A stretch of 64,000 nucleotides of DNA from Kordia jejudonensis (GTDB lineage Bacteria > Bacteroidota > Bacteroidia > Flavobacteriales > Flavobacteriaceae). Shown in pieces: positions 1-64,000 of the stretch (position 1 is its first letter; each line of letters begins with the position of its first letter). The DNA is taken from contig NZ_LBMG01000024.1 of the NCBI RefSeq assembly GCF_001005315.1, forward strand, positions 1 through 64,000, read 5' to 3'. The notes beneath the pieces are model-generated. The model had not been told where the DNA came from, made no database searches, and saw only the letters and a list, made by a program, of their open reading frames with translations. A program made the position numbers and the translations under genes.

Positions 1-4
1 AATT

Positions 5-25
5 TGTATCGAGAAGTACTTTGAA
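5..25. repeat. Dispersed repeat fragment at the window edge
   Basis: These 21 bases recur identically at 56330-56350. A shorter version is at 53849-53862 (the GTATCGAGAAGTAC core). All three copies are intergenic. The element continues past the left edge, so its true length is not visible. Confidence 0.7.
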
Positions 26-26
26 G

Positions 27-488
27 TTAGACGCGCTTTTTTTCGTTTACTAATTCAGCCAATTTATTTAATTTTTCACTGTTTATTTTCTTCCAATCAA
101 GTTCGTTTAACTCAATTGTGTTAAACTTTTTTAAACTCCGATACATTGGTAAAATTATAGAATCATAACTTCCCGATATTTTATAGATCTCTTTCTGTTT
201 ACTTGTTGAATCGTTACTGGATGCAATCAATATGTCGATTGTTTCTCCGTTTGGAATGAATTCGAAAAGATAATATCCTGGTTCTAAAAACCAATACATT
301 TTTGCTTCAAGTCCTTTCAAAATAGAAATGAGACATTCGCATAGCAAATCAGTTGGAATTTTTGGAACTGCAGACGCGTTAAAATTCAATTCAAATTCTA
401 TGTGTTTAAATTCAATTTGAAGCCATCCGTGTTTTGGATTCCCAAGATTCAATTCTATTTTATCGGTTTTTTTCAAATTTTTTATCAA
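27..488 (-). CDS. Hypothetical protein, 153 aa
   Basis: I do not recognise a family. The product is a soluble acidic/basic protein with no signal peptide or membrane segment and no cysteine cluster. The middle (about residues 60-95) is hydrophobic and aromatic (MYWFLEPGYYLFEF), suggesting a beta-sheet core. The frame opens with TTG at 488 because no ATG lies near the start, so the exact start is uncertain. It sits next to another small unknown gene on the same strand, 126 bp away. Such pairs of small soluble proteins are often immunity-type or orphan genes, but nothing here proves that. Confidence 0.6.
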   Translation of the reverse strand: MIKNLKKTDKIELNLGNPKHGWLQIEFKHIEFELNFNASAVPKIPTDLLCECLISILKGLEAKMYWFLEPGYYLFEFIPNGETIDILIASSNDSTSKQKEIYKISGSYDSIILPMYRSLKKFNTIELNELDWKKINSEKLNKLAELVNEKKRV

Positions 489-614
489 TTTTTTATCAAT
501 ATTTTATTTCTGAAATGTATCGTTTAAAATGCTGCTCGTTTTAGTGTATTATTCTAGAGTAAAATTTTATGTTTTTCCTTTCAATCTAGCTATAGTATTT
601 TCAATGCCTAATTA

Positions 615-944
615 TCAGTGTTGATACAGGTTTTTAGTTATAAAATTTAGAGTGTGAATCTTCGGTATTTCTGTGATTTCTGAAGTTCCATCTATGGAAT
701 AAAATTCCAATTCAGTCAACATTTCTTCAGTTCCGAAAATCGATATTCCAATAAGGTCTCCGTTTTTACGTTTTGCTACGTAATCCATTAATAAATTACC
801 TTTTTGAATTTCCGATTCAAATGTGTTTCCAAATAATATTGTTGGACATTTTCCGCAACCACATCTAGCAATAACTTTTAAATTCCTTGTCAAATTAGCC
901 CATTCCGATGTTTCTCTTTCAAATAAGTAGTTTAGAAATTCCAT
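615..944 (-). CDS. Hypothetical protein with CGCGKC motif, 109 aa
   Basis: The protein is small and soluble, starting at ATG 944. A cysteine-rich motif, CGCGKCP, occurs near residue 28, followed by a beta-rich C-terminal part (GISIFGTEEML, ELEFYSIDG). Three closely spaced cysteines could bind metal, but only three are seen, so a complete zinc site would need another ligand. No signal peptide is present. The gene precedes the 27-488 gene on the same strand and lies downstream of apaG with a 196-bp gap. Function is unknown. Confidence 0.65.
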   Translation of the reverse strand: MEFLNYLFERETSEWANLTRNLKVIARCGCGKCPTILFGNTFESEIQKGNLLMDYVAKRKNGDLIGISIFGTEEMLTELEFYSIDGTSEITEIPKIHTLNFITKNLYQH

Positions 945-1120
945 TTCGGATGTTGTTAATTCTCATTTTTCTGATATGTTAAACTTCATTTTTTAGAAAT
1001 TGAATTTTGTAAAATATAGAAGGAATCTATGAATTTCTGAATTCAGAAAGAAGTTTTAAAAAGATTTTGAGTGATTCTAACTCGTTATGCTCTTGGTATA
1101 TTGGAATGTTTTTATTTCCT

Positions 1121-1134
1121 AACACCTAACACCT
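1121..1134. repeat. Two heptamer units AACACCT
   Basis: Two tandem copies of AACACCT lie immediately beyond the 3' end of apaG. They have the same style (AA plus five bases) as the longer heptamer arrays at 30.7, 42.3, 53.9 and 56.1 kb. Two copies alone would be chance-level; they are listed because of the other arrays. Confidence 0.4.
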
Positions 1135-1140
1135 TAACTG

Positions 1141-1527
1141 TTAATTCAGCGCAAAAGGTGCGCTCAACTTAAATGTAGGAATCACGACTCTGAATTTCTT
1201 TGTCGTCGTAAAATTGACCATATTGTAATGTCCGCGCATAGCGCCAATAGGAGAGGAAAGTAAACAGCCTGATTGATAGGTGTGAGATTCTCCAGGTTTT
1301 AAAACAGGTTTTTTGCCAATAACACCTTCGCCATCCACAATTTCAATACTATTTAAAGCGTCAAAAATTTGCCAATGTCTTGATGTTAACTGTACAGAAT
1401 CTTTACTTTGATTTTCAATTGTAATTTCGTAACCAAATGCAAAATGCATTTTGTAGTTTTTGTAGAACGTGCCTTCAAAGCTAGTTTCTACGGAAATTTT
1501 AATACCTCTGGTTACTTGTTGAATCAT
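1141..1527 (-). CDS. apaG: ApaG-domain protein (Co2+/Mg2+ efflux protein ApaG)
   Basis: At 128 aa it has the normal length of a stand-alone ApaG protein. ApaG is an immunoglobulin-like beta-sandwich fold linked genetically to Co2+/Mg2+ homeostasis and Ap4A levels; its biochemical role is not settled. Diagnostic signatures are visible: the SRHWQIFDA strand (about residues 49-57), the GVIGKKPVLKPGESHTYQSG block and the PIGAMRGHY turn. It is cytoplasmic, with no signal peptide. The start is ATG 1527. The T9SS plug-domain gene lies upstream on the same strand, 119 bp away. Confidence 0.93.
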   Translation of the reverse strand: MIQQVTRGIKISVETSFEGTFYKNYKMHFAFGYEITIENQSKDSVQLTSRHWQIFDALNSIEIVDGEGVIGKKPVLKPGESHTYQSGCLLSSPIGAMRGHYNMVNFTTTKKFRVVIPTFKLSAPFALN

Positions 1528-1646
1528 TAATTTATCGTATTAACAAGTTGTGGTTTTACTTGCAACACACTCAAAAATACGAATTTTATCATTATTTTCT
1601 TAAAGCATGTCTAAATTTTAACGTATTTGTAAGAGAAAAAAGGAAT

Positions 1647-2906
1647 TTAATTCTTAATTACACTCGAATTTGTAGATCCAATTCCGATAATACTATCATA
1701 CACTTCGCCAAACTTTCGGAAGTATACAATAATTAAATAATCGTTTTCTGTTTGAAAATAAGATCCACTAATTTTGGCATGTTCCAGCTCGTTTTTACTA
1801 TTCAAAACAACATATTTATAATTGTAAAATCCCTGTTTGAGTAAAATTTCAGCTTCATACAAATCGGTTTCAGGATTGTAAAATAATTGGTTTTCTTCTG
1901 TCAGCGCATAATTATTAAATCGTCCATAGACATAAATTTTACTGCCTTCTAATTTCATATAATTATTCAATGAAAAATGAATTTTAGCGTAATCCGCTTC
2001 AATAGAAGGATCAGTTCCCACAATTGTATTGATCAAAAACGTACCATTCAAATCTGGATTGAAAGTATATGGTTGGTTGGCGCGTGTCGGATTGGTATGT
2101 AAATAATTGTGATACACATCGCGCAGTTCAATTCGGGCAATGCTAATATTTCCGCCACGAATTTCTTTATTATCAAAGTTCAAAAATTCATTTCCACCTG
2201 GAAAACTTGTTTCAGTATTGTATCTGTACATCAATCGTGAGCCCAACGTATATTGTGGTTTAATGTTTGTAATCGCTCTATTCCATTGGTAATTTTGTAA
2301 AATAGCTACTTTTACTTCGCGTTCAGGATTTCGCAAAAATAAATTTGGTGAATTGATTTCAAACTGAATCAATTGATTTTTGTCAATAGTGCTCAAATCT
2401 CTAGTTCGATGCACGGCTGCGGCTACATTTACAACATTTTCATACACAATAAACTTTCTAGAAAACATCAACTCGTCATCATCGTTATAAATGGAAAGCA
2501 TGTAATTTCCTGATAATAATAAAGTTGTAAAGCTATTCGGAATCGTTAATCTATAATTTGAATATAATTGTAATGTGTTAAACGAATTTTCGTAATTAAT
2601 AATACGTTGGTTATCAAAACCTCTCATATATTGTGCTTTGGAAAGGTTTGAAGGTGTCCAATCGTAATTGCAATGCACAATTTTATAATAATAATCAACT
2701 TCGTCTCCATTAACATCATCAAAGGTAACGGATAAGGGTTCGCCAAGTTGCAATACAGGAAACTGATCGCCCTGATTAGTGCCTGATAAAATAATACTCT
2801 TAATAAATTTTGGTGGATTTACTTCTTCTAAAGGTTTTGCTTGCGCGTGTAAAGAAATTACAGAAGTCAGTATTGTTAAAAAAATGCAAAAAGTACGAAG
2901 CGTCAT
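1647..2906 (-). CDS. Type IX secretion system plug-domain protein (DUF5103 family)
   Basis: At 419 aa the protein begins with a clear signal peptide (TFCIFLTILTSVISLHAQA), so it is exported to the periplasm or outer membrane. The rest is a beta-rich protein typical of the DUF5103 family, with an early GDQFPVLQLGEPLSVTFDDV stretch, DEVDYYYKIVHCNYDW, a central N-terminal-type plug domain, and a C-terminal carbohydrate-binding-like sandwich (YVYGRFNNY...YEAEILLKQGFYNYKYV). Family members are annotated as T9SS plug proteins because of similarity to the plug bound to the SprA translocon. The genes at 22401 and 63192 carry T9SS sorting tails, so the system is present in this organism. Confidence 0.8.
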   Translation of the reverse strand: MTLRTFCIFLTILTSVISLHAQAKPLEEVNPPKFIKSIILSGTNQGDQFPVLQLGEPLSVTFDDVNGDEVDYYYKIVHCNYDWTPSNLSKAQYMRGFDNQRIINYENSFNTLQLYSNYRLTIPNSFTTLLLSGNYMLSIYNDDDELMFSRKFIVYENVVNVAAAVHRTRDLSTIDKNQLIQFEINSPNLFLRNPEREVKVAILQNYQWNRAITNIKPQYTLGSRLMYRYNTETSFPGGNEFLNFDNKEIRGGNISIARIELRDVYHNYLHTNPTRANQPYTFNPDLNGTFLINTIVGTDPSIEADYAKIHFSLNNYMKLEGSKIYVYGRFNNYALTEENQLFYNPETDLYEAEILLKQGFYNYKYVVLNSKNELEHAKISGSYFQTENDYLIIVYFRKFGEVYDSIIGIGSTNSSVIKN

Positions 2907-2921
2907 TGTGATTAATTTTTA

Positions 2922-2929
2922 CAAAGATA
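2922..2929 (-). promoter_or_regulatory. Predicted -7 element TATCTTTG for the plug-domain gene
   Basis: On the minus strand TATCTTTG matches the Bacteroidota -7 consensus TAnnTTTG. It lies 15 bases upstream of the ATG at 2906, implying a very short 5' leader. No convincing -33 TTG at ideal spacing is seen. Confidence 0.5.
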
Positions 2930-3033
2930 CGCAAAATGTATGCCTAACGCGGTTTCTATTGAAATCCGTCGGAAAATGAAGTTGTTAAAAACACAATTTA
3001 GAATCAGTATAAATAAATTTTATAGTTATGAAC

Positions 3034-3068
3034 TTGCTTTTAGTTGCGTTTGTAAATGCTTAAATTTG
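3034..3068 (+). promoter_or_regulatory. Predicted promoter of the nqr operon
   Basis: TAAATTTG at 3061-3068 matches the Bacteroidota -7 consensus TAnnTTTG. TTG trinucleotides at 3034-3036 and 3044-3046 are possible -33 elements, with neither at perfect spacing. The site is 27 bases upstream of the nqrA ATG at 3096. Confidence 0.5.
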
Positions 3069-3095
3069 CATGTTTTTTAGAAAAAATCCATAACT

Positions 3096-4445
3096 ATGTC
3101 AAAAGACATTCGCATAAAAAAAGGCTTAGATATTAAGCTTGTTGGCGAAGCACAAACAACTACGATTGCAGCGAAAGCGAGTAGTGTTTATGTGATAAAG
3201 CCAGAAGATTTTCACGGAATCATCCCTAAGCTGTTAGTGAAAGTTGGTCATAAAATTAAAGCCGGTGAGGCGTTATTTCATTCTAAATCAGACGAAACAT
3301 TAGTATTTCCATCTCCAGTAAGTGGGACGGTTGCTGAAATCGTTCGAGGTGCAAAGCGAAAAATTTTAGAAATTAGAATTTCCGCTGATGCAACTCAAGA
3401 ATATCACGATTTTGGTAAAAAAGATGCTGCAAAAATGTCTGGTGAAGAAGTAAAAACGCATTTGCTAGCCGCAGGTTGTTGGCCTTTCATTAAACAACGT
3501 CCTTATGATGTGATTGCAGATCCAAGTAAATCGCCAAAATCAATTTTTGTTTCAGGGTACAACAGTGCTCCTTTAGCGCCAGACTACGATTACGTATTGG
3601 CAGGAAAAGAAGCAGCATTGACAGCCTCATTGACTGCATTGACGAAACTTACTGAAGGAAATGTTCATGTTGTTACTAAAAAAGGAGGAAATTCTCCTTT
3701 AGCTAACATTGCAGGAGCGCAATCGCACACAGTTTCAGGACCGCATCCAGCAGGAAACGTGGGAACACATATCAATAAAATTGATCCTGTAAACAAAGGA
3801 GAAGTTGTCTGGACAGTTTCAGCTGCAGACTTGGTAATTATTGGTGAACTTTTACTTACGGGTAAATTTAATGCTTCACGAACAGTTGCTGTTACAGGTT
3901 CTCAAATCACAAATCCAACATACGTTACAGCAATCGCTGGTGCAAGTATGAAAGATTTAGTTGCAGGTAACATCGATACAGAAAACACACGAATTATTAG
4001 TGGAAATGTGTTGAGTGGAAAGCAACAAGGAGAAGAAGGCGCTTTAGGATATTATGACAATCAAGTAACTGCAATTCCAGAAGGAGACGATTACGAGTTT
4101 TTCGGATGGAATAAGCCAGTCTTCAATAAAATAAGTGTGTCAAGAGCACTTACATTTTCATGGTTGAAACCAAATAAAAAATACGATCTAAATACCAATA
4201 CAAATGGCGAACACCGTGCATTTGTAACGACTGGTACGTACGAAGAAGTATTTCCATTAGATATTTATCCAATGCAAATATTAAAAGCATGTATGTACAA
4301 AGATTTAGACGAAATGGAAGCTTTAGGAATGTATGAAGTTGCACCTGAAGATTTTGCATTGACAGAATTTGTGTGTGTTTCCAAACAACCACATCAAAAT
4401 ATTATCAGAGAAGGTTTAGACTTAATGCTTAAAGAAATAGGATAA
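3096..4445 (+). CDS. nqrA: Na+-translocating NADH:quinone reductase subunit A
   Basis: This is the peripheral cytoplasmic subunit of the Na+-pumping NADH:ubiquinone/menaquinone reductase. The 449-residue length fits NqrA. The N-terminus (IRIKKGLDIKLVGEA) and the barrel-sandwich-like segment ending in the SPVSGTVAEIVRGAKRKILEI block are typical. The C-terminal YPMQILKACMYKDLDEMEALGMYEVAPEDFAL region is the conserved four-helix/SLBB-end signature of NqrA. It is the first gene of a tight operon, with nqrB starting 4 bp after its stop codon, and it has its own predicted promoter. The complex couples NADH oxidation to Na+ export across the inner membrane. Confidence 0.97.
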   Translation: MSKDIRIKKGLDIKLVGEAQTTTIAAKASSVYVIKPEDFHGIIPKLLVKVGHKIKAGEALFHSKSDETLVFPSPVSGTVAEIVRGAKRKILEIRISADATQEYHDFGKKDAAKMSGEEVKTHLLAAGCWPFIKQRPYDVIADPSKSPKSIFVSGYNSAPLAPDYDYVLAGKEAALTASLTALTKLTEGNVHVVTKKGGNSPLANIAGAQSHTVSGPHPAGNVGTHINKIDPVNKGEVVWTVSAADLVIIGELLLTGKFNASRTVAVTGSQITNPTYVTAIAGASMKDLVAGNIDTENTRIISGNVLSGKQQGEEGALGYYDNQVTAIPEGDDYEFFGWNKPVFNKISVSRALTFSWLKPNKKYDLNTNTNGEHRAFVTTGTYEEVFPLDIYPMQILKACMYKDLDEMEALGMYEVAPEDFALTEFVCVSKQPHQNIIREGLDLMLKEIG

Positions 4446-4449
4446 CACT

Positions 4450-5658
4450 ATGAGCTTAAAAAGTAAATTACATAATTTAAAAGAGAAGTATAAAGGAACC
4501 AAAATGGCGCCTGCATTTAATGCATTGCACACATTTTTATACTTACCTAATGAAACTACGCACAATGGAACGCACATCAAAGCTGCGGACGATTTAAAGC
4601 GTACGATGAATACCGTAATCATGGCGTTAGTTCCATGTTTAATCTACGGAATGTTCAATGCAGGTTACCAACATTACCTTGCTTTAGGAGAAATTGAAGC
4701 AGCAAACGGATTTTTAGGAGGTTCATTTTGGACACTTGATAATTTAATTCTTGGAGCTTGGCAAGTATTACCGTTAGTAGTTGTTTCCTATGGAGTTGGA
4801 TTGGCTGTTGAATTCTTATTTGCAGTCATCAAAGGACATGAAGTAGAAGAAGGATACTTAGTAACAGGAATGTTAGTTCCACTAATTGTACCTGTTGATA
4901 TTCCATTATGGATGTTAGCTGTAGCGGTAATTTTTGGAGTTGTTATTGGAAAAGAAGTATTTGGTGGAACAGGAATGAATATCTTAAATCCTGCCTTAAC
5001 CATTAGAGCCTTTTTATTCTTTGCCTATCCAACTTGGATGTCAGGAGATAAAGTTTGGGTACATGGAGCTGTTGAAAGAGCTGGAACACCTGATGCAATT
5101 TCTGGAGAAACACTTTTAGGAGCGTATGCGCAAAACAGTTCGCTTCCAGGTATTGACTATTGGGACATGTTTTGGGGATTAATACCAGGTTCTGTAGGAG
5201 AAACATCCAAATTCTTAATCATCATAGGTGCATTATTCTTAATCTTCACGAAAGTGGGAAGCTGGAGAATTATGCTAAGTACATTAATTGGTGCTTTGGT
5301 AATGGGATTAATCTTCAACGGAGTTGTTGATGCTGGATGGATTCCAGATACAAGCAAATTTTACGGATTAATGAGTGTTCCTTTCTGGCAACACTTAATT
5401 ATCGGAAGTATACTTTTCGGAGCTGTATATATGGCAACCGATCCAGTAACTGCCGCACAAACAAACAAAGGAAAGTGGATTTACGGTTTCTTAATTGGTT
5501 TCATATCAATCATGATTCGTGTGTTCAACCCAGCATATCCTGAAGGTGTATTCTTAGCGATCTTATTAATGAACGTATTTGCACCAACAATTGATCACTA
5601 CGTGGTTCAAGGAAATGTGAAGAAAAGAATGAAACGTCTAAAAGTAAAAACAGCTTAA
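4450..5658 (+). CDS. nqrB: Na+-translocating NADH:quinone reductase subunit B
   Basis: This 402-aa integral membrane subunit carries covalent FMN and riboflavin in characterised enzymes and forms much of the Na+ path. Multiple membrane segments are visible (MALVPCLIYGMF, VLPLVVVSYGVGLAVEFLF, PLWMLAVAVIFGVVIGKEVFGGTGMN). The FMN-acceptor region reads D-A-I-S-G-E-T at residues 215-221, with Thr221 as the likely acceptor; the usual ApbE target has Ala where Glu220 stands. ApbE is encoded nearby at 12677. nqrC follows after 2 bp. Family assignment is secure. Confidence 0.97.
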   Translation: MSLKSKLHNLKEKYKGTKMAPAFNALHTFLYLPNETTHNGTHIKAADDLKRTMNTVIMALVPCLIYGMFNAGYQHYLALGEIEAANGFLGGSFWTLDNLILGAWQVLPLVVVSYGVGLAVEFLFAVIKGHEVEEGYLVTGMLVPLIVPVDIPLWMLAVAVIFGVVIGKEVFGGTGMNILNPALTIRAFLFFAYPTWMSGDKVWVHGAVERAGTPDAISGETLLGAYAQNSSLPGIDYWDMFWGLIPGSVGETSKFLIIIGALFLIFTKVGSWRIMLSTLIGALVMGLIFNGVVDAGWIPDTSKFYGLMSVPFWQHLIIGSILFGAVYMATDPVTAAQTNKGKWIYGFLIGFISIMIRVFNPAYPEGVFLAILLMNVFAPTIDHYVVQGNVKKRMKRLKVKTA

Positions 5659-5660
5659 CG

Positions 5661-6410
5661 ATGGAAAAGAGAACAGATAAAAACTCATATACCGTAATAT
5701 TCGCGATCGGAATGGTATTGGTAGTTGGTGCGTTGCTAGCTTATTTGGCATCAGCATTGAAACCAATGATTACTGAAAATCAGCGTTTAGAAAAGCAGCA
5801 AAACATTTTGTATGCGATGGGAATTAACAATAACGATGAAGGAAGTGCCACATTTGTATCTACTGATGAAGCGCCTGAGTTATTTGAAAAATACATCAAA
5901 CAACAACTTGTTATTGAAAACGGAGAAGTTAAGGAAGATAATAAAGCTTACTTAATTGATGTAAAAAAAGAGCAAGCAAGAGCAAAAAATGGGAAGACGA
6001 GAAGATTGCCATTATTTGTTGGAGAAAAAGATGGGAAAAAATTCTACATCGCACCAATTAGAGGAAAAGGACTTTGGGATGCTATTTGGGGATATGTCGC
6101 TATGGATGAAAATATGACTGTACAAGGTGTATATTTTGATCACAAAGGAGAAACACCAGGACTTGGAGCAAACATCAAGCAGCGTTATTTTATGGACGAT
6201 TTCTACGGAGAACGTTTATTAACAGATGCTGGCGTCTTTAAAGGAATCACAATTTCTAAATCGAATGCAGATCCAACAAACGAAGACAAAAACGATTATG
6301 AAATTGATGCCATCGCAGGAGCAACCATTACGGGAGACGGAGTTACAGCAATGATCAAAAAAGATTTAAAGTTGTATTTGCCATATTTTCAAAACTTAAA
6401 AAACAACTAA
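5661..6410 (+). CDS. nqrC: Na+-translocating NADH:quinone reductase subunit C
   Basis: The 249-aa subunit has one N-terminal membrane helix (TVIFAIGMVLVVGALLAYLASAL, about residues 10-32) and a periplasmic FMN-binding domain. The covalent FMN motif AGATITG is at residues 219-225, with Thr222 the predicted ApbE flavinylation site. GKGLWDAIWGYVAM and HKGETPGLGANI are conserved family blocks. The start is ATG 5661, 2 bp after nqrB; nqrD begins 6 bp after its stop. It passes electrons from NqrF and NqrD/E to NqrB in the known complex. Confidence 0.97.
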   Translation: MEKRTDKNSYTVIFAIGMVLVVGALLAYLASALKPMITENQRLEKQQNILYAMGINNNDEGSATFVSTDEAPELFEKYIKQQLVIENGEVKEDNKAYLIDVKKEQARAKNGKTRRLPLFVGEKDGKKFYIAPIRGKGLWDAIWGYVAMDENMTVQGVYFDHKGETPGLGANIKQRYFMDDFYGERLLTDAGVFKGITISKSNADPTNEDKNDYEIDAIAGATITGDGVTAMIKKDLKLYLPYFQNLKNN

Positions 6411-6416
6411 TAAATC

Positions 6417-7049
6417 ATGGGAAAAGATACCAAATTAATATTAGACCCATTAGCAGATAACAACCCGATTACAATTCAGGTATTGGGAATCTGTTCAGCA
6501 TTAGCAATTACAGCAGAACTTGAAGCTTCTATTGTAATGTCTATATCTGTATTATTCGTATTAGGAGTAGGAAATGTGGTTATTTCATTGATGCGAAACA
6601 TTATTCCATCAAAAATTAGAATCATTGTACAGTTAATTGTAGTAGCAACACTTGTAATTATTGTGGATTTAGTACTAAAAGCCTTTGCGTATGAATTGAG
6701 TAAAACACTTTCAGTATTCGTCGGATTAATCATTACAAACTGTATAATTATGGGACGTTTTGAAGCATTTGCTTTAGGAAACGGACCATGGAGATCATTC
6801 TTAGACGGAATTGGAAACTCATTAGGATATGCAGTAATCTTAATTATTGTAGGATTCTTTAGAGAATTATTAGGTTCTGGAACGTTACTAGGAATTAAAA
6901 TTCTTGGTGATCCTGTTGCAAAAACTGGATTATATGCTTTCGGATATGAAAATAACGGTTTCATGTTACTATCACCAATGGCATTAATAGTAGTTGGAAT
7001 CATTATTTGGGTACAACGTACAAGAAACAAAGCGTTAATAGAAGACTAA
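6417..7049 (+). CDS. nqrD: Na+-translocating NADH:quinone reductase subunit D
   Basis: The 210-aa membrane subunit is homologous to NqrE and RnfE and has about six membrane segments. Conserved blocks include the LDPLADNNPITIQVLGICSALA N-terminus, ITNCIIMGR with the Cys that ligates the intramembrane Fe-S centre in the known structure, and ALGNGPWRSFLDGIGNSLGYA. It is followed by an unusual 78-bp gap holding an inverted heptamer array before nqrE, whereas the other junctions are 2-6 bp or overlapping. Confidence 0.97.
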   Translation: MGKDTKLILDPLADNNPITIQVLGICSALAITAELEASIVMSISVLFVLGVGNVVISLMRNIIPSKIRIIVQLIVVATLVIIVDLVLKAFAYELSKTLSVFVGLIITNCIIMGRFEAFALGNGPWRSFLDGIGNSLGYAVILIIVGFFRELLGSGTLLGIKILGDPVAKTGLYAFGYENNGFMLLSPMALIVVGIIIWVQRTRNKALIED

Positions 7050-7054
7050 AACTT

Positions 7055-7113
7055 AGTTGCTAGTTTGTAGTTGTTGGTTGTTAGAAATTTCCAACAACAA
7101 ACAACAAACAACT
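7055..7113. repeat. Inverted heptamer array between nqrD and nqrE
   Basis: Two 23-base arms (7055-7077 and 7091-7113) are imperfect inverted repeats, matching at 18 of 23 positions, around a 13-base loop. Each arm is built from 7-base units: GTTGCTA, GTTTGTA, GTTGTTG on the left, and CCAACAA, CAAACAA, CAAACAA on the right. The RNA could form a hairpin between nqrD and nqrE. There is no T-run, so it does not look like a terminator. Confidence 0.7.
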
Positions 7114-7127
7114 AAAAACAAAAACAT

Positions 7128-7853
7128 ATGGAACATATAGAATTATTTTTCAAATCAATATTCATAGATAACATGGTATTTGCTACCTTCCTAGGAATGT
7201 GTTCGTACCTTGCTGTATCTAAAAAAGTAACCACAGCCGTTGGACTTGGAGCCGCAGTTATTTTCGTACTTGCGATTACCGTACCACTAAACTGGTTATT
7301 AGATCAATACATCTTACAACCAGGAGCATTATCTTGGTTAGGAGAAGAATATGCAGCGTACGATCTTAGTTTCTTATCATTCATCATGTTTATTGCAACA
7401 ATAGCAACCATGGTACAATTGGTAGAAATTATCGTAGAAAAGTTTTCTCCATCGTTATACAACTCATTAGGTATCTTTTTACCATTAATCGCTGTAAACT
7501 GTGCCATCTTAGGAGGTTCATTATTTATGCAATCAAGAGAAATTGCAAGTTTAGGTTTAGCTACTACGTATGGTATTGGTTCAGGAATCGGATGGTTCTT
7601 AGCCATCTTAGCCATTGCAGCTATTCGCGAAAAAATAAGATACTCTAACGTACCACCAGCATTAAGAGGTTTAGGAATTACATTTATCATTACTGGATTA
7701 ATGGCAATCGGATTCATGAGCTTTGGAGGAATGTTAACAGGTGGAGACGAAGAAGGAGAAGCATTAGAAAATAAAAACGGTGCTCAAATTAAGACTGTAA
7801 AAGACAGCAGTACTACAAATGAAATCGCTAACAATACAAAAGTAATTGAGTAA
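7128..7853 (+). CDS. nqrE: Na+-translocating NADH:quinone reductase subunit E
   Basis: The membrane subunit is paired with NqrD. The family core is clear: [21 protein letters not shown] near the start, the Cys-bearing [14 protein letters not shown] segment and the [29 protein letters not shown] end. The protein is 241 aa. About 35 residues after the last membrane helix form a hydrophilic tail ([16 protein letters not shown] and onward) beyond the usual end of the fold. nqrF follows almost without a gap. Confidence 0.96.
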
Positions 7854-7854
7854 T

Positions 7855-9165
7855 ATGATATTAGCAGCAAGTACATTAGGAACAGTAGTAGCAACAGTAG
7901 CAGCCTTTTTACTAATTACCTTAGTATTGGTTTCTCTATTGTTATTTGTAAAACAAAAATTATCGCCATCAGGTCCAGTAAAAATTACCATTAATGGCGA
8001 GCGAGAAATTGAAGTAGCTTCAGGAAGTACGTTATTATCTACCTTAGGAAGTGAAAAAATATTCTTACCATCAGCTTGTGGTGGTGGTGGAACATGTATT
8101 CAGTGCGAATGCCACGTATTAGAAGGTGGAGGAGAAGCATTGCCTACAGAAGTGCCACACTTTACAAGAAAAGAATTAAAACACGGTGCACGTTTAGCTT
8201 GTCAAGTAAAAGTAAAGCAAGACATGAACATTACAATTCCAGAAGAAGTATTTGGAATTAAAAAGTGGGAAGCTACCGTAGTTCGTAATTACAATGTAGC
8301 ATCATTCATTAAGGAATTCGTTGTTGAAATTCCTGAAGATATGGGATACAAAGCAGGTGGATATATTCAAATAGAAATTCCTCCTTGTGAGATCAAATAT
8401 GAAGACATCGATATCACTGCGCATCCTGAAGAGCATGAAACTCCAGACAAATTCCAAGCAGAATGGGACAAGTTCGGATTATGGCCTTTAGTGATGAAAA
8501 ACAACGAAACTGTAGAGCGTGCATATTCAATGGCTTCATATCCAGCAGAAGGACGCGAAATCATGTTAAACGTTCGTATTGCAACGCCACCATGGGACAG
8601 AGCTAAAAATGCTTGGATGAATGTAAATCCAGGAGTAGCATCATCATACATATTTGCACAGAAACCAGGAGACAAAGTAACAATTTCAGGACCTTACGGT
8701 GAATTCTTCATCAATGAGTCAGAATCTGAAATGTTATACGTTGGTGGTGGAGCAGGAATGGCGCCAATGCGTTCACACCTATATCACTTATTCAAAACCA
8801 TCAAAACAGGTAGAAAAGTTACGTATTGGTATGGAGGACGTTCTAAGCGTGAATTATTCTACATAGATCACTTTAGAGAATTAGAAAGAGATTTTCCTAA
8901 CTTCAAATTCTACATGGCACTTTCTGAGCCATTGGAAGAAGACAACTGGAAAGTTAAAAAAGACATTCACGATGAAGCAGGAGATGGATTCGTGGGATTC
9001 ATTCACAACTGTGTAATCGATAACTACTTAAATCATCACGAAACACCTGAGGATATTGAACTATACTTCTGTGGTCCACCATTAATGAACCAAGCTGTTC
9101 AGAAAATGGGAGAAGATTTCGGAATTCCAGATGAAAATATCCGATTCGATGATTTCGGAGGATAA
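7855..9165 (+). CDS. nqrF: Na+-translocating NADH:quinone reductase subunit F
   Basis: NqrF is the NADH-oxidising entry subunit. From ATG 7855 it is 436 aa; a TTG nine bases upstream overlaps the end of nqrE and is less likely. An N-terminal membrane helix (residues 8-28) is followed by a [2Fe-2S] ferredoxin domain with ligands Cys75, Cys81, Cys84 and Cys116. A ferredoxin-reductase-like FAD/NADH module follows, with RAYSMASYP for FAD, YVGGGAGMAPMRSHL for NADH and the terminal CGPPLMNQAV block. It is the last gene of the tight nqr operon and is followed by a strong terminator. Confidence 0.97.
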   Translation: MILAASTLGTVVATVAAFLLITLVLVSLLLFVKQKLSPSGPVKITINGEREIEVASGSTLLSTLGSEKIFLPSACGGGGTCIQCECHVLEGGGEALPTEVPHFTRKELKHGARLACQVKVKQDMNITIPEEVFGIKKWEATVVRNYNVASFIKEFVVEIPEDMGYKAGGYIQIEIPPCEIKYEDIDITAHPEEHETPDKFQAEWDKFGLWPLVMKNNETVERAYSMASYPAEGREIMLNVRIATPPWDRAKNAWMNVNPGVASSYIFAQKPGDKVTISGPYGEFFINESESEMLYVGGGAGMAPMRSHLYHLFKTIKTGRKVTYWYGGRSKRELFYIDHFRELERDFPNFKFYMALSEPLEEDNWKVKKDIHDEAGDGFVGFIHNCVIDNYLNHHETPEDIELYFCGPPLMNQAVQKMGEDFGIPDENIRFDDFGG

Positions 9166-9190
9166 AATCTAGTATTTAGAATAGATTAAA

Positions 9191-9226
9191 AAAAAGATCG
9201 TTTGCGCAGTAAACGATCTTTTTTTT
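9191..9226 (+). terminator. Rho-independent terminator after nqrF
   Basis: A perfect 13-bp stem (9191-9203 with 9211-9223) encloses a 7-base loop GCGCAGT and runs into a T-tract to 9226. This closes the nqrA-F transcript 25 bp after the nqrF stop. Confidence 0.93.
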
Positions 9227-9312
9227 GTCAGAAATATTGTTAAGATTACAGAAAAGGTTAGTAAAAAAGAATAATCTAGTTATCTTTAAATGCTAAATAC
9301 TCAATCAAAACA

Positions 9313-12087
9313 ATGAAGCATACTATCCCATTTCTACTTTGCTGTTTCTTAGTAGGAATCTCTTTCGCACAAAAAAAAGCAATCACACATGATGACTATG
9401 ATTTATGGAAGAATATCAATAATGTAAAAGTTTCCGAAAATGGAAAACTCATCGTATCTACCATAGAAACAGTAACCAAAAGAGGAGATGGATATCTTGA
9501 AATTTACAATACAGAAACAAAACAAAAAGTCACATACTTCAATGGTGTTTCAAGCAATATATCACAAGATGAAAAATTCGTAATTTTCCAAAAACCAGCA
9601 ACATATGCTGAAAAAAGAACGGAAAAGAAACAGAAAACAAAAGACGAAAATAAAGCGAAAGATGTACTTTACATTTACGATGCAGTCAATAATTTATTAT
9701 ATGATTCTATTCATCGCGTAAAAAAATACAGTCTACCTAAAAAGAATAGTGAGTATATTGTAATTGAAAAATTCAAAAGTAAAAAAGATACTATCAAAGG
9801 CGACAGTTTATCTGCTTGGAAAAATAATTATGCACTTGTATATCATCTCAAAACCAAACAACAAGATACTATTTTTGACATAAAAAGTTTTATACTTCCA
9901 GAAGAAGGGACTACGTTTTATTACACAACCAAAAACAAAAAAAGTAAGAAAAAAGCAAAAGGGATATTTGCCTATAACGTAGCTTTAAAATCAAAAAAAG
10001 TAATTGATACTTCATTATTCGATTACAAAAAACTAAGCGTAAACAAACAAGGAAATCAGCTAGCTTATCTTGCTGATAGAGACTCTGCAAAAACGGATTC
10101 TGTGCCGTTAAAATTGTTCGTATACCGTAAAAATAACATAGTTCCTTTAGTTGAAAATGAAGAATTACGTTTAGGAAAAATGCAGACGCTGAGTGCTAAA
10201 AGCGGTCCTAGATTCTCTGAAAACGGAAAACGATTATACTTTTATTCCAAAATAAAAAGCCTATACAAAAAAGACACAACGCTTCTTGCAGAGGAAATTC
10301 CAGACGTAGATGTTTGGAATTGGAATGATAAAATAACTCAGCCAAGACAAAAAGCACTTGAAGATTCGCTAGAAGAAGAAACACGCTTGTACTATTATGA
10401 CTTAGAAAATGGAAAATATGTTCGGGTTCAAGACGATGTCATTGATAATGTAATAATGAATGACAAATACTCAAACAAGTATGCTTTAGGAATAGATGAC
10501 ACACCATACAAATTAGAAACTTGGTTGGCACGATCTAGAAAAGATTACTATGTCATTGATCTTGAAACTGGAAACAAACGTTTACTATTCAAAAAAACCA
10601 TCACCAGATTAGATATGACGAATGATGGTAAACATGCCGTATATTTTGATTATGATACCAAAAATTGGATGTCTGTCAATCTAAAAACATTAAAAAAGCA
10701 CAACCTTACAAAAGGGATTAACGTTGCTTTTGATGACGAAGATCATGACACACCATCAACTCCTCATTTCTACGGTAACTCTGGACTCGATAAAAATGGA
10801 AACATATTATTAAATGACAAATATGACATTTGGAGCGTTCCTGTCGACGGATCAAAAAAAGCAAAAAATATTACCAAAATTGGAAGAAAACAAAAAATAA
10901 CATTCAGAACACTAAGATTTGATACAGAAAACTATTGGAATGCAGGATATGTAGACAATAAGTTATTTTTAGTAGGATTTGACGAAAAAGTAAAAGCTGA
11001 CGGTATCTATTTTTTAGCTAATGGAAAACTTATTGAAAAAATAAAACCAACGAAAAATATAATATCCAATATTCAAAAGGCGAAGTCCAAAGACATAGTT
11101 GTATACCAAAAGGAAAGTTTTAAAGAGTACGAAGACCTATATCTTACAACGGATAATTTTAAAACAGATAAAAAAATTACAGATGTCAATCCGCATCAAA
11201 AAAACTTCAAATGGGGAACTTCCGAATTGGTTACTTGGAATGCCTATGACGGAACAAAATTAGAAGGAATTGTATACAAACCTGAAAATTTTGATCCTTC
11301 TAAAAAATATCCAATGATTGTATATTTTTATGAAAGAAACTCCGACGGACTCAACCATTACACAGTGCCAAAACCAAGTGCATCTACGGTAAATAAATCC
11401 TATTTGGTAAGCAATGACTACCTAGTGTTCGTGCCTGATATTGTATACAAAACAGGTCAACCAGGAAAAGATGCATACAACTGTGTAATTTCTGGAGTCG
11501 AAGCAATGGAGAAGAAAGGTTATGTAGATAGCAGTCGTATGGCATTGCAAGGACAAAGTTGGGGCGGATATCAAGTAGCATATCTCGTTACAAAAACAAA
11601 CAAATTCAAAGCCGCTATGGCAGGTGCGCCAGTAAGTAACATGACGTCTGCCTACGGAGGAATTCGATGGGGAAGTGGCATGAGTCGTATGTTTCAATAT
11701 GAAAAAACACAAAGTCGTATAGGAAAAACGCTTTGGGAAGGTTTTGATAACTACATTGAAAGTTCTCCTTTATTCAGCCTGCCTAACGTACAAACGCCGT
11801 TATTAATTATGCACAATGATAACGATGGAGCGGTTCCATACTATCAAGGAATTGAATTGTTTATGGGAATGCGACGCTTACGAAAACCAGCTTGGATGCT
11901 CGTCTACAACAATGAAGCGCACAATTTGCGTAAAATGAAAAACAAGCAAGATCTTTCCATACGAATGATGCAATTTTTTGACTACTATCTAAAAGATGCA
12001 CCCGCGCCAATTTGGATGACGAAAGGTGTGCCACGTTCGGAAAAAGGAATTAACTTTGGGTATGATTTAGAAAAAGGAAAGCCTTAA
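9313..12087 (+). CDS. Secreted S9 family prolyl-oligopeptidase-type peptidase
   Basis: The 924-aa protein starts with a signal peptide (IPFLLCCFLVGISFAQ). The N-terminal two thirds form a beta-propeller-like region rich in Lys. The C-terminal alpha/beta-hydrolase domain (about 640-915) carries the catalytic triad: Ser749 in GQSWGGYQ, Asp838 in DNDGAVP and His870 in NEAHNLR. It is probably a periplasmic peptidase releasing di- or oligopeptides; the substrate is unknown. It sits between the nqr terminator and the apbE pair and is transcribed in the same direction. The length fits the large Bacteroidota S9 group. Confidence 0.92.
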   Translation: MKHTIPFLLCCFLVGISFAQKKAITHDDYDLWKNINNVKVSENGKLIVSTIETVTKRGDGYLEIYNTETKQKVTYFNGVSSNISQDEKFVIFQKPATYAEKRTEKKQKTKDENKAKDVLYIYDAVNNLLYDSIHRVKKYSLPKKNSEYIVIEKFKSKKDTIKGDSLSAWKNNYALVYHLKTKQQDTIFDIKSFILPEEGTTFYYTTKNKKSKKKAKGIFAYNVALKSKKVIDTSLFDYKKLSVNKQGNQLAYLADRDSAKTDSVPLKLFVYRKNNIVPLVENEELRLGKMQTLSAKSGPRFSENGKRLYFYSKIKSLYKKDTTLLAEEIPDVDVWNWNDKITQPRQKALEDSLEEETRLYYYDLENGKYVRVQDDVIDNVIMNDKYSNKYALGIDDTPYKLETWLARSRKDYYVIDLETGNKRLLFKKTITRLDMTNDGKHAVYFDYDTKNWMSVNLKTLKKHNLTKGINVAFDDEDHDTPSTPHFYGNSGLDKNGNILLNDKYDIWSVPVDGSKKAKNITKIGRKQKITFRTLRFDTENYWNAGYVDNKLFLVGFDEKVKADGIYFLANGKLIEKIKPTKNIISNIQKAKSKDIVVYQKESFKEYEDLYLTTDNFKTDKKITDVNPHQKNFKWGTSELVTWNAYDGTKLEGIVYKPENFDPSKKYPMIVYFYERNSDGLNHYTVPKPSASTVNKSYLVSNDYLVFVPDIVYKTGQPGKDAYNCVISGVEAMEKKGYVDSSRMALQGQSWGGYQVAYLVTKTNKFKAAMAGAPVSNMTSAYGGIRWGSGMSRMFQYEKTQSRIGKTLWEGFDNYIESSPLFSLPNVQTPLLIMHNDNDGAVPYYQGIELFMGMRRLRKPAWMLVYNNEAHNLRKMKNKQDLSIRMMQFFDYYLKDAPAPIWMTKGVPRSEKGINFGYDLEKGKP

Positions 12088-12145
12088 GAAACGTACTGTA
12101 GATAGGAATTACTCACTAAAATTCTATTACTAAACATATAGACAT

Positions 12146-12153
12146 TATCTTTG
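12146..12153 (+). promoter_or_regulatory. Possible -7 element TATCTTTG upstream of the apbE pair
   Basis: TATCTTTG matches TAnnTTTG. It is 157 bases upstream of the 12310 gene, giving a longish leader. A weaker candidate, TACTTTCG, lies near 12283. Confidence 0.35.
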
Positions 12154-12309
12154 CAAATGATCTAAATCGTATACGGAAACTGGCAAAAATGAATTTGTTC
12201 GGTAAAAAGTGTATTTTGTCGATAATTGTTAAAAAAAATAGTTCAAAAACAAAGTAGATCACTGTAAACTAATACTTTCGCTTGCGTTGGTATAGAATTC
12301 ATATACACT

Positions 12310-12672
12310 ATGGAGAAACTAACAAAACAAGAATTGCATAATCTTGCGATGAACATCGTAGGAAAAGAACTAGAAGAAAAAGGATACGAATTTCTAGCAG
12401 TAAACAGTAAAATCAACAAACATCCCCAATTTGTTTGTATTGATGAAAATAACAAAAAGAAATTTGTACTTGTAAAAGCTGTTATCTATCCAGAAGATCC
12501 AAAAGAATACGATCCTATTTGGATGCAAACATTTAAACAACACGTAGAAAAATTTGAAGCAGAATTATTTTTTGCAGGTGTTGGATTAGGAAATGCAGAC
12601 AATCCTTTAGAAGAAATAGTTAAAAATCAACCATACATATTAGATTATGATGGCTTAATACAAATAACATAA
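12310..12672 (+). CDS. Conserved small protein linked to nqr/apbE, 120 aa
   Basis: A soluble 120-residue protein without a signal peptide. Conserved-looking segments are KKKFVLVKAVIYPEDPKEYD and EAELFFAGVGLGNADNP. Flavobacterial homologues next to apbE are often labelled as an NADH:quinone reductase subunit F, but it has no ferredoxin cysteines and no FAD or NADH domain, so that label would be wrong here. The real nqrF is at 7855. It is only 4 bp upstream of apbE, so the two are probably cotranscribed and may act together in flavin transfer or Nqr assembly; this is inference. Confidence 0.85.
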   Translation: MEKLTKQELHNLAMNIVGKELEEKGYEFLAVNSKINKHPQFVCIDENNKKKFVLVKAVIYPEDPKEYDPIWMQTFKQHVEKFEAELFFAGVGLGNADNPLEEIVKNQPYILDYDGLIQIT

Positions 12673-12676
12673 ATAC

Positions 12677-13702
12677 ATGAAAGCAATTACATTTCCCCTA
12701 TACATGTGTATAGCTTTTTTAGTCGTATCGTGTGGAAAACCACAGAAGGACTCAATCATGCGTGCAAACTCAGGATATGCACTAGGAACTACGTACAATA
12801 TTCAATACGAAGTTTTCAATGAAAAAGATGACTACCAAGATAAAATTGAAAACGTTTTTCATGAAGTAAATCTATCCATTTCAGCATACTTACCAACTTC
12901 CGATATTTCTCGTATCAACAGAGGTGAGAAAGATGTTGTTATTGATGAGTATTTCAAAACGGTATACAATTTCTCAAGAGAAGTCTTTGAAAAAACGGAT
13001 GGTTTCTTTGATCCTAGTGTTGGAGCACTTGTCAATGCATGGGGATTTGGTCCAGAAAAGCCAATCAATAACCTTACTAAAGAACAAGTAGATAGTATAA
13101 TGAAATTTACAGGGTTTGATAAAGTAAGTCTTACCAGTGAAGGGAAAATTGTAAAAGAACATCCATCAATTACATTTGATTTCAATGCACTAGGAAAAGG
13201 ATATGCTATAGACCTCATAGGAAAAATGTTTGATGAAAATGGTGTGAAAAATTACATCATTGAAGTTGGTGGCGAAATCTTAACAAGAGGAAAAAATACC
13301 AAAAAAGTAAAAAAATGGACCGTAGCTATAGACAGTCCTATTCAAGATGAAGATGAACGTAAATATATAGAACTAATTGCCCTAGAAAATAGAGCCATGG
13401 CAACTTCTGGAAACTACCGAAAATTTAGAATCGATCCAGAAACAGGCGATTACTATGTACACATCCTAAATGCAAAAACAGGATATCCAATGAAAAACAA
13501 TGTGCTTAGTGTTTCTGTTATTGCTGAAAACTGTATGAAAGCAGACGCATACGCTACAGCATTTATGGTAATGCCGTATGAAAAAACAAAAGATTTACTA
13601 AGTAAACTAACGGATGTTGATGCGTACATTGTAAGTAGAGACCAATACGGAAACATTCAAAAATACACTACAAAAGGTTTTCAAGACCTAATTATTCCAT
13701 AA
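12677..13702 (+). CDS. apbE: FAD:protein FMN transferase (ApbE), lipoprotein
   Basis: ApbE transfers FMN from FAD to Thr/Ser of target proteins such as NqrB and NqrC in the periplasm, using Mg2+. The 341-aa protein has a lipoprotein signal (FPLYMCIAFLVVSC, lipid-acceptor Cys19). The ApbE hallmarks follow: DPSVGALVNAWGFGP, TFDFNALGKGYAIDLI, VEVGGEILTRG, RAMATSGNYRKF and HILNAKTGYP. The nearby nqrC motif AGATITG is a classical ApbE target. It is separated from nqrF by the S9 peptidase gene and is paired with the small gene 4 bp upstream. Confidence 0.96.
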   Translation: MKAITFPLYMCIAFLVVSCGKPQKDSIMRANSGYALGTTYNIQYEVFNEKDDYQDKIENVFHEVNLSISAYLPTSDISRINRGEKDVVIDEYFKTVYNFSREVFEKTDGFFDPSVGALVNAWGFGPEKPINNLTKEQVDSIMKFTGFDKVSLTSEGKIVKEHPSITFDFNALGKGYAIDLIGKMFDENGVKNYIIEVGGEILTRGKNTKKVKKWTVAIDSPIQDEDERKYIELIALENRAMATSGNYRKFRIDPETGDYYVHILNAKTGYPMKNNVLSVSVIAENCMKADAYATAFMVMPYEKTKDLLSKLTDVDAYIVSRDQYGNIQKYTTKGFQDLIIP

Positions 13703-13859
13703 CACTTTCCATTTCATAATATTCTATTAGAAGCTGTTTTTTCTTTAAAAAAATGAGCTAAAATGGTTGGCTTTTATAGCAAGTATCTTGTTTAATGAAA
13801 ACGTCTAAAAGTTACCATAAAGCGCGGCTACATCGAATTCAAAATGTAAATCACAAAAA

Positions 13860-13959
13860 TGTTAATTAAGGTTTAAAACTACTATAAGTGAGGTTTTTAT
13901 ATAAATGATACTTGTAAAATAAAAGTACCTTGTAAGCGTAACTTTTTAAAAATAAGATC
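13860..13959 (+). promoter_or_regulatory. Upstream region shared with the lipoprotein gene at 23921
   Basis: The block GTTAATTAAGGTTTAAAA near 13860, then AGGTTTTT, then AAATAAAAGTAC near 13918, recurs in the same order before the gene at 23921 (near 23829, 23862 and 23888). The spacing to the ATG is similar. No classical TAnnTTTG is obvious, so it may be a regulatory site or 5' leader rather than the core promoter. Confidence 0.5.
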
Positions 13960-14211
13960 ATGAAAAAAAAGAACTTAACTCACAAAGAGCTCAAGCTAAA
14001 CAAAAAAGTAGTATCTAGTCTTTCCGTAAAAGATTTAAAAGGAGGAACCTTAGGACTTTCTAACTTTGCTGATGCCGACACAAATTGCGGTGCGCTAACG
14101 GGAACATGTCAAACAGCACTTGGCTGTCCATACACAAATACATGTCCTCCAACCGAATTATGCATCAGAACGATCTCATGTCAACCAAATGGCATCTGTG
14201 GTTTAGGCTAA
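13960..14211 (+). CDS. Cys-rich class I lanthipeptide-type precursor peptide
   Basis: An 83-aa peptide with a Lys-rich leader (MKKKNLTHKELKLNKKVVSS, then a Leu) ending in Gly28-Gly29. This matches the Bacteroidota GG-type leader family annotated as class I lanthipeptide or natural-product precursors. The core (residues 30-83) has seven cysteines in GC, TC, LC and IC contexts and many Thr/Ser, suitable for thioether rings or disulfides. A close paralogue follows at 14261. No LanB, LanC, radical SAM or peptidase-containing ABC transporter gene is in the window, so modification and export would need genes elsewhere. Family call good; final product unknown. Confidence 0.8.
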   Translation: MKKKNLTHKELKLNKKVVSSLSVKDLKGGTLGLSNFADADTNCGALTGTCQTALGCPYTNTCPPTELCIRTISCQPNGICGLG

Positions 14212-14260
14212 AAACATATATCATCTTAGAAACAATTATTAACTATAAATATATATTGTC

Positions 14261-14530
14261 ATGAAAAAAAAGAATTTAAAAAACAGTGGATTGAAACTAA
14301 ACAAAAATGTAGTCTCTAGTTTAAAATCAGGAACTTTAACAGGCGGCGGAACAAACTCTTGTTTTCAATATGCTGATACAAGATGTGCAGATACTATAGG
14401 TTGCGGTTTTACAAATAACTGTCCGTCAAATGGATGTCCAACAAATGCGTGTCCGACAAACGGTTGTCCACCACAAACAAATGGTTGTCCTTTCATTTCA
14501 CAATCTTGCCCAGATTTAGGAATTTGCTAA
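14261..14530 (+). CDS. Cys-rich lanthipeptide-type precursor with CPxNx ladder
   Basis: This 89-aa paralogue of the 13960 peptide has the same leader pattern (MKKKNL, GLKLNKNVVSSL) and Gly28-Gly29-Gly30. The core contains ten cysteines. Between about residues 51 and 75 a five-residue unit repeats: CPSNG, CPTNA, CPTNG, then CPPQTNG and CP. The even spacing suggests a regular cross-linked rod or metal-binding ladder, but no ligand or ring pattern can be proved. It lies 49 bp after the first peptide and is followed by a terminator, so the two probably share a transcript. Confidence 0.8.
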   Translation: MKKKNLKNSGLKLNKNVVSSLKSGTLTGGGTNSCFQYADTRCADTIGCGFTNNCPSNGCPTNACPTNGCPPQTNGCPFISQSCPDLGIC

Positions 14531-14554
14531 GAAAATAACATCTAATCATTCATT

Positions 14555-14595
14555 AAAAACGGCTTTTAGTACACGGTGCTAAAGGTCGTTTTTTT
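14555..14595 (+). terminator. Terminator after the two precursor peptides
   Basis: AAAACG and CTTTTAG on the left pair with CTAAAG and CGTTTT on the right around a loop with ACACGGTG, followed by a T-run. The stem has an internal mismatch. It lies 25 bp after the second peptide stop. Confidence 0.75.
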
Positions 14596-14707
14596 ATTCA
14601 CATACACATAAAATCATTGTTTTTACAAGTTGAAAATGCACTTTCAGCAGAAAAAGAAGTTATAGATTATTAAAAATTGTAGTTTTGGTAGTTATAATTC
14701 AAGACAA

Positions 14708-17650
14708 TTGATAAAAAAAATACTGCATTTACTTCTACTATTTCACGTCTGTATTGTATTTGGACAGCATCCGATTTACACACAATTTTCAGAAAAAGAT
14801 GGTTTGCCCGATATCGAATTTTATAACCTAATGGAAGATAGTAAAGGTTTTATTTGGCTCGCAGCCGATAAAGGATTTTACAGATATGACGGAAATCAAT
14901 TCAAACTATTTACCAACAAAGAAAAAAGAGGACTCTCTGTATTTGAACCTAATGAAGATCATTTAGGACGTGTTTGGTGCTGCAATATCACAGGACAATT
15001 CTTTTACGTGAAAAATGATAAACTCGTAACATTTGTAGATTTAGGCAAAAAAATCAATTGGCAACTTGGGAGTTTTATTGTTACAAAAGAACACTTGCTT
15101 GTATTCACTCCTCAATACGCATATAAAATTTCTTTAGCGACGAAAAAAATTGAAAAAAGCGCTCATCTAAGCAATCAGTCGCTTGGAAATCCTTATCGAA
15201 TTAAAGATAAAATATATATAACGGTACACAATACGATTACCGTGTTAGATTTAAATCTCAACATACTCAATCAAATTACTTCGGAAAAAATTGAAGATGA
15301 TTTATTGAACAGTATGATTGGAAGAACCACAATTTCCGGATACAAAGGGCGCACATATTTACAATTTACAGACAACAAGGCGCAATCCAACTTATATATA
15401 TTTGATGTAAACTCAGGACAATACGATAAAGTAGTACTAGAAGAAGAACTACAAAAAAGCCACATTGTCTCCATAAGCTTTTACAAAAATATAATGTTTT
15501 TTTGTACATATAGCGGACTTTGGTTGTATACGGTACAAGCTGATGGTACCATAAACTACAAAAACAGGTATTTCGAAAATCAATACGCAACCAAAATACA
15601 TATAGATAAAAGTAAAAACTATTGGGTAACTACCTTGCGAAATGGCGTCTTTGTAATTCCGAACATAAATAATTTTACCTACAAATTCCCCAATGGAATA
15701 GAAGACTTTAAGTGTATAGAAAAAATAAATGACGATGTGTTTTTTTACGGAACATCTGATGGAAAAGCTGGTTTTTACAACATGAAAACCAACGTAACTG
15801 AGGAAATTCTTTTAAAGGACAATACCGCAATAACGTCAGCTTCATTCGATAAAAAACAACAATTACTGTACATAAGTCAACAAAATACGGCAACCATATA
15901 TAACATTCAGACAAAAACATCTACAACAAGTGAAGCGTTTATTAACAGTCGTACCATTTCGTACATTGACACAAATACATATTTCTATACCAATTATCGC
16001 GGCGCAGTCAAAATAAAAGACGATAAAGAAGTATTGCGTATTGGCAAATTACGTGCGTATCTAGGCTTTCATGACAGCATAAGTAAAAACAGTTACGTTT
16101 CTTACGTTGATAACTTAATGAAATATGATGCTGATTTTAACGAAAAAAAAATTCGTTACAAAGGCAAAGGAATCAACGCAACAGGAATTACAAGAACAGA
16201 CAACGGAATTATTTGGATTTCTACGTTTAAAGATGGCATATACGGAATAAAAAATGATAGTGTCATTACAAGTTACACCACGGAAAATGGACTTATTTCC
16301 AACTTCACACAAAAAATAAAAGGACACAAAAACGAACTGTGGATTGTTACCAACAAAGGAATTCAGCTACTAAATATAAAAACAGAAAAATTTAAAACGC
16401 TCACAAAAAGTGATGGAATCAATACATATCTAATCAGTGGAATTATTCCGTTTAAAAATAATGTTGTTTTTGCTACCAACAAAGGCATCTTTTCCATTGA
16501 TCGTAAAACGGCTTTCAGCAGGAGAGCCAAACCTGAAATTTACTTTACAGGAATTCAAATCAACGAAAAAGACACGATAATTCAAGAAACATATGCATTG
16601 CCACATTTTCAAAATGCGGTAAAACTAAGTTTTAACTCCAACGGTTTTCGATCAAAAGAACACATTCGCTACAAAAGTAGATTGCTCGGATTTAATGAAA
16701 ATTGGATTCCTGTAGATGAAGGAATCGACTTTGTAAAGTACAATAGTTTGCCTGTTGGAAACTATACCTTTCAAGTAAAAGCGACATCGAGTTCATTGGC
16801 AGGCGAATCCGAAATAACAGCAATTGATATTGCCATAAAAAGTCCTTTTTGGAAACGTACTTGGTTTGTGTTAAGTATGGTCTTATTAATTGTAATATTA
16901 ATCATTCTCTACTATAAAAATGTGCTTAAAAAACGCGATAAGCAAAAAAATAAAGAACTTGAAAAACTAGCACAAGAGCGTGAACTGGTATTTCTAAAGC
17001 TCGAAAACTTACGTTCGCAGATGAATCCGCATTTTATTTTCAATGCGTTGAATTCAATTCAGGAATACATCATTCTCAACAAAAAAAATCTAGCCAGTGA
17101 TTACTTGGGGAAATTTGCCGATTTAATTCGCACCTACTTACATCACAGTAACAAAGGAGTAATTTCACTACAAGATGAAATAGACTGTTTGGAAATGTAT
17201 CTAGAATTGGAAGAACTGCGCTTTGAAGACAAACTCATCTATTCCATTCAAATTGATAAAGAAGTTGATTCGGAAGCAATTTCCATTCCTACAATGCTGA
17301 TTCAACCATATGTGGAAAATGCGTTGAAGCACGGTTTATTACACAAAAAGGACAATCGGAAACTGCATATTAGACTTACTGCTTCGCCTCAAAACGATAC
17401 CGTAATATGTACAATTGAAGACAATGGTGTTGGAAGAGAAAAAGCATTAGCAATCAAACAAAAGAAAGATAAAATACACAAATCATTTGGAACGCAAGCA
17501 ACACAAGATCGTTTGGATTTACTCAATCATGGTAAAGAAAAGCAAATAGGAGTTTCCATAGAAGATTTACACAATCAAACCACGCAAGAACCAAACGGAA
17601 CAAAAGTTATCATTACCATTCCGATCACAAAAATAAAAAATAACCGATGA
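14708..17650 (+). CDS. LytS-type sensor histidine kinase with beta-propeller sensor
   Basis: A 980-aa membrane sensor. A signal peptide (ILHLLLLFHVCIVFGQ) precedes a periplasmic two-component-regulator propeller with repeated FIWLAADKGFYRYDG-like blades (about 25-620), a Y_Y_Y domain (about 630-715) and one membrane helix (about 718-740). The cytoplasmic His_kinase domain has phospho-acceptor His775 in MNPHFIFN. The ATPase domain shows QPYVENALKHG and EDNGVGREKA. The frame starts at TTG 14708; a stop 43 bases upstream excludes an earlier ATG, and the TTG preserves the signal peptide. Its last four bases overlap the response-regulator ATG. Confidence 0.92.
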   Translation: MIKKILHLLLLFHVCIVFGQHPIYTQFSEKDGLPDIEFYNLMEDSKGFIWLAADKGFYRYDGNQFKLFTNKEKRGLSVFEPNEDHLGRVWCCNITGQFFYVKNDKLVTFVDLGKKINWQLGSFIVTKEHLLVFTPQYAYKISLATKKIEKSAHLSNQSLGNPYRIKDKIYITVHNTITVLDLNLNILNQITSEKIEDDLLNSMIGRTTISGYKGRTYLQFTDNKAQSNLYIFDVNSGQYDKVVLEEELQKSHIVSISFYKNIMFFCTYSGLWLYTVQADGTINYKNRYFENQYATKIHIDKSKNYWVTTLRNGVFVIPNINNFTYKFPNGIEDFKCIEKINDDVFFYGTSDGKAGFYNMKTNVTEEILLKDNTAITSASFDKKQQLLYISQQNTATIYNIQTKTSTTSEAFINSRTISYIDTNTYFYTNYRGAVKIKDDKEVLRIGKLRAYLGFHDSISKNSYVSYVDNLMKYDADFNEKKIRYKGKGINATGITRTDNGIIWISTFKDGIYGIKNDSVITSYTTENGLISNFTQKIKGHKNELWIVTNKGIQLLNIKTEKFKTLTKSDGINTYLISGIIPFKNNVVFATNKGIFSIDRKTAFSRRAKPEIYFTGIQINEKDTIIQETYALPHFQNAVKLSFNSNGFRSKEHIRYKSRLLGFNENWIPVDEGIDFVKYNSLPVGNYTFQVKATSSSLAGESEITAIDIAIKSPFWKRTWFVLSMVLLIVILIILYYKNVLKKRDKQKNKELEKLAQERELVFLKLENLRSQMNPHFIFNALNSIQEYIILNKKNLASDYLGKFADLIRTYLHHSNKGVISLQDEIDCLEMYLELEELRFEDKLIYSIQIDKEVDSEAISIPTMLIQPYVENALKHGLLHKKDNRKLHIRLTASPQNDTVICTIEDNGVGREKALAIKQKKDKIHKSFGTQATQDRLDLLNHGKEKQIGVSIEDLHNQTTQEPNGTKVIITIPITKIKNNR

Positions 17651-18399
17651 AAGTAATTATCATAGATGACGAACGCAAAGCAAGAAACTTATTGCACATT
17701 TTGATAGCTGAAAACTGCCCAAAAATCAAAGAAATATATGAAGCGGAAGACTTACTTTCTGGTGTAGAATTGATCAAGAAAGAACGTCCACAAATCGTGT
17801 TTTTAGACATTGAAATGCCAGAACACTCAGGTTTGGAAATCATGAATTTTTTAGACAAGGAAAATTTCAATTTCGAAATTATTTTCACAACTGCATACAG
17901 CGAATATGCTATCAAAGCATTTCAACTTTCAGCAATTGATTACTTACTAAAGCCTGTACGTGCAACACAAATACAAGAAGCAGTTGAAAAAGCACTCAAA
18001 CACATCGGGAAATCGCAAATCAACATAAAACTAGAAGAACTCAAAAAAAGTTTGGCGTCTTCCAACTTTAACAAAATAGGATTGCCATTTTCAGATGGTT
18101 TCAAATTTGTAAACTTTAACGAAATTATCTTACTTGAAGCTGACGGCATGTACACCAAAATTACGACCCTAAACGAATCGGAAATCTTAGTCAGCAAACC
18201 GCTCAAACACTTTGTGGCTTTACTTGGAAAAATAAAAACCTTCTACAAGCCGCATCGTTCCTATCTTATCAACCTAACATACATCAAAGAATACATCAAA
18301 AAAGATGGTGGTTATATCATCATGGATAACAACGAAACGGTTTCTATTTCTAAAGACAAAAAAGAAGAATTTCTTGCCATTGTTCAGAATATAGGATAA
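17647..18399 (+). CDS. LytTR-family response regulator
   Basis: A 250-aa protein with a receiver domain (1-120) and a LytTR DNA-binding domain (about 150-247). The acidic pocket is Asp7-Asp8 in IIDDERKA, the phosphorylation site is Asp54 in FLDIEMPEHSG, and Lys is in DYLLKPVR. The LytTR part shows LLEADGMYTKI and FYKPHRSYLINLTYI. It overlaps the histidine kinase by ATGA and so is translationally coupled to it. The next genes on the strand encode surface and secreted proteins that could be its targets; this is inference from position only. Confidence 0.94.
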   Translation: MKVIIIDDERKARNLLHILIAENCPKIKEIYEAEDLLSGVELIKKERPQIVFLDIEMPEHSGLEIMNFLDKENFNFEIIFTTAYSEYAIKAFQLSAIDYLLKPVRATQIQEAVEKALKHIGKSQINIKLEELKKSLASSNFNKIGLPFSDGFKFVNFNEIILLEADGMYTKITTLNESEILVSKPLKHFVALLGKIKTFYKPHRSYLINLTYIKEYIKKDGGYIIMDNNETVSISKDKKEEFLAIVQNIG

Positions 18400-18568
18400 C
18401 TTCAATGAAAGAAAAAACATAAGAGCATTTTAGATAAATCTGTAAAGAGCATCTTCAAAAAAATACCAAGAAACGTTTAGCAACTCAAAGCTAACTTTCA
18501 GAAGATCATCAGAAATACATATAGCATGTCAGATACTTTTGCCTTCATAAACTATAAATTATATTATA

Positions 18569-21500
18569 ATGAAGACAAAAGTATTTTTAATACTACTCTT
18601 TGTAAGTTTAACTACTTACGCAAGTACGTCAACTATAAGTTCAGAAGTAGAGCGCAGGTTTACTTGCTTGCCAGAAAATGTTGCTGTGTACAACATTGCT
18701 CCAAACTCGGCCGAGGTATCATGGACATCTTCTTCAACAGATACAACGGTACGATATGTACAATTTGGGTTTCCCTTTTCCTTAGGAACAAGTATCACTA
18801 ACATTCCAGGAAATACGCAAACGATAACTGGTTTAAACGCTAATACATCTTACGATGTGTATGTGCAAGGAAACTGTAATGGAACTACATCAGCTTGGAC
18901 TTTAGCCACCAACTTTACCACATTGAGCGGAAGTATTATTCATGTTAATCATGCTGCTTCAGGAACAAATGACGGGACAACTTGGAATAATGCCTTCGTA
19001 AAGTTGGAAGATGCTTTGGCAATTGCTACTGGAAATGATCAAGTTTGGGTAGCACAAGGTGTGTATATTCCAACGACTACAAATTCGAATTCTAGAAAGG
19101 CAACTTTTAATGTACGAACAGGTACAAAACTTTATGGAGGATTCAGTGGAACTGAAACGACTGTTTCTGAAAGAGATGTAGTCAACAATAGAACGATACT
19201 TAGTGGAGATTTAAACGGAGATGATAATGATACAATAACCGATGCTGAGGCTACACGTCAAGATAACGCATACCATGTATTGAGCATGAGAAGAGCTATT
19301 AGTGATGTGTTAATTGATGGATTTACAATTTCTGGCGGAAATGCTAACGGAGGTACCGTAACTTGGGGATCTGTAATTACACAATTTTCAGATTCAAGAG
19401 GAGCTGCCATTTATTTAAACCCAGTTGTCACAGGGGAAAATGTTACAGCAACAGTTCAAAATTGTATTTTGGAAAAAAATTCAGCAACAAACAATAGCGT
19501 TTTTGCAGGTTTTGGACCTATAAACGCAGCAACTTTTAACAGAGATTTTACTGGGAATTTTACAAATTGTGTAATTAAAAACAATTATTCTTTAAACTCC
19601 TCTGCGTTTCAATACCAAGGATCTACAGGTCAAGGATATAATGCTTATGGAACCATAACGAACAGCTTATTTTATAACAATACATCTGTAAATGGTTCAT
19701 CGTGTTTGTCGCTAATAGCCAGTACAGCGAATGGCGGAAACACAGGAGGAATGAATGTTAGTGTTATCAATTCAACTTTTGCTAATAATACAGGTCTTTC
19801 TGGAAGTGTTGTTGAAATGGCTCAGGCTTCAAACAGTAGAATAAGAAATTCTATTATCTATAACAACGGAAGTACAACACCATTTACAATTACAGCATCT
19901 GGTTCTACAGTATCAAATAGTATAGTAGAAGGCGGACAGCAAAGTGCCACAGATGTAGATCCTCTATTTGCCAACTTAACAGAAAATCAAATTATTTTGC
20001 AAACTGGATCTCCAGCTATAGATACAGGAGACAACAGTTACATTCCTAGTACTATTATCAACGATTTAAATGGTAGAAATCGTTATGTGAACACGACCGT
20101 TGATATGGGAGCTTTTGAATATGGAAATTTAGATTGTAGTGGAACACCATCAAATATTATCGGAACAAATATTACCTTTACTTCAATAGACCTTAGTTGG
20201 ACAGCTGGCGGAGATGAATCTGTTTGGGACATTGTGTATGTAGCATCAGGACAACCAATTTCTTCTGGAACAGTAGTCTACAGTGTTGGTAATCCGTTTA
20301 CAATTTCAGGATTAACGCCTAATACTACCTATGATATCAGCATAGTTGCTTCCTGTGTTGCATCTCAAGGTGTAGGTGCTGCTTCTTATACCTTTACAAC
20401 GGTAGATCCGACATTGTATGTGGATAAGGATGCGTCAGGAACCAATGACGGCTCTTCGTGGGCAAATGCTTTTACAAAACTAGAAGATGCACTTCCTTTA
20501 GCAAATAATTTAAGACCTATATGGGTAGCAGATGGCACGTATATACCAAGTACGACTGATACGAATACAAGAAAAGCAACCTTCTCGATTTTAGGCAATA
20601 CAAAAATTTATGGCGGATTTAACGGAACAGAGACAACCATCACAGAAAGAAATCCGAAAACGAATATTACAATACTATCTGGTGATTTAAATGGAGATGA
20701 TAATGCTAGTATTCTCGATACTGAAGCAACAAGGCAAGATAATTCATATCATGTGGTTTCCATCAGAGGTGATGTTCAAAATATAGTAGTTGATGGTTTC
20801 ACAATAACAAGTGGAAATGCAAACGGTGTTGCAAATAATAGTTGTTCAACTCCAGCAATAGATCAATCTTATGACTTAAGAGGTGGAGCAATTTATGTAA
20901 ATCCTTATGTTTCAGGAAGTAGCTTAGCAGCTCAATTTAAAAACTGTATACTTGAAAACAATTCAGGTATTAGTGTTGCTGTATACGCATCTTTTACACC
21001 TTGTGGAGTATCAAACTTAACGCATGACGTGGATTTTGAATCGTGTATTATTAGAGGAAATTATTCTCAGGACTTGGCTGCAATGTTCTTTTCGGGAGCG
21101 CAACAGTTTAATCTGTATGGAAAAGGATCTGTTGTAAATAGTTTATTTTACAATAACACTTCTGCAAACAATTCATCTTGTTTGTATTTAGGTGCTAGCA
21201 CTGGCGGAAATGCTACTGCTTTAGAATTTGAAATGATCAACTCAACATTGGCTAATAATGTTGGAGTTAATGACAACGTTATAACAATGGTTCAGGCTTC
21301 TAATAGTACCATTAAAAATAGTATTATCTATGGAAATGGAGCTGGCACTGGTTTTCCTATCGCAATTACAACCTCATTTTCCGTAGTCAACAATAGTATT
21401 GTGGAACTTGGAATGATAGGAGGCGCTAATAGTGATCCATTATTTACCAATGCTTCAACAAATGACTATACATTGCAAGCAAGTTCGCCAGCTATAAATG

Positions 21501-22378
21501 CAGGAGACAATGCTTCTTTACCAGTTACTATAGTTGAAGATTTAAATGGAAATGCTCGTACAGTAGATACTACGGTAGATATGGGTGCATTTGAATATGA
21601 TGTAAACTTAAATATAGTTCTCAGTCCAAAAATATACCTACAAGGCGCAATGTTAAATGCTAGTGGTGGTAATATGACCGACAATTTAAGAGTTGGAAAT
21701 AGCTTGCCAATACTATCGCCTTATGCAGATGGCGTATCTTGTAATGCTACTGTTTTTGCAGTCACAGGAAATAATGCCATTGTAGATTGGGTATGGGTAG
21801 AACTAAGAGATGCAACCACGAATACTACGATTATAGATGCACAATCGGCATTGCTACAGCGTGATGGTGATGTAGTTGGAATAGATGGAATGTCTTCATT
21901 AGTTTTCAACAAAACTATTGGTAATTATTACATAGCTGTTAAGCATAGAAATCACTTGGGGATTATGACAAATACAACTTTCAGTTTGAATAGTACAGCT
22001 ACAATTGTAGATTTCACAGATGCAAACAATCAAATCACTTATGGAACAGATGCACAAACTACTTTTGGAATGCCAAGCGGTTTGGTTGGAATGTGGTCTG
22101 GAAATGTAAACGGAGACATTATAGTACAATATTCTGGAACTACACCTGATACGCCAAATCTGTTGTCGGCAGTATTGAACGATTCAGGCAATTTCTTGAA
22201 TTTCCCAACCTATGTGCTCACTGGCTACAATGCTTTTGATGTAAACATGGATGGAAACACACAATACACAGGAACTACGCCTGATACACCTTTCATTCTA
22301 CAAAATGTATTAGCGCATCCAGGGAATTTTTTAAACTTCAGCACGTATCAAATTCAAGAACAATTACCAGAAAACTAA
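18569..22378 (+). CDS. Large secreted surface protein with two Fn3/right-handed-helix repeats
   Basis: A 1269-aa protein with signal peptide (VFLILLFVSLTTYAS). Layout: fibronectin-type-III-like domain (about 32-115); a parallel-beta-helix (choice-of-anchor Q type) module (about 125-515) starting with HVNHAASGTNDGTTWNNAF; a second Fn3 (about 520-608); a second homologous helix module (about 612-1005) starting with LYVDKDASGTNDGSSWANAF; and a C-terminal beta domain (1010-1269) with DGNTQYTGTTPDTP. Each helix module holds a near-identical TILSGDLNGDDN turn. No standard type A T9SS tail is seen; it ends QEQLPEN. Probably an adhesin or polysaccharide-binding protein, exported with the T9SS cargo encoded 22 bp downstream. 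Confidence 0.88.
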   Translation: MKTKVFLILLFVSLTTYASTSTISSEVERRFTCLPENVAVYNIAPNSAEVSWTSSSTDTTVRYVQFGFPFSLGTSITNIPGNTQTITGLNANTSYDVYVQGNCNGTTSAWTLATNFTTLSGSIIHVNHAASGTNDGTTWNNAFVKLEDALAIATGNDQVWVAQGVYIPTTTNSNSRKATFNVRTGTKLYGGFSGTETTVSERDVVNNRTILSGDLNGDDNDTITDAEATRQDNAYHVLSMRRAISDVLIDGFTISGGNANGGTVTWGSVITQFSDSRGAAIYLNPVVTGENVTATVQNCILEKNSATNNSVFAGFGPINAATFNRDFTGNFTNCVIKNNYSLNSSAFQYQGSTGQGYNAYGTITNSLFYNNTSVNGSSCLSLIASTANGGNTGGMNVSVINSTFANNTGLSGSVVEMAQASNSRIRNSIIYNNGSTTPFTITASGSTVSNSIVEGGQQSATDVDPLFANLTENQIILQTGSPAIDTGDNSYIPSTIINDLNGRNRYVNTTVDMGAFEYGNLDCSGTPSNIIGTNITFTSIDLSWTAGGDESVWDIVYVASGQPISSGTVVYSVGNPFTISGLTPNTTYDISIVASCVASQGVGAASYTFTTVDPTLYVDKDASGTNDGSSWANAFTKLEDALPLANNLRPIWVADGTYIPSTTDTNTRKATFSILGNTKIYGGFNGTETTITERNPKTNITILSGDLNGDDNASILDTEATRQDNSYHVVSIRGDVQNIVVDGFTITSGNANGVANNSCSTPAIDQSYDLRGGAIYVNPYVSGSSLAAQFKNCILENNSGISVAVYASFTPCGVSNLTHDVDFESCIIRGNYSQDLAAMFFSGAQQFNLYGKGSVVNSLFYNNTSANNSSCLYLGASTGGNATALEFEMINSTLANNVGVNDNVITMVQASNSTIKNSIIYGNGAGTGFPIAITTSFSVVNNSIVELGMIGGANSDPLFTNASTNDYTLQASSPAINAGDNASLPVTIVEDLNGNARTVDTTVDMGAFEYDVNLNIVLSPKIYLQGAMLNASGGNMTDNLRVGNSLPILSPYADGVSCNATVFAVTGNNAIVDWVWVELRDATTNTTIIDAQSALLQRDGDVVGIDGMSSLVFNKTIGNYYIAVKHRNHLGIMTNTTFSLNSTATIVDFTDANNQITYGTDAQTTFGMPSGLVGMWSGNVNGDIIVQYSGTTPDTPNLLSAVLNDSGNFLNFPTYVLTGYNAFDVNMDGNTQYTGTTPDTPFILQNVLAHPGNFLNFSTYQIQEQLPEN

Positions 22379-22400
22379 TTAACAGATTCACAAGTACATT

Positions 22401-23216
22401 ATGAAAAAAATCACTTTAATTTTAGTCTTTACATTGCTATTTGCGTTGTTCTCAAATACGGCAAATGCTCAAGATGGATATACATATACGTTGCAACACA
22501 ATAATGGATACAGTTTTACGGTGCAAGCCGTTCCGAATGCCAGCGCTAATAATTTCGCGACTTCGGTACAGAGCTACGGATTTACCATCATTCTTCCAGA
22601 TGGAGTCACCATTACCACTTCGTCATCTCTAGGAGGTGCTGCAAGTGCTACATTTTTTGATGGTAACAACGTATCTATGCCAACTATTGATGGATATTTA
22701 ATTACAGAAACGCTAGGAAGTCCAGCAACATTAACAGCTCCATCTGCGGGTACAAACACTGATTTATACACCTTTGTTGTCAATGGAAATCCTGTCAATG
22801 GCGAGTTGAAAATTTTAGAAAACAACTCAGCTCTTGCCAATTCGGTCACACCTTTAAAATCGTTTATGCAAGCAGATATGGTAGACGATGGATCAGCGCA
22901 ATATACCAATGTTGTAGATCCAAACGCATTAGCAGTTTCAGGAATGAGCACATTTAATTTTGCAACACTAAGCATCAACGATGTTGAACTTTTGGATACT
23001 GATGTGAAAATCTATCCGAATCCAGCGTCAAATATCTTAAACATTCAAACCAATACAATGATAACAAAGGTTGAAATCTTCAATCTATTAGGAAAAAAAG
23101 TAGTGCAAGCCAATACTACAGAAATCAATGTTTCTCAACTTTCGGAAGGAATGTATGTAATGAAACTTACTTCTGTAGAAGGAGCACAAATTACCAAACG
23201 TTTTATAAAGCAATAA
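22401..23216 (+). CDS. T9SS type A cargo protein, unknown function
   Basis: The 271-aa protein begins with a signal peptide (ITLILVFTLLFALFSNTANA). The central 160 residues form a beta-rich domain of no recognised family. The C-terminal 75 residues are a type A T9SS sorting domain: VKIYPNPASNILNI, KVEIFNLLGKKV, INVSQLSEGMYVMKL and a terminal KRFIKQ. The sorting domain directs export through the outer membrane and surface attachment or release. It starts 22 bp after the large surface protein, so the two are probably cotranscribed and may interact outside the cell. Confidence 0.92.
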   Translation: MKKITLILVFTLLFALFSNTANAQDGYTYTLQHNNGYSFTVQAVPNASANNFATSVQSYGFTIILPDGVTITTSSSLGGAASATFFDGNNVSMPTIDGYLITETLGSPATLTAPSAGTNTDLYTFVVNGNPVNGELKILENNSALANSVTPLKSFMQADMVDDGSAQYTNVVDPNALAVSGMSTFNFATLSINDVELLDTDVKIYPNPASNILNIQTNTMITKVEIFNLLGKKVVQANTTEINVSQLSEGMYVMKLTSVEGAQITKRFIKQ

Positions 23217-23242
23217 TTTATAGTTTATATTATTGTGTAAAT

Positions 23243-23276
23243 CCTGCGAGTTGCGCAAATGCTTGCAGGGTTTTTT
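23243..23276 (+). terminator. Terminator after the T9SS cargo gene
   Basis: CCTGC at 23243-23247 pairs with GCAGG at 23264-23268, with some pairing inside the loop, followed by six T residues. It lies 26 bp after the stop. Confidence 0.75.
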
Positions 23277-23323
23277 AAAACTTTAAAAAAATAATTATAC
23301 CCAAGCCAATAATTACGAATGCC

Positions 23324-23363
23324 AAACAATCGGATTGTACATCCATACAGTTCGATTGTTTTT
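23324..23363 (+). terminator. Second hairpin with T-run upstream of the 23394 gene
   Basis: AAACAATCG (23324-23332) pairs perfectly with CGATTGTTT (23353-23361) around a 20-base loop and is followed by a short T-run. It could be a back-up terminator, or a leader hairpin of the gene starting 31 bases later. Confidence 0.45.
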
Positions 23364-23393
23364 AAAACAAAAATAATCCAAACAATCATTTAT

Positions 23394-23714
23394 ATGAAAA
23401 TTACCATCACACTACTAAGTTTAGTTGCCATGTGTTCTTTTGCAGAAATACAGCTAGATGCGTTACAAACGGTAGAACATACAGAAGCAATCTACGGAAG
23501 TAGTTTTTCGCTTATAAACGATACCAAAAACAAAGTGTCAATCTACACTGGAAGCGGTTACGTAACGTTGAACAAAGGAAGTAAAACAAGCATTTCTTGC
23601 AAAGTTGGAAAAACGGTGCATTGGGCAAGTAAAGGAAAAAAAGGAGATGTCATTTTCAAAATCAAAAGTGATATGTGTGGCGAAACCATCAAACTTTCTA
23701 AAGTAATGGACTAA
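23394..23714 (+). CDS. Small exported hypothetical protein, 106 aa
   Basis: The reading frame extends upstream to 23319, but ATG 23394 places a signal peptide first (ITITLLSLVAMCSFA), so this start is preferred. The mature part is about 88 residues with SIYTGSGYVTLNKGSKTSISCKVGKTVHWASKGKKG, a compact beta-type domain with two cysteines that may form a disulfide. No family is recognised. It stands alone between terminator-like hairpins and the lipoprotein gene at 23921. Probably periplasmic. Confidence 0.7.
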   Translation: MKITITLLSLVAMCSFAEIQLDALQTVEHTEAIYGSSFSLINDTKNKVSIYTGSGYVTLNKGSKTSISCKVGKTVHWASKGKKGDVIFKIKSDMCGETIKLSKVMD

Positions 23715-23920
23715 AAAAAACATTTAAACATTTTTTAAAAGGGGAAGAAAGTGCAAACTTTCTTTAGTATTCAAAAGGAGAATCTACAATTGTGGGTTCT
23801 CTTTTTTTTGCGGAACGGTTTGTTAATTAATTGTTAACTAAGGTTTTAAAGTAAAATTAATCAGGTTTTTCGTAAAGAATTAGTGCCAAATAAAAGTACA
23901 TTCAAGAAAAATTAAAAACC

Positions 23921-25225
23921 ATGAAAAAGAAACAATTTAATCACAAAAAACTTCGACTGAAGAAAAAAACAAATTTTACAATACTAGTAGTACTATTTCT
24001 CACAATGTTTTCCTGTACTAACGATCTTGATGAAAATGTTGAAATCGCTGAAGCCAAGGCAATTACCGAAACAGTTGAACCCAAATTAATAGAGCTATCC
24101 ATCACATCATTATCGGAAATTAATGATCCTCTTTTATCCAATCAATTTTCTAACACTGTAAATCAGATTAAGGAAATTATTTCAAGCGAATCAGGTAAAC
24201 TTATGGCCAAGCATAATCTAAATGATTTAGTGATTAATGAAGATAATGTAATGGTTGGCACCAAAACTGATGGATCAACATCGTATATCTTCTCTGTAAA
24301 TATACCAAGTAAGAATACGAAAGAAGAGCAAAAGTTGCATACCTATGTAACGTTGAATTTTGACGCGAACGGAAACTTGAACAATCACTTGCAGATAGGC
24401 GCAGAGCAACTCATATATTTCGATTCCAAAGGAAGTGTGCTGACAAACAATACCAACAATGCAAAATATGGTTATTACTCTCCAAAACCTTCTAACAAAC
24501 CGAGTAAAGCACCAAAAAGTGTACTTTGTAATTATAATTGGAACGGAAACGCTCCGAGTGTAGTAGCTTCTTATTGTGGTTTCTTTGGCGGATCAACAGG
24601 ACCGGCGCCGATTGAAGTATTAGCTGCAATGTTTCCAGAGTGGTATGTGTATAGTAACGGACAATGGATAGAGTTGAGTTCGCCTAGAGCAATCATTCCG
24701 CTTACCAATGATTATAATGATTTGTATTACATTACCAGTAATGGCAACCTTTTTCCTTTTATGATATTTTATGTCAATGGTTTCCCTTCGCTTAAAAATG
24801 AAATCATTAATTATTACGGTCAAGTGTATATAACGCAATTAGGATATGCACTTACCAATCCTTACAGTCAAACCTATGAAGAAGATCATATTCACAAGCA
24901 AGCCTTTTTAGATTCTTTCATAGAATGGATATATGAAATGCAAAATCAGTCGCCAACAAATTATAATTATTTGACAGCCAATCCTGATGTATTATATGAT
25001 ATTTTTAACTTCTTTGCGGAGTACAATTTAAACAATCCTATAAATGAATATACCTATCTTGGACAACCTTGGTATATATGGCAATACGCACCTAATCCTG
25101 ATGTAAAGTGTATGAATACAGGAGCCGAATTTTTAAAAACACCTGCTGGTTTATTGCTCATGCAACAACTTGGTTCAGGTGCAATAACAATTGAAGGATT
25201 TAGAGCTGGATTGCCTGATTGTTAA
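23921..25225 (+). CDS. Lipoprotein, unknown function, with precursor-like N-terminus
   Basis: A 434-aa protein. Its first 17 residues (MKKKQFNHKKLRLKKKT) closely resemble the leader of the 13960 peptide (MKKKNLTHKELKLNKKV). A hydrophobic helix and a lipobox ending at Cys32 (LFLTMFSC) follow, so it is probably an outer-membrane lipoprotein with an unusually long basic n-region. The middle has a Lys/Pro/Ser linker and the C-terminal part is aromatic-rich, with HIHKQAFLDSFIEWIYEMQ. No known domain is seen. The 90 bases upstream also share blocks with the 13960 gene. It may belong to the same regulon or be a chimera of leader and lipoprotein. Confidence 0.75.
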   Translation: MKKKQFNHKKLRLKKKTNFTILVVLFLTMFSCTNDLDENVEIAEAKAITETVEPKLIELSITSLSEINDPLLSNQFSNTVNQIKEIISSESGKLMAKHNLNDLVINEDNVMVGTKTDGSTSYIFSVNIPSKNTKEEQKLHTYVTLNFDANGNLNNHLQIGAEQLIYFDSKGSVLTNNTNNAKYGYYSPKPSNKPSKAPKSVLCNYNWNGNAPSVVASYCGFFGGSTGPAPIEVLAAMFPEWYVYSNGQWIELSSPRAIIPLTNDYNDLYYITSNGNLFPFMIFYVNGFPSLKNEIINYYGQVYITQLGYALTNPYSQTYEEDHIHKQAFLDSFIEWIYEMQNQSPTNYNYLTANPDVLYDIFNFFAEYNLNNPINEYTYLGQPWYIWQYAPNPDVKCMNTGAEFLKTPAGLLLMQQLGSGAITIEGFRAGLPDC

Positions 25226-25255
25226 ACGGCATCATTTTTAACATAAATCATAATG

Positions 25256-25292
25256 AAAAGTCACTAAGCGTTTTATACTTAGTGACTTTTTA
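25256..25292. terminator. Bidirectional terminator between convergent genes
   Basis: A perfect 13-bp stem (25256-25268 with 25278-25290) with a 9-base loop is flanked by A-run and T-run, so it can end the plus-strand lipoprotein transcript and the minus-strand methyltransferase transcript. Confidence 0.9.
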
Positions 25293-25319
25293 ATATGTAT
25301 AACTTAAATTTTATTTTTC

Positions 25320-25347
25320 AATACTCAATACTCAATACTCAATACTT
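25320..25347. repeat. Heptamer array AATACTC x3 plus AATACTT
   Basis: Four in-phase 7-base units lie between the bidirectional terminator and the 3' end of the methyltransferase gene and overlap its stop codon by two bases. It is a member of the window-wide heptamer family. Confidence 0.75.
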
Positions 25348-26110
25348 ATTTAAAACAAACAGGAATAATTTCGCCTTCCATCAAACAGTATTTTTCTAGT
25401 TCTTCAGGAGTGAACTTTGTCGTGTAATCTTCTTCTTTTACTGTAAACCCGATGCTTCTTAGCTTGTCAAAATAATCACGACCGTACACACGCACATGAT
25501 CGTACTGACCAAAAATTTTAGTACGTTCTTTTTTATCAGTAATCGTATCATCTTCAAACGTAACGTCACGTTCTAAATCTTGTGGAATTTGAAGAATTGC
25601 CATGCCGCCAGGTTTCAACACACGATACAATTCTTGCATGGCTTTGGTGTCATCTGGAATATGCTCCAACACATGATTGCACAAAATAGTATCAAATGAA
25701 TTGTCTGCAAAAGGCAAGTTGCAAATATCCGCTTTTACATCTGCCAACGGTGAAAACAAATCTGTAGTCGTATAGTCTAAATTTTCTTGTTTGCGAAAGC
25801 GTTTATAAAAAGCTTGTTCAGGCGCAAAGTGTAATACTTTTTGTGGTTTGGTAAAGAAATCAGTTTCATTCTGCAAATACAACCACAACAACCGATGGCG
25901 TTCTAACGAAAGTGTGCTCGGCGATAATGCATTTTCACGATTGATGGCATAACCATATGATAAAAACTTTCTAAAACTTTTTCCGTCAATGGGATCCGTA
26001 AATTTGTTTCCTTTTAAAGCAAAAGTAATCATAGGACGTATCCAATAACTCAGCTTAATTAAAAGTGGTCTTGGAATGGTATTGAGTATATATTTAAAAA
26101 GGTTTTTCAC
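25346..26110 (-). CDS. Class I SAM-dependent methyltransferase
   Basis: The 254-aa protein has a methyltransferase-11 type Rossmann fold. Motif I is KVLHFAPEQAF; TTDLFSPLADVKADICNLPF contains the acidic motif II/III; NSFDTILCNHVLEHIPDD and YRVLKPGGMAILQIP are the post motifs. The N-terminal 60 residues are basic and hydrophobic (PRPLLIKLSYWIRPMI), suggesting membrane association or a specific substrate site. The start is GTG at 26110. It is 17 bp downstream of map on the same strand and probably in one transcript with map and the HAD gene. The substrate is unknown. Confidence 0.9.
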   Translation of the reverse strand: MKNLFKYILNTIPRPLLIKLSYWIRPMITFALKGNKFTDPIDGKSFRKFLSYGYAINRENALSPSTLSLERHRLLWLYLQNETDFFTKPQKVLHFAPEQAFYKRFRKQENLDYTTTDLFSPLADVKADICNLPFADNSFDTILCNHVLEHIPDDTKAMQELYRVLKPGGMAILQIPQDLERDVTFEDDTITDKKERTKIFGQYDHVRVYGRDYFDKLRSIGFTVKEEDYTTKFTPEELEKYCLMEGEIIPVCFK

Positions 26111-26127
26111 GAAAGTTTCGAAGTAAT

Positions 26128-26931
26128 TTATTGTCTAAATTCTGCTTCTTCATCACTTTCAATACCTAAAGCATCATAAATATATTGAAATGTAGATAAT
26201 AACTCTGGTTTTCCGTTTACAATAGCAACATCATGTTCAAAATGTGCGCTTGGTTTCCCATCACGAGTTAAAATTGTCCAGCCATCACGGAGTTGTTTAA
26301 TGTTTTTCGTTCCCATGTTAATCATCGGTTCAATAGCAACCACCATACCTTCAATAAATTTCTTTCCGCGACCGCGACGACCGTAGTTTGGCATTTCAGG
26401 ATCTTCGTGCATTTTTCTTCCCAATCCATGACCAACCAATTCACGAACGACACCATAACCAAATGATTCTGTGTATTGCTGAATGGCATGACCAACATCG
26501 CCTACACGATTTCCAACTTTCAATTCACGAATTCCAACATATAACGATTCTTTGGTAACCGTTAATAATTTGGTGACTTCGGGCGTTACTTCTCCGACAG
26601 GAAATGTATATGCATGATCTCCGTAAAAATCGTTCTTAATGGCTCCGCAATCTATGGAAATGATATCGCCTTCTACTAGCGGCGTATTGTTCGGAATTCC
26701 ATGAACTACTTGTGCATTAGGACTCATGCATAAAGTATTTGGGAAGTCATACAAACCTAAAAACCCAGGGATAGCATCTTGTTCACGAATGAATTCTTCT
26801 GCTAATTTATCTAAATATAAGGTTGTAACACCAGGTTTTACTTCGCTGGCTAACATTCCTAATGTTTTGGAAACGACTAAGGCACTTTCGCGCATTAATT
26901 CAATTTCTTCTGTTGTCTTTGCTATGATCAT
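26128..26931 (-). CDS. map: Methionine aminopeptidase, type I
   Basis: The enzyme removes the initiator Met from nascent proteins in the cytoplasm. At 267 aa it is normal for type I. All metal ligands are seen: Asp94, Asp105, His168, Glu201 and Glu232, with substrate-contacting His77. A short C-terminal extension (GIESDEEAEFRQ) follows the fold. The start ATG overlaps the upstream HAD gene by ATGA, indicating translational coupling. Confidence 0.97.
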   Translation of the reverse strand: MIIAKTTEEIELMRESALVVSKTLGMLASEVKPGVTTLYLDKLAEEFIREQDAIPGFLGLYDFPNTLCMSPNAQVVHGIPNNTPLVEGDIISIDCGAIKNDFYGDHAYTFPVGEVTPEVTKLLTVTKESLYVGIRELKVGNRVGDVGHAIQQYTESFGYGVVRELVGHGLGRKMHEDPEMPNYGRRGRGKKFIEGMVVAIEPMINMGTKNIKQLRDGWTILTRDGKPSAHFEHDVAIVNGKPELLSTFQYIYDALGIESDEEAEFRQ

Positions 26932-27332
26932 TTTTTAAGAAAGGAAAACAATCCTTTTTTCTTTTTTAATTGTACGTTCGGTGTTTCTTTGGTAAGTAGC
27001 TGATAAATTTTGCCCCAACCAATAAAACCACCAATATTTCTATCATCAATAAAGTAATCAGCGTTGATTTTTCTGCTCACTTTTCCTTCAAATATTTCTT
27101 CAGGATAACTGTTATTTACAGCATAAAAAACTATGCCGTTTTCTTTACAGAAATCAATAGCTTCCGTTAATTTTTTTCCAGATCTATAAGTCCATAAAAT
27201 CAAACGATGTCCGTCTTCTTCTAGTCGTTTCAACGTTTCAAACGCAAATAGTTGAGGTTTTCCAATTTTAGGATACGCGTCTTCTACGATGGTTCCGTCA
27301 AAATCTACAGCTATTAATAAGCTCTCTTTCAT
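26928..27332 (-). CDS. HAD-family phosphatase, BT0820-like
   Basis: A 134-aa small HAD hydrolase. Motif I is AVDFDGTIVED (nucleophile Asp in the DFDGT block), motif II LILWTYRSG, and the acidic motif III/IV YFIDDRNIGG. No large cap domain is present, as in the BT0820-type minimal HAD group. The basic C-terminal end (LKKKKGLFSFLKK) may touch membrane or nucleic acid. It is the first gene of the map transcript, preceded by a predicted -7 element. The substrate is unknown, probably a small phosphorylated metabolite. Confidence 0.88.
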   Translation of the reverse strand: MKESLLIAVDFDGTIVEDAYPKIGKPQLFAFETLKRLEEDGHRLILWTYRSGKKLTEAIDFCKENGIVFYAVNNSYPEEIFEGKVSRKINADYFIDDRNIGGFIGWGKIYQLLTKETPNVQLKKKKGLFSFLKK

Positions 27333-27360
27333 AATTATTACATCTTCCTATTTAGGACTG

Positions 27361-27368
27361 CAAAGCTA
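27361..27368 (-). promoter_or_regulatory. Predicted -7 element TAGCTTTG for the HAD-map-methyltransferase transcript
   Basis: TAGCTTTG on the minus strand fits TAnnTTTG and lies 28 bases before the ATG at 27332. It also overlaps the gap after the thioredoxin-like gene, so transcription could restart here. Confidence 0.5.
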
Positions 27369-27383
27369 CAAAGAATTCGCGTC

Positions 27384-27971
27384 TTATTCAGCATAACTGT
27401 GCTTGTATGCTTCTCCAGATAAAATGCTCAACATATCTTTTTCTAAAGAAGTCACAGGAAACTCTACAATTCTATTCAATTCTTTGCCATCTTTTAGAAA
27501 TATAAACGTTGGAACGTTGGTAATGTTGAAACCGTCTTCTAAATGTTCGGGCGTTTCTTTTTCTTCATCAACTGTGATCAATTCAATATCTCTTTCATTG
27601 ATTTCAAGTACATCGGTAATCTTGTAAAATTGCGGTACTTCACGCTGACTGTCTTCACACCAAGTTCCCATAAAGATTTTGATTTTCACATCTTTTGTCA
27701 AGGGTTTTATCGCGTCAAGCGTTTCTTTATCCGCAGAATACACGGCATATGTAGGACCAAACCAGACATCGTATGGCGCAGTTGCAATGGTTTCACGAAT
27801 TTGAACTCCTGTCAAAATTGGCAATTTTTCTCCTTCCTCTTCCGTTTCTGATTCGGTTTCTTCCGTAGTTGCAGTTACTTCCTCTTGAACAGGTTCAGGT
27901 GTTGGTGTTTTCTTTTCGTCTTTACACGCAAAAAAAGCAAGTGCTATAAAAATGTATATGATTTTTTTCAT
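27384..27971 (-). CDS. Thioredoxin-fold lipoprotein with WCEDS active site
   Basis: A 195-aa lipoprotein: signal YIFIALAFFAC with lipid-acceptor Cys16, then an acidic Glu/Thr-rich linker (20-50), then a thioredoxin fold. The active-site region reads MGTWCEDSQREVP, so Cys105 is kept but the second Cys of CxxC is Ser108. The cis-Pro loop NVPTFIFLKDG is present. A monothiol site suggests reduction or isomerisation by a mixed-disulfide route, or a non-redox binding role. It overlaps gpmI by one base (TAATG) and is thus coupled to it. Confidence 0.88.
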   Translation of the reverse strand: MKKIIYIFIALAFFACKDEKKTPTPEPVQEEVTATTEETESETEEEGEKLPILTGVQIRETIATAPYDVWFGPTYAVYSADKETLDAIKPLTKDVKIKIFMGTWCEDSQREVPQFYKITDVLEINERDIELITVDEEKETPEHLEDGFNITNVPTFIFLKDGKELNRIVEFPVTSLEKDMLSILSGEAYKHSYAE

Positions 27972-29488
27972 TAGATAAGTGATTTTTGAGTCATTAATTC
28001 AGGTTGAGGAATGCCAATCATCTGTAAAACTGTTGGTGCAATATCGCCCAAAACGCCATCTTTTATAGCTTTGATATCTTCATCAACTAAAATGATCGGA
28101 ACTGGATTGGTTGTATGTGCCGTGTTTGGACTTCCATCAGGATTGATCATGGTGTCGCAGTTTCCGTGATCGGCAATAACAATGGTACTATAACCATGTT
28201 TTTGTGCAACTTCAATGATTGCTTTGCTGCATTCGTCTACAACTTCACAGGCTTTTACGGCTGCCTGAAAATCTCCAGTGTGTCCAACCATGTCTGGATT
28301 GGCAAAATTTAAACAAACAAAATCAGCTTCTTCCGTTTCCAATTCAGGAATGATGGCATCACGAATATCATACGCGCTCATTTCAGGTTGTAAATCGTAG
28401 GTAGCTACTTTTGGAGATGGACATAGCAAACGTTTTTCGCCCTCAAAAGGTGTTTCTTGTCCGCCATTAAAGAAAAAGGTAACATGCGGATATTTTTCAG
28501 TTTCCGCGATACGAATTTGCTTTTTTCCATGTTTGGCTAACACTTCGCCTAACGTATCTTTTATATTTTCTTTATTGAAAACGACGTGTACATTTTTGTA
28601 CGATGCGTCATAATTTGTGAGTGTCACATAGTAGAGTGGAAGTGGTTTCATGCCAAAATCAGGAAAATCTTGCTGCGACAATACTTCCGTTAATTCGCGT
28701 CCACGATCGGTTCTAAAGTTGAAAAAGATTACGACATCGTCTTCTTTTATATTTCCAACAGGATTATTGTTAGCATCCGTCATGATAATCGGTTTGATGA
28801 ATTCATCCGTAACATCCGCATCATAACTTTGTTGTATACTTTCTGTAGCATTTATACTCAACGTACCTTTTCCGTTAACTAACGCGTCATAGGCAAGTTG
28901 TACACGTTCCCAACGTTTGTCTCTATCCATTGCATAATAACGTCCTGTGATGGTTGCTATTTTTGCATTGGTGTTTTTGCAAAATGTTTCTGTTTGAGCA
29001 ATAAAACCTTTTCCAGATTTTGGATCAACATCTCTTCCGTCTGTAAACGCATGAATAAATACATCTAACAATCCGTATGTGTCTGCAATATTTACTAAAC
29101 CTTCTAAATGATTGATGTGTGAATGTACGCCACCATTAGAAACCAAACCTAAGAAATGCACGGCTTTGTTGTTTGCCTTTGCATGTTTGAAAGCAGTTTT
29201 TAAGACCGCTTCATCTTTTAAGGTATCGTTTTGAATCGCCAAGTTGATTTTTGCTAAATCTTGATACACAATACGTCCGGCACCTAAATTCATATGTCCT
29301 ACTTCGCTGTTTCCCATTTGTCCTTCGGGCAAACCGACATTCATTCCATCGGTTAGTAAATTGGCATTTGGGTATGTTGTATATAAACTATTGATAAATG
29401 GAACATGTGCGTTTGCAATGGCAGAAACTTCAGGATTGGGCGATTTTCCCCATCCGTCCAAAATCATTAAAATAACTTTTTTATTCAT
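27971..29488 (-). CDS. gpmI: 2,3-bisphosphoglycerate-independent phosphoglycerate mutase
   Basis: Glycolytic and gluconeogenic interconversion of 3- and 2-phosphoglycerate in the cytoplasm, with Mn2+. At 505 aa it is the standard length. The N-terminal metal site LMILDGWG (Asp11), the phospho-serine Ser61 in GNSEVGHMNLGAGR, the GLVSNGGVHSH and TDGRDVDP substrate loops, and the C-terminal FANPDMVGHTG and IADHGNCD metal ligands are all present. The ATG at 29488 is the start. A coupled thioredoxin-like lipoprotein follows. Confidence 0.97.
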   Translation of the reverse strand: MNKKVILMILDGWGKSPNPEVSAIANAHVPFINSLYTTYPNANLLTDGMNVGLPEGQMGNSEVGHMNLGAGRIVYQDLAKINLAIQNDTLKDEAVLKTAFKHAKANNKAVHFLGLVSNGGVHSHINHLEGLVNIADTYGLLDVFIHAFTDGRDVDPKSGKGFIAQTETFCKNTNAKIATITGRYYAMDRDKRWERVQLAYDALVNGKGTLSINATESIQQSYDADVTDEFIKPIIMTDANNNPVGNIKEDDVVIFFNFRTDRGRELTEVLSQQDFPDFGMKPLPLYYVTLTNYDASYKNVHVVFNKENIKDTLGEVLAKHGKKQIRIAETEKYPHVTFFFNGGQETPFEGEKRLLCPSPKVATYDLQPEMSAYDIRDAIIPELETEEADFVCLNFANPDMVGHTGDFQAAVKACEVVDECSKAIIEVAQKHGYSTIVIADHGNCDTMINPDGSPNTAHTTNPVPIILVDEDIKAIKDGVLGDIAPTVLQMIGIPQPELMTQKSLI

Positions 29489-29801
29489 TCGAGATTATTC
29501 TTTATTAAAAAACTAAAATAAGTGTATTTCATTACATAATAACAACCCAAACTCAAAAAACCATGCTTTTTTATCAAGGTTTATGAAATTCATAATGAAA
29601 GGTTGTTTTTTCTTATAAAATATCAAAAAAAGTATGTTAAGCAATCCTTAAAAAATTACATATAAAAAGGTAACGAAATCACTCTTTTTAAGAAGGCTTT
29701 AACACATTTTGATCTAAATAGTTAAGAATGTGTTATAAAAAGAAAATGCTTGCAACAATTTTTATTGGTTGTCGTCTCTTTAGTGTAATTAATAATTACA
29801 A
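29489..29801. other. AT-rich intergenic region, no gene seen
   Basis: The divergent region between gpmI and the ankyrin gene is 313 bases before the heptamer array. It is AT-rich with many A-runs. No convincing small gene or stem with T-run is seen. Promoters for both flanking genes should lie here. Confidence 0.6.
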
Positions 29802-29836
29802 AATCAACAATCATCAATTAAAAATCAACAACATTA
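29802..29836. repeat. Heptamer array touching the ankyrin-gene start codon
   Basis: In-phase units AATCAAC, AATCATC, AATTAAA, AATCAAC and AACATTA end at the A of the ATG. The array therefore occupies the ribosome-binding region of the next gene. Confidence 0.65.
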
Positions 29837-30225
29837 TGAGAAAAACAATTTTTATGATCGCTCTTATAGTAGGAGCTTCATTTACTACAGCTAATGCAAC
29901 AGAAAACGACACCAACACTGCAACCAACAAAGTAACCGTTACCAAAATTGTAAAGGTAAGTCCTTTTTGTGTGGCCATCGCAAAAGGCGATTTTGATACC
30001 GTAAAACGAATGATTCAGTTTGGAGAAAATGTAAATAAAAAGTCGAACGGAAAAACGCCACTAATGTACGCAGCTCGTTACAATAGAGTAAAAATTGCTT
30101 CTTTATTATTAGAAAACGGAGCGCGAGTTACACCAAAAGACGAAAATGGTCAGTCTGCTATTGATTATGCAGAATCTGCTCAGGCAAAAGAAGTAAAGAA
30201 AGTATTAATGAACGCATCAAAATAA
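29836..30225 (+). CDS. Exported ankyrin-repeat protein
   Basis: The open frame reaches upstream to 29728, but ATG 29836 gives a proper signal peptide (TIFMIALIVGASFTTANA), so a 129-aa protein is proposed. After a Thr/Asn-rich linker there are about two and a half ankyrin repeats: AIAKGDFDTVKRMIQFGENVN, NGKTPLMYAARYNRVKIASLLLENGARV and ENGQSAIDYAESAQAKEVKKVL. Ankyrin repeats bind protein partners; the partner is unknown. Likely periplasmic. A heptamer array lies immediately before the start. Confidence 0.85.
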   Translation: MRKTIFMIALIVGASFTTANATENDTNTATNKVTVTKIVKVSPFCVAIAKGDFDTVKRMIQFGENVNKKSNGKTPLMYAARYNRVKIASLLLENGARVTPKDENGQSAIDYAESAQAKEVKKVLMNASK

Positions 30226-30245
30226 ACGCAAGATTTCCTAAAAAG

Positions 30246-30378
30246 TAAAGAAGTTGTCTAAAAAGTAACAATTTCGTCAAACCTGATTCGGTTTCTCATA
30301 GCAGTTAAATAGTAGCGCTATGAGATGCTGGATCAAGTCTAAAATGACGGTTTTACAAGCTTTTCAGACAGCTTCTTT
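30246..30378. repeat. Long imperfect palindrome (REP/MITE-like)
   Basis: Outer arms 30246-30263 and 30359-30378 pair as AAGAAG, TGTCT, AAAAG against CTTTT, AGACA, CTTCTT. Inner arms CTCATAGC and GCTATGAG, plus GTCA and TGAC, continue the stem. The right inner part (TATGAGATGCTGGATCAAG) resembles the reverse complement of the element at 59721-59760. It ends in TTCTTTTT and lies between convergent genes, so it may also stop transcription. Confidence 0.6.
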
Positions 30379-30395
30379 TTATTTGCTATATTATT

Positions 30396-30569
30396 TTAAT
30401 TCTGTGGTGGCCATTTTTGACAAACATTGGCACCATAGCATAGTGTAATATTGATTGTTTCTACAGGACATCGATTTGTAAACTGTGGTCTTCCACCAGA
30501 AATAACACGTTGGTTTAACTGGCTAATTTCCTTTTTGTTCAATCGTAAATGAGTGGTCTTTTTTTTCAT
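30396..30569 (-). CDS. Short lanthipeptide-type precursor peptide, 57 aa
   Basis: This short frame encodes a clear member of the leader family: MKKKTTHLRLNKKEISQL, then a short stretch ending in Gly25-Gly26. The core (RPQFTNRCPVETINITLCYGANVCQKWPPQN) has three cysteines and several Thr. The ATG at 30569 is preceded on the minus strand by TATCTTTC (30597-30604), close to a -7 element. Leader similarity to the 13960 and 14261 peptides is strong while the core differs. No maturation gene is nearby. Final product unknown. Confidence 0.78.
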   Translation of the reverse strand: MKKKTTHLRLNKKEISQLNQRVISGGRPQFTNRCPVETINITLCYGANVCQKWPPQN

Positions 30570-30596
30570 GATTATTATTTTAAGTTATTTAAATAA

Positions 30597-30604
30597 GAAA
30601 GATA
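30597..30604 (-). promoter_or_regulatory. Possible -7 element TATCTTTC for the 57-aa precursor
   Basis: One mismatch to TAnnTTTG, 27 bases upstream of the ATG at 30569. Confidence 0.35.
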
Positions 30605-30682
30605 AATATTAAAATAAATTGAACAGTACTGTTTTACCATCAATTACAGTAGTGTTTTTAAGAATGAAAAATTACCAAATAC

Positions 30683-30793
30683 TTGAATAGTGATATAGTT
30701 TTTGAGTGTATGAGTTTAGTAGCTTACACTTCAATTAACAATAATAATTAATTTACCAAAGACCCAACACCCAAGACCCAAAACCCAACACCC
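30683..30793. repeat. 77-bp direct repeat copy 1 plus heptamer array
   Basis: The 77 bases 30683-30759 are repeated at 30848-30924 with four differences. Copy 1 is followed by five in-phase units: AAGACCC, AACACCC, AAGACCC, AAAACCC, AACACCC (30759-30793). Confidence 0.9.
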
Positions 30794-30847
30794 AAATGTA
30801 GAATTCAGAATTATGAAGTATCTAGAAATAACTTTGAACTTTAAACA

Positions 30848-30943
30848 TTGAATAGTGATGTAGTTTTTGAGTGTATGAGTTTAGTAGCTTACACTTTAAT
30901 TAAAAATAATAACTAATTTACCAACACCCAAGACCCAACACCC
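30848..30943. repeat. 77-bp direct repeat copy 2 plus heptamer array
   Basis: Second copy of the 77-bp sequence, ending in AACACCC, AAGACCC, AACACCC (30923-30943), just beyond the 3' end of the M48 peptidase gene. The region 30570-30949 holds no other gene that I can see. Confidence 0.9.
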
Positions 30944-30949
30944 AAAAAC

Positions 30950-31711
30950 CTACTGACGATATTTTTCAATAGCATCTTTAATACGTTGTATTCTATTCTC
31001 AGGATCGGGATGTGTACTTTGAAATTCTGGAGTTCTATTGGGTCCAGCCGCAGCTTTCAAAATCTTCATGACTTCAATCATGGCTTCAGGTTCGTAACCA
31101 GCGTATAACATTAAAACGACGCCCAATTCATCACTTTCCAATTCGTCATCACGTCCATTTTTTAGCAAAGTTTGTTGTCCAATTCCATTCACCATTCCGC
31201 CCATATCGGCACCGACAGAAGCGCCAGTAGAAACGGTTTTCCAAAAATCACTTTCAGCAATACGTTCGGCAGAATGTCGTCCTAGCACATGTCCAATTTC
31301 ATGCCCCAAAACACCAGCCAACTGATCATCATCCAATTTACTATACAAAGCATTTGTGATAAAAATTTGTCCGCCAGGTAAGGCAAACGCATTGATAGCT
31401 CTGTTGTCGGCAAGCAAATGAAATTCAAATCGATAATCTGATTCTTTCGCCATACTCATGTTTACCAACTTTTCGCCAATAAAATCTACACGTGCTTGCG
31501 CGCCAGGATCTGGATACAAACCACCATGTTGTTGTGCCATGGCATCTCTATTGGCAAAACCCAAAGCAACTTCGTCTTCGGTAGACATACTAATCGTTTG
31601 TGTACGTCCTGTATATTGGTTTTCTTCTTGATTAGAGCATTTTTTAAAGTAAGCAAACGCTACAATAGCGACTCCGATCAGCAGACGAATTTTGAACTTA
31701 TTTCCTCTCAT
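30950..31711 (-). CDS. M48 family metallopeptidase
   Basis: A 253-aa membrane-anchored or lipid-anchored peptidase (KIRLLIGVAIVAFAYFKKC). The zinc motif HEIGH is at residues 137-141, with the third ligand in ESDELG. NAFALPGGQIFITNALYSKL and GHVLGRHSAERIA are typical of the BepA/LoiP-like M48B group, which acts on misfolded envelope proteins. It ends at the second 77-bp repeat. The M15 peptidase gene lies upstream on the same strand, 37 bp away. Confidence 0.93.
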   Translation of the reverse strand: MRGNKFKIRLLIGVAIVAFAYFKKCSNQEENQYTGRTQTISMSTEDEVALGFANRDAMAQQHGGLYPDPGAQARVDFIGEKLVNMSMAKESDYRFEFHLLADNRAINAFALPGGQIFITNALYSKLDDDQLAGVLGHEIGHVLGRHSAERIAESDFWKTVSTGASVGADMGGMVNGIGQQTLLKNGRDDELESDELGVVLMLYAGYEPEAMIEVMKILKAAAGPNRTPEFQSTHPDPENRIQRIKDAIEKYRQ

Positions 31712-31748
31712 GATTGTTAAAAATTGGTGTTGTATAAAAGTACAAAAG

Positions 31749-32480
31749 TTAGCCTAAAAGCTCAGGATTGATATCTAAAATATTCTCTTTTATATACGAA
31801 TTGATAAAATGTTCGTCAAAATGCTCACTTCCTAGTAATTTTTCAGCTTGAAGCATCTCTTTGATATTCAGATTTTTATATTCCTGTAACATCGGTTTTG
31901 AAATGGGCGCATAACTATAATGCCAAGGTTCGTATTTAAAACCTTTACGACCAGCTTTGTCTGTATATACGATGTAAAAACCAAACGAATTTGCATTGTT
32001 TTCTAACCATTCGCGAAGTTTGCAAAATGGTCCGTCGCCGTGAAATTTTTTCGGAACCAATACATCGCCACTGTACGAAGCATTCTTGTCAATAATATCA
32101 ATATCGGTTGCCCAATGATGTCTGGAAGTTCCTGGAATTGTAGAATATTCTATAATTTTTTTAATAGCATTTATAGGCGATAAACCTTGTTTGGTAAAAC
32201 GTGTATACTTGCGTTCCCAAATACGATTTTGATGCGCATAATTGCGATAACTAGAAACCACATGAATGGAAATTCCGTCTTTTGCCGCTGCTTCGCGCAT
32301 TCGTACAAATGCATCATAGGCTTCTTTTCGCAATGAAAATCCGTTACCAAAAACGGCTGGATTTCCTTTTCCGATGAGTTCTAATTTTTTAGAATTTTGT
32401 ACGTTAAAAGCCATACTTGGTGCACTGTGCAATGCAATAGTTCCCAGTCCGAGAAGCTTCATGAAATTTGATCTATTCAA
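31749..32480 (-). CDS. M15 family D-alanyl-D-alanine carboxypeptidase (VanY-like)
   Basis: A 243-aa protein with the M15 zinc signature TSRHHWATDIDI (His and Asp ligands) and the WHYSY block containing the last His. It trims peptidoglycan stem peptides in the periplasm. The frame starts at TTG 32480, which overlaps the upstream gene by 8 bases and gives a Tat-like leader (NRSNFMKLLGLGT). The alternative ATG 32462 leaves a 10-bp gap but cuts this leader. The arrangement NRSNF lacks the second Arg of a classical twin-arginine motif, so the export route is uncertain. Confidence 0.9.
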   Translation of the reverse strand: MNRSNFMKLLGLGTIALHSAPSMAFNVQNSKKLELIGKGNPAVFGNGFSLRKEAYDAFVRMREAAAKDGISIHVVSSYRNYAHQNRIWERKYTRFTKQGLSPINAIKKIIEYSTIPGTSRHHWATDIDIIDKNASYSGDVLVPKKFHGDGPFCKLREWLENNANSFGFYIVYTDKAGRKGFKYEPWHYSYAPISKPMLQEYKNLNIKEMLQAEKLLGSEHFDEHFINSYIKENILDINPELLG

Positions 32481-33438
32481 GTTGAATTGATTTTAATAAG
32501 TTATCAAACGGAAGATAATAAATTTTTGAAGTTCCATTGCTTCCTTCGTTCATAACTTCTTTTAATTTTTTAAAATTTAAATTGGTATAGCTGGTCTGAA
32601 TTGTGCTTTTTTCACTCGTGTAGAAGAAATATTTCTTGTCAAAAGACACAAACGGACAATAATCTATTTGATCCGAATTGACTAAGTTTCCTAAAGAAAC
32701 AGCTTCTTGCCAAACTCCATTTTTACGAAAACTAATGTACAAATCGCCACGTCCTAAACTTCCTTTTCGTCCATACGAACCAAAAATAAGAAACGATTCA
32801 TCTGGACTTACATATGCGTTGTATTCATAGGTTTTTGTATTTACAACATCTAAACTCGTAGATGTTTGATAATTTCCGTCTTTCAGCTCACTTTTGTAAA
32901 TATCTTCTTTTCCTTTTGCGTCTTCACGTTCGGCGGTAAAATAAATAGTACCATTAGTTGCAATAGACGGATAATATTCGTTTTTGTCAGAATTGATCGT
33001 TTCAGGCAATCGCACAGGATTTTTCCATTCGCCGTTTACACGAGTTACATACCATAAATCGTAATCCTTTTTTGGAGTTATTCCGTTTCCGACAGGACGC
33101 TTAGATGCAAAAAATAATTGTTTTCCGTCGGGCGAGAATGCTGGTTCAATATCATGAAACTTTCCAGAGAATGCAGCAATTGTAAAAGCAGTCCATTTTC
33201 CGTTTACTTTTTTTGATGTTAGCAGTGTTCGAAATGCATTTTTTGGCGCATCCAGCGTAAAGAAAATTTCATCATTCGTTGGCGAAATTGCCATATCGCG
33301 TACATTTATATTTTTAAAATCGGGGAGATGTATAAAAACTTCAGGCGTATTAAAATCTTCCTTAAATGTAATCGTTTCAGGATTTTGTGCAAATATTTGC
33401 GAACTCATAAAAACGAGTAGGAGTAGCATTTTTTTCAT
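32473..33438 (-). CDS. Exported PD40/WD40-like beta-propeller protein
   Basis: A 321-aa protein when started at ATG 33438, which gives a good signal peptide (MLLLLVFMSSQIFAQ); the frame extends to 33471. Repeated TolB/PD40-type blades are visible: DIEPAFSPDGKQLFFASKRP, EYYPSIATNGTIYFTAER, EYNAYVSPDESFLIFGSYGR and DYCPFVSFDKKYFFYTSEK. Such propellers bind ligands or proteins in the periplasm. Its end overlaps the M15 peptidase start by 8 bases, so the two are likely coupled. Confidence 0.88.
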   Translation of the reverse strand: MKKMLLLLVFMSSQIFAQNPETITFKEDFNTPEVFIHLPDFKNINVRDMAISPTNDEIFFTLDAPKNAFRTLLTSKKVNGKWTAFTIAAFSGKFHDIEPAFSPDGKQLFFASKRPVGNGITPKKDYDLWYVTRVNGEWKNPVRLPETINSDKNEYYPSIATNGTIYFTAEREDAKGKEDIYKSELKDGNYQTSTSLDVVNTKTYEYNAYVSPDESFLIFGSYGRKGSLGRGDLYISFRKNGVWQEAVSLGNLVNSDQIDYCPFVSFDKKYFFYTSEKSTIQTSYTNLNFKKLKEVMNEGSNGTSKIYYLPFDNLLKSIQLE

Positions 33439-33517
33439 AAGAAATACTGTTTTTTGATTGATGATTTTCAAAGTACTTTATTTCCTTTTTTTGAAGCGTT
33501 AAAACGACGTTAATCTT

Positions 33518-33973
33518 TTAAGAAAACGTTTTTATCATCACAAAATGCAATCCGATTTTGGGAATTGAAAACGGCTCTCCATGTTTTTCATATCCCAATT
33601 TTTCATAAAACCGAACGGCAATTTCACGTGCATTCATCCACATAAATGTTCCGCCACGTTCTTGAATCATCGTTTCCGCTTTTGTAACCAATGCATCACC
33701 AATTCCTCTTTTTTGAAAACTAGTCAAGACTGCCATTCCGCGTAATTGAAACGCTTTTTCAACCTTCAAAGTTGCATGATCGCGTTCCAACAAACTCACA
33801 ACACCAACCAATTGTTCGTCTATAAAATAGCCAAGATGAAAGGTGGTTGGCAAATCATCTCCGTCAAAACGGGACGAATCTAGAGGTTTTCCTTCCCGCA
33901 AAACAGGATGTCGCACCTCATACGCTTTTTTGGCGGTAATCTCTTTAATTGTAAATGAAGTATCACTTTTCAT
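33518..33973 (-). CDS. GNAT family N-acetyltransferase
   Basis: A 151-aa protein from ATG 33973 (a GTG six bases earlier is possible). The acetyl-CoA-binding motif RGMAVLTSFQKRGIGDALV (motif A, R/QxxGxG/A as QKRGIG) and the YEKLGYEKHGEPF motif B are present. The start RHPVLREGKPLDSSRFDGDD resembles a common flavobacterial subgroup. The substrate is unknown. The gene stands alone, with a predicted -7 element just upstream. Confidence 0.9.
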   Translation of the reverse strand: MKSDTSFTIKEITAKKAYEVRHPVLREGKPLDSSRFDGDDLPTTFHLGYFIDEQLVGVVSLLERDHATLKVEKAFQLRGMAVLTSFQKRGIGDALVTKAETMIQERGGTFMWMNAREIAVRFYEKLGYEKHGEPFSIPKIGLHFVMIKTFS

Positions 33974-33998
33974 AATCACAAAAATTTAGTAGAATACT

Positions 33999-34006
33999 CA
34001 AAAGTA
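33999..34006 (-). promoter_or_regulatory. Predicted -7 element TACTTTTG for the 33518 acetyltransferase
   Basis: Matches TAnnTTTG on the minus strand, 25 bases before the ATG at 33973. Confidence 0.45.
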
Positions 34007-34065
34007 TCACTTATTTTGGAGTCTTTTTTTATAGAAATAAATTAATTTTGAATAAAAAGTACAGC

Positions 34066-34491
34066 ATGCAAATTACTTTTAAGTTACTCAATACGGAAGA
34101 AGCAGAAATCATTTTGCCATATTTGGATCTCATGAATTCACAAAAAGTACCGATGGATGTATTAAAAGAACGTTTTTCTGAAATGTTAGCGCAGAATTAC
34201 GAAGCTTTTGCCATTTATGACGGCGATCAAATGATCGGTTGTTTTGGTTTATGGCATATGACGCGTCATTATTGTGGAAAAAGTTTAGAGCCAGATCATG
34301 TTTACATTGAAGAAAGCTATCGAAGTAAGGGAATTGGTGCGCAATTATTTCAGTGGATTGAAACCTACGGAAAGGAAAAAGGAGTTACCACAATTGAGTT
34401 AAATACCTATATAGAAAATTTTCCTTCGCATAAGTTCTATTATAATCAAGGATTTATAGCTCGCGGATATCATTTTCTGAAAAAAATCTAA
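34066..34491 (+). CDS. GNAT family N-acetyltransferase
   Basis: A 141-aa protein from ATG 34066; the frame begins at TTG 34048, but the ATG starts the family fold (MQITFKLLNTEEAE). Motif A is DHVYIEESYRSKGIGAQLF and motif B KFYYNQGFIARGYHFLKKI. It is divergent from the 33518 acetyltransferase and lies directly before the tRNA promoter. The substrate is unknown. Confidence 0.9.
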   Translation: MQITFKLLNTEEAEIILPYLDLMNSQKVPMDVLKERFSEMLAQNYEAFAIYDGDQMIGCFGLWHMTRHYCGKSLEPDHVYIEESYRSKGIGAQLFQWIETYGKEKGVTTIELNTYIENFPSHKFYYNQGFIARGYHFLKKI

Positions 34492-34498
34492 AAAAATA

Positions 34499-34531
34499 TT
34501 TGGAAAGTAAAATTCTGTTTAACTATATTTG
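34499..34531 (+). promoter_or_regulatory. Promoter of tRNA-Gly
   Basis: TTTGG at 34499-34503 and TATATTTG at 34524-34531 match the -33 TTTG and -7 TAnnTTTG elements with 20 bases between. The -7 ends 9 bases before the tRNA. Confidence 0.75.
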
Positions 34532-34540
34532 CATCCGCTT

Positions 34541-34613
34541 GCGAAAGTAGCTCAGTTGGTAGAGCGTCAGCCTTCCAAGCTGAATGTCGCCGGTTCGAAC
34601 CCGGTCTTTCGCT
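34541..34613 (+). tRNA. tRNA-Gly (anticodon TCC)
   Basis: A full cloverleaf is visible. The acceptor stem GCGAAAG pairs with CTTTCGC, the D-arm contains GCTCAGTTGGTAGAGC, the anticodon stem TCAGC/GCTGA encloses loop CTTCCAA with anticodon TCC at 34574-34576, and the T-arm GCCGGTTCGAACCCGGT follows. The discriminator is T and CCA is not encoded. Confidence 0.97.
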
Positions 34614-34624
34614 CAACACTAAAG

Positions 34625-34650
34625 CCGATTCTTTTTGAATCGGTTTTTTT
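34625..34650 (+). terminator. Terminator after tRNA-Gly
   Basis: CCGATTC (34625-34631) and GAATCGG (34637-34643) form a perfect 7-bp stem with loop TTTTT, followed by a T-run. Confidence 0.93.
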
Positions 34651-35048
34651 TATTTTGTGAAACTCAATTTTAAGAAGTCTGTATGACAAACTCAAAATGG
34701 TTAGTTGAACTAATTTCGTAGAAAAGCAGAAGTTTGTGAAAGTACAGTATTAGGTTAACTTGAGCTCGATGTGAAAATTTAGTTTGATACTTTTCTTTTC
34801 CGAAGTATAGCAGGAATTTTCCGTTAAAAATTTTTGAAGCCTTGGAAAAAATTTAGGGAAATTCATGCGGTTTTAGTTTTTCCAAAAAAGAAAAACTAAA
34901 AATACCTCTGGAAAAGTTCCCTTTCTTTTGTTTCTTTTCTTTGGGAAAGCAAAGAAAATGAAAATAAGATGCGGAAAATGTGTTATTAAGCAGAGAATTT
35001 TAAGACTTAATTTTTAATTTGAATTACTTATGTAGAACTGATGTTAAG
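34651..35048. other. Intergenic region with two perfect hairpins
   Basis: No gene is seen. Two perfect inverted repeats occur. TTTTAGTTTTTC (34871-34882) pairs with GAAAAACTAAAA (34890-34901). TTTTCTTTG (34935-34943) pairs with CAAAGAAAA (34950-34958). Neither has a following T-run. The style is that of a dispersed flavobacterial non-coding repeat, which cannot be checked inside one window. Confidence 0.6.
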
Positions 35049-35753
35049 TCAATCAAATTTAATTTCAGAACCAGTTTCCAACTCATACGGTGTTTTATCG
35101 TGTTCAAAAATGCGCGCCGTATGTGAACCTTCTAAAGTAATTTTTTCATCCATCACACGAATCCAGCTTCCTTCTCTAATTCCAACCACAGGAAGTGTAT
35201 TAAACTTGTGAAATTCTTTAATACGTGTTTCACGTGTTTCTCCCATATGTGTATCGCCTTCAATCGGATCTAAATAATGAGGATTGATATTAAAAGGAAT
35301 GGTTCCTAAGGTTTTAAAACTTGGCGGATATATAATTGGCATATCATTGGTTGTCTGCATGGTGAGTCCGCAAATATTGCTTCCAGCACTTGTTCCTAAA
35401 TACGGAGTTCCATTAAAAATAGCTTCTCTCAGGGAAACAATTACTCCCGTTTTGTACAATTGTGAAACCAGTAAAAATGTATTTCCACCACCTGTAAAAA
35501 TTCCTTTTGCGTTGGCAACTGCTGCTGTTGGATTTTCAAACTCATGCATACCACGAACTGTTTTTCCAATAGTTTTAAATGCTTTTGCAGCGATGGCGGT
35601 ATATTCGTCATGTGTAATTCCTCCGGGACGTGCATATGGAATAAATAAAACCTCTTCTGTAGCTGCAAATAAGGAAGCAAGTTCATCAAGAATATACGCT
35701 AAATATCCGCTTCCATGTACTGTGGATGTACTGGCAATAATCATATTTTTCAT
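35049..35753 (-). CDS. pepE: Peptidase E (alpha-aspartyl dipeptidase, S51)
   Basis: The 234-aa protein cleaves N-terminal Asp-X dipeptides in the cytoplasm. The nucleophile Ser122 is in GTSAGSN, the FTGGGNTFLLVSQLYKTG block and FIPYARPGG motif are typical, and the end IREGSWIRV...GSHTARIFE matches the family. The start is ATG 35753, with an in-frame second Met three residues later. The gene stands alone between the repeat-rich gap and a divergent gene. Confidence 0.94.
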   Translation of the reverse strand: MKNMIIASTSTVHGSGYLAYILDELASLFAATEEVLFIPYARPGGITHDEYTAIAAKAFKTIGKTVRGMHEFENPTAAVANAKGIFTGGGNTFLLVSQLYKTGVIVSLREAIFNGTPYLGTSAGSNICGLTMQTTNDMPIIYPPSFKTLGTIPFNINPHYLDPIEGDTHMGETRETRIKEFHKFNTLPVVGIREGSWIRVMDEKITLEGSHTARIFEHDKTPYELETGSEIKFD

Positions 35754-35866
35754 AAAGTATACATGCTAAATGTGTTGTAAAATGTAAAAGTAATCATAAT
35801 AAGGTTTTAACAAAAGTTTAATGTATGTTGGGATTTATTTAAGGACAATAGTTAATTTCTTTATCG

Positions 35867-35874
35867 TATCTTTA
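35867..35874 (+). promoter_or_regulatory. Possible -7 element TATCTTTA for the 35909 gene
   Basis: One mismatch to TAnnTTTG, 34 bases upstream of the ATG. Confidence 0.4.
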
Positions 35875-35908
35875 TAAAAGAACCTATTAACCAATAAATT
35901 TAACCTAA

Positions 35909-36670
35909 ATGAAGCAAAAATTACTCTTAATTTGTCTCTTAATTTCAACAATGTTAGTGGCGCAAGACGCAGAACGAAAAATTTTGCGAGGAAAAGTTAT
36001 TTACAGACAAGTAAATGTTGTTGGAGTCAATATTGTGAATAATACAACCAGTAAAGGAACGGCAACCAACAGCAAAGGAGAATATGAAATTTTAGCAAAA
36101 GCAGGAGACATTCTTATTTTTTCTTCAGTTCAATATACCATTAAAGAAATTACAGTTACAGATAAAATTATTGCCAATAATCGTTTAGTAGTTGAGGTTA
36201 CTGAAAAAGTTGAAGAGTTGGATGAAGCTGTGATTAGTCCAGAAAATAAAGAAAAATTTCTAGACTTTCAAGAGGAGGAAATAGCTAAATATAAAGATTA
36301 CCAATTTGCGGATGACCGCTATTCTGCAGTGCGAAATGAAGCATTACTTCAAGAAAATTTTCAAGGAGCTAACATATTGGGAATTGTTGGATTGCTCCTC
36401 AATTCAATTATTGGAAAAGGTAAAAAACGAGAAAAAGAAAAAGCCATATACGAACGAACGAGTTTCAACGATATTCGCTCACGCTACAAAGACGATTTTT
36501 TCACTAAAAACTTAAATATTCCTGAAGATCAAATAAGTGCATTTCTTTACTACTGCGATGATCAAATGCCTTCTGAAGACTTGTTTACGACGAAAAATGA
36601 ATTCTTAATGATTGATTTTATGGTAAAACATAGCAAAACATTTTTAGCATCAACCAAAACAAAAGACTAA
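35909..36670 (+). CDS. Exported protein with carboxypeptidase-regulatory-like domain
   Basis: A 253-aa protein with signal peptide (LLLICLLISTMLVAQ). Residues 24-110 form a CarboxypepD_reg-like beta-sandwich: ILRGKVIYRQVNVVGVNIVNNTTSKGTATNSKGEYEI, the fold often seen at the N-terminus of TonB-dependent receptors. The C-terminal 140 residues are charged and alpha-helical (EEEIAKYKDYQFADDRYSAV). No beta-barrel is present, so it is not a receptor by itself. It heads a run with the DUF6702 and M1 peptidase genes. The role is unknown, in the periplasm. Confidence 0.8.
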   Translation: MKQKLLLICLLISTMLVAQDAERKILRGKVIYRQVNVVGVNIVNNTTSKGTATNSKGEYEILAKAGDILIFSSVQYTIKEITVTDKIIANNRLVVEVTEKVEELDEAVISPENKEKFLDFQEEEIAKYKDYQFADDRYSAVRNEALLQENFQGANILGIVGLLLNSIIGKGKKREKEKAIYERTSFNDIRSRYKDDFFTKNLNIPEDQISAFLYYCDDQMPSEDLFTTKNEFLMIDFMVKHSKTFLASTKTKD

Positions 36671-36708
36671 GCGAACGTATGAATATCTTTTTTTGGAACG
36701 CTTTTTGG

Positions 36709-36716
36709 ATATCTTT
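36709..36716 (+). promoter_or_regulatory. Predicted -7 element TATCTTTG for the 36746 gene
   Basis: Perfect TAnnTTTG match 29 bases upstream of the ATG; TTTG at 36691-36694 lies closer than the ideal -33 spacing. Confidence 0.55.
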
Positions 36717-36745
36717 GTCACTACAAAATAAAGATACATACACTA

Positions 36746-37246
36746 ATGAAACGATATAAATATCTCATTTTACTCAGCATACTTCCACTATTTTCTTTTG
36801 TTGCCGCCCATAAATTTTATGTAAGTGTAACCAACATAGAACATAGTACATCTGCGGAAGCGTTACAAATTACAACACGTATTTTCATAGATGATTTTCA
36901 AGAAGTTATGAAAATGCGATATGATTTAAAAGAAGAATTAACTGCAGAAAAAAACACAAAAGAAGTAGAGCGGTTAATGCAAAAATATCTCCAACAAAAA
37001 CTCAAAATTTGGGTAGATGGAGAACAAAAAGCTTTCACATTTATCGGAAAAAAATATGAAGATGATGTTACGGTGTGTTACTTGGAAATTCCCAATATAA
37101 AAACAGTAACTTCCATAACTGTAGAAAATGATATTTTATATGATTTAGAAGAAGATCAGCAGAATTTAGTGCATGTTAAAATAGGAAATCAGCGTAAAAG
37201 CTTATTATTAGTCAAAGAAAATGATAAAGGTTTGTTAAATTTTTAA
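36746..37246 (+). CDS. DUF6702 family exported protein
   Basis: A 166-aa protein with signal peptide (YLILLSILPLFSFVAA), followed by HKFYVSVTNIEHS, which is the DUF6702 hallmark start, and TRIFIDDFQEVMK. These proteins are usually encoded directly before an M1 peptidase in Flavobacteriia, as here (59-bp gap). The function is not established; genetic linkage suggests a partner or inhibitor of the peptidase. Confidence 0.85.
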   Translation: MKRYKYLILLSILPLFSFVAAHKFYVSVTNIEHSTSAEALQITTRIFIDDFQEVMKMRYDLKEELTAEKNTKEVERLMQKYLQQKLKIWVDGEQKAFTFIGKKYEDDVTVCYLEIPNIKTVTSITVENDILYDLEEDQQNLVHVKIGNQRKSLLLVKENDKGLLNF

Positions 37247-37305
37247 CAATAACTCTTGAAAATAATTAATTTCACGCATTAAAATACAAACCTATTAAAA
37301 GCCTA

Positions 37306-39579
37306 ATGAAACGGATACATTTCTACATTTTCGCATTTCTATTTTTGGGATCAAACTTTGTCTTTGCTCAAGAGCAACAAGATGATAAGAAACCTCAAGG
37401 ACATATCAATCAAAACAAATTTAGACAGCTATATCAAGAATTCTCTACACCAAACATGTACAGAACAGCTTCTGGTGCGCCTGGAAAAGCATACTATCAG
37501 CAACAAGCTGACTATGAAATGGACATAGAACTTGATGATAAAAATCAAAAATTATACGGAGTTGAAACCATTACCTATACAAACAACTCTCCTGACGATT
37601 TAGAATATCTTTGGGTACAGTTAGACCAAAATGTAAGAGCAAAAAACTCACAAGCTTCTTTAAAAAATGGAGGACGTATTCCTCGATTACAAAAAGCATC
37701 TACATTTGTAAACAGTTATGTAGCTGATCCTTTTGATGGTGGATTTAATATTGATTATGTCAGAGATGCAAAGGGAAAACCTTTATCATTCGTCATCAAT
37801 GAAACTATGATGCGTATTGACTTGCCTAAAAAATTAACGTCAGGTAGCAAGGTATCATTCAGTATCAAATGGTGGTATAACATTAACAATCACGTTACAA
37901 AAAGAGGTCGTTCAGGATATGAATTCTTTGAAAAAGATGGAAACTACGCTTATGTAATAGCGCAATTTTTTCCACGTATGGCCGTGTATAATGACGTAGA
38001 AGGATGGCAAAACTATCAATTCTGGGGAAATGGTGAGTTTGCATTACCATTTGGAAACTATAATGTAAACATCACAGTGCCTGCAGATCACGTGTTAGAT
38101 GCTACGGGAAAACTACAAAACAGAAAAAAAGTATTTACAAGTAAAATGATGGATCGCTACGAACAAGCGTTGCAATCATTTGACAAGCCTGTAATTATTG
38201 TTACGCAAGAAGAAGTTGAAGCTGCTGAGAAAAACTTTTCAAACAAAAAGAAAACGTGGAAATTTTACGCAGAAAATGTACGAGATTTTGCGTTTGCATC
38301 TTCACGTAAATTTATCTGGGACATGCAAGCTGTTGATATCAACGGTACAAAAATAATGGCAGTTTCAATGTATCCGAAAGAAGGAAATCCACTTTGGGAA
38401 GAATACTCTACAAAAGCTGTTGCAAGTGCTTTAAAAACATATTCAAAACACACATTTGATTATCCATATCACAAAGCAATTTCAGTACATGCTAAAAATC
38501 AAGGAATGGAATATCCTATGATTTGCTGGAACTATGGACGTCCAAACGAAGATGGAACCTATTCTGAAAGAACAAAATTTGGAATGATCAGTGTTATTAT
38601 TCACGAAGTTGGTCACAACTTTTTCCCAATGATTGTAAACTCTGACGAGCGCCAATGGGGCTGGATGGATGAAGGTTTAGATACCTTTATGCAATATTTG
38701 TCTGAACAAGAATTTGCTAAAGAATTCCCTGAGTCTGTAGCATCTACCGATGGAAAATATCCTTCACGTAGAGGAGCGCCATCTAAGATTGTTCCGTATA
38801 TGAAAGGAAATCAAGAAAGATTGTCTCCAATTATGTCAAATCCTGAAAATGTATTCAAACTAGGGCCTAACGCTTATGGAAAACCAGCTACAGGACTAAA
38901 CATTTTACGAGAAACAATTATGGGACAAGAAGCATTTGATCATGCTTTCAAAACATACGCGCAGCGCTGGATGTTCAAACACCCAACTCCTGAAGATTTC
39001 TTTAGAACTATGGAAGATGCTTCAGGAATCGATTTAGATTGGTTCTGGAGAGGATGGTTTTACACAACAGATTTTGTTGATATCGGAATCGAAAGTGTAG
39101 AACAATATCAAGTAGGAACACGAGCAGGCAAAACGGGAGATTTTGTATACTTTATTCCACAAGATGATCCACGTTACAACAAAGACAACGAAGGACAAGC
39201 CGTATTAAGTATGGAGCAAAATGCACCATTAAAGGAATACTTAATGGACAACTTTTCTGAGCAAGAAAGAAACGCCATGAAAAACCCTAAGTACTTCTAT
39301 GAAGTTACATTTAACAAGCCTGGAGGATTGGTAATGCCAATTATTGTAGAATGTACCTATGAAGACGGAAGTTCTGAAATGATTAAATATCCAGCACAAA
39401 TTTGGAGAAAAAATGATGATAGTGCACAAATTGTAATTGCATCTGACAAAGCAATCAAAACATTGCAATTAGATCCAAAGCTAGAAACTGCGGATATTGA
39501 TACTACAAACAACGCATGGCCGAGAGAAGAAGGCAATACGGACTTCAATAAATTTAAAGAAAACAAAGTAAAACAGTAG
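37306..39579 (+). CDS. Secreted M1 family metallopeptidase
   Basis: A 757-aa aminopeptidase-like enzyme with signal peptide (IHFYIFAFLFLGSNFVFA). The zinc-binding HEVGH is His433, Glu434, His437, with third ligand Glu456 in WMDEGLDTF, 19 residues on. The GAMEN-type exopeptidase motif is replaced by GMEYPM (near residue 402), as in many Bacteroidota members. The N-terminal saddle domain (YEMDIELDDKNQKLYGVETITYTNNSP) is present. Likely periplasmic. It ends at a strong terminator. Confidence 0.94.
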   Translation: MKRIHFYIFAFLFLGSNFVFAQEQQDDKKPQGHINQNKFRQLYQEFSTPNMYRTASGAPGKAYYQQQADYEMDIELDDKNQKLYGVETITYTNNSPDDLEYLWVQLDQNVRAKNSQASLKNGGRIPRLQKASTFVNSYVADPFDGGFNIDYVRDAKGKPLSFVINETMMRIDLPKKLTSGSKVSFSIKWWYNINNHVTKRGRSGYEFFEKDGNYAYVIAQFFPRMAVYNDVEGWQNYQFWGNGEFALPFGNYNVNITVPADHVLDATGKLQNRKKVFTSKMMDRYEQALQSFDKPVIIVTQEEVEAAEKNFSNKKKTWKFYAENVRDFAFASSRKFIWDMQAVDINGTKIMAVSMYPKEGNPLWEEYSTKAVASALKTYSKHTFDYPYHKAISVHAKNQGMEYPMICWNYGRPNEDGTYSERTKFGMISVIIHEVGHNFFPMIVNSDERQWGWMDEGLDTFMQYLSEQEFAKEFPESVASTDGKYPSRRGAPSKIVPYMKGNQERLSPIMSNPENVFKLGPNAYGKPATGLNILRETIMGQEAFDHAFKTYAQRWMFKHPTPEDFFRTMEDASGIDLDWFWRGWFYTTDFVDIGIESVEQYQVGTRAGKTGDFVYFIPQDDPRYNKDNEGQAVLSMEQNAPLKEYLMDNFSEQERNAMKNPKYFYEVTFNKPGGLVMPIIVECTYEDGSSEMIKYPAQIWRKNDDSAQIVIASDKAIKTLQLDPKLETADIDTTNNAWPREEGNTDFNKFKENKVKQ

Positions 39580-39599
39580 TTTTTACCATATATTCATAA

Positions 39600-39627
39600 A
39601 AAAGCCAGCATAATTGCTGGTTTTTTT
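39600..39627 (+). terminator. Terminator after the M1 peptidase
   Basis: CCAGCA (39605-39610) and TGCTGG (39615-39620) with loop TAAT, A-run before and T-run after. Confidence 0.92.
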
Positions 39628-39648
39628 ATTCCATAATATTAACTTGAT

Positions 39649-39656
39649 TATATTTG
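39649..39656 (+). promoter_or_regulatory. Predicted -7 element TATATTTG for tatA
   Basis: Perfect TAnnTTTG match, 19 bases before the tatA ATG and just after the terminator. Confidence 0.6.
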
Positions 39657-39675
39657 TATAATAATACAAGAACGC

Positions 39676-39948
39676 ATGGCATTATTCATCAGTGGAGGAG
39701 AAATATTCGTAATTATGTTAATCGTAGTTTTGGTATTTGGTGCGGATAAAATTCCGGAGATCGCTAGAGGCTTAGGAAAAGGAATGCGTCAACTAAAAGA
39801 TGCAACCAACGAAATAAAGCACGAAATCCAAAAAAGTGCTGAAGATAATGGACTAGATACTGATATTGCAGGAGATATTAAAAAAGAAATTGACAAAGTA
39901 AAAGAAGATATTGAAGATATGTCAGGTCCTATCAAAAGGCAATTTTAA
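39676..39948 (+). CDS. tatA: Twin-arginine translocase subunit TatA/E
   Basis: A 90-aa protein with one N-terminal membrane helix (EIFVIMLIVVLVFGADKIPEIARGLGKGM), the TatA hallmark FGxxKxPE, and an amphipathic helix plus charged tail. TatA oligomers form the pore for folded proteins. Candidate Tat cargoes here are the proteins at 57690 (NRRNF) and 49402 (GRRQF). The stop overlaps the next ATG by one base, so the PAP2 gene is coupled. Confidence 0.95.
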   Translation: MALFISGGEIFVIMLIVVLVFGADKIPEIARGLGKGMRQLKDATNEIKHEIQKSAEDNGLDTDIAGDIKKEIDKVKEDIEDMSGPIKRQF

Positions 39949-40511
39949 TGCTAGATCAGTTACTAGCATATGACAAAGAACTACTCATTTACCTAAATAA
40001 CTTAGGTGGAGTTCAATTTCATACATTCTGGAAGTACATTACAAGTTTTATTTACTGGGTTCCAGTATTGCTCTTCATTTTTTTTAGAATTTATATACGT
40101 TTTCCAAGACGTCAAGCTGGGCTTATTATTGGATATGGACTCATTATTATGATCATTTCTCTATTATTAGTAGAAGTTGTCAAGGTAGGGATCGAACGGC
40201 TTCGACCATGCAACGATCCTACAGTAGCTCCATTTCTAAACATCATCATCAAACCTGCAAATTACAGTTTCTTTTCAGGTCATGCAACAGTTTCCTTTGC
40301 AGTAACTACTTTTTTAGTACTCATGTTACGAAAAGTATTCAAAACGATCTACCTTCTTTACCTTTGGCCAGTATTATTCATATATAGTCGATTGTATTTT
40401 GGAGTTCATTATCCTTCAGATATCTTGACAGGAATTATCGTTGGTATTTTGATTGGAATTGCATTTCATCGAATTTGCAATGCACGCATAGTAAAATTAC
40501 GAATTTATTAA
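39948..40511 (+). CDS. PAP2 family membrane phosphatase
   Basis: A 187-aa protein with about five membrane segments. The three phosphatase signatures are KVGIERLRP, FFSGHATVSFA (with catalytic His) and SRLYFGVHYPSDILTG (Arg and His). Members act on lipid phosphates such as undecaprenyl pyrophosphate or phosphatidylglycerophosphate; the exact substrate is unknown. It overlaps tatA by one base. Confidence 0.92.
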   Translation: MLDQLLAYDKELLIYLNNLGGVQFHTFWKYITSFIYWVPVLLFIFFRIYIRFPRRQAGLIIGYGLIIMIISLLLVEVVKVGIERLRPCNDPTVAPFLNIIIKPANYSFFSGHATVSFAVTTFLVLMLRKVFKTIYLLYLWPVLFIYSRLYFGVHYPSDILTGIIVGILIGIAFHRICNARIVKLRIY

Positions 40512-40548
40512 TATATTCGTTAAAATTTTAACCAATCAATAAAAAAGA

Positions 40549-42066
40549 ATGAAAAATCTTAACCTAAGGCTTGTCTTAGTACTAGCGGCTTTGAGCGTCG
40601 TTTCATGTGCTGATGACGTAGCAATTAATGAAAATTTACCAGAAGAAACTGCAATCATTTTAGAGCAGAAAGAACCACTAACTCCTGAACAAATCAATGC
40701 AAAAATCAACGAAACTATTGAGCAACGTGTCGATTTTGAATGGAAAAACATGGAAGCACATATGATTTGGAGTGCAGCTATGCATGGCGATAATATCATA
40801 ACTGTCGGTTTTGGAGCAGATGATAACGATTTCAACAAAGAAAATTCTAATGCAAGTGCTATTAAAGATCGATTACTAAGTAATATTGCTATTGATGAAA
40901 AAGTAGACAGTCAAAAAACATCAGACCTATTAATCGATGAAGATGACAAACTAAATATCATTGATGTAAAAGTTGAAAACTTAGCTACCATTGAAAACTT
41001 ATTAAAAGAAGATGGAATTCGTTACATAGAACCAGCAGGATACAGATATTGGCAATATCAAGGAACGTCAGAATCTGGTGCAGGATGCGGATTTGACGGC
41101 GCTTCATTAAATGCTGCTGATTACACTACTATTGCTCCAGGAGCAAAATTACCTTGGAACTTTGCTAAACACAACATTCCAGCAGCATGGAACTACAGTA
41201 CAGGTGCTGGAATCGGAATTGGAGTTATTGATACAGGTTTAACACCAAATAACTCATTATTAAACAGTAATTTCAACGATGGATATTCTTCGGGTCGTTA
41301 CAGACAGCGATATGGACTCTTTGTAGATTCTTGGTGGCCTTGGTCGTCGAGTACAGACGGACCAAACGATCAATGTGGACATGGAACAAGTATGGCTTCT
41401 GCAGCTACAGCACCGCGAAACAACGATGGAATGCCAGTTGGAGTTGCATATAATGCAAATTTAATTAGCTATAGAGGAACAAAAAATGTACTTTTGGATG
41501 GTTATCATGAGCAAAAAGGTGTTGCAAACTCACTCAAAGCACTTGGAAATAGAAGTGATGTAAAAATCATTTCAATGTCTATCGGAAATATATTTTCTAT
41601 AGGTAGAATCAAGGATGCGGTACGATATGCAAACAGCAGAGGAAAATTAATCTTCGCAGCAGGTGGAACTTCAACAACTTTTACTAACTTTGTTGGAGTA
41701 ATATTTCCTGCAAGCATGAGTGAAACGGTTGCCGTAACAGGTGTAACGGACGCAAGTAACTATAAAGAATGCGATATTTGTCACAAAGGAAGCAAAATCG
41801 ATTTTACAATCGTAATGCAACGTAATGGTAACGGAAATAGAACAATGCCAGTATTAGGATACTATAATGGACAAACAGATTATGTAGGCGGATCGTCTGT
41901 AGCAACAGCGACAACAGCAGGAATTGCAGCCTTAATTTGGTCAAAATATCCAAACTGGACAAAAGATCAGGTATTAAACAGATTGAAACAATCTGCAGAT
42001 TTCTATCCAAACAAAAATTCTCAGTATGGATATGGAAATATAGACGCATTGCAAGCGGTTCAATAG
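40549..42066 (+). CDS. Subtilase (S8) lipoprotein
   Basis: A 505-aa peptidase with lipoprotein signal (LVLAALSVVSC, Cys20). A propeptide-like region (about 60-165) precedes the catalytic domain with Asp228 in GVIDTGL, His278 in CGHGTSMAS and Ser450 in GGSSVATA. The catalytic serine motif reads GSSVATA instead of the common GTSMAAP, still acceptable. There is no T9SS tail; lipidation suggests envelope anchoring. A clear terminator follows. Confidence 0.93.
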   Translation: MKNLNLRLVLVLAALSVVSCADDVAINENLPEETAIILEQKEPLTPEQINAKINETIEQRVDFEWKNMEAHMIWSAAMHGDNIITVGFGADDNDFNKENSNASAIKDRLLSNIAIDEKVDSQKTSDLLIDEDDKLNIIDVKVENLATIENLLKEDGIRYIEPAGYRYWQYQGTSESGAGCGFDGASLNAADYTTIAPGAKLPWNFAKHNIPAAWNYSTGAGIGIGVIDTGLTPNNSLLNSNFNDGYSSGRYRQRYGLFVDSWWPWSSSTDGPNDQCGHGTSMASAATAPRNNDGMPVGVAYNANLISYRGTKNVLLDGYHEQKGVANSLKALGNRSDVKIISMSIGNIFSIGRIKDAVRYANSRGKLIFAAGGTSTTFTNFVGVIFPASMSETVAVTGVTDASNYKECDICHKGSKIDFTIVMQRNGNGNRTMPVLGYYNGQTDYVGGSSVATATTAGIAALIWSKYPNWTKDQVLNRLKQSADFYPNKNSQYGYGNIDALQAVQ

Positions 42067-42101
42067 AACAGTTGGCATATTTAGTTTAGTAAATAGGGAG
42101 A

Positions 42102-42131
42102 AACTCTCGTCGTAATGGCGAGAGTTTTTTT
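42102..42131 (+). terminator. Terminator after the subtilase gene
   Basis: AACTCTCG (42102-42109) and CGAGAGTT (42119-42126) form an 8-bp stem followed by a T-run. Confidence 0.92.
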
Positions 42132-42229
42132 ATTTCAATGATTTGGAAATAAAATCATTAAAATAATCTCATCGAAGGAAGAGATCTCTCAACTTTAAAA
42201 CTAGAAAAAGTAAAAGTTGTCAAATCCAG

Positions 42230-42339
42230 AAGTTATAAATGCTAAATTTTAAATAAAAAGTATTTTTTTAAGACCCAAGACCCAAGACCCAAGACCCAAG
42301 ACCCAAGACCCAAGACCCAAGACCCAACACCTAAAACCC
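42230..42339. repeat. AT-rich module plus heptamer array AAGACCC x8
   Basis: A module with AAATGCTAAATTTTAAAT and AAAAAGTATTTTT leads into eight perfect AAGACCC units (42270-42325), then AACACCT and AAAACCC in the same phase. The rest of the gap (42132-42368) has no gene. Confidence 0.93.
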
Positions 42340-42368
42340 AAAAGCGAAGCGCCCCAATAACCAAAAAT

Positions 42369-43010
42369 CTACTTCACTCTACTAATCGTCAAGCCATCTC
42401 TAATGGGTAATACAACCGTTTCTACACGTTCATCTTCCTTTAAAAGTAAATTATATTCGAGCAGTGCTTTTGTAGAAATATCATTCTTTTGTAACGGTTC
42501 CAAGACTTTTCCGCTCCACAATACATTATCAGACAAAATAATTCCGTTCGGATTCATCTTTTCCATAATCAAATTAAAATAAGCAGGATAATTCGGTTTA
42601 TCCGCATCAATAAATACCAAATCAAACGTTCTATCCAAATCAGGAATAATATCCAATGCATTTCCTGTATGTTGAAAAATTTGAGCTCCATACGGTGAAG
42701 CATCAAAATATTTACGTTGAAAATCGTGCAACTCTTCATTGATATCAATCGTATGCAATTCGCCTTGAGTTTGCATACCTTCCGCCAAACACAACGCTGC
42801 ATATCCTGTATAGGTGCCAATTTCTAAAATGGTTTTTGGGCGAATCAATTTAGACAACATACTCAACAAACGACCTTGATAATGCCCGCTCAACATACGC
42901 GGTTGTAAAACCTTCTGATACGTTTCGCGCGTTAACGCTTTCAATAAATCAGGTTCGTTTTCTGAATGTGCCACCACATACGCGTCTAAAGCTTCTGGAA
43001 TAAAATGCAT
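42369..43010 (-). CDS. O-methyltransferase, class I SAM-dependent
   Basis: A 213-aa enzyme of the catechol/caffeoyl-CoA O-methyltransferase type. The SAM motif ILEIGTYTGYAALCLAEG, acidic loop TIDINEEL, the FDLVFIDADKPNYPAYF metal/SAM block and SDNVLWSGKV are clear. It probably needs Mg2+. The substrate is unknown. It is divergent from kynU; since hydroxykynurenine and hydroxyanthranilate are o-aminophenols, a link is conceivable but unproved. Confidence 0.94.
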   Translation of the reverse strand: MHFIPEALDAYVVAHSENEPDLLKALTRETYQKVLQPRMLSGHYQGRLLSMLSKLIRPKTILEIGTYTGYAALCLAEGMQTQGELHTIDINEELHDFQRKYFDASPYGAQIFQHTGNALDIIPDLDRTFDLVFIDADKPNYPAYFNLIMEKMNPNGIILSDNVLWSGKVLEPLQKNDISTKALLEYNLLLKEDERVETVVLPIRDGLTISRVK

Positions 43011-43026
43011 ACCGTAACTATTTTTG

Positions 43027-43034
43027 CAAAAATA
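43027..43034 (-). promoter_or_regulatory. Predicted -7 element TATTTTTG for the O-methyltransferase
   Basis: Matches TAnnTTTG on the minus strand, 16 bases upstream of the start at 43010. Confidence 0.45.
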
Positions 43035-43135
43035 TTAATTAAAAAACGATTACAATACAAAGTGATTTATAAAATGATAGATATCTTTTTATTACCAAAA
43101 TGGAATACGTATTTTTGGTAAAAATAGCATTCAAT

Positions 43136-44395
43136 ATGTTTCAAAGTACATTGGCGTTTGCAAAAGAGCAAGACGCAAAAGATCCTCTAAAAAGCTACCG
43201 AAGTCAATTTCATATTCCTAAAGATGCAGCAGGAAATGAATGGTTGTATTTTTGTGGAAATTCACTCGGATTACAGCCAAAAGTAACACAAGAATATATT
43301 CAACAAGAACTGAATGATTGGGCAAACTTAGGCGTAGAAGGACATTTTGATGCTAAAAATCCATGGATGCCATACCATGAATTCCTTACGGAGAATATGG
43401 CAAAAATAGTAGGAGCAAAGCCAATTGAAGTCGTAATTATGAATACTCTGACGACAAATCTTCATTTATTAATGGTTTCGTTTTATCAACCTACCAAAAC
43501 CAAATATAAAATTGTCATTGAAAGTGATGCTTTTCCATCCGATCGATATGCGGTAGAATCACAATTAAAATTTCATGGGTTTGATCCAAAAGAAGGATTG
43601 GTAGAGTGGAAGCCAAGAGCTGGTGAACAATTACTTCATATGGAAGACTTAGAAACGATACTTGAAGAAGAAGGCGATGAAATTGCATTGTTGTTAATTG
43701 GAGGTGTAAACTATTACACAGGACAATATTTTGACATAAAAAAGATTGCCGAACTCGGACATGCAAAAGGTGCCATGGTGGGAATCGATTTAGCGCATGG
43801 AGCTGGAAACATTCAGCCAAATTTGCACGATTCTAATGTAGATTTTGCGGCTTGGTGTACGTACAAATACCTCAATGCTGGTCCTGGAAGTTTAGCAGGA
43901 TTGTTCGTTCATGAAAAACATGCACACAACAAAGAGTTGAACCGATTTGCAGGTTGGTGGGGACACGATAAAGAAACGCGTTTCAACATGCGTTATGAAT
44001 TTAATCCAATTCCAGGTGCGGAAAGTTGGCAATTGAGCAATCCGCCTATATTATCCATGGCAGCAATTAAAGCTTCGCTAGATGTGTTCAATGCAGTTGG
44101 AATGGACGCTTTACGCGAAAAATCTCAGAAACTGACAGCATATTTTGAATATCTCATTAATGAAATCGAAACTGATCGTATCAAAATTATCACACCTTCA
44201 AATCCTGAAGAACGCGGTTGTCAACTATCGATTCAAGTTCAAAATGCGGACAAATCATTACACCAAACATTACTAGACAAACATATCATTACCGATTGGC
44301 GCGAACCTGATGTAATTCGTTGTGCGCCAGTTCCATTATACAATTCCTTTGAAGATGTTTACCACATGGTAGACGAACTAAAAAAATGCTTGTAA
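43136..44395 (+). CDS. kynU: Kynureninase
   Basis: A PLP enzyme cleaving kynurenine or 3-hydroxykynurenine to (3-hydroxy)anthranilate and alanine. From ATG 43136 it is 419 aa; the frame opens at 43100 but the first 12 residues (MEYVFLVKIAFN) do not belong to the family. Motifs: FCGNSLGLQPK near the start, VVIMNTLTTNLHLLM, GIDLAHGAGNI with the PLP-binding Asp, and Lys244 in WCTYKYLNAGPG. kmo follows after 1 bp, giving a two-gene unit for the central kynurenine steps. Confidence 0.96.
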   Translation: MFQSTLAFAKEQDAKDPLKSYRSQFHIPKDAAGNEWLYFCGNSLGLQPKVTQEYIQQELNDWANLGVEGHFDAKNPWMPYHEFLTENMAKIVGAKPIEVVIMNTLTTNLHLLMVSFYQPTKTKYKIVIESDAFPSDRYAVESQLKFHGFDPKEGLVEWKPRAGEQLLHMEDLETILEEEGDEIALLLIGGVNYYTGQYFDIKKIAELGHAKGAMVGIDLAHGAGNIQPNLHDSNVDFAAWCTYKYLNAGPGSLAGLFVHEKHAHNKELNRFAGWWGHDKETRFNMRYEFNPIPGAESWQLSNPPILSMAAIKASLDVFNAVGMDALREKSQKLTAYFEYLINEIETDRIKIITPSNPEERGCQLSIQVQNADKSLHQTLLDKHIITDWREPDVIRCAPVPLYNSFEDVYHMVDELKKCL

Positions 44396-44396
44396 T

Positions 44397-45797
44397 ATGC
44401 AAAAGAAAGAAAATATATTGATTGTTGGCGCAGGATTATGCGGTTCTTTATTAGCGTTACGATTAGGACAACGCGGTTACAAAGTAACGGTGATGGAAAG
44501 TCGTCCCGATTTACGAAAAGTAGATATTTCTGCTGGAAGATCGATCAACTTAGCATTTTCGGACAGAGGAATCAAAGCCATGAATATGGTCGGAATTGCC
44601 GATAAAGTAATGCCTTTATGTATTCCAATGCATGGACGTTTGGTACATGATGTAGAAGGAAATACATTTATGTCAAACTATTCGGGAAGAGAAAATGAAT
44701 ACATCAATTCGATTTCCAGAGGCGATTTGAACGCGTTATTACTCACGGAAGCAGAAGAACATGAAGCGGTAGAAATTACGTTTAATAAAAAATGTACAGG
44801 AATTGATATTGAAGAAAATATAGCAACTTTTTACTGTTACGATACTAAAAAAGAAATGCAAGTCAAAGCGGATGTCATTATTGGTACTGACGGCGCAGGT
44901 TCTATACTACGAAAAAGCTACTACTTGGAACGTAAATTTTTATTTAGCTATTCGCAGAATTATCTCAGTCATGGGTATAAAGAATTGAGCATTCCACCAA
45001 CCGCTACAGGTGGATTTCGAACGGAGAAAAATGCTTTGCACATTTGGCCACGTGGCGATTTTATGATTATTGCTTTGCCCAACTTAGATGGAAGTTTTAC
45101 GGTAACTTTATTTTTATCGTATGATGAAGGCGAATATAATTTCAACAACTTAACGACAAAAGAAATCGTACAAGAATTCTTTGAGAAGGAGTTTCCAGAT
45201 TTAGTGCCGTTGATTCCAGAATTGACAAAAGAGTACTTCGAAAATCCAACAGCGCCATTGGGAACGGTAAAATGTTCGCCATGGTCGTATAAAAATAATA
45301 CCTTATTAATGGGTGATGCGGCACACGCGATTGTTCCGTTTTATGGACAAGGAATGAATGCCTCTTTTGAAGACGTTGTGGTGTTAAATGAAGTGTTAGA
45401 TCAGCATGAAGGCGATTGGGAAAAAGTATTCAAAGCGTATGAAAAAGCGCGTAAAAAAGATACGGATGCTATTGCCGATTTGGCGATTGACAACTATTAC
45501 GAAATGCGCGATCACGTGGCAAATCCGATCTTTAAAGAAAAGCGTAAGTTAGAAATGGATTTGGAAAAAAACTTCCCAGAGCAGTATTTTTCTAAATATT
45601 CAATGGTTACGTTTAATGAAGATATTCCGTATAGCAAAGCTATGGAAATCGGGCGTGCACAGGACAAAGCATTACTCAACATGATTGCAGATGCAGAAAT
45701 TGACACGACAGCCGATTTACACGAAATTCTTAAAAAAGTACAAGCAGAAACCAACGAAATTTTAGATGAAGATAGTGTGGCAAATTTAAAGCATTAA
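44397..45797 (+). CDS. kmo: Kynurenine 3-monooxygenase (FAD-dependent)
   Basis: The enzyme hydroxylates kynurenine at C3 with NADPH and O2. The 466-aa protein has the FAD Rossmann motif ILIVGAGLCGSLLALRLGQRGYKV, the DVIIGTDGAGS motif and LLMGDAAHAIVPFYGQGMN, typical of class A flavin monooxygenases. The N-terminal SAGRSINLAFSDRG block is specific to KMO. The C-terminal helical region needed for substrate binding is present. It follows kynU by 1 bp. Its end overlaps the convergent small lipoprotein gene by 4 bases. Confidence 0.96.
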   Translation: MQKKENILIVGAGLCGSLLALRLGQRGYKVTVMESRPDLRKVDISAGRSINLAFSDRGIKAMNMVGIADKVMPLCIPMHGRLVHDVEGNTFMSNYSGRENEYINSISRGDLNALLLTEAEEHEAVEITFNKKCTGIDIEENIATFYCYDTKKEMQVKADVIIGTDGAGSILRKSYYLERKFLFSYSQNYLSHGYKELSIPPTATGGFRTEKNALHIWPRGDFMIIALPNLDGSFTVTLFLSYDEGEYNFNNLTTKEIVQEFFEKEFPDLVPLIPELTKEYFENPTAPLGTVKCSPWSYKNNTLLMGDAAHAIVPFYGQGMNASFEDVVVLNEVLDQHEGDWEKVFKAYEKARKKDTDAIADLAIDNYYEMRDHVANPIFKEKRKLEMDLEKNFPEQYFSKYSMVTFNEDIPYSKAMEIGRAQDKALLNMIADAEIDTTADLHEILKKVQAETNEILDEDSVANLKH

Positions 45798-46045
45798 TTC
45801 CTTTTTCGAATCAATGTTCTTGTGGAACGATGCTTTAGAATTTCAAAATATTCTTTATCAATTCCTTGTCCGAGATTTGCTAATAAGTTTACTATTTCAC
45901 CAGTATCAAGCTGTACATTTTCAATAACGACGCTTTGCAACTTTTGCGGATTCATATGTTCTCCAATCAAACCACACAAAGCAACTTTTTTGGCACAAGC
46001 TGTCAATAAAAATAGTACAATGCAATAAAGAATTATTTTTTTTAT
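45794..46045 (-). CDS. Small putative lipoprotein with no standard start codon
   Basis: Reading from codon ATA (46045-46043) gives 83 residues beginning (I)KKIILYCIVLFLLTAC, a perfect lipoprotein signal whose first Met appears as ATA. The first standard alternative start, TTG at 46006, falls inside the signal and would destroy it. The ATA overlaps the TAA stop of the TPM-domain gene upstream. The mature part (about 65 aa) has VVIENVQLDTGEIVNLLANLGQG and a basic end. No family is recognised. It is either a real gene with a rare start, a recently damaged one, or a sequencing difference. Confidence 0.5.
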   Translation of the reverse strand: MKKIILYCIVLFLLTACAKKVALCGLIGEHMNPQKLQSVVIENVQLDTGEIVNLLANLGQGIDKEYFEILKHRSTRTLIRKRN

Positions 46046-46572
46046 GACTGAACTAACTCGTCAATAATCGCTTTAACACCTTTTTGAAATCCAGAAAAAT
46101 AATCATCTTTTTTAAACTCAGGGACGATAATCTTTTTGATAATTTTCATGGTTTCATCGTCGGTAAGTTTTTGCATGATACCATTTCCATTTTGAATCCA
46201 AATACGGCGATCTTTCATGTATAACGCAATTAAAACGCCATTATCTTTATCCTCTTGACCAACGCCCCAATTATTAGCTAAGTCTAACGAATACGATTCT
46301 AAACCATCATATCCTTGAATAGAAGTTAGCGTTACAATTGCAATTTGATTGCTTGTTTGGGCTTCATGTTGTTTTATTAATTGGAGTAAAGTAGCTTCTT
46401 GTTCGTCAGACAGAATGTTATCAAAATCGTTGATAAATCCAACAGGAACAGGAAAAACAGTATCTGTAGGTAATGCAGCGGAGGAAACGGCATCATAATG
46501 AGGTGGATGCGTCGCTTCACAGCTTATACAAAGAATAACCAGCAGGGCAAGCAGGCAATTTTTGAAGTTCAT
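46042..46572 (-). CDS. TPM-domain exported protein
   Basis: A 176-aa protein with an N-terminal hydrophobic signal (NCLLALLVILCISC), probably a lipoprotein although the -3 residue is not ideal. The TPM_phosphatase domain spans about 45-170: INDFDNILSDEQEATLLQLI, SNQIAIVTLTSIQGYDGLESYSLDLANNWGVGQEDKDNGVLIAL and RRIWIQNGNGI. Family members function in photosystem repair in plants and are of unknown role in bacteria. Likely in the periplasm. Confidence 0.9.
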   Translation of the reverse strand: MNFKNCLLALLVILCISCEATHPPHYDAVSSAALPTDTVFPVPVGFINDFDNILSDEQEATLLQLIKQHEAQTSNQIAIVTLTSIQGYDGLESYSLDLANNWGVGQEDKDNGVLIALYMKDRRIWIQNGNGIMQKLTDDETMKIIKKIIVPEFKKDDYFSGFQKGVKAIIDELVQS

Positions 46573-46661
46573 AATTGGCTATTAATATATTTGGGTATTT
46601 GCAAGATAGGAAATTCCTGTAAATGTTTGGTAAAAATTAACATCTTACAGTAATAATTGCG

Positions 46662-47383
46662 TCATTTTACAAGATCATATTCTAACCATTGCAAGGGTTT
46701 TTTCAATTGCTTTGTGCTAAATTCTAAATGTAATACACGTCGTTGTTTGTGATTTGTGGTACGATTGGAAGCGTGAAGCGTCAAAGGTTTCATAAGCATC
46801 ACACCACCTTTTTCCACTTCACACATATGTTCCGTTTCTACATTCCATTCAATTGTTTCAGGTCTGTAAATTCCTTTTAGATGTGAAGTTGGAATCACTT
46901 TTAACGCACCATTTTCTGTTACTGTTTTGTCTAAATGAATTCTGATGGTAACAATATTCTCTAGAATTTCTAACGGCGGTTGCACACCAAATTGCCCTTT
47001 TTTAAACGTCCAGTTTTATAATTTGAAATATCTTCTTTTCGGTCAACCGAAATACTTACATCTTGATGATACGCCACAAACCAATTGGATTCGGATGGTT
47101 TATCAAAGTAAATAGCTTTTATCAAAAAATACGATTCATCAAAAATAGCAGTCAACAATTCATGGAGTTTCTTAGTGAATACCAATGGTTTCAATGCTGG
47201 AATTTTCTTGATCACTTGTCTAATAGCAAATAGATGCTTCTAATGTTCAGCCAGTTCAGTAGTTGCAGAAGCTTTTTCAATACAAGAAATAATTTCGGCA
47301 ATTTCTATTTCCGTATACATTCGATCTAAAACCGCAAAACCATTTGTTGCTAAATTTGAAATGTACGTATCATGTGCTTTCAA
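46662..47383 (-). pseudogene. Broken phytanoyl-CoA dioxygenase (PhyH) family gene
   Basis: Three pieces fit one Fe(II)/2-oxoglutarate dioxygenase. The first 47 codons from TTG 47383 end at an in-frame TAG (47240-47242); the frame then continues as KHLFAIRQVIKKIPALKP through AYHQDVSI (Fe ligands H and D). At the A6 run (46998-47003 on plus) the frame shifts and resumes as QFGVQPPLEILENIVTIRIHLD and on to ENGALKVIPTSH and the last His/Arg block. One A lost and one stop gained would restore about 241 codons. Two lesions argue for a decayed gene. It lies 12 bp after the 47396 gene. Confidence 0.85.
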
Positions 47384-47395
47384 AATGATTGTATT

Positions 47396-48646
47396 TTAAT
47401 TTTCTTCAAAAATAATCTTTGTACTGATATATTCAGGAAGCGCAGTTACAGCGTCTTTCAATTTTTCGGTATTGCGTTTTTTTAGCACTTCATCTTCAAG
47501 ATAATAGATATAGTTTCGATATAAAAAATACATTAAAACTCTATTGTAATCATCCAATTGTGTGTCTTTTATCATGGCAATCATTGCACTTTCAATTTCA
47601 GCACTATTTTTAGTTTCAGACAAGGCTCTTCCTGTTCTAGTGATACTACTGTAATAGTGATTTTTTGCAGCATTTTCAATTCGTAAACTAATTCCGAAAA
47701 TTAAATCGGGAATATTAATATTTAGTTCTTCTAGTTCTCGGATGTAGGTTTTTCGTCCTGCTTGTGCATAACTTCCATCTGAAACTCTATCAAAACGATC
47801 GTTCATAATATCTAAATGCGCTCTAAGGAATATTTCCCAATTCACGGTTTCTGCGGCTAAGACAGCAATATTTGCAGCATGTTCTCTTGGGCTAGAATCC
47901 ATACTACACGTTCCCATTACTTTGGTATTTCTAAATTTTGCTAATAATTCTGACTTCTCATTTTGGGAAAGTTGTTGCCAATTTTCGGGCAAACCTCTAT
48001 AAAAACCTTGCTCTGCATCTTTCTTAAACTTGGTCGTTGTGGTATCAATTAAACAATTGGCATATCCAACCATAGTGGCGTATTTTTCAACTAAAGGTTC
48101 TGCTGTAAATGTTTTTGGAAAATAGAAAGCTTTTAAAGATTCAGATGAATATTGACCTTTACTCGTATAACTGTGTAGCCAACTGTTCGCTTTTATATTT
48201 TGATAGCGTGCTAAGTTTTCCGTTTCACTGATCGAAAATCCGTAATCGCCACTTAAATCTACATGACTAAATTTTATAGTTTCTTCATCGTTATAATTGG
48301 TGTATTGGTATTGAATAACGAGTATATCTTTTTCAATTTCTGCCTGAGGATATTTTTTAACAAACGTGTCAAAATCGATTTGATTTTCAAGGTCTTTTTT
48401 AGCACTGATCATATCTCCTTTGGTCATTTTGATAAGATGTGCAACCGTTTGTTTTTTTGCTAAATACACTTTGTTTAAATCACAATATTTGTATTGAAGA
48501 TTTAGCGAATCTACAATGTGTGAAAGTTTACTCATGGTTAATTTGCTGTAAATCAAGCCATTTTCATGCGTGGTAAATTCTCCATCTTGACCAAGAGCTT
48601 TTGCACTTGAAGCCAAAATGATGAGAATTAGTAATTGTTTTTTCAT
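47396..48646 (-). CDS. Exported hypothetical protein, 416 aa
   Basis: The signal peptide is LLILIILASSAKALGQ. The mature protein is about 396 residues, mostly alpha-helical and charged, with KQTVAHLIKMTKGDMISAKKDLENQ, MVGYANCLIDTTTTKF and a conserved-looking AAETVNWEIFLRAHLDIMNDRFDRVSDGSYAQAGRKTYIRELEELN. I recognise no family. It may be a periplasmic or surface protein. The broken PhyH gene follows on the same strand. The start ATG 48646 is well placed for the signal. Confidence 0.8.
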   Translation of the reverse strand: MKKQLLILIILASSAKALGQDGEFTTHENGLIYSKLTMSKLSHIVDSLNLQYKYCDLNKVYLAKKQTVAHLIKMTKGDMISAKKDLENQIDFDTFVKKYPQAEIEKDILVIQYQYTNYNDEETIKFSHVDLSGDYGFSISETENLARYQNIKANSWLHSYTSKGQYSSESLKAFYFPKTFTAEPLVEKYATMVGYANCLIDTTTTKFKKDAEQGFYRGLPENWQQLSQNEKSELLAKFRNTKVMGTCSMDSSPREHAANIAVLAAETVNWEIFLRAHLDIMNDRFDRVSDGSYAQAGRKTYIRELEELNINIPDLIFGISLRIENAAKNHYYSSITRTGRALSETKNSAEIESAMIAMIKDTQLDDYNRVLMYFLYRNYIYYLEDEVLKKRNTEKLKDAVTALPEYISTKIIFEEN

Positions 48647-48772
48647 CTCTATTCGGTTTTAATATATAACGATTAAATGTTTCTTTTATTTAAAAGTATA
48701 TAGATTTTATATCCGATAAAACACGGAATGAGTGAACGTTACGTCTGAGTTCGTAAACTAGAAATTTATCAA

Positions 48773-49345
48773 TCAATAATTGCCACTGCGGAGTTTTTCA
48801 TAGGAAATTCGAGCAATATTTGGATGCTCAGAAGAATACATAATTGGAATTACCATTCCCGTTTGGAAACTATTGTATTCGCTGTCGCCAATATCTATGG
48901 TTGCTTCTTGACGTTGTTGGTTTTGATCTGTAAACCGAACATCAATACTTTGAATTGTTCTGCCGCGTTTACCATAAATTCTAGATTTGTCAATAATTAC
49001 GGCTGTTGTTTGAATACCATTTTTAGTAAGTTCATCTGAACTAAACGAAGTTGTTTTTAGAATAAAAAAGTAACCAAAAATAAATAGGGAAGCAATGCAC
49101 AAAATAAAGACGGGAATACCAATGTATTTTAGTATAGGTCTGAACAATGTATCTGCTGTCCAAAACGATAAAATTAGCGTAATTACACCACCAAGAATTG
49201 CAAATAATGTACTATAGGCTTCCGCGATGTGAATTGGAATGAGTTCAAAGAAAAAGTAAATATTAAAAATAAGTAATGCTGGCGCGAGTATTTTTTGAAT
49301 CAGTGATGGTTTTTCGCGCAGTTGAACTTCGTTTGGTGTGGTCAT
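48773..49345 (-). CDS. Membrane protein, DUF3592-like
   Basis: A 190-aa protein with three or four hydrophobic segments (about 19-40, 45-65, 78-100). The C-terminal soluble domain (KNGIQTTAVIIDKSRIYGKRGRTIQSIDVRFTDQNQQRQEATID...YNSFQTGMVIPIMYSSEHPNIARI) has the beta-rich DUF3592 pattern, with the VIPIMYSSEHPNIAR end as a typical match. The role is unknown. It stands alone. Confidence 0.75.
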   Translation of the reverse strand: MTTPNEVQLREKPSLIQKILAPALLIFNIYFFFELIPIHIAEAYSTLFAILGGVITLILSFWTADTLFRPILKYIGIPVFILCIASLFIFGYFFILKTTSFSSDELTKNGIQTTAVIIDKSRIYGKRGRTIQSIDVRFTDQNQQRQEATIDIGDSEYNSFQTGMVIPIMYSSEHPNIARISYEKLRSGNY

Positions 49346-49401
49346 GTACGATAGAGAGTTTGTAATTTAAAAATGAATTTGTTTGATAGATGTTTTAGTG
49401 A

Positions 49402-50289
49402 TTATACCAACTTTTCCTTAAAAAAATCAATCGTTCGTTGCCATGCTAAGGTTGCCGCTTTTTTGTCATAACGAGGCGTAGTATTGTTGTGAAAACCATG
49501 ATTTACATTCGGATAAAAATGTACTTTATAATCAATCTTGTTTTCTTTCAATACCTTTTCATACGCTTCCCAACCTGCATTCACACGTTTGTCCAACTCA
49601 GCATATTGAAGTAACAATGGCGCTTTTATTTTTGCAGCATCTTCATCATTGGGTTGTCGTCCATAAAAAGGGACAGCCGCTTTTAGATCGTCTAATCTTA
49701 CCGCCATCATATTTGAAATCCAACCGCCAAAACAAAAACCAACAACACCAACTTTTCCGTTGCAGTTTGGATGATTTTTTAAATACTCGAAAGCAGCAAT
49801 AAAATCTTCTAGCATTTCATTACGATCACGTTTCTTTTGCATGGTACGTCCATCGTCATCATTGCCAGGATAACCGCCTAAAGGTGACAATGCATCTGGA
49901 GCCAAACTGATAAAACCATCTAACGCTGTACGTCTGCCGACATCTTCTATATATGGATTTAATCCTCTATTTTCATGAACGACAATAACGCCAGGTACTT
50001 TTGTCTTTGTGTCTTTTGGTAGTGAAAGTAAGCCTTTGATTTGTCCGCCACCTTTGGGAGAATCGTAGGTAATATAATCTGATTGTACACGATTATCATC
50101 TTCAGGAACTTCCGCAGTGGTTCTATAATTTGGCGACATAAAACTTAGCAATGCACCAACTGTAACACTTCCTGCGGCGTATAACGAAAGGCGTTCTACA
50201 AACTGACGACGCCCAATTTTATCATGCGCATAATCGTCATACAAATCAAATACTTCTTGTTTAATGTCTTCTTTTTTAAGTTGGCTCAT
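49402..50289 (-). CDS. Dienelactone hydrolase family protein with Tat-like leader
   Basis: A 295-aa alpha/beta hydrolase. The N-terminal part has GRRQFVERLSLYAAGSVTVGALLSF (residues 26-50), a twin-arginine plus hydrophobic stretch, though it starts unusually far in. The catalytic Cys186 is in VGFCFGGW, the Asp in LLQYAELDKRVN and His in NVNHGFHN. Oxyanion-type HENRGLNPYIEDV is present. It probably hydrolyses lactones or esters; the substrate is unknown. The 39676 TatA protein could belong to its export route. Confidence 0.9.
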   Translation of the reverse strand: MSQLKKEDIKQEVFDLYDDYAHDKIGRRQFVERLSLYAAGSVTVGALLSFMSPNYRTTAEVPEDDNRVQSDYITYDSPKGGGQIKGLLSLPKDTKTKVPGVIVVHENRGLNPYIEDVGRRTALDGFISLAPDALSPLGGYPGNDDDGRTMQKKRDRNEMLEDFIAAFEYLKNHPNCNGKVGVVGFCFGGWISNMMAVRLDDLKAAVPFYGRQPNDEDAAKIKAPLLLQYAELDKRVNAGWEAYEKVLKENKIDYKVHFYPNVNHGFHNNTTPRYDKKAATLAWQRTIDFFKEKLV

Positions 50290-50339
50290 GGTGTGAGGTT
50301 TTAGTTCACACTAAAGTTACGGAATTTGATAGACATTAT

Positions 50340-52184
50340 TTATTTGCTGAGTGCTTTTATGATGCGTTCTTCGTTTAAGACTATATCTCGAAACAGTACA
50401 TGTGGAAATTTTTCATATTTAGATTCTTTGAAAGCTTCATAAATGTGTAGAAGCGTAGAAGCCGTTACTAATGATAAATTCATCTCTGTATCCATTCCGC
50501 ATTCATAAATAAAATCATCACTAAATTCAGGTGCTACTAAAAGAATTTTTATAATTCTTAAATTATTCTTTAAAGCTAAGTTTTGGTACGATTTTAATTG
50601 TCTTGAAACAGAACTAAACTTGTTGTAACCTTTTTCCTTACTTGTTTTACATTCTACAATGATAATTTCATCATTATCTAAATTTAGAAGAATGTCCATT
50701 ATATCCTTTTTTGTATTCAATTGCTTTTTAAAATCTTCATCAACAATGAAACCTAAGCCAGAAAATATATTTTTGGTTAATTCTTCAAATTTCAATCCAA
50801 GTTCACTTTCTTTAATGGTAATTCCGTTTTCTTTCAGCGTATTTAAATCTCTAAAAGCAACATTTTCATAATTTTCTAAATATAAATTTTCAACATCTTT
50901 GTAATGCTCTAAAGTGTTTAAAATGAAATCGCCACGTTGTTTAATGCCATGATCTAAAATGAACTTTTTCAAATCATCATAAACGATTAAATCTAAAATA
51001 TCTCTAGGTTTTATATTGTAATCTAATAGAAAATCAGCTTTTAAAACAAATTCATCTTGCAATTGAAATTGTTTCTTAATTTGATTATTTAATGCGGGTA
51101 ATGATTGATTTAATTCTGTTAGCATTTTGTCAAAACCATCAACTGAAATTCCAACTTTTTCATCACGCTCTACATTTTCAAAATGATGGATAAGATTTGA
51201 GATTTTATCGTCTAAAGTAATTCCTTTTAGGTGTTTAATGTTAAGCCCTTTTTCACAAAGTTCATTCAATTTTTTCTTTCGATCATTTAATGTACTTCCG
51301 TTTTTATAAATATCTGCATATAATAAATTTGAAAATGAAACTCCTTCTTTGATGATTTCTTCAATTTTTTCAGAATAAATGAGTTTTCGATCAATATTAT
51401 GTTGTCTTGCAATTTGATTAATGATAGGTTCACGCAAAAGCTTTAGTGTTCTACGATAAAATTTTTCAGCTACTTCTTTTTCGCGCACTTTTCGTAGAAT
51501 ACGAACCATTTCATCCGCAACATATATGGTGTTTTCTTTGTTAGAATAGAAAATAACACCAATACTTTTTAAACTTTTAATTACATCTTGAACATCCATT
51601 TTCTTAATTGGTAGAATACTGTAATTAATCAATTTTACTTCTTCCTGTGAAAGTCCTAATTGTTTTGCCAGTGTAAGTAGAATAGAAAGTTCGTCAGACG
51701 TTATTTTAGGATCTCTATTATTCTCTAGATCGTTATAATAAGCTGTATGCAAACATGACTTATAAATACTGTAATCTCTTTTGCGTGTTTCTGATATATC
51801 AGATTTATCATCTTCAAAATCTTTATTTAATGTTTTAATTTTAGATTTTAAATGTTTTATCTCTGCTTCGTACAGTCTAGAAAACCAATCTTGTTTCATG
51901 ATACAATTTCCATCACGAATAATAATATCTATTAAAATATCTAATTGAGAAGTAATTTCTTGAAATTCACATTTTATAGATGCTTGAAATTCATTTGAAA
52001 CAAGTGAAAATATATTGGTGATATTTTCATTGTCAACAGACTTCAATCCTTTGTCAGATGAACTTAAAATAACATCTATCTTTTTATAATTTTTTGGTTC
52101 CTTTGAAATAATTTGATCAATTACTTTTATGAATGAATTCTTTTCAATAGAACCAAGTTTATCTAAGATTTTAGTAAGTTTCAT
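50340..52184 (-). CDS. 614-aa protein with C-terminal PD-(D/E)XK nuclease-like domain
   Basis: The N-terminal 430 residues are helical and rich in charged residues, with NEFQASIKCEFQEITSQLDI and DGFDKMLTELNQSLPALN, and no known motif. Residues about 460-600 form a restriction-endonuclease-like fold: GLKFEELTKNIFSGLGF, Asp494/Asp497 in KKDIMDILL, and Glu511-Cys512-Lys513 in IIIVECKT, giving D-x13-ExK. The later KSYQNLALKNNLRIIKILLVAPEFSDDF supports the fold. Possibly a stand-alone nuclease or defence protein. No methylase, helicase or partner gene is adjacent. Start ATG 52184. Function unknown. Confidence 0.8.
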   Translation of the reverse strand: MKLTKILDKLGSIEKNSFIKVIDQIISKEPKNYKKIDVILSSSDKGLKSVDNENITNIFSLVSNEFQASIKCEFQEITSQLDILIDIIIRDGNCIMKQDWFSRLYEAEIKHLKSKIKTLNKDFEDDKSDISETRKRDYSIYKSCLHTAYYNDLENNRDPKITSDELSILLTLAKQLGLSQEEVKLINYSILPIKKMDVQDVIKSLKSIGVIFYSNKENTIYVADEMVRILRKVREKEVAEKFYRRTLKLLREPIINQIARQHNIDRKLIYSEKIEEIIKEGVSFSNLLYADIYKNGSTLNDRKKKLNELCEKGLNIKHLKGITLDDKISNLIHHFENVERDEKVGISVDGFDKMLTELNQSLPALNNQIKKQFQLQDEFVLKADFLLDYNIKPRDILDLIVYDDLKKFILDHGIKQRGDFILNTLEHYKDVENLYLENYENVAFRDLNTLKENGITIKESELGLKFEELTKNIFSGLGFIVDEDFKKQLNTKKDIMDILLNLDNDEIIIVECKTSKEKGYNKFSSVSRQLKSYQNLALKNNLRIIKILLVAPEFSDDFIYECGMDTEMNLSLVTASTLLHIYEAFKESKYEKFPHVLFRDIVLNEERIIKALSK

Positions 52185-52463
52185 TTAGTTTTGTGTAAAC
52201 ATAACTGAAATGAAGCCGTTATTTTTACGGTTTTCCGCAATTTGGCTTCTGACGTTTTTATAAATTCAAAAAAAGTAAGATTCTAAGCACTACATAATAT
52301 ACAAGTTGAATCATACGTTATGACATTTCTAGAGTTCCATCATACAACAATAGATACATGATATTATTTTCAATTCGTAAGTTTTTTGTGTCTTGTTTAA
52401 TCCTGATGATTTCTCTTTAAATAAAGCTTTTCGTTAAGTTATGAAGTCCATTCATGTATCGTT

Positions 52464-52946
52464 TTAGAGTATAGCCTCCAAAGCAGCTTTCAGCAAGTTG
52501 GTGTAAATTCGTTTGGTCTCCTTTCCTCTAAATCCAGAAACGCGACCGATTACATTTCCTTCAGCATCTAAAAGTAAGACGGTCGGAAACGCTTTTGCAT
52601 TGTATTTTTTTCGCAACACCATATAATCGTCAATATAATCTTTGCGAACAAGTTCTTCTTTAGAAGGGAAATCGAGTTCAACAAGCACATATTCCTGTGC
52701 AATCTTGATAAAAGCACTTTTGGAAAAATATTCCTTTTCTAACTGAATACACGCACCACACCAATCGGAACCTGTAAAAAATAACAACATTGGTTTCTTT
52801 AATTCCTGACTCACTTTTTTTGCTTTCTGATAATCCAAATACCAGCGTAAATTATGACTGTCAGTTTTTACATGTTTGCCTTCTTTTTGTGCATGAAGTT
52901 GGCAGAATAGAAATAAGGAACATACGATAGCAGTAAAAAGTTTCAT
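52464..52946 (-). CDS. Exported thioredoxin-fold protein with CxxC
   Basis: A 160-aa protein with signal peptide (FTAIVCSLFLFCQLHA). The thioredoxin fold has the active site FTGSDWCGACIQLEKEYF (Cys-Gly-Ala-Cys) and the cis-Pro loop KAFPTVLLLDAEG. This resembles the DsbD-gamma/DUF255-type periplasmic thioredoxins, which reduce or exchange disulfides. It differs from the monothiol lipoprotein at 27384. The gene stands alone, with TATCTTTA (52969-52976, minus) 22 bases upstream of its start. Confidence 0.9.
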   Translation of the reverse strand: MKLFTAIVCSLFLFCQLHAQKEGKHVKTDSHNLRWYLDYQKAKKVSQELKKPMLLFFTGSDWCGACIQLEKEYFSKSAFIKIAQEYVLVELDFPSKEELVRKDYIDDYMVLRKKYNAKAFPTVLLLDAEGNVIGRVSGFRGKETKRIYTNLLKAALEAIL

Positions 52947-52968
52947 GGTGTTGGTTTTGATGTTGAAT

Positions 52969-52976
52969 TAAAGATA
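52969..52976 (-). promoter_or_regulatory. Possible -7 element TATCTTTA for the 52464 thioredoxin gene
   Basis: One mismatch to TAnnTTTG, placed 22 bases before the ATG at 52946. Confidence 0.4.
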
Positions 52977-53217
52977 CAGAATCTTTAGCAGTATTCAGAT
53001 GAACCAGAAATTTTTATGCTTTGTAGAAGATGCTGTACGTTACTATTTGATCAATCTGTTGATTTTAAGAAATTCGCAATAAAAACACTTCCAAAGCCTT
53101 CTCGCAGCAATGCCACAAGCTTTTGAATAGCTTCAATATTTATAGACAATCGTACCAAAAGATACAAAGTCTTAAAATCCAACCTTCTAAAAATCCAAGC
53201 AAGTCTTACAAAAAATG

Positions 53218-53225
53218 TATCTTTG
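53218..53225 (+). promoter_or_regulatory. Predicted -7 element TATCTTTG for the DUF1697 gene
   Basis: Perfect TAnnTTTG match, 21 bases before ATG 53247. It overlaps a possible TTG start at 53223 and so argues for the ATG. Confidence 0.6.
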
Positions 53226-53246
53226 AAACACACACAACCAACCAAC

Positions 53247-53774
53247 ATGATCTACATTGCCATCTTACGCGGAATCAACGTTTCAGGAAGTAAAAAACTC
53301 CCAATGGCAGAACTTCGCACATTGCTTACTAGCTTAGATTTTACAGAAGTACAAACGTATATTCAAAGTGGAAATGTAGTTTTTAAATCATCTGAAAAAA
53401 ATCAAGAAAAACTTGGAAGTCAAATTGCCGAAGCCATCAAAAAACAATACGATTATGATGTGCCAGTTTTGGTAAAAACGATTGAAGAATGGAAAACGGC
53501 AATTGCCAACAATCCATTTACAGAAACGGACATTTCTAAGCAAGGCATTACATTTTTGGCTACAATTCCAGAAGCAACAACCATTGAAATAGATAGTAAG
53601 GATGATCGATTCAAGATTATAAGTTCAGAAATATATTTAGACTGTCCAGGAGGTTTCGGTCGCACCAAGCTTACCAATAATTTTTTCGAACGTAAACTCA
53701 ACACACAAGCCACGACACGAAATTGGAAAACAATTTATAAATTATTACATCTCGCGGAAGCGATGGAAAATTGA
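53247..53774 (+). CDS. DUF1697 family protein
   Basis: A 175-aa protein starting at ATG 53247 (MIYIAILRGINVSGSKKLPM). The family signature is exact: LRGINVSG, FTEVQTYIQSGNVVF, and the C-terminal KLTNNFFERKLNTQATTRNWKTIYKLLHLA. DUF1697 proteins are cytoplasmic and of unknown function. It is followed by a 400-bp repeat-rich gap and not obviously linked to the downstream kynurenine genes. Confidence 0.94.
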   Translation: MIYIAILRGINVSGSKKLPMAELRTLLTSLDFTEVQTYIQSGNVVFKSSEKNQEKLGSQIAEAIKKQYDYDVPVLVKTIEEWKTAIANNPFTETDISKQGITFLATIPEATTIEIDSKDDRFKIISSEIYLDCPGGFGRTKLTNNFFERKLNTQATTRNWKTIYKLLHLAEAMEN

Positions 53775-53817
53775 AAATAGTAGAGAGAAAGTAGTATTGA
53801 GTATTGAGACTTTTTGA

Positions 53818-54000
53818 AACGTCACTTCGATTTTTGAAGGAAATCGTATCGAGAAGTACTGAGAAATTAAAATGTAAAAGTATTTTCGAATAAACAAAGA
53901 ACAAAGAACAAAGAACAAAGAACAAAGAACCAATAACGAATAACGAATAACGAATAACGAATAACGAATTTAAAATGTTAAATGATAAATGTTGAATTTT
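53818..54000. repeat. Composite repeat: core, AACAAAG x5, AATAACG x5, AT-rich module
   Basis: Order: GTCACTTCGA, GTATCGAGAAGTACT, AAATGTAAAAGTATTTTCGAA, five AACAAAG (53893-53927), AACC, five AATAACG (53932-53966), then AATTTAAAATGTT and TGTTGAATTTTAAAT. The same order is found at 56297-56520. The gap has no gene. Confidence 0.92.
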
Positions 54001-54041
54001 AAATACTAAAGATTTCATTTCAACAACTCAACAACTTAACA

Positions 54042-54167
54042 AAGACCCAAAACCCAAAACCAAAGAGAAAAGAACATAGAATAAAGAATGAATTTTGAAT
54101 GTTAAATGCTAAATTTTAAATAGAACTAATTTTTTTACCAAAACCCAAAACCCAAAACCGAAAACCC
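54042..54167. repeat. Heptamer arrays upstream of the RidA gene
   Basis: First array 54042-54076: AAGACCC, AAAACCC, AAAACCA, AAGAGAA, AAGAACA. Then the AT-rich module with TAAATGCTAAATTTTAAAT. Second array 54140-54167: AAAACCC, AAAACCC, AAAACCG, AAAACCC, ending 7 bases before the ATG at 54175. Confidence 0.88.
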
Positions 54168-54174
54168 ATAAATT

Positions 54175-54579
54175 ATGGAAGAAAAAAAAGTAACTCCAAG
54201 AGGCGCATATCCACATACAAAACGTGTGGGCGACTTTATATATGTATCAGGAACGAGTTCGCGACGACCAGATAACAGCATCGCAGGTGTAGATATCATT
54301 GACGAAATGGGAACGAAGCATTTGAACATTCGCACACAAACACGTGAAGTACTAAAAAACATTGACAAAAATTTGCAAAGTGTTGGCGCAAGTTTGGCTG
54401 ATGTGGTCGATGTAACTTCGTTTTTAGTCAACATGAACGACTTTGCAGGATACAACGAAGCCTATGGAGAATTCTTCGACAAAGCTACCGGACCAACGCG
54501 AACTACCGTTGCTGTACATCAATTGCCACATCCTGATTTAGTGATTGAAATCAAGGTAGTAGCGTATAAAAAACAATAA
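54175..54579 (+). CDS. RidA family protein, likely 2-aminomuconate deaminase
   Basis: A 134-aa protein of the YjgF/YER057c/UK114 superfamily. The conserved Arg109 in GPTRTTVAV and the [13 protein letters not shown] end are typical. The N-terminal [27 protein letters not shown] is close to the 2-aminomuconate deaminase subgroup. The neighbours (2-aminomuconic semialdehyde dehydrogenase 8 bp downstream, ACMS decarboxylase further on) support the reaction 2-aminomuconate to 4-oxalocrotonate with release of ammonia. It could also act as a general enamine deaminase. Its leader contains a heptamer array. Confidence 0.85.
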
Positions 54580-54587
54580 TTCAGCAA

Positions 54588-56033
54588 ATGAAAAAGATTC
54601 TAAACTATATCAACGGAAGTTATATTGCGCCAAAAAGCAACGAATGGATTGACAATTACAATCCTTCCAACGGAGAAGTCTACGGACAGATTCCAAATTC
54701 GTCTGCGGAAGATGTAGAAGCTGCCTATCAAGCTGCAAAAGCGGCTTATCCAAGTTGGTCAGCAACTACGCTAGATGAGCGAAGTCGTATTCTAAATAAC
54801 ATCGCATCTTTGATTGAAGAAAACTTGTCAGAATTGGCCCATGCAGAAGCATTAGACAATGGAAAACCGCTTAGTTTAGCAACACGAATTGACATTCCAA
54901 GAGCAACAAGCAACTTTAGATTCTTTTCACAAGCCATTACGCAGTTTTCAAGCGAAGCACATGAAAGTATTGGACTCAATGCGATGAATTTTACATTGCG
55001 ACAATCCATAGGAGTTGTCGGTTGTATTTCACCTTGGAATCTGCCATTGTATCTTTTTACTTGGAAAATTGCACCAGCCTTAGCAACTGGAAATACAGTT
55101 GTGGCAAAACCAAGTGAAGTGACACCAATGACCGCGTATCTATTAGGCGAAATTTGCACGAAAGCAGGTTTGCCAAAAGGTGTGTTAAACATTGTACACG
55201 GATTGGGACATACCACAGGACAAGCCATTACAGAACATCCCAACATCAAAGCAATCTCTTTTACAGGCGGAACGGCTACAGGCGCGCATATAGCAAGAAC
55301 GGCGGCACCTATGTTTAAAAAGCTTTCGCTAGAATTGGGAGGAAAAAACCCGAATATCATCTTTGCCGATTGCGATTATGATGAAATGTTGAAAACTACA
55401 GTACGATCATCCTTTGCAAATCAAGGACAAATCTGTTTATGTGGTTCACGAATATTTGTAGAAAGAAGCATCTATGAAAAATTCAAAATAGACTTTGTAG
55501 CACGTGTAAAACAACTCAAAGTAGGAAATCCGTTTGATGAAACAACAAAAGTAGGCGCGTTGGTTTCAAAACCGCATTTAGAAAAAGTAAAATCATACAT
55601 ACAAATTGCAAAAGACGAAGGTGGCACCATTTTATGTGGAGGAAATGATGTTGTTGTAGAAGGATTCGAAAACGGATACTACTTAGCGCCAACTGTTATA
55701 GAAGTGCCAACCGATCAATGTCGCGTGAATCAAGAAGAAATATTTGGACCTGTTGTGACGATGATGCCGTTTGATACGGAAGAAGAAGTCTTAGCCATGG
55801 CAAATGGCGTCCGTTATGGATTATCGGCAACATTGTGGACAAACAATCTCAATCGCACCATGCGAATGTCTAAACAATTGGAAGCAGGAATTGTTTGGGT
55901 AAACACATGGCTTATGCGTGATTTGCGTACACCTTTCGGTGGCATGAAAAACTCTGGCGTCGGTCGCGAAGGTGGCATGGAAGCCTTACGTTTCTTTACT
56001 GAACCGAAAAATATTTGTATCAAATACTCTTGA
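54588..56033 (+). CDS. Aldehyde dehydrogenase, probable 2-aminomuconic-6-semialdehyde dehydrogenase
   Basis: A 481-aa NAD-dependent dehydrogenase of the ALDH superfamily, most like the ALDH8/AmnC group. Catalytic Cys283 is in NQGQICLCGSR and the general base Glu249 in LELGGKNPNI. FTGGTATGAHI gives the cofactor loop. Conserved ISPWNLPLYLFTWKIAPALATGNTVVAKPSE is present. Neighbours (RidA-type deaminase, ACMSD) identify the likely substrate, 2-aminomuconic semialdehyde, although other ALDH substrates cannot be ruled out. It is coupled to the RidA gene by an 8-bp gap. Confidence 0.92.
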   Translation: MKKILNYINGSYIAPKSNEWIDNYNPSNGEVYGQIPNSSAEDVEAAYQAAKAAYPSWSATTLDERSRILNNIASLIEENLSELAHAEALDNGKPLSLATRIDIPRATSNFRFFSQAITQFSSEAHESIGLNAMNFTLRQSIGVVGCISPWNLPLYLFTWKIAPALATGNTVVAKPSEVTPMTAYLLGEICTKAGLPKGVLNIVHGLGHTTGQAITEHPNIKAISFTGGTATGAHIARTAAPMFKKLSLELGGKNPNIIFADCDYDEMLKTTVRSSFANQGQICLCGSRIFVERSIYEKFKIDFVARVKQLKVGNPFDETTKVGALVSKPHLEKVKSYIQIAKDEGGTILCGGNDVVVEGFENGYYLAPTVIEVPTDQCRVNQEEIFGPVVTMMPFDTEEEVLAMANGVRYGLSATLWTNNLNRTMRMSKQLEAGIVWVNTWLMRDLRTPFGGMKNSGVGREGGMEALRFFTEPKNICIKYS

Positions 56034-56040
56034 TGTTAAA

Positions 56041-56290
56041 TTATGAATGTTGTATGCTGAATTTTAAATAAAAAGATAATTTAGAATCTAGAAATTAGAA
56101 CAAAAAGCCAAGAGCCAAGACCCAAGACCAAAGACCAAAGACCCAAAACCCAAAACCCAAGACCAAAGACCAAAGAGCTAATACCGAATACCGAATACCG
56201 AATACCGAATACCGAAATTAAAATGTTAAATGATAAATGTTGAATTTTAAATTGAAAAGTATTTACAAAACCTAAAGTGTACAATCAATT
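56041..56290. repeat. Heptamer array of 15 in-phase units with changing sequence
   Basis: The array 56110-56214 has 15 consecutive 7-base units without slippage: AAGAGCC, AAGACCC, AAGACCA, AAGACCA, AAGACCC, AAAACCC, AAAACCC, AAGACCA, AAGACCA, AAGAGCT, then five AATACCG. AT-rich modules (GCTGAATTTTAAATAAAAAG; TGTTGAATTTTAAATTG) flank it on both sides. No gene is seen. Confidence 0.93.
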
Positions 56291-56296
56291 TAAATA

Positions 56297-56583
56297 CGTC
56301 ACTTCGAGTGAAATTTTAGAATAAAATTATGTATCGAGAAGTACTTTGAAAGTATAAATGTAAAAGTATTTCCGAATAAACAAAGAACAAAGAACAAAGA
56401 ACAAAGAACAAAGAACAAAGAACAAAGAACAAAGACCCAAGACCCAAGACCAAAGAGCTAATACCGAATAACGAATAACGAATAACGAATTTAAAATGAT
56501 AAATGTTAAATGTTGAATTTTAAATGTAAAAGTATTTTCGAATAACCCAAAACCCAAAACCCAAGAACAAAGACCCAAGAGCG
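56297..56583. repeat. Composite repeat: core, AACAAAG x8, mixed units, AATAACG x3, module, second array
   Basis: Order: GTCACTTCGAGTG, TGTATCGAGAAGTACTTTGAA, AAATGTAAAAGTATTTCCGAA, eight AACAAAG (56379-56434), ACCC, then in phase AAGACCC, AAGACCA, AAGAGCT, AATACCG and three AATAACG (56439-56487), the AT-rich module, and a second array (56549-56583: AAAACCC, AAAACCC, AAGAACA, AAGACCC, AAGAGCG). The 604-bp gap 56034-56637 has no gene. Confidence 0.93.
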
Positions 56584-56637
56584 ACCTAAAACCAAAACCA
56601 AATACTCACTACTAACATCTCAATACTAAATTAAACA

Positions 56638-57426
56638 ATGAACCTAAACTTACAACATAAAAACGCCCTCGTTTGTGGAAGCACACAAGGAATCGGAAAA
56701 GCAACTGCAATTCAATTGGCAATTCTTGGCGCAAATATAACCTTAGCCGCTAGAAACGAAGAAAAACTACAAAATGTGCTTGACGAATTAGATACTTCCA
56801 AAGGACAGAAACACAATTATATCGTGGCAGATTTTCAAAATCCAACGGCTTTGGAAGAAAAAATAACAGCTTTTGTTTCAGAACATCATGCATTTCATAT
56901 TTTAATAAACAATACGGGCGGACCTGCTGGTGGACCCGTATATGCAGCAAAAATTGAAGAATTTGAGCGTGCTTTTACACAACACTTAAAATGCAATCAC
57001 ATCTTAGCGCAAAGTGTTGTAGAAGGAATGAAAGAAGCGGGTTATGGGCGAATTATAAATATCATTTCTACTTCGGTAAAACAACCGTTAGATGGTTTGG
57101 GCGTTTCCAATACCATTCGTGGAGCAGTGGCAAATTGGTCAAAAACTTTGGCAAATGAGTTGGGACAATTTGGAATAACTGTCAACAATGTTTTACCAGG
57201 CGCAACTGCTACGGAACGTTTGACAGAAATCATAAAAAACAAAGCGGCAAAAACAGGAAAATCAGAAGATGAGGTAAGTACAGCGATGAAAAATGCGGTG
57301 CCAGCCAAACGATTTGCACAACCTGAAGAAGTTGCAAATGCGATTGCATTTTTAGCAAGTGAAGCAGCATCTTATATTAATGGAATTAATGTCCCTGTAG
57401 ATGGTGGACGAACGAAGTCGTTGTAG
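56638..57426 (+). CDS. SDR family oxidoreductase lacking the YxxxK motif
   Basis: A 262-aa classical-size short-chain dehydrogenase with dinucleotide motif VCGSTQGIGKATAI (TGxxxGxG variant) and the NNTGGPAGGPV loop. The active-site area reads ISTSVKQPLDG then GVSNTIRGAVANWSK, where Ser157 and Arg161 occupy the usual Tyr and Lys of YxxxK. This is a known divergent SDR subgroup, so activity may use other residues. The C-terminal FLASEAASYINGINVPVDGGRTKSL is complete. It sits between dehydrogenase and ACMSD genes, suggesting a role in kynurenine-derived 2-oxo acid metabolism; not proved. Confidence 0.88.
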   Translation: MNLNLQHKNALVCGSTQGIGKATAIQLAILGANITLAARNEEKLQNVLDELDTSKGQKHNYIVADFQNPTALEEKITAFVSEHHAFHILINNTGGPAGGPVYAAKIEEFERAFTQHLKCNHILAQSVVEGMKEAGYGRIINIISTSVKQPLDGLGVSNTIRGAVANWSKTLANELGQFGITVNNVLPGATATERLTEIIKNKAAKTGKSEDEVSTAMKNAVPAKRFAQPEEVANAIAFLASEAASYINGINVPVDGGRTKSL

Positions 57427-57440
57427 CATTTGATCTAACA

Positions 57441-57500
57441 TGTCAGTTCGAGCGCAGTCGAGAACCTTCTTGACTAAAATTGCATCTCGATAGTTTCACT
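57441..57500. repeat. Palindromic intergenic repeat with GTTCGAGCGCAGTCGAGAAC core
   Basis: TTCGAG and CGAGAA arms flank CGCAGT, and CATCTCGATAGTTTCACT follows. This style of CGAG-containing palindrome recalls the composite repeats (ACTTCGA...ATCGAGAAGT) at 53.8 and 56.3 kb and is common between flavobacterial genes. Confidence 0.5.
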
Positions 57501-57689
57501 AGGTATTACCAATCAAAATATATTTTGATCTCAATAATGCTCTATGTGACAGAGAGAAAGTAAAAATCCTACAGATTAAAACGTAAAACTACCTGACTTT
57601 AACATTTTTCCTTGAATCTATCTTAAAAGTGTTAAAAAATTATTAAATTGAAACTCTAATGAACCATCATAAACTAATAACTAACCATA

Positions 57690-58274
57690 ATGAATAGAAG
57701 AAACTTTATTGTATCAAGTGTCATGGGCGCAGGTGCGCTTTCCATGTTCCCAACTTCAGCTTTAGCCAGTAACAACGGTATTTCCCTAGAAAAAATTGGA
57801 AGCGGATTTGGACGTTTACTCAACAATGTAAACGCAATTTCTATTTCAAATTTATCAAGCGGAGTTGCAAAAACGCATCAACGATTGGCAATTGCATTGA
57901 ACGATTCAGGATACTTGTACAATGCGACAGAAGTTGTGCAACTTAGCAACTCGTGCTACGCAATTCCATTACACAAAAAGCCAATGTTAGGTTTCGAAAG
58001 TAAAGAATTAGCGTTAATTGTAAAGCACGATGGCGTTAGTAAATTCTACATTTTAAATGAAAAGTTAACGAATGAGTTCAATGGACTTATCGAAACATTT
58101 AGTCAAAATTTAGAATCACACGAATTAAATTTAGATGCAGCTTCGTTTGCGTTTCCTGTAAAAGTTGTACAACAACAACAAGGACGCGAAACCATTTTTG
58201 CATATCAAAACAAGTTCAACAATACGATTGCTTTAAAAAGTACGCGTAAAAAATCGGAAGTTCACCTGAGCTAA
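57690..58274 (+). CDS. Tat-exported hypothetical protein, 194 aa
   Basis: The leader MNRRNFIVSSVMGAGALSMF contains a twin-arginine motif (NRRNF), a hydrophobic stretch and an SALA cleavage site, so export in folded form by Tat is likely. The mature part is about 168 residues with HQRLAIALNDSGYLYNATEVVQLSNSCYAIPLHKKPMLGFESKELALIV and no known domain. One Cys. Function unknown. It lies between the SDR and ACMSD genes, with its own terminator, so it may not be part of the pathway. Confidence 0.8.
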   Translation: MNRRNFIVSSVMGAGALSMFPTSALASNNGISLEKIGSGFGRLLNNVNAISISNLSSGVAKTHQRLAIALNDSGYLYNATEVVQLSNSCYAIPLHKKPMLGFESKELALIVKHDGVSKFYILNEKLTNEFNGLIETFSQNLESHELNLDAASFAFPVKVVQQQQGRETIFAYQNKFNNTIALKSTRKKSEVHLS

Positions 58275-58298
58275 TTTTAGCCCAAAATCAATATAGCT

Positions 58299-58349
58299 AA
58301 AACCAGTCTGTATGCTTTTTGTACAAAAGTGTTCATGACTGGTTTTTTT
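58299..58349 (+). terminator. Terminator after the Tat-exported protein
   Basis: AAAACCAGTC (58299-58308) pairs with GACTGG and its T-run (58337-58349). An inner CTTTT/AAAAG hairpin extends the structure. Confidence 0.8.
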
Positions 58350-58445
58350 GTGTTAAAAAATGTGATTTGTTGAAAATTTTAGAATTTTAAAACATAAATA
58401 CAACATACGATATCATAAGAAATAGTATTTTTATAGGATTAATTT

Positions 58446-58543
58446 CGCGTGAGGGATTGAGGCATTTGTTGAAGCTCTCTCCAACTTGATTGGAGAAGCG
58501 ACTGCCGAAAGCCCGACCTCCATTTTTCTTGGAGGACACGCCC
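58446..58543 (+). ncRNA. Structured RNA-like element upstream of ACMSD
   Basis: GCGTG (58447-58451) can pair with CACGC (58537-58541) as a closing stem. Inside, TCTCCAA (58478-58484) pairs with TTGGAGA (58490-58496) around loop CTTGA. CCTCC (58517-58521) pairs with GGAGG (58531-58535) around a 9-base loop. The invariant-looking GCGTGAGGGATTG start and AAAGCCCGACC segment are typical of a motif seen at many flavobacterial intergenic sites. It ends 15 bases before the ACMSD start. Possibly cis-regulatory or a small RNA; identity not proved. Confidence 0.55.
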
Positions 58544-58558
58544 AAAAATAACACCATC

Positions 58559-59644
58559 TTGAAACGAAAACTGCGCATTAACGGACATTCACATTTGTTG
58601 CCTTATCCAGAGCAAATTCCTCAGTTTATGAAGGATAAAAAGATTTTTTGGGTAGATGACGAACGTAAATATATGTTGCAAGACGATTGGAAACGACCTG
58701 TGACAGATTCGAGTTTTTTCTTGAATGAAAAGCTAGAATGGATGGCGAAAAATAAAATTGATCATGCCGTTATTTTAAATCTTTCACAGTTATACGGAAA
58801 TGGTTTGCGCCTGGAAGCGATGAAACATGCGTTGCGTTTTCAAAACGATTTTAATGCAGAAGTACAACGCGATCATCCATCAAAATTTACCTGCGGATTT
58901 GTAGTGCATCCAGGTTTTATACATGGTGCGCTTTGGGAAATTGAACGCTGCGTGGAAGAATTAGGACTGCGCGTACTGTGCTTACCAACGCACTTTATGG
59001 ATTCCATAGGACAGTGGCGTTCGGTGTTTGATGAAGAAAATGATCCAATTTTTGAACTGGCAAATAAGTATAAATTGGCGATTGAAATTCATCCGTATGA
59101 TGGCGATAAAATGATCAAATTGGAAAATGTAAACTGGCGTTTTCACTTAATTTGGATGTTGGCACAATGTGGCGATGCGTACCATTTTTATACGTTGAAC
59201 GGAATGCAAGAACGTTTTCCAGATATCCGAACCTGTTTTGCACATGGCGGACAGTTGGCGCAAATGAATTTAGGACGTCGTATTCAAGGATTTGATGGAC
59301 GACCAGATTTGTTTGAAGGAAAAGTACATCCGAGAAAAGCGGTTGGACATCCAAATATTTATTTTGATACGTTGGTGCATGATACCGATTCGTTTAAATT
59401 GATGGTTGACCGACAAGGAAGCAAGCAAATTTTGATGGGATTAGACGATCCGTATCCGTTGGGAGAAATGGAAAGCGCACCACAATCGTCTTATCCAGGA
59501 AAATTACTCGATTTAGCCATAGAACGGAATATTATAGACCAAAATCAATACGACGATATTTGGGAAGATAATGTCTTACGTTGGTTATTTGGTGATGATG
59601 AAGCCGCTAAAAAAGACCTAGTTCGTAAAATTTTGGAAGGGTAG
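58559..59644 (+). CDS. 2-amino-3-carboxymuconate-6-semialdehyde decarboxylase (ACMSD-like amidohydrolase)
   Basis: The enzyme decarboxylates ACMS, the ring-opening product of 3-hydroxyanthranilate, diverting flux away from quinolinate. The family start is LRINGHSHLLP with zinc ligands His10 and His12 counted from TTG 58559, giving 361 aa. The frame runs back to 58490, but those residues come from the structured element. CFAHGGQLAQMNLGRR (metal His) and GLDDPYPLGEMES (metal Asp) complete the amidohydrolase site. No ATG fits, so the TTG start next to the structured element is notable. Partners: semialdehyde dehydrogenase and RidA genes upstream. Confidence 0.92.
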   Translation: MKRKLRINGHSHLLPYPEQIPQFMKDKKIFWVDDERKYMLQDDWKRPVTDSSFFLNEKLEWMAKNKIDHAVILNLSQLYGNGLRLEAMKHALRFQNDFNAEVQRDHPSKFTCGFVVHPGFIHGALWEIERCVEELGLRVLCLPTHFMDSIGQWRSVFDEENDPIFELANKYKLAIEIHPYDGDKMIKLENVNWRFHLIWMLAQCGDAYHFYTLNGMQERFPDIRTCFAHGGQLAQMNLGRRIQGFDGRPDLFEGKVHPRKAVGHPNIYFDTLVHDTDSFKLMVDRQGSKQILMGLDDPYPLGEMESAPQSSYPGKLLDLAIERNIIDQNQYDDIWEDNVLRWLFGDDEAAKKDLVRKILEG

Positions 59645-59654
59645 TTTTGAGTTT

Positions 59655-59898
59655 GTTATTTTGTCAATTTGATAATTCGTTGATTTGAAGATTTGTTGAT
59701 TTGGTTTTTTATGTGCGATTTCGTCATGCTGAACTTGATTCAGCATCTCATAACGCTGAGGAATTTGTTATTTTATGTTGTAGTTTGTTAAATCGTTAAT
59801 TTGATGATTTGAGAAATATTTCAACAATAGTATTTAAAAGAAATAATTCTTGAATTCGTGACAAGAAAAAAAGAGTTAATTTGTTGATGCGTTAATTT
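59655..59898. repeat. Octamer (8-bp period) arrays and a REP-like palindrome
   Basis: Six in-phase 8-base units at 59655-59702: GTTATTTT, GTCAATTT, GATAATTC, GTTGATTT, GAAGATTT, GTTGATTT. Three more at 59787-59810 (GTTAAATC, GTTAATTT, GATGATTT) and three at 59875-59898 (GTTAATTT, GTTGATGC, GTTAATTT). Between them, at 59721-59760, ATGCTGAA and TTCAGCAT form an 8-bp stem. The gap 59645-59981 holds no gene. Confidence 0.8.
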
Positions 59899-59981
59899 GA
59901 AAAAGGGAATTTTTAAAACATATTTCATTTTAACTTTTACCTTTCAATGATTTAAAATAATATAATATCTTACGTCATTTT

Positions 59982-61121
59982 ATGACCGATGTAGCACAAT
60001 TTCACAATCTAGCACACATTTTTATTTCCTTTATCGGAGCCGTTTTGCTATTGGCAATTTACTCCAACATTCGGAAGCGTTTCCGTCAGATTTTAGAAGA
60101 AGACGAATCGCAAAAGCGCGTAGATAGTGGATTGCTATATTTAAGTTTGGCAATGTTTGTATGGGTTGGTTCAGGAATTTGGGCGTATGTTTCGCAACGT
60201 TTTGAGTTTTCGGATACGATGGCTTATCAAATTGGAGTCAACTTACTTTCCATTATCAACAATCTATTTTTATTATTGGCGTTGTTCTACTTTTATCACG
60301 CGCCAAAGTTTATTTACAACAATACAAAGAATGTAAAAATCATTATCGGAATTATCATTGCTGTGACTTCCGTTACGTTGCTCATGTCAAGTATTTTTGG
60401 AAATGACAATGTGTATCACAACGTAAAATTGAACGCTATTCCAGATTTGATTTTATCAGGATTTTTGTGTTTTTTATTGTTAATTTCCTTCTACAAAACC
60501 TTTTTGCATCGTGGTTTGAAAATTGTAGCAACGATTTCCGTCATCATTATGATTTTAATTTTCATATCGCAATTACCTGAAATATTTTTAAGTTTAAATG
60601 ACGAATTCGCAACTTACTTGATTAAGATTATCGCAAAAACATCCTTAATTTCTTTATTCTTAGTGTTGGCGACAAGTTGGGTAATTCAACTCGCAAATAC
60701 ACCGCGACCAAACGAAATGCGTATCAAATTTTTAGATTGGTCATTGATTCAATTAAGTATTCCGTCAAAAAACATCAACAATGCACATGTCGATTTTGGT
60801 TCAAAAACCACACAATACAAAAACTTGCTGAAATTTGCCATTCGTCGCGCACATGGACAAGGTGATTTGCAAAGTATTTTAGTGAGTTCGGCTGGAGAAA
60901 TAAAAAACCAAACTTATCTTACCAGAATTATTGAAAATATCAACGAAATTTTACAACTAGAAACCGATCAGCAATTGGAACGTAGAGACGTGTTTACGTT
61001 TTTGGGCGAAGGAAAATACCGTTTGCGTATGATTCCTGAAAACATCACAATTGACGAAGGTTTACTTGATGAGTTTGTGCAAGTATCTGAAAATGATCAA
61101 TATAAGTCTATTTGTAATTAA
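59982..61121 (+). CDS. Multi-pass membrane protein, unknown function, 379 aa
   Basis: About seven membrane segments are visible (10-28, 52-72, 88-108, 120-138, 150-166, 180-198, 210-228) with a helical cytosolic C-terminal part of about 140 residues containing FLDWSLIQLSIPSKNINNAHVDFG and a short beta/acidic end. The 7TM plus soluble tail recalls 7TMR-type sensor proteins, but no kinase or cyclase domain is seen. Start ATG 59982. It precedes the peptide transporter gene by 119 bp. Function unknown. Confidence 0.8.
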   Translation: MTDVAQFHNLAHIFISFIGAVLLLAIYSNIRKRFRQILEEDESQKRVDSGLLYLSLAMFVWVGSGIWAYVSQRFEFSDTMAYQIGVNLLSIINNLFLLLALFYFYHAPKFIYNNTKNVKIIIGIIIAVTSVTLLMSSIFGNDNVYHNVKLNAIPDLILSGFLCFLLLISFYKTFLHRGLKIVATISVIIMILIFISQLPEIFLSLNDEFATYLIKIIAKTSLISLFLVLATSWVIQLANTPRPNEMRIKFLDWSLIQLSIPSKNINNAHVDFGSKTTQYKNLLKFAIRRAHGQGDLQSILVSSAGEIKNQTYLTRIIENINEILQLETDQQLERRDVFTFLGEGKYRLRMIPENITIDEGLLDEFVQVSENDQYKSICN

Positions 61122-61240
61122 TTGTGTCTCAGACACAAATCTGCACAGCTTGTTATTTTTTACTATACTTTACAACACGACTTTCTATTAAAACTAGGTA
61201 AAAACATATTTGTATTCTATTAAATTTTAATACAATACAT

Positions 61241-62785
61241 ATGACAGCTGCTACTACTTCCGATACACGATTCGGACATCCTAAAGGATTATTTTATTTG
61301 TTTTTTGCCGAACTCTGGGAACGTTTTTCGTTTTACGGAATGAAAGCCTTGTTGATTTTATACATGACCAAACAATTGCTGTTTAGTGATGATATGTCTA
61401 TCGGAATTTTTGCCGCATATATGTCATTAGTATATGTAACGCCCGTTTTGGGAGGAATTATTGCCGATCATTATATTGGCTATCGGAAAGCTATTTTCCT
61501 TGGCGGGATTTTAATGGCGTTGGGACATTTTTTCTTAACGATAGAGTTGCCAATTTTCTTTTATGGATCGTTAGCGTTAATCATAGTTGGAAACGGATTC
61601 TTTAAACCTAACATTTCCACATTTGTGGGCGCATTGTATAAAGAAGAAGATAAACGACGCGATTCTGGATTTACGATATTTTATATGGGAATCAACATTG
61701 GTGGTGCAGTTGCTCCATTGTTATGTGCTTGGTTTGCAGAAGTGTATGGTTGGCATTATGGTTTTATGTTGGCAGGAATTGGCATGTTGGTAGGATTGTT
61801 TTATTTCTACCGAGGAACCAATAAAAATGTATTTCAAGGCAAAGGAAAAGTTCCAAATGAGGAAGTGTACAATAAGAAGTTTTTAGGATTGCATACAGGA
61901 CAATTGGTTTGGTTTGGCGCTTTTTTAGCCGTTCCAATATTTGCGTTAATTGTCCGATTTAATCAATATGAACATTATATCGTTTGGATTGCTACCATTG
62001 CCATAACAGCTACCATGATTTACATTTATCGTTCGGTGGGAACTATCGCGCGAAAGCGATTGTTGGTAACCGCTTATTTTACCATTTTGATGGCGTTGTT
62101 TTGGGCAATTTTTGAACAAGCAGGAAGTTCGTTGACGTTGTTTGCGGATCGAAATATCAATCTTGTCGGATTGAACGCTGCACAAACCAATAGTATCAAT
62201 TCTGGATTTATCATTTTGTTGGCGATTCCGTTTTCATGGTTGTGGGCAGTTTTAATGAAGAAAAAGAAAAATCCAAATTCTGCCATAAAAGCAGGTTTAG
62301 GATTGTTGCTACTAGGTTTGGGTTTTATCGTTTTTGCCATGTCTGCAAATTCGGTTGATAGTGTTGCCAAAACGCCAATGTGGTATTTGTTTGTTGGATA
62401 TTTCATTTTGACAGTAGGCGAGTTGTGCATTTCGCCAATTGGCTTGTCTAAAATGACAGAACTTTCACCAAAAAAGTATTTAGCTTTTATTATGGGCGTT
62501 TTCTTTTCGGCTTCCTTTTATGGACATTTTTTTGCTGGAAAAATTGCCAAATTAACCACCGTTTCAGAAGAAGAAAATATGTTTGCCAGTGGCATTTTTG
62601 GAAGCATTACAGAAACTGTCACAGGATTAACGTCTAGTTTTTCTGGACCCAATCAGGCAGCATTTGAACAATTGTATCAATATGTATCCGTTTATGCTGT
62701 TTTTGGAGTTTTAACAGCTTGTATTGGACTTGTTGTCATCATGATATCACCTTTTATTAAAAAGTTGATGAGCGGCGTTCATTAA
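61241..62785 (+). CDS. Proton-dependent peptide transporter (POT/PTR family)
   Basis: A 514-aa major-facilitator protein importing di- and tripeptides with H+. The POT signature is at the N-terminus, FGHPKGLFYLFFAELWERFSFYGMKALLILYMT (the E-x-x-E-R proton site ELWERF), plus the FKPNISTFVGALYKEEDKRRDSGFTIFYMGINIGG PTR2 signature. About 12-14 membrane helices are visible. Good start at ATG 61241. It ends at a strong terminator and stands as a single gene. Confidence 0.95.
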   Translation: MTAATTSDTRFGHPKGLFYLFFAELWERFSFYGMKALLILYMTKQLLFSDDMSIGIFAAYMSLVYVTPVLGGIIADHYIGYRKAIFLGGILMALGHFFLTIELPIFFYGSLALIIVGNGFFKPNISTFVGALYKEEDKRRDSGFTIFYMGINIGGAVAPLLCAWFAEVYGWHYGFMLAGIGMLVGLFYFYRGTNKNVFQGKGKVPNEEVYNKKFLGLHTGQLVWFGAFLAVPIFALIVRFNQYEHYIVWIATIAITATMIYIYRSVGTIARKRLLVTAYFTILMALFWAIFEQAGSSLTLFADRNINLVGLNAAQTNSINSGFIILLAIPFSWLWAVLMKKKKNPNSAIKAGLGLLLLGLGFIVFAMSANSVDSVAKTPMWYLFVGYFILTVGELCISPIGLSKMTELSPKKYLAFIMGVFFSASFYGHFFAGKIAKLTTVSEEENMFASGIFGSITETVTGLTSSFSGPNQAAFEQLYQYVSVYAVFGVLTACIGLVVIMISPFIKKLMSGVH

Positions 62786-62795
62786 TCAAAAAATG

Positions 62796-62824
62796 AAAAA
62801 AGCCTCGTAACCAGCGAGGCTTTT
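62796..62824 (+). terminator. Terminator after the POT transporter
   Basis: GCCTCG (62802-62807) and CGAGGC (62815-62820) with A-run and T-run flanks. Confidence 0.92.
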
Positions 62825-63130
62825 AAACTTAACTAACTATTTGTTCTCTGTGATTTCTCCACACAAAGTATATTTGGTGTCTTCACAGAAAGACATTTGC
62901 TTTTATCAACAACCAATTAATTTTGTAGATACTATACTTGTGGAAGTGTTTTATATCTAACATAAGAACGCTGTAAAACTACTGAGAAAGCAGTTGAGAA
63001 AATAGGAACATACATGACGATTCCGCGAATCATTGGAATTAAAGCAGTATTGAAAGACTATATTTTGTGATAGTTTATAGGTTTAATGTTTCTTAAATCA
63101 GATTGTTAAAAGTGAAATTGTACAAAATCA
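62825..63130. other. Intergenic region, no gene seen
   Basis: Convergent spacer between the transporter and the T9SS gene. A weak stem TCTGTGA...TCACAGA with inner CACAC/GGTGT is present near 62845-62890. No coding frame is convincing. Confidence 0.6.
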
Positions 63131-63160
63131 AAAAAGCCTCACAATTTGCGAGGCTTTTTC
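63131..63160. terminator. Bidirectional terminator between convergent genes
   Basis: AAAAAGCCTC (63131-63140) pairs with GAGGCTTTTT (63150-63159); its GCCTC stem resembles the terminator at 62796. It serves the minus-strand T9SS gene and may back up the transporter terminator. Confidence 0.88.
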
Positions 63161-63191
63161 TAGATTTAGAACTATTACTTTATGATCCGAA

Positions 63192-64000
63192 TTACTTCTT
63201 CACAATCAGTTTTGTATAGGTGTTTCCAGTAGTACTTTGCACATTTACAAAATAACTTCCTGTTTTTAAATTGCTAATATCAATAGATTTTTGATCTGCT
63301 TGCATCGTAATCGCTTTCACTTGTTGTCCAACTAAGTTGTATACAATCACTTGTGAAAGTGTTTGCTTAGATTCAATTTGTAAGCTGCCTGTTGTTGGAT
63401 TTGGATACATTGCAAACAAAGTATCTTCTACCGTTGGCGTACTTAACGTATTTGTAATTGTCAAACTTGTAGAATCTGTATATAAATTACAATCTCCTAC
63501 TGTATGCGTGATTGTGTATACACCGTCAGTAGACATTGATAAGTCAATTTCTCCTGTAGTTGCATTGATAACTAATCCTGCTGGATCTGCTGTAAATACT
63601 CCGGTAACTCCTGTTGTACGTGTTGGTGTCGGATTTGAATCGGCAAGATCATACATGTTAGATGAATACGTAAAATCAGCAAAATTGTTATAATGTAATT
63701 CTATATAATTGGTAATTACCGTCGCATAATCATCTGCAAAAGGAACTAATGTTTGTGGACGTGAATCATACACACTTCCATTGTACGTTCCTAAATCACG
63801 GACACGTCTATTCACTTCAGTCATGATACCATCAATGGTTCCGCCGCCGCCAAGTCCGTCGCTGGCAGTTGGTCCAGATCCGTGACGTCTGTTGTTGTAA
63901 AAATCTCCATCAAAATATGCATTTGAAAATGGTCGTGTATCATCACAACTATTATTTCCAGTATCTATATGACTTGGAACTGTTCTGTATCCTGCTGTAG
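63192..64000 (-). CDS. T9SS type A cargo protein, 5' part outside the window
   Basis: The frame stays open to the right edge, so at least 60 more residues precede the internal Met at 63824: AGYRTVPSHIDTGNNSCDDT and a Gly-rich GLGGGGTIDG stretch. The visible 270 residues include an Ig/cadherin-like segment (TGEIDLSMSTDGVYTITHTVGDCNLY) and a C-terminal type A sorting domain (LFAMYPNPTTGSLQIES, VIVYNLVGQQV, IDISNLKTGSYFVNV, KLIVKK). The catalytic or binding domain is outside the window. Secreted through T9SS; role unknown. Confidence 0.88.
   Translation of the reverse strand, partial: TAGYRTVPSHIDTGNNSCDDTRPFSNAYFDGDFYNNRRHGSGPTASDGLGGGGTIDGIMTEVNRRVRDLGTYNGSVYDSRPQTLVPFADDYATVITNYIELHYNNFADFTYSSNMYDLADSNPTPTRTTGVTGVFTADPAGLVINATTGEIDLSMSTDGVYTITHTVGDCNLYTDSTSLTITNTLSTPTVEDTLFAMYPNPTTGSLQIESKQTLSQVIVYNLVGQQVKAITMQADQKSIDISNLKTGSYFVNVQSTTGNTYTKLIVKK

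Follow-up and report, generated by a model that had tools for sequence, protein, structure and literature searches.

The window analysed here is a stretch of 64,000 nucleotides from Kordia jejudonensis, on contig C135 of its 5.36 Mb draft genome. Genes were predicted with a crude ORF script (longest first, ATG start, at least 80 amino acids), and the strands given for repeat features are those of the G/T-rich side. Between an aldehyde dehydrogenase gene (54588-56033), which shows 90-96% identity in eight Kordia records, and a short-chain dehydrogenase gene (56638-57426) lies a 604-bp gap that is largely 7-periodic. We found that positions 56110-56214 of this gap (- strand, A/C-rich on the + strand) consist of fifteen heptamers in perfect phase, each beginning with AA and none carrying an indel, in the order AAGAGCC, AAGACCC, AAGACCA x2, AAGACCC, AAAACCC x2, AAGACCA x2, AAGAGCT and AATACCG x5, which confirms the unbroken 7-bp phase that the first-pass annotation had described. 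TRF scores of 89, 118 and 74 belong to overlapping or adjoining parts of this array, in which TRF also finds a five-unit higher repeat of 35 bp. The array is followed by a degenerate 7-periodic block of AAATGTT type (block B, 56221-56252, - strand), a palindrome-like piece, a second array (56379-56490, - strand) with an AACAAAG run, ACCCAAG, AGCTAAT and an AACGAAT run in the same cassette order as the first, a copy of block B (56494-56537, - strand), in which the 17-bp edge AAATACTTTTACATTTA is found on the - strand at 56521-56537, and a third array of ACCCAAG units (56545-56580, - strand). No Rfam family matched window positions 53700-56700 at gathering score.

Related arrays are found elsewhere in the window, also with their G/T-rich side on the - strand. 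AACAAAG x5 followed by AACGAAT x5 (53887-53969), with a block B copy behind it (53973-54004), forms a further cassette copy by TRF and alignment, and a CCAAAAC array (54138-54168) ends 6 bp 5' of a predicted start codon. Convergent genes lie on either side of both an array of AAGACCC x8 with variants (42270-42341) and an ACCCAA-type array (30755-30796), a CCAACAC array (30921-30945) lies 4 bp off the end of a - strand gene, and a TCAATAC array (25318-25346) belongs to the AGTATTG family, which mostly has the opposite polarity in complete genomes. Among the sister arrays that had been listed from the sequence, those at 30759, 30923, 42270, 53893, 54140, 56379 and 56549 were recovered by TRF with a period of 7 or 14 and an A/C vocabulary. 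The one at 54042 was seen by the lag-7 scan alone, and the one at 25320 is a real array, but its TCAATAC unit places it in a separate family with different behaviour. The entry at 29802 gave a loose lag-7 scan signal (29783-29834) and no TRF array at score 40, lies inside a predicted gene (29728-30225) and was not counted. A separate intergenic feature is a hairpin-like region at 7050-7127 (+ strand) with 7-periodic arms, the left GT-rich and the right AC-rich and complementary by eye, whose length stays at 78-82 bp across five Kordia while its sequence varies; the RNA folding z-score of the window copy is -3.6.

Identical units tend to be neighbours. Seven of the 14 neighbouring pairs in the 56110-56214 array are identical versus 2.4 in shuffles (p 0.001), as are 8/10 at 53893 (p 0.002), 9/14 at 56386 (p <0.0001) and 7/10 at 42270 (p 0.02); the array at 30759 has 0/5. 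The earlier premise that slippage should leave uniform units therefore fails, since local whole-unit slippage predicts runs of this kind. Three cassettes (53860-54020, 56060-56270 and 56340-56540) have a common order of A/C heptamers, an AATAACG or AATACCG run and block B, give long BLAST alignments at 82-92% identity and, in a multiple alignment, have heptamer-part gaps that are all multiples of 7. Block copying, proposed by the first-pass annotation as exchange among arrays, is therefore supported, as it is by a junction, AAAGAGCTAATACCGAATA, that is exact in two arrays and was not found in 286 of 288 loci, that is, in all loci not derived from that same place. Whole-unit duplication of variants gives both the runs and the 35-bp higher repeat, and a combination of whole-unit slippage and block copying fits both the unit runs and the cassettes that share a mosaic order.

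Comparison with other Kordia shows that unit and period change at orthologous sites. Where the window carries AAGACCC, in the region 42067-42368, the orthologous site of genome G004 has an 8-bp AACAAACT array. The site orthologous to 56034-56637 holds in K. algicida a 9-bp GACCCAAAA array next to 7-bp arrays of AATAGCG and AAAACCC, in G004 an array of 8-bp CGAATAAA units and in G001 AACCAGT units; in G008, the closest genome by aldehyde dehydrogenase (96%), the gap is 80 bp long and array-free. For 30226-30949, the orthologous site has AAGACCA in G004 and ACAAAAA in K. algicida. Where orthologous arrays recur, the A/C side is on the same strand and the unit and period differ; at some sites arrays are absent in some Kordia, and some flanking genes were unmatched in the orthologue comparison. 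Genome-wide, G008 has 0 GTTATTC doublets and 1 AAGACCC doublet. The 8-bp and 9-bp units at orthologous sites, together with the 8-bp arrays that K. jejudonensis itself carries, leave without support the selection for period that had been offered as the other reading of the constant phase.

A terminator-like hairpin with a T run at about 42100-42140 is kept in K. algicida (G009) and, in modified form, also in G004, whereas the adjoining array is replaced. In some other Kordia (loci L241, L254, L250, L124, L125 and L081), the sites corresponding to 53775-54174 and 56034-56637 hold a small single-domain GIY-YIG gene (Pfam) flanked by TCGAGCGCAGTCGAG-type palindromes; in the window species a related palindrome lies at about 56297-56352, with no GIY-YIG gene at either site. 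Gene and palindromes are possibly a mobile palindrome/nuclease family.

We asked how far the arrays extend beyond the window and whether period 7 prevails. The doubled AAGACCC unit, AAGACCCAAGACCC, gives 56+52 = 108 matches in the K. jejudonensis genome, counted as overlapping matches and not as separate arrays, while the reversed AAGACCC-doublet pattern gives 0+0; the arrays are thus not restricted to the window. Within it, a scan of lags 2-20 yields 35-bp stretches of at least 80% identity for lags 7 and 14 only. Intergenic TRF arrays (score at least 50) in 864 kb of the same genome number 1, 0, 23, 9 and 1 for periods 5, 6, 7, 8 and 9, those of period 7 totalling 2214 bases and those of period 8 1295 bases. 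The corresponding counts for K. algicida, taken from evenly spaced stretches totalling 400 kb (0, 0, 7, 2 and 0), are the fairer ones because the 864-kb sample was partly drawn from contigs known to bear AAGACCC. Period 7 is accordingly enriched over 5, 6, 8 and 9 in both. In 56 loci, mostly from other Flavobacteriaceae, there are seven arrays of period 7, two of period 6 and none of periods 5, 8 or 9; these have other units, and period 7 is therefore not peculiar to Kordia. No period-7 array falls in a gene in any of the three samples, against 23, 7 and 7 that are intergenic. Exact AAGACCC doublets occur, among 60 relatives, in Kordia only (6 genomes including K. jejudonensis), and TTGGGTN triplets in 13 of 199 family genomes, 11 of the 13 outside Kordia, with no complete genome bearing several matches recognised among these. 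Genome G003 has 72 matches of AGTATTG doublets at 49 places, with 3 matches of AAGACCC doublets and 8 of TTGGGTN doublets, and preferred unit families seem to differ among Kordia species. The K. jejudonensis genome also contains very long arrays (L059:7882-8386, L232:7418-8435 and L238:17659-18220; GTTTAGTT x63, TCTTTAC x75 beside ACGAATCA x58, and CATCTAA x80) and a second repeat class of 16-bp arrays with AGCAAAG/AGCGAAGCG words near gene ends (L057:11544, L070:10815, L205:12881 and L206:17216).

The strand of the arrays was then related to replication in three single-contig Kordia genomes, K. algicida (G009), G004 and G003. Four unit families were chosen for their high frequency (TTGGGTN, GTTATTC, CTTTGTT and TTTGTTG), their places were read by hand from motif-match listings, and places at most 1 kb apart were merged. 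We inferred fork direction in all three genomes from the position of the parS cluster (3.719-3.722 Mb in G009, 3.442-3.445 Mb in G004 and 1.263-1.266 Mb in G003), which we assume from general knowledge to mark the origin; it was used because dnaA, rejected as the origin mark, lies far from it in all three. The length of G003 was set at 5.50 Mb in the word and family counts and at 5,482,391 in the merged-place and gene-pair counts. Of 112 places, 107 proved to have their G/T-rich side on the nascent lagging strand; 2 are mixed and 3 contrary, and one of these three is about 23 kb from the computed antipode. By genome, the counts are 49/53 in G009, 41/42 in G004 and 17/17 in G003, where 4 of 13 GTTATTC matches entered the data. 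The TTTGTTG family, counted last, after the GTTGTTT word had given 19:0 in sampled arrays, is lagging at 36 of its 38 places in the three genomes. Around the chromosome the array strand switches twice, once at parS and once close to the antipode. In G009 the new sign is already seen in an array located 3.5 kb beyond the assumed origin, the nearest array on the other side being 185 kb off, and the second switch falls between 2.463 and 2.595 Mb from the origin, with the antipode at 2.517. GC skew over sampled stretches agrees in sign with the parS-based directions and is noisy between stretches. In the G009 and G004 samples the leading strand is slightly G-rich, and the G/T side of the arrays therefore opposes the ordinary G-C skew. 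The draft genome of K. jejudonensis behaves likewise: among the matches listed, 14 of 14 further places on eight contigs match the strand of their contig's first place, and the window, collinear with the right arm of G009 and G004, has the array sign expected there.

The strong polarity rule is confined to certain unit families. Arrays of AGTATTG are mostly opposite, with 55 of 72 leading (G009 16/18, G004 4/5 and G003 35/49), which rules out G/T content alone as the cause of polarity. The result was weaker when TRF arrays were counted in an unbiased way, in 880 kb of G009 and 315 kb of G004: for periods 7 and 14, 29 of 42 arrays are G/T-lagging (p 0.02; 20 of 42 when G over C decides the strand), for periods 8 and 16 the count is 15/27, with no clear polarity, and for other periods 28/51. 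Together with the AGTATTG arrays, this makes the rule unit-specific.

Single words outside arrays served as a control, which covered seven words, most of them close to even. Intergenic lagging:leading counts are 10:9 for GTTATTC, 27:27 for GGGTTTT and 67:57 for GTTGTTT; TTGGGT (48:33), TTTGTTC (48:31) and GGGTCTT (8:1) lean the way the arrays do, and genic TTGGGT, at 202:245, tilts weakly towards the leading strand. Array density does not rise towards the terminus: array places of three families, in five equal bins from the origin, number 6, 10, 7, 5 and 10 in G009 and 9, 7, 8, 9 and 3 in G004. Strand structure was rejected as the cause of polarity, since the two strands of the four polar units did not clearly differ when five units were folded on both strands as canonical DNA. 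Folded with RNA parameters, the 56110-56214 array gives -13.6 kcal/mol for its G/T strand versus 0, which is no better than the shuffles of that strand. By inspection, the spacing of the TTGGGTN units, alone among the four, would fit a G-quadruplex motif, and G-quadruplexes could be relevant to TTGGGTN only.

Gene direction was examined as well. Replication polarity is kept by 4/4 arrays between two lagging-strand genes, by 7/7 between convergent genes, by 14/15 between two leading genes and by 1/4 between divergent genes; with a wider unit list the counts are 1/2, 6/6, 9/9 and 3/4, the exception among the lagging pairs being a GTGTGTT array at 1.24 Mb in G009. In this small sample, polarity tracks the fork rather than gene direction. 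A rule by which the G/T-rich strand points away from the gene, at starts and stops, proved weak over arrays in general (34/53 in K. jejudonensis, p 0.053; 10/16 in K. algicida; 6/9 elsewhere). It describes 11 of the 13 arrays that lie no more than 50 bp from a gene and 19 of 30 polar arrays overall. Array-bearing flanks have G > C outward in 13/15 cases at stops and 5/5 at starts; of array-free flanks, starts lean outward (121 vs 52) and stops do not (74 vs 94). Replication polarity accounts for more than the outward-from-gene rule.

We reasoned that the arrays are probably produced and remodelled by DNA replication, through fork-dependent slippage or realignment, rather than kept for their period. 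At the fork, slippage or misaligned re-annealing would add whole units to short A/C-rich intergenic stretches or remove them, so that arrays would change in multiples of the unit; new unit types would come from point mutation and then spread locally as runs, and larger cassettes would be copied between neighbouring arrays. If gain and loss depend on fork direction, arrays of the main unit types would last in the orientation that makes their G/T-rich strand the nascent lagging strand and their A/C-rich strand the lagging-strand template. With forks assigned from parS, this would place the origin of the bias on the lagging strand, at a step of slippage or realignment. Genes may be spared since coding sequence is intolerant of such changes, and the process would have to prefer 7. 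We favour fork-dependent slippage or realignment because arrays are strongly polar and most single words only weakly so, with a drifting unit and period; a recognised word would be expected to retain its sequence and to show polarity in single copies as well.

That expectation bears directly on the proposal that the arrays are selected directional signals, in which a translocase, recombination or segregation protein with loose sequence demands reads the G/T strand along the ori-ter axis, much as FtsK reads KOPS. For such a signal speak a polarity that is nearly complete and changes sign at parS and close to the antipode, and several orthologous sites at which arrays of different units recur in one polarity. 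However, most single words are little polar, density is flat towards the terminus, units differ between species, and G008 has no array at the 56034-56637 site and next to none of the GTTATTC and AAGACCC doublets, so that we regard selected signals as unlikely. The same low probability attaches to its particular form in which Kordia would mark fork direction by a sequence-tolerant tandem G/T-over-A/C asymmetry, read by a replication, segregation or recombination protein while the unit drifts.

Improbable, too, is a role in RNA or transcription, with unstructured A/C-rich leaders, Rho-loading sites or terminators whose orientation follows gene direction. Many arrays do abut genes, A/C-sense array RNA has no predicted structure, and the heptamers of Xanthomonas and Nostoc lie near ORFs in a fixed sense, according to the accessible part of PMC4692102, as do the 11 of 13 Kordia arrays within 50 bp of a gene. 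Yet arrays between convergent genes all conform to the fork, and those between two lagging-strand genes keep replication polarity (4/4, or 1/2 with the wider unit list), so that the array in the sense of the genes is G/U-rich there. Leading genes, at 54% in G009 (400/737) and 59% in G004 (168/283) by the crude ORF count, are also too few to yield 107/112. We give a similarly slender chance to the composites of block B and array being copies of a small mobile or copying element, with a fork-dependent insertion orientation like that of single-strand transposons and the heptamers as its internal repeats. Further copies of the 17-bp edge of block B exist, often next to arrays, and polarity holds for it too at 32 of 39 places in three genomes; the three window cassettes have their order in common, and palindrome-flanked GIY-YIG genes occupy two of the intergenic sites in some other species. 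Against this, the alignment of the three cassettes, over its own extent, displays no fixed ends, several arrays have no adjoining block B, and the same sites also carry arrays of period 8 or 9.

The dominance of heptamers in bacterial arrays has so far been left at the proposal of polymerase slippage, which an orientation that records the fork makes testable. If the polarity is mutational, strand-specific replication errors are naturally recorded in Kordia, and the origin and terminus of draft genomes could be located with the help of array polarity; if selection maintains it, the arrays would be a new kind of direction signal. Replication polarity is a new observation, one that a single window could not show; no description of a replichore or leading/lagging polarity of heptamer arrays was found in the literature searched, at title and abstract level and with few subscription journals.

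The arrays themselves are bacterial intergenic heptanucleotide repeats, that is, dispersed tandem 7-bp units enriched in non-coding DNA. Heterocystous cyanobacteria carry heptanucleotide arrays of unknown role, the STRR sequences; for A. sublithincola, named below, we take the genus to be Aequorivita. The first-pass annotation saw in the Kordia arrays an independent flavobacterial counterpart of STRR, which stands as a fair analogy, with sequences not compared, but flavobacterial heptamer arrays were already published, for Gramella forsetii, A. sublithincola and Elizabethkingia in the available portion of PMC4679880. That portion (MacGregor 2015) describes intergenic arrays of TAACTGA heptamers in Beggiatoaceae, cyanobacteria and some Bacteroidetes. 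Kordia arrays resemble them as intergenic heptamer arrays, and Flavobacteria are there described as carrying other heptamers in the same intergenic regions (PMC4679880). TAACTGA doublets number 0 in the window with up to one mismatch and 0 as exact matches in 332 loci, and, unlike for the Kordia arrays, the portion consulted of PMC4679880 describes no replication polarity.

Architecture-imparting sequences (AIMS) and KOPS are, as far as the excerpt of PMC5993296 goes, single octamers enriched on the leading strand and rising towards the terminus. Kordia arrays are like them in that replication direction sets the strand bias and unlike them in that most single words are not polar or lean to the lagging strand, with an array density that does not rise towards the terminus. 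For the tandem repeats of archaeal Borgs, slippage is discussed as the origin in the part of PMC9879509 at hand, which presents them as near-perfect, mostly unique and 43-65% in ORFs; period-7 arrays of Kordia are mosaic, have units in common and are intergenic in every sample. The GGGNATC and GGGGA(C/T)T heptamers of Xanthomonas and Nostoc are described in the accessible text of Rehm et al. 2015 (PMC4692102) as intergenic and near ORFs, with the G-rich strand running outward, and a leading/lagging preference is reported there as absent for Xanthomonas. On that partial account the Kordia arrays agree with them as dispersed intergenic 7-bp tandems and as repeats whose places are mostly shared among relatives while length and sequence vary, and they may share the outward sense near ORFs (11/13 within 50 bp, 19/30 overall). 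Kordia differs in that GTTATTC, CTTTGTT and TTTGTTG have no G-tracts and the period shifts at orthologous sites and, set against the part of the Xanthomonas report available, in that its four unit families are almost fully polar (107/112).
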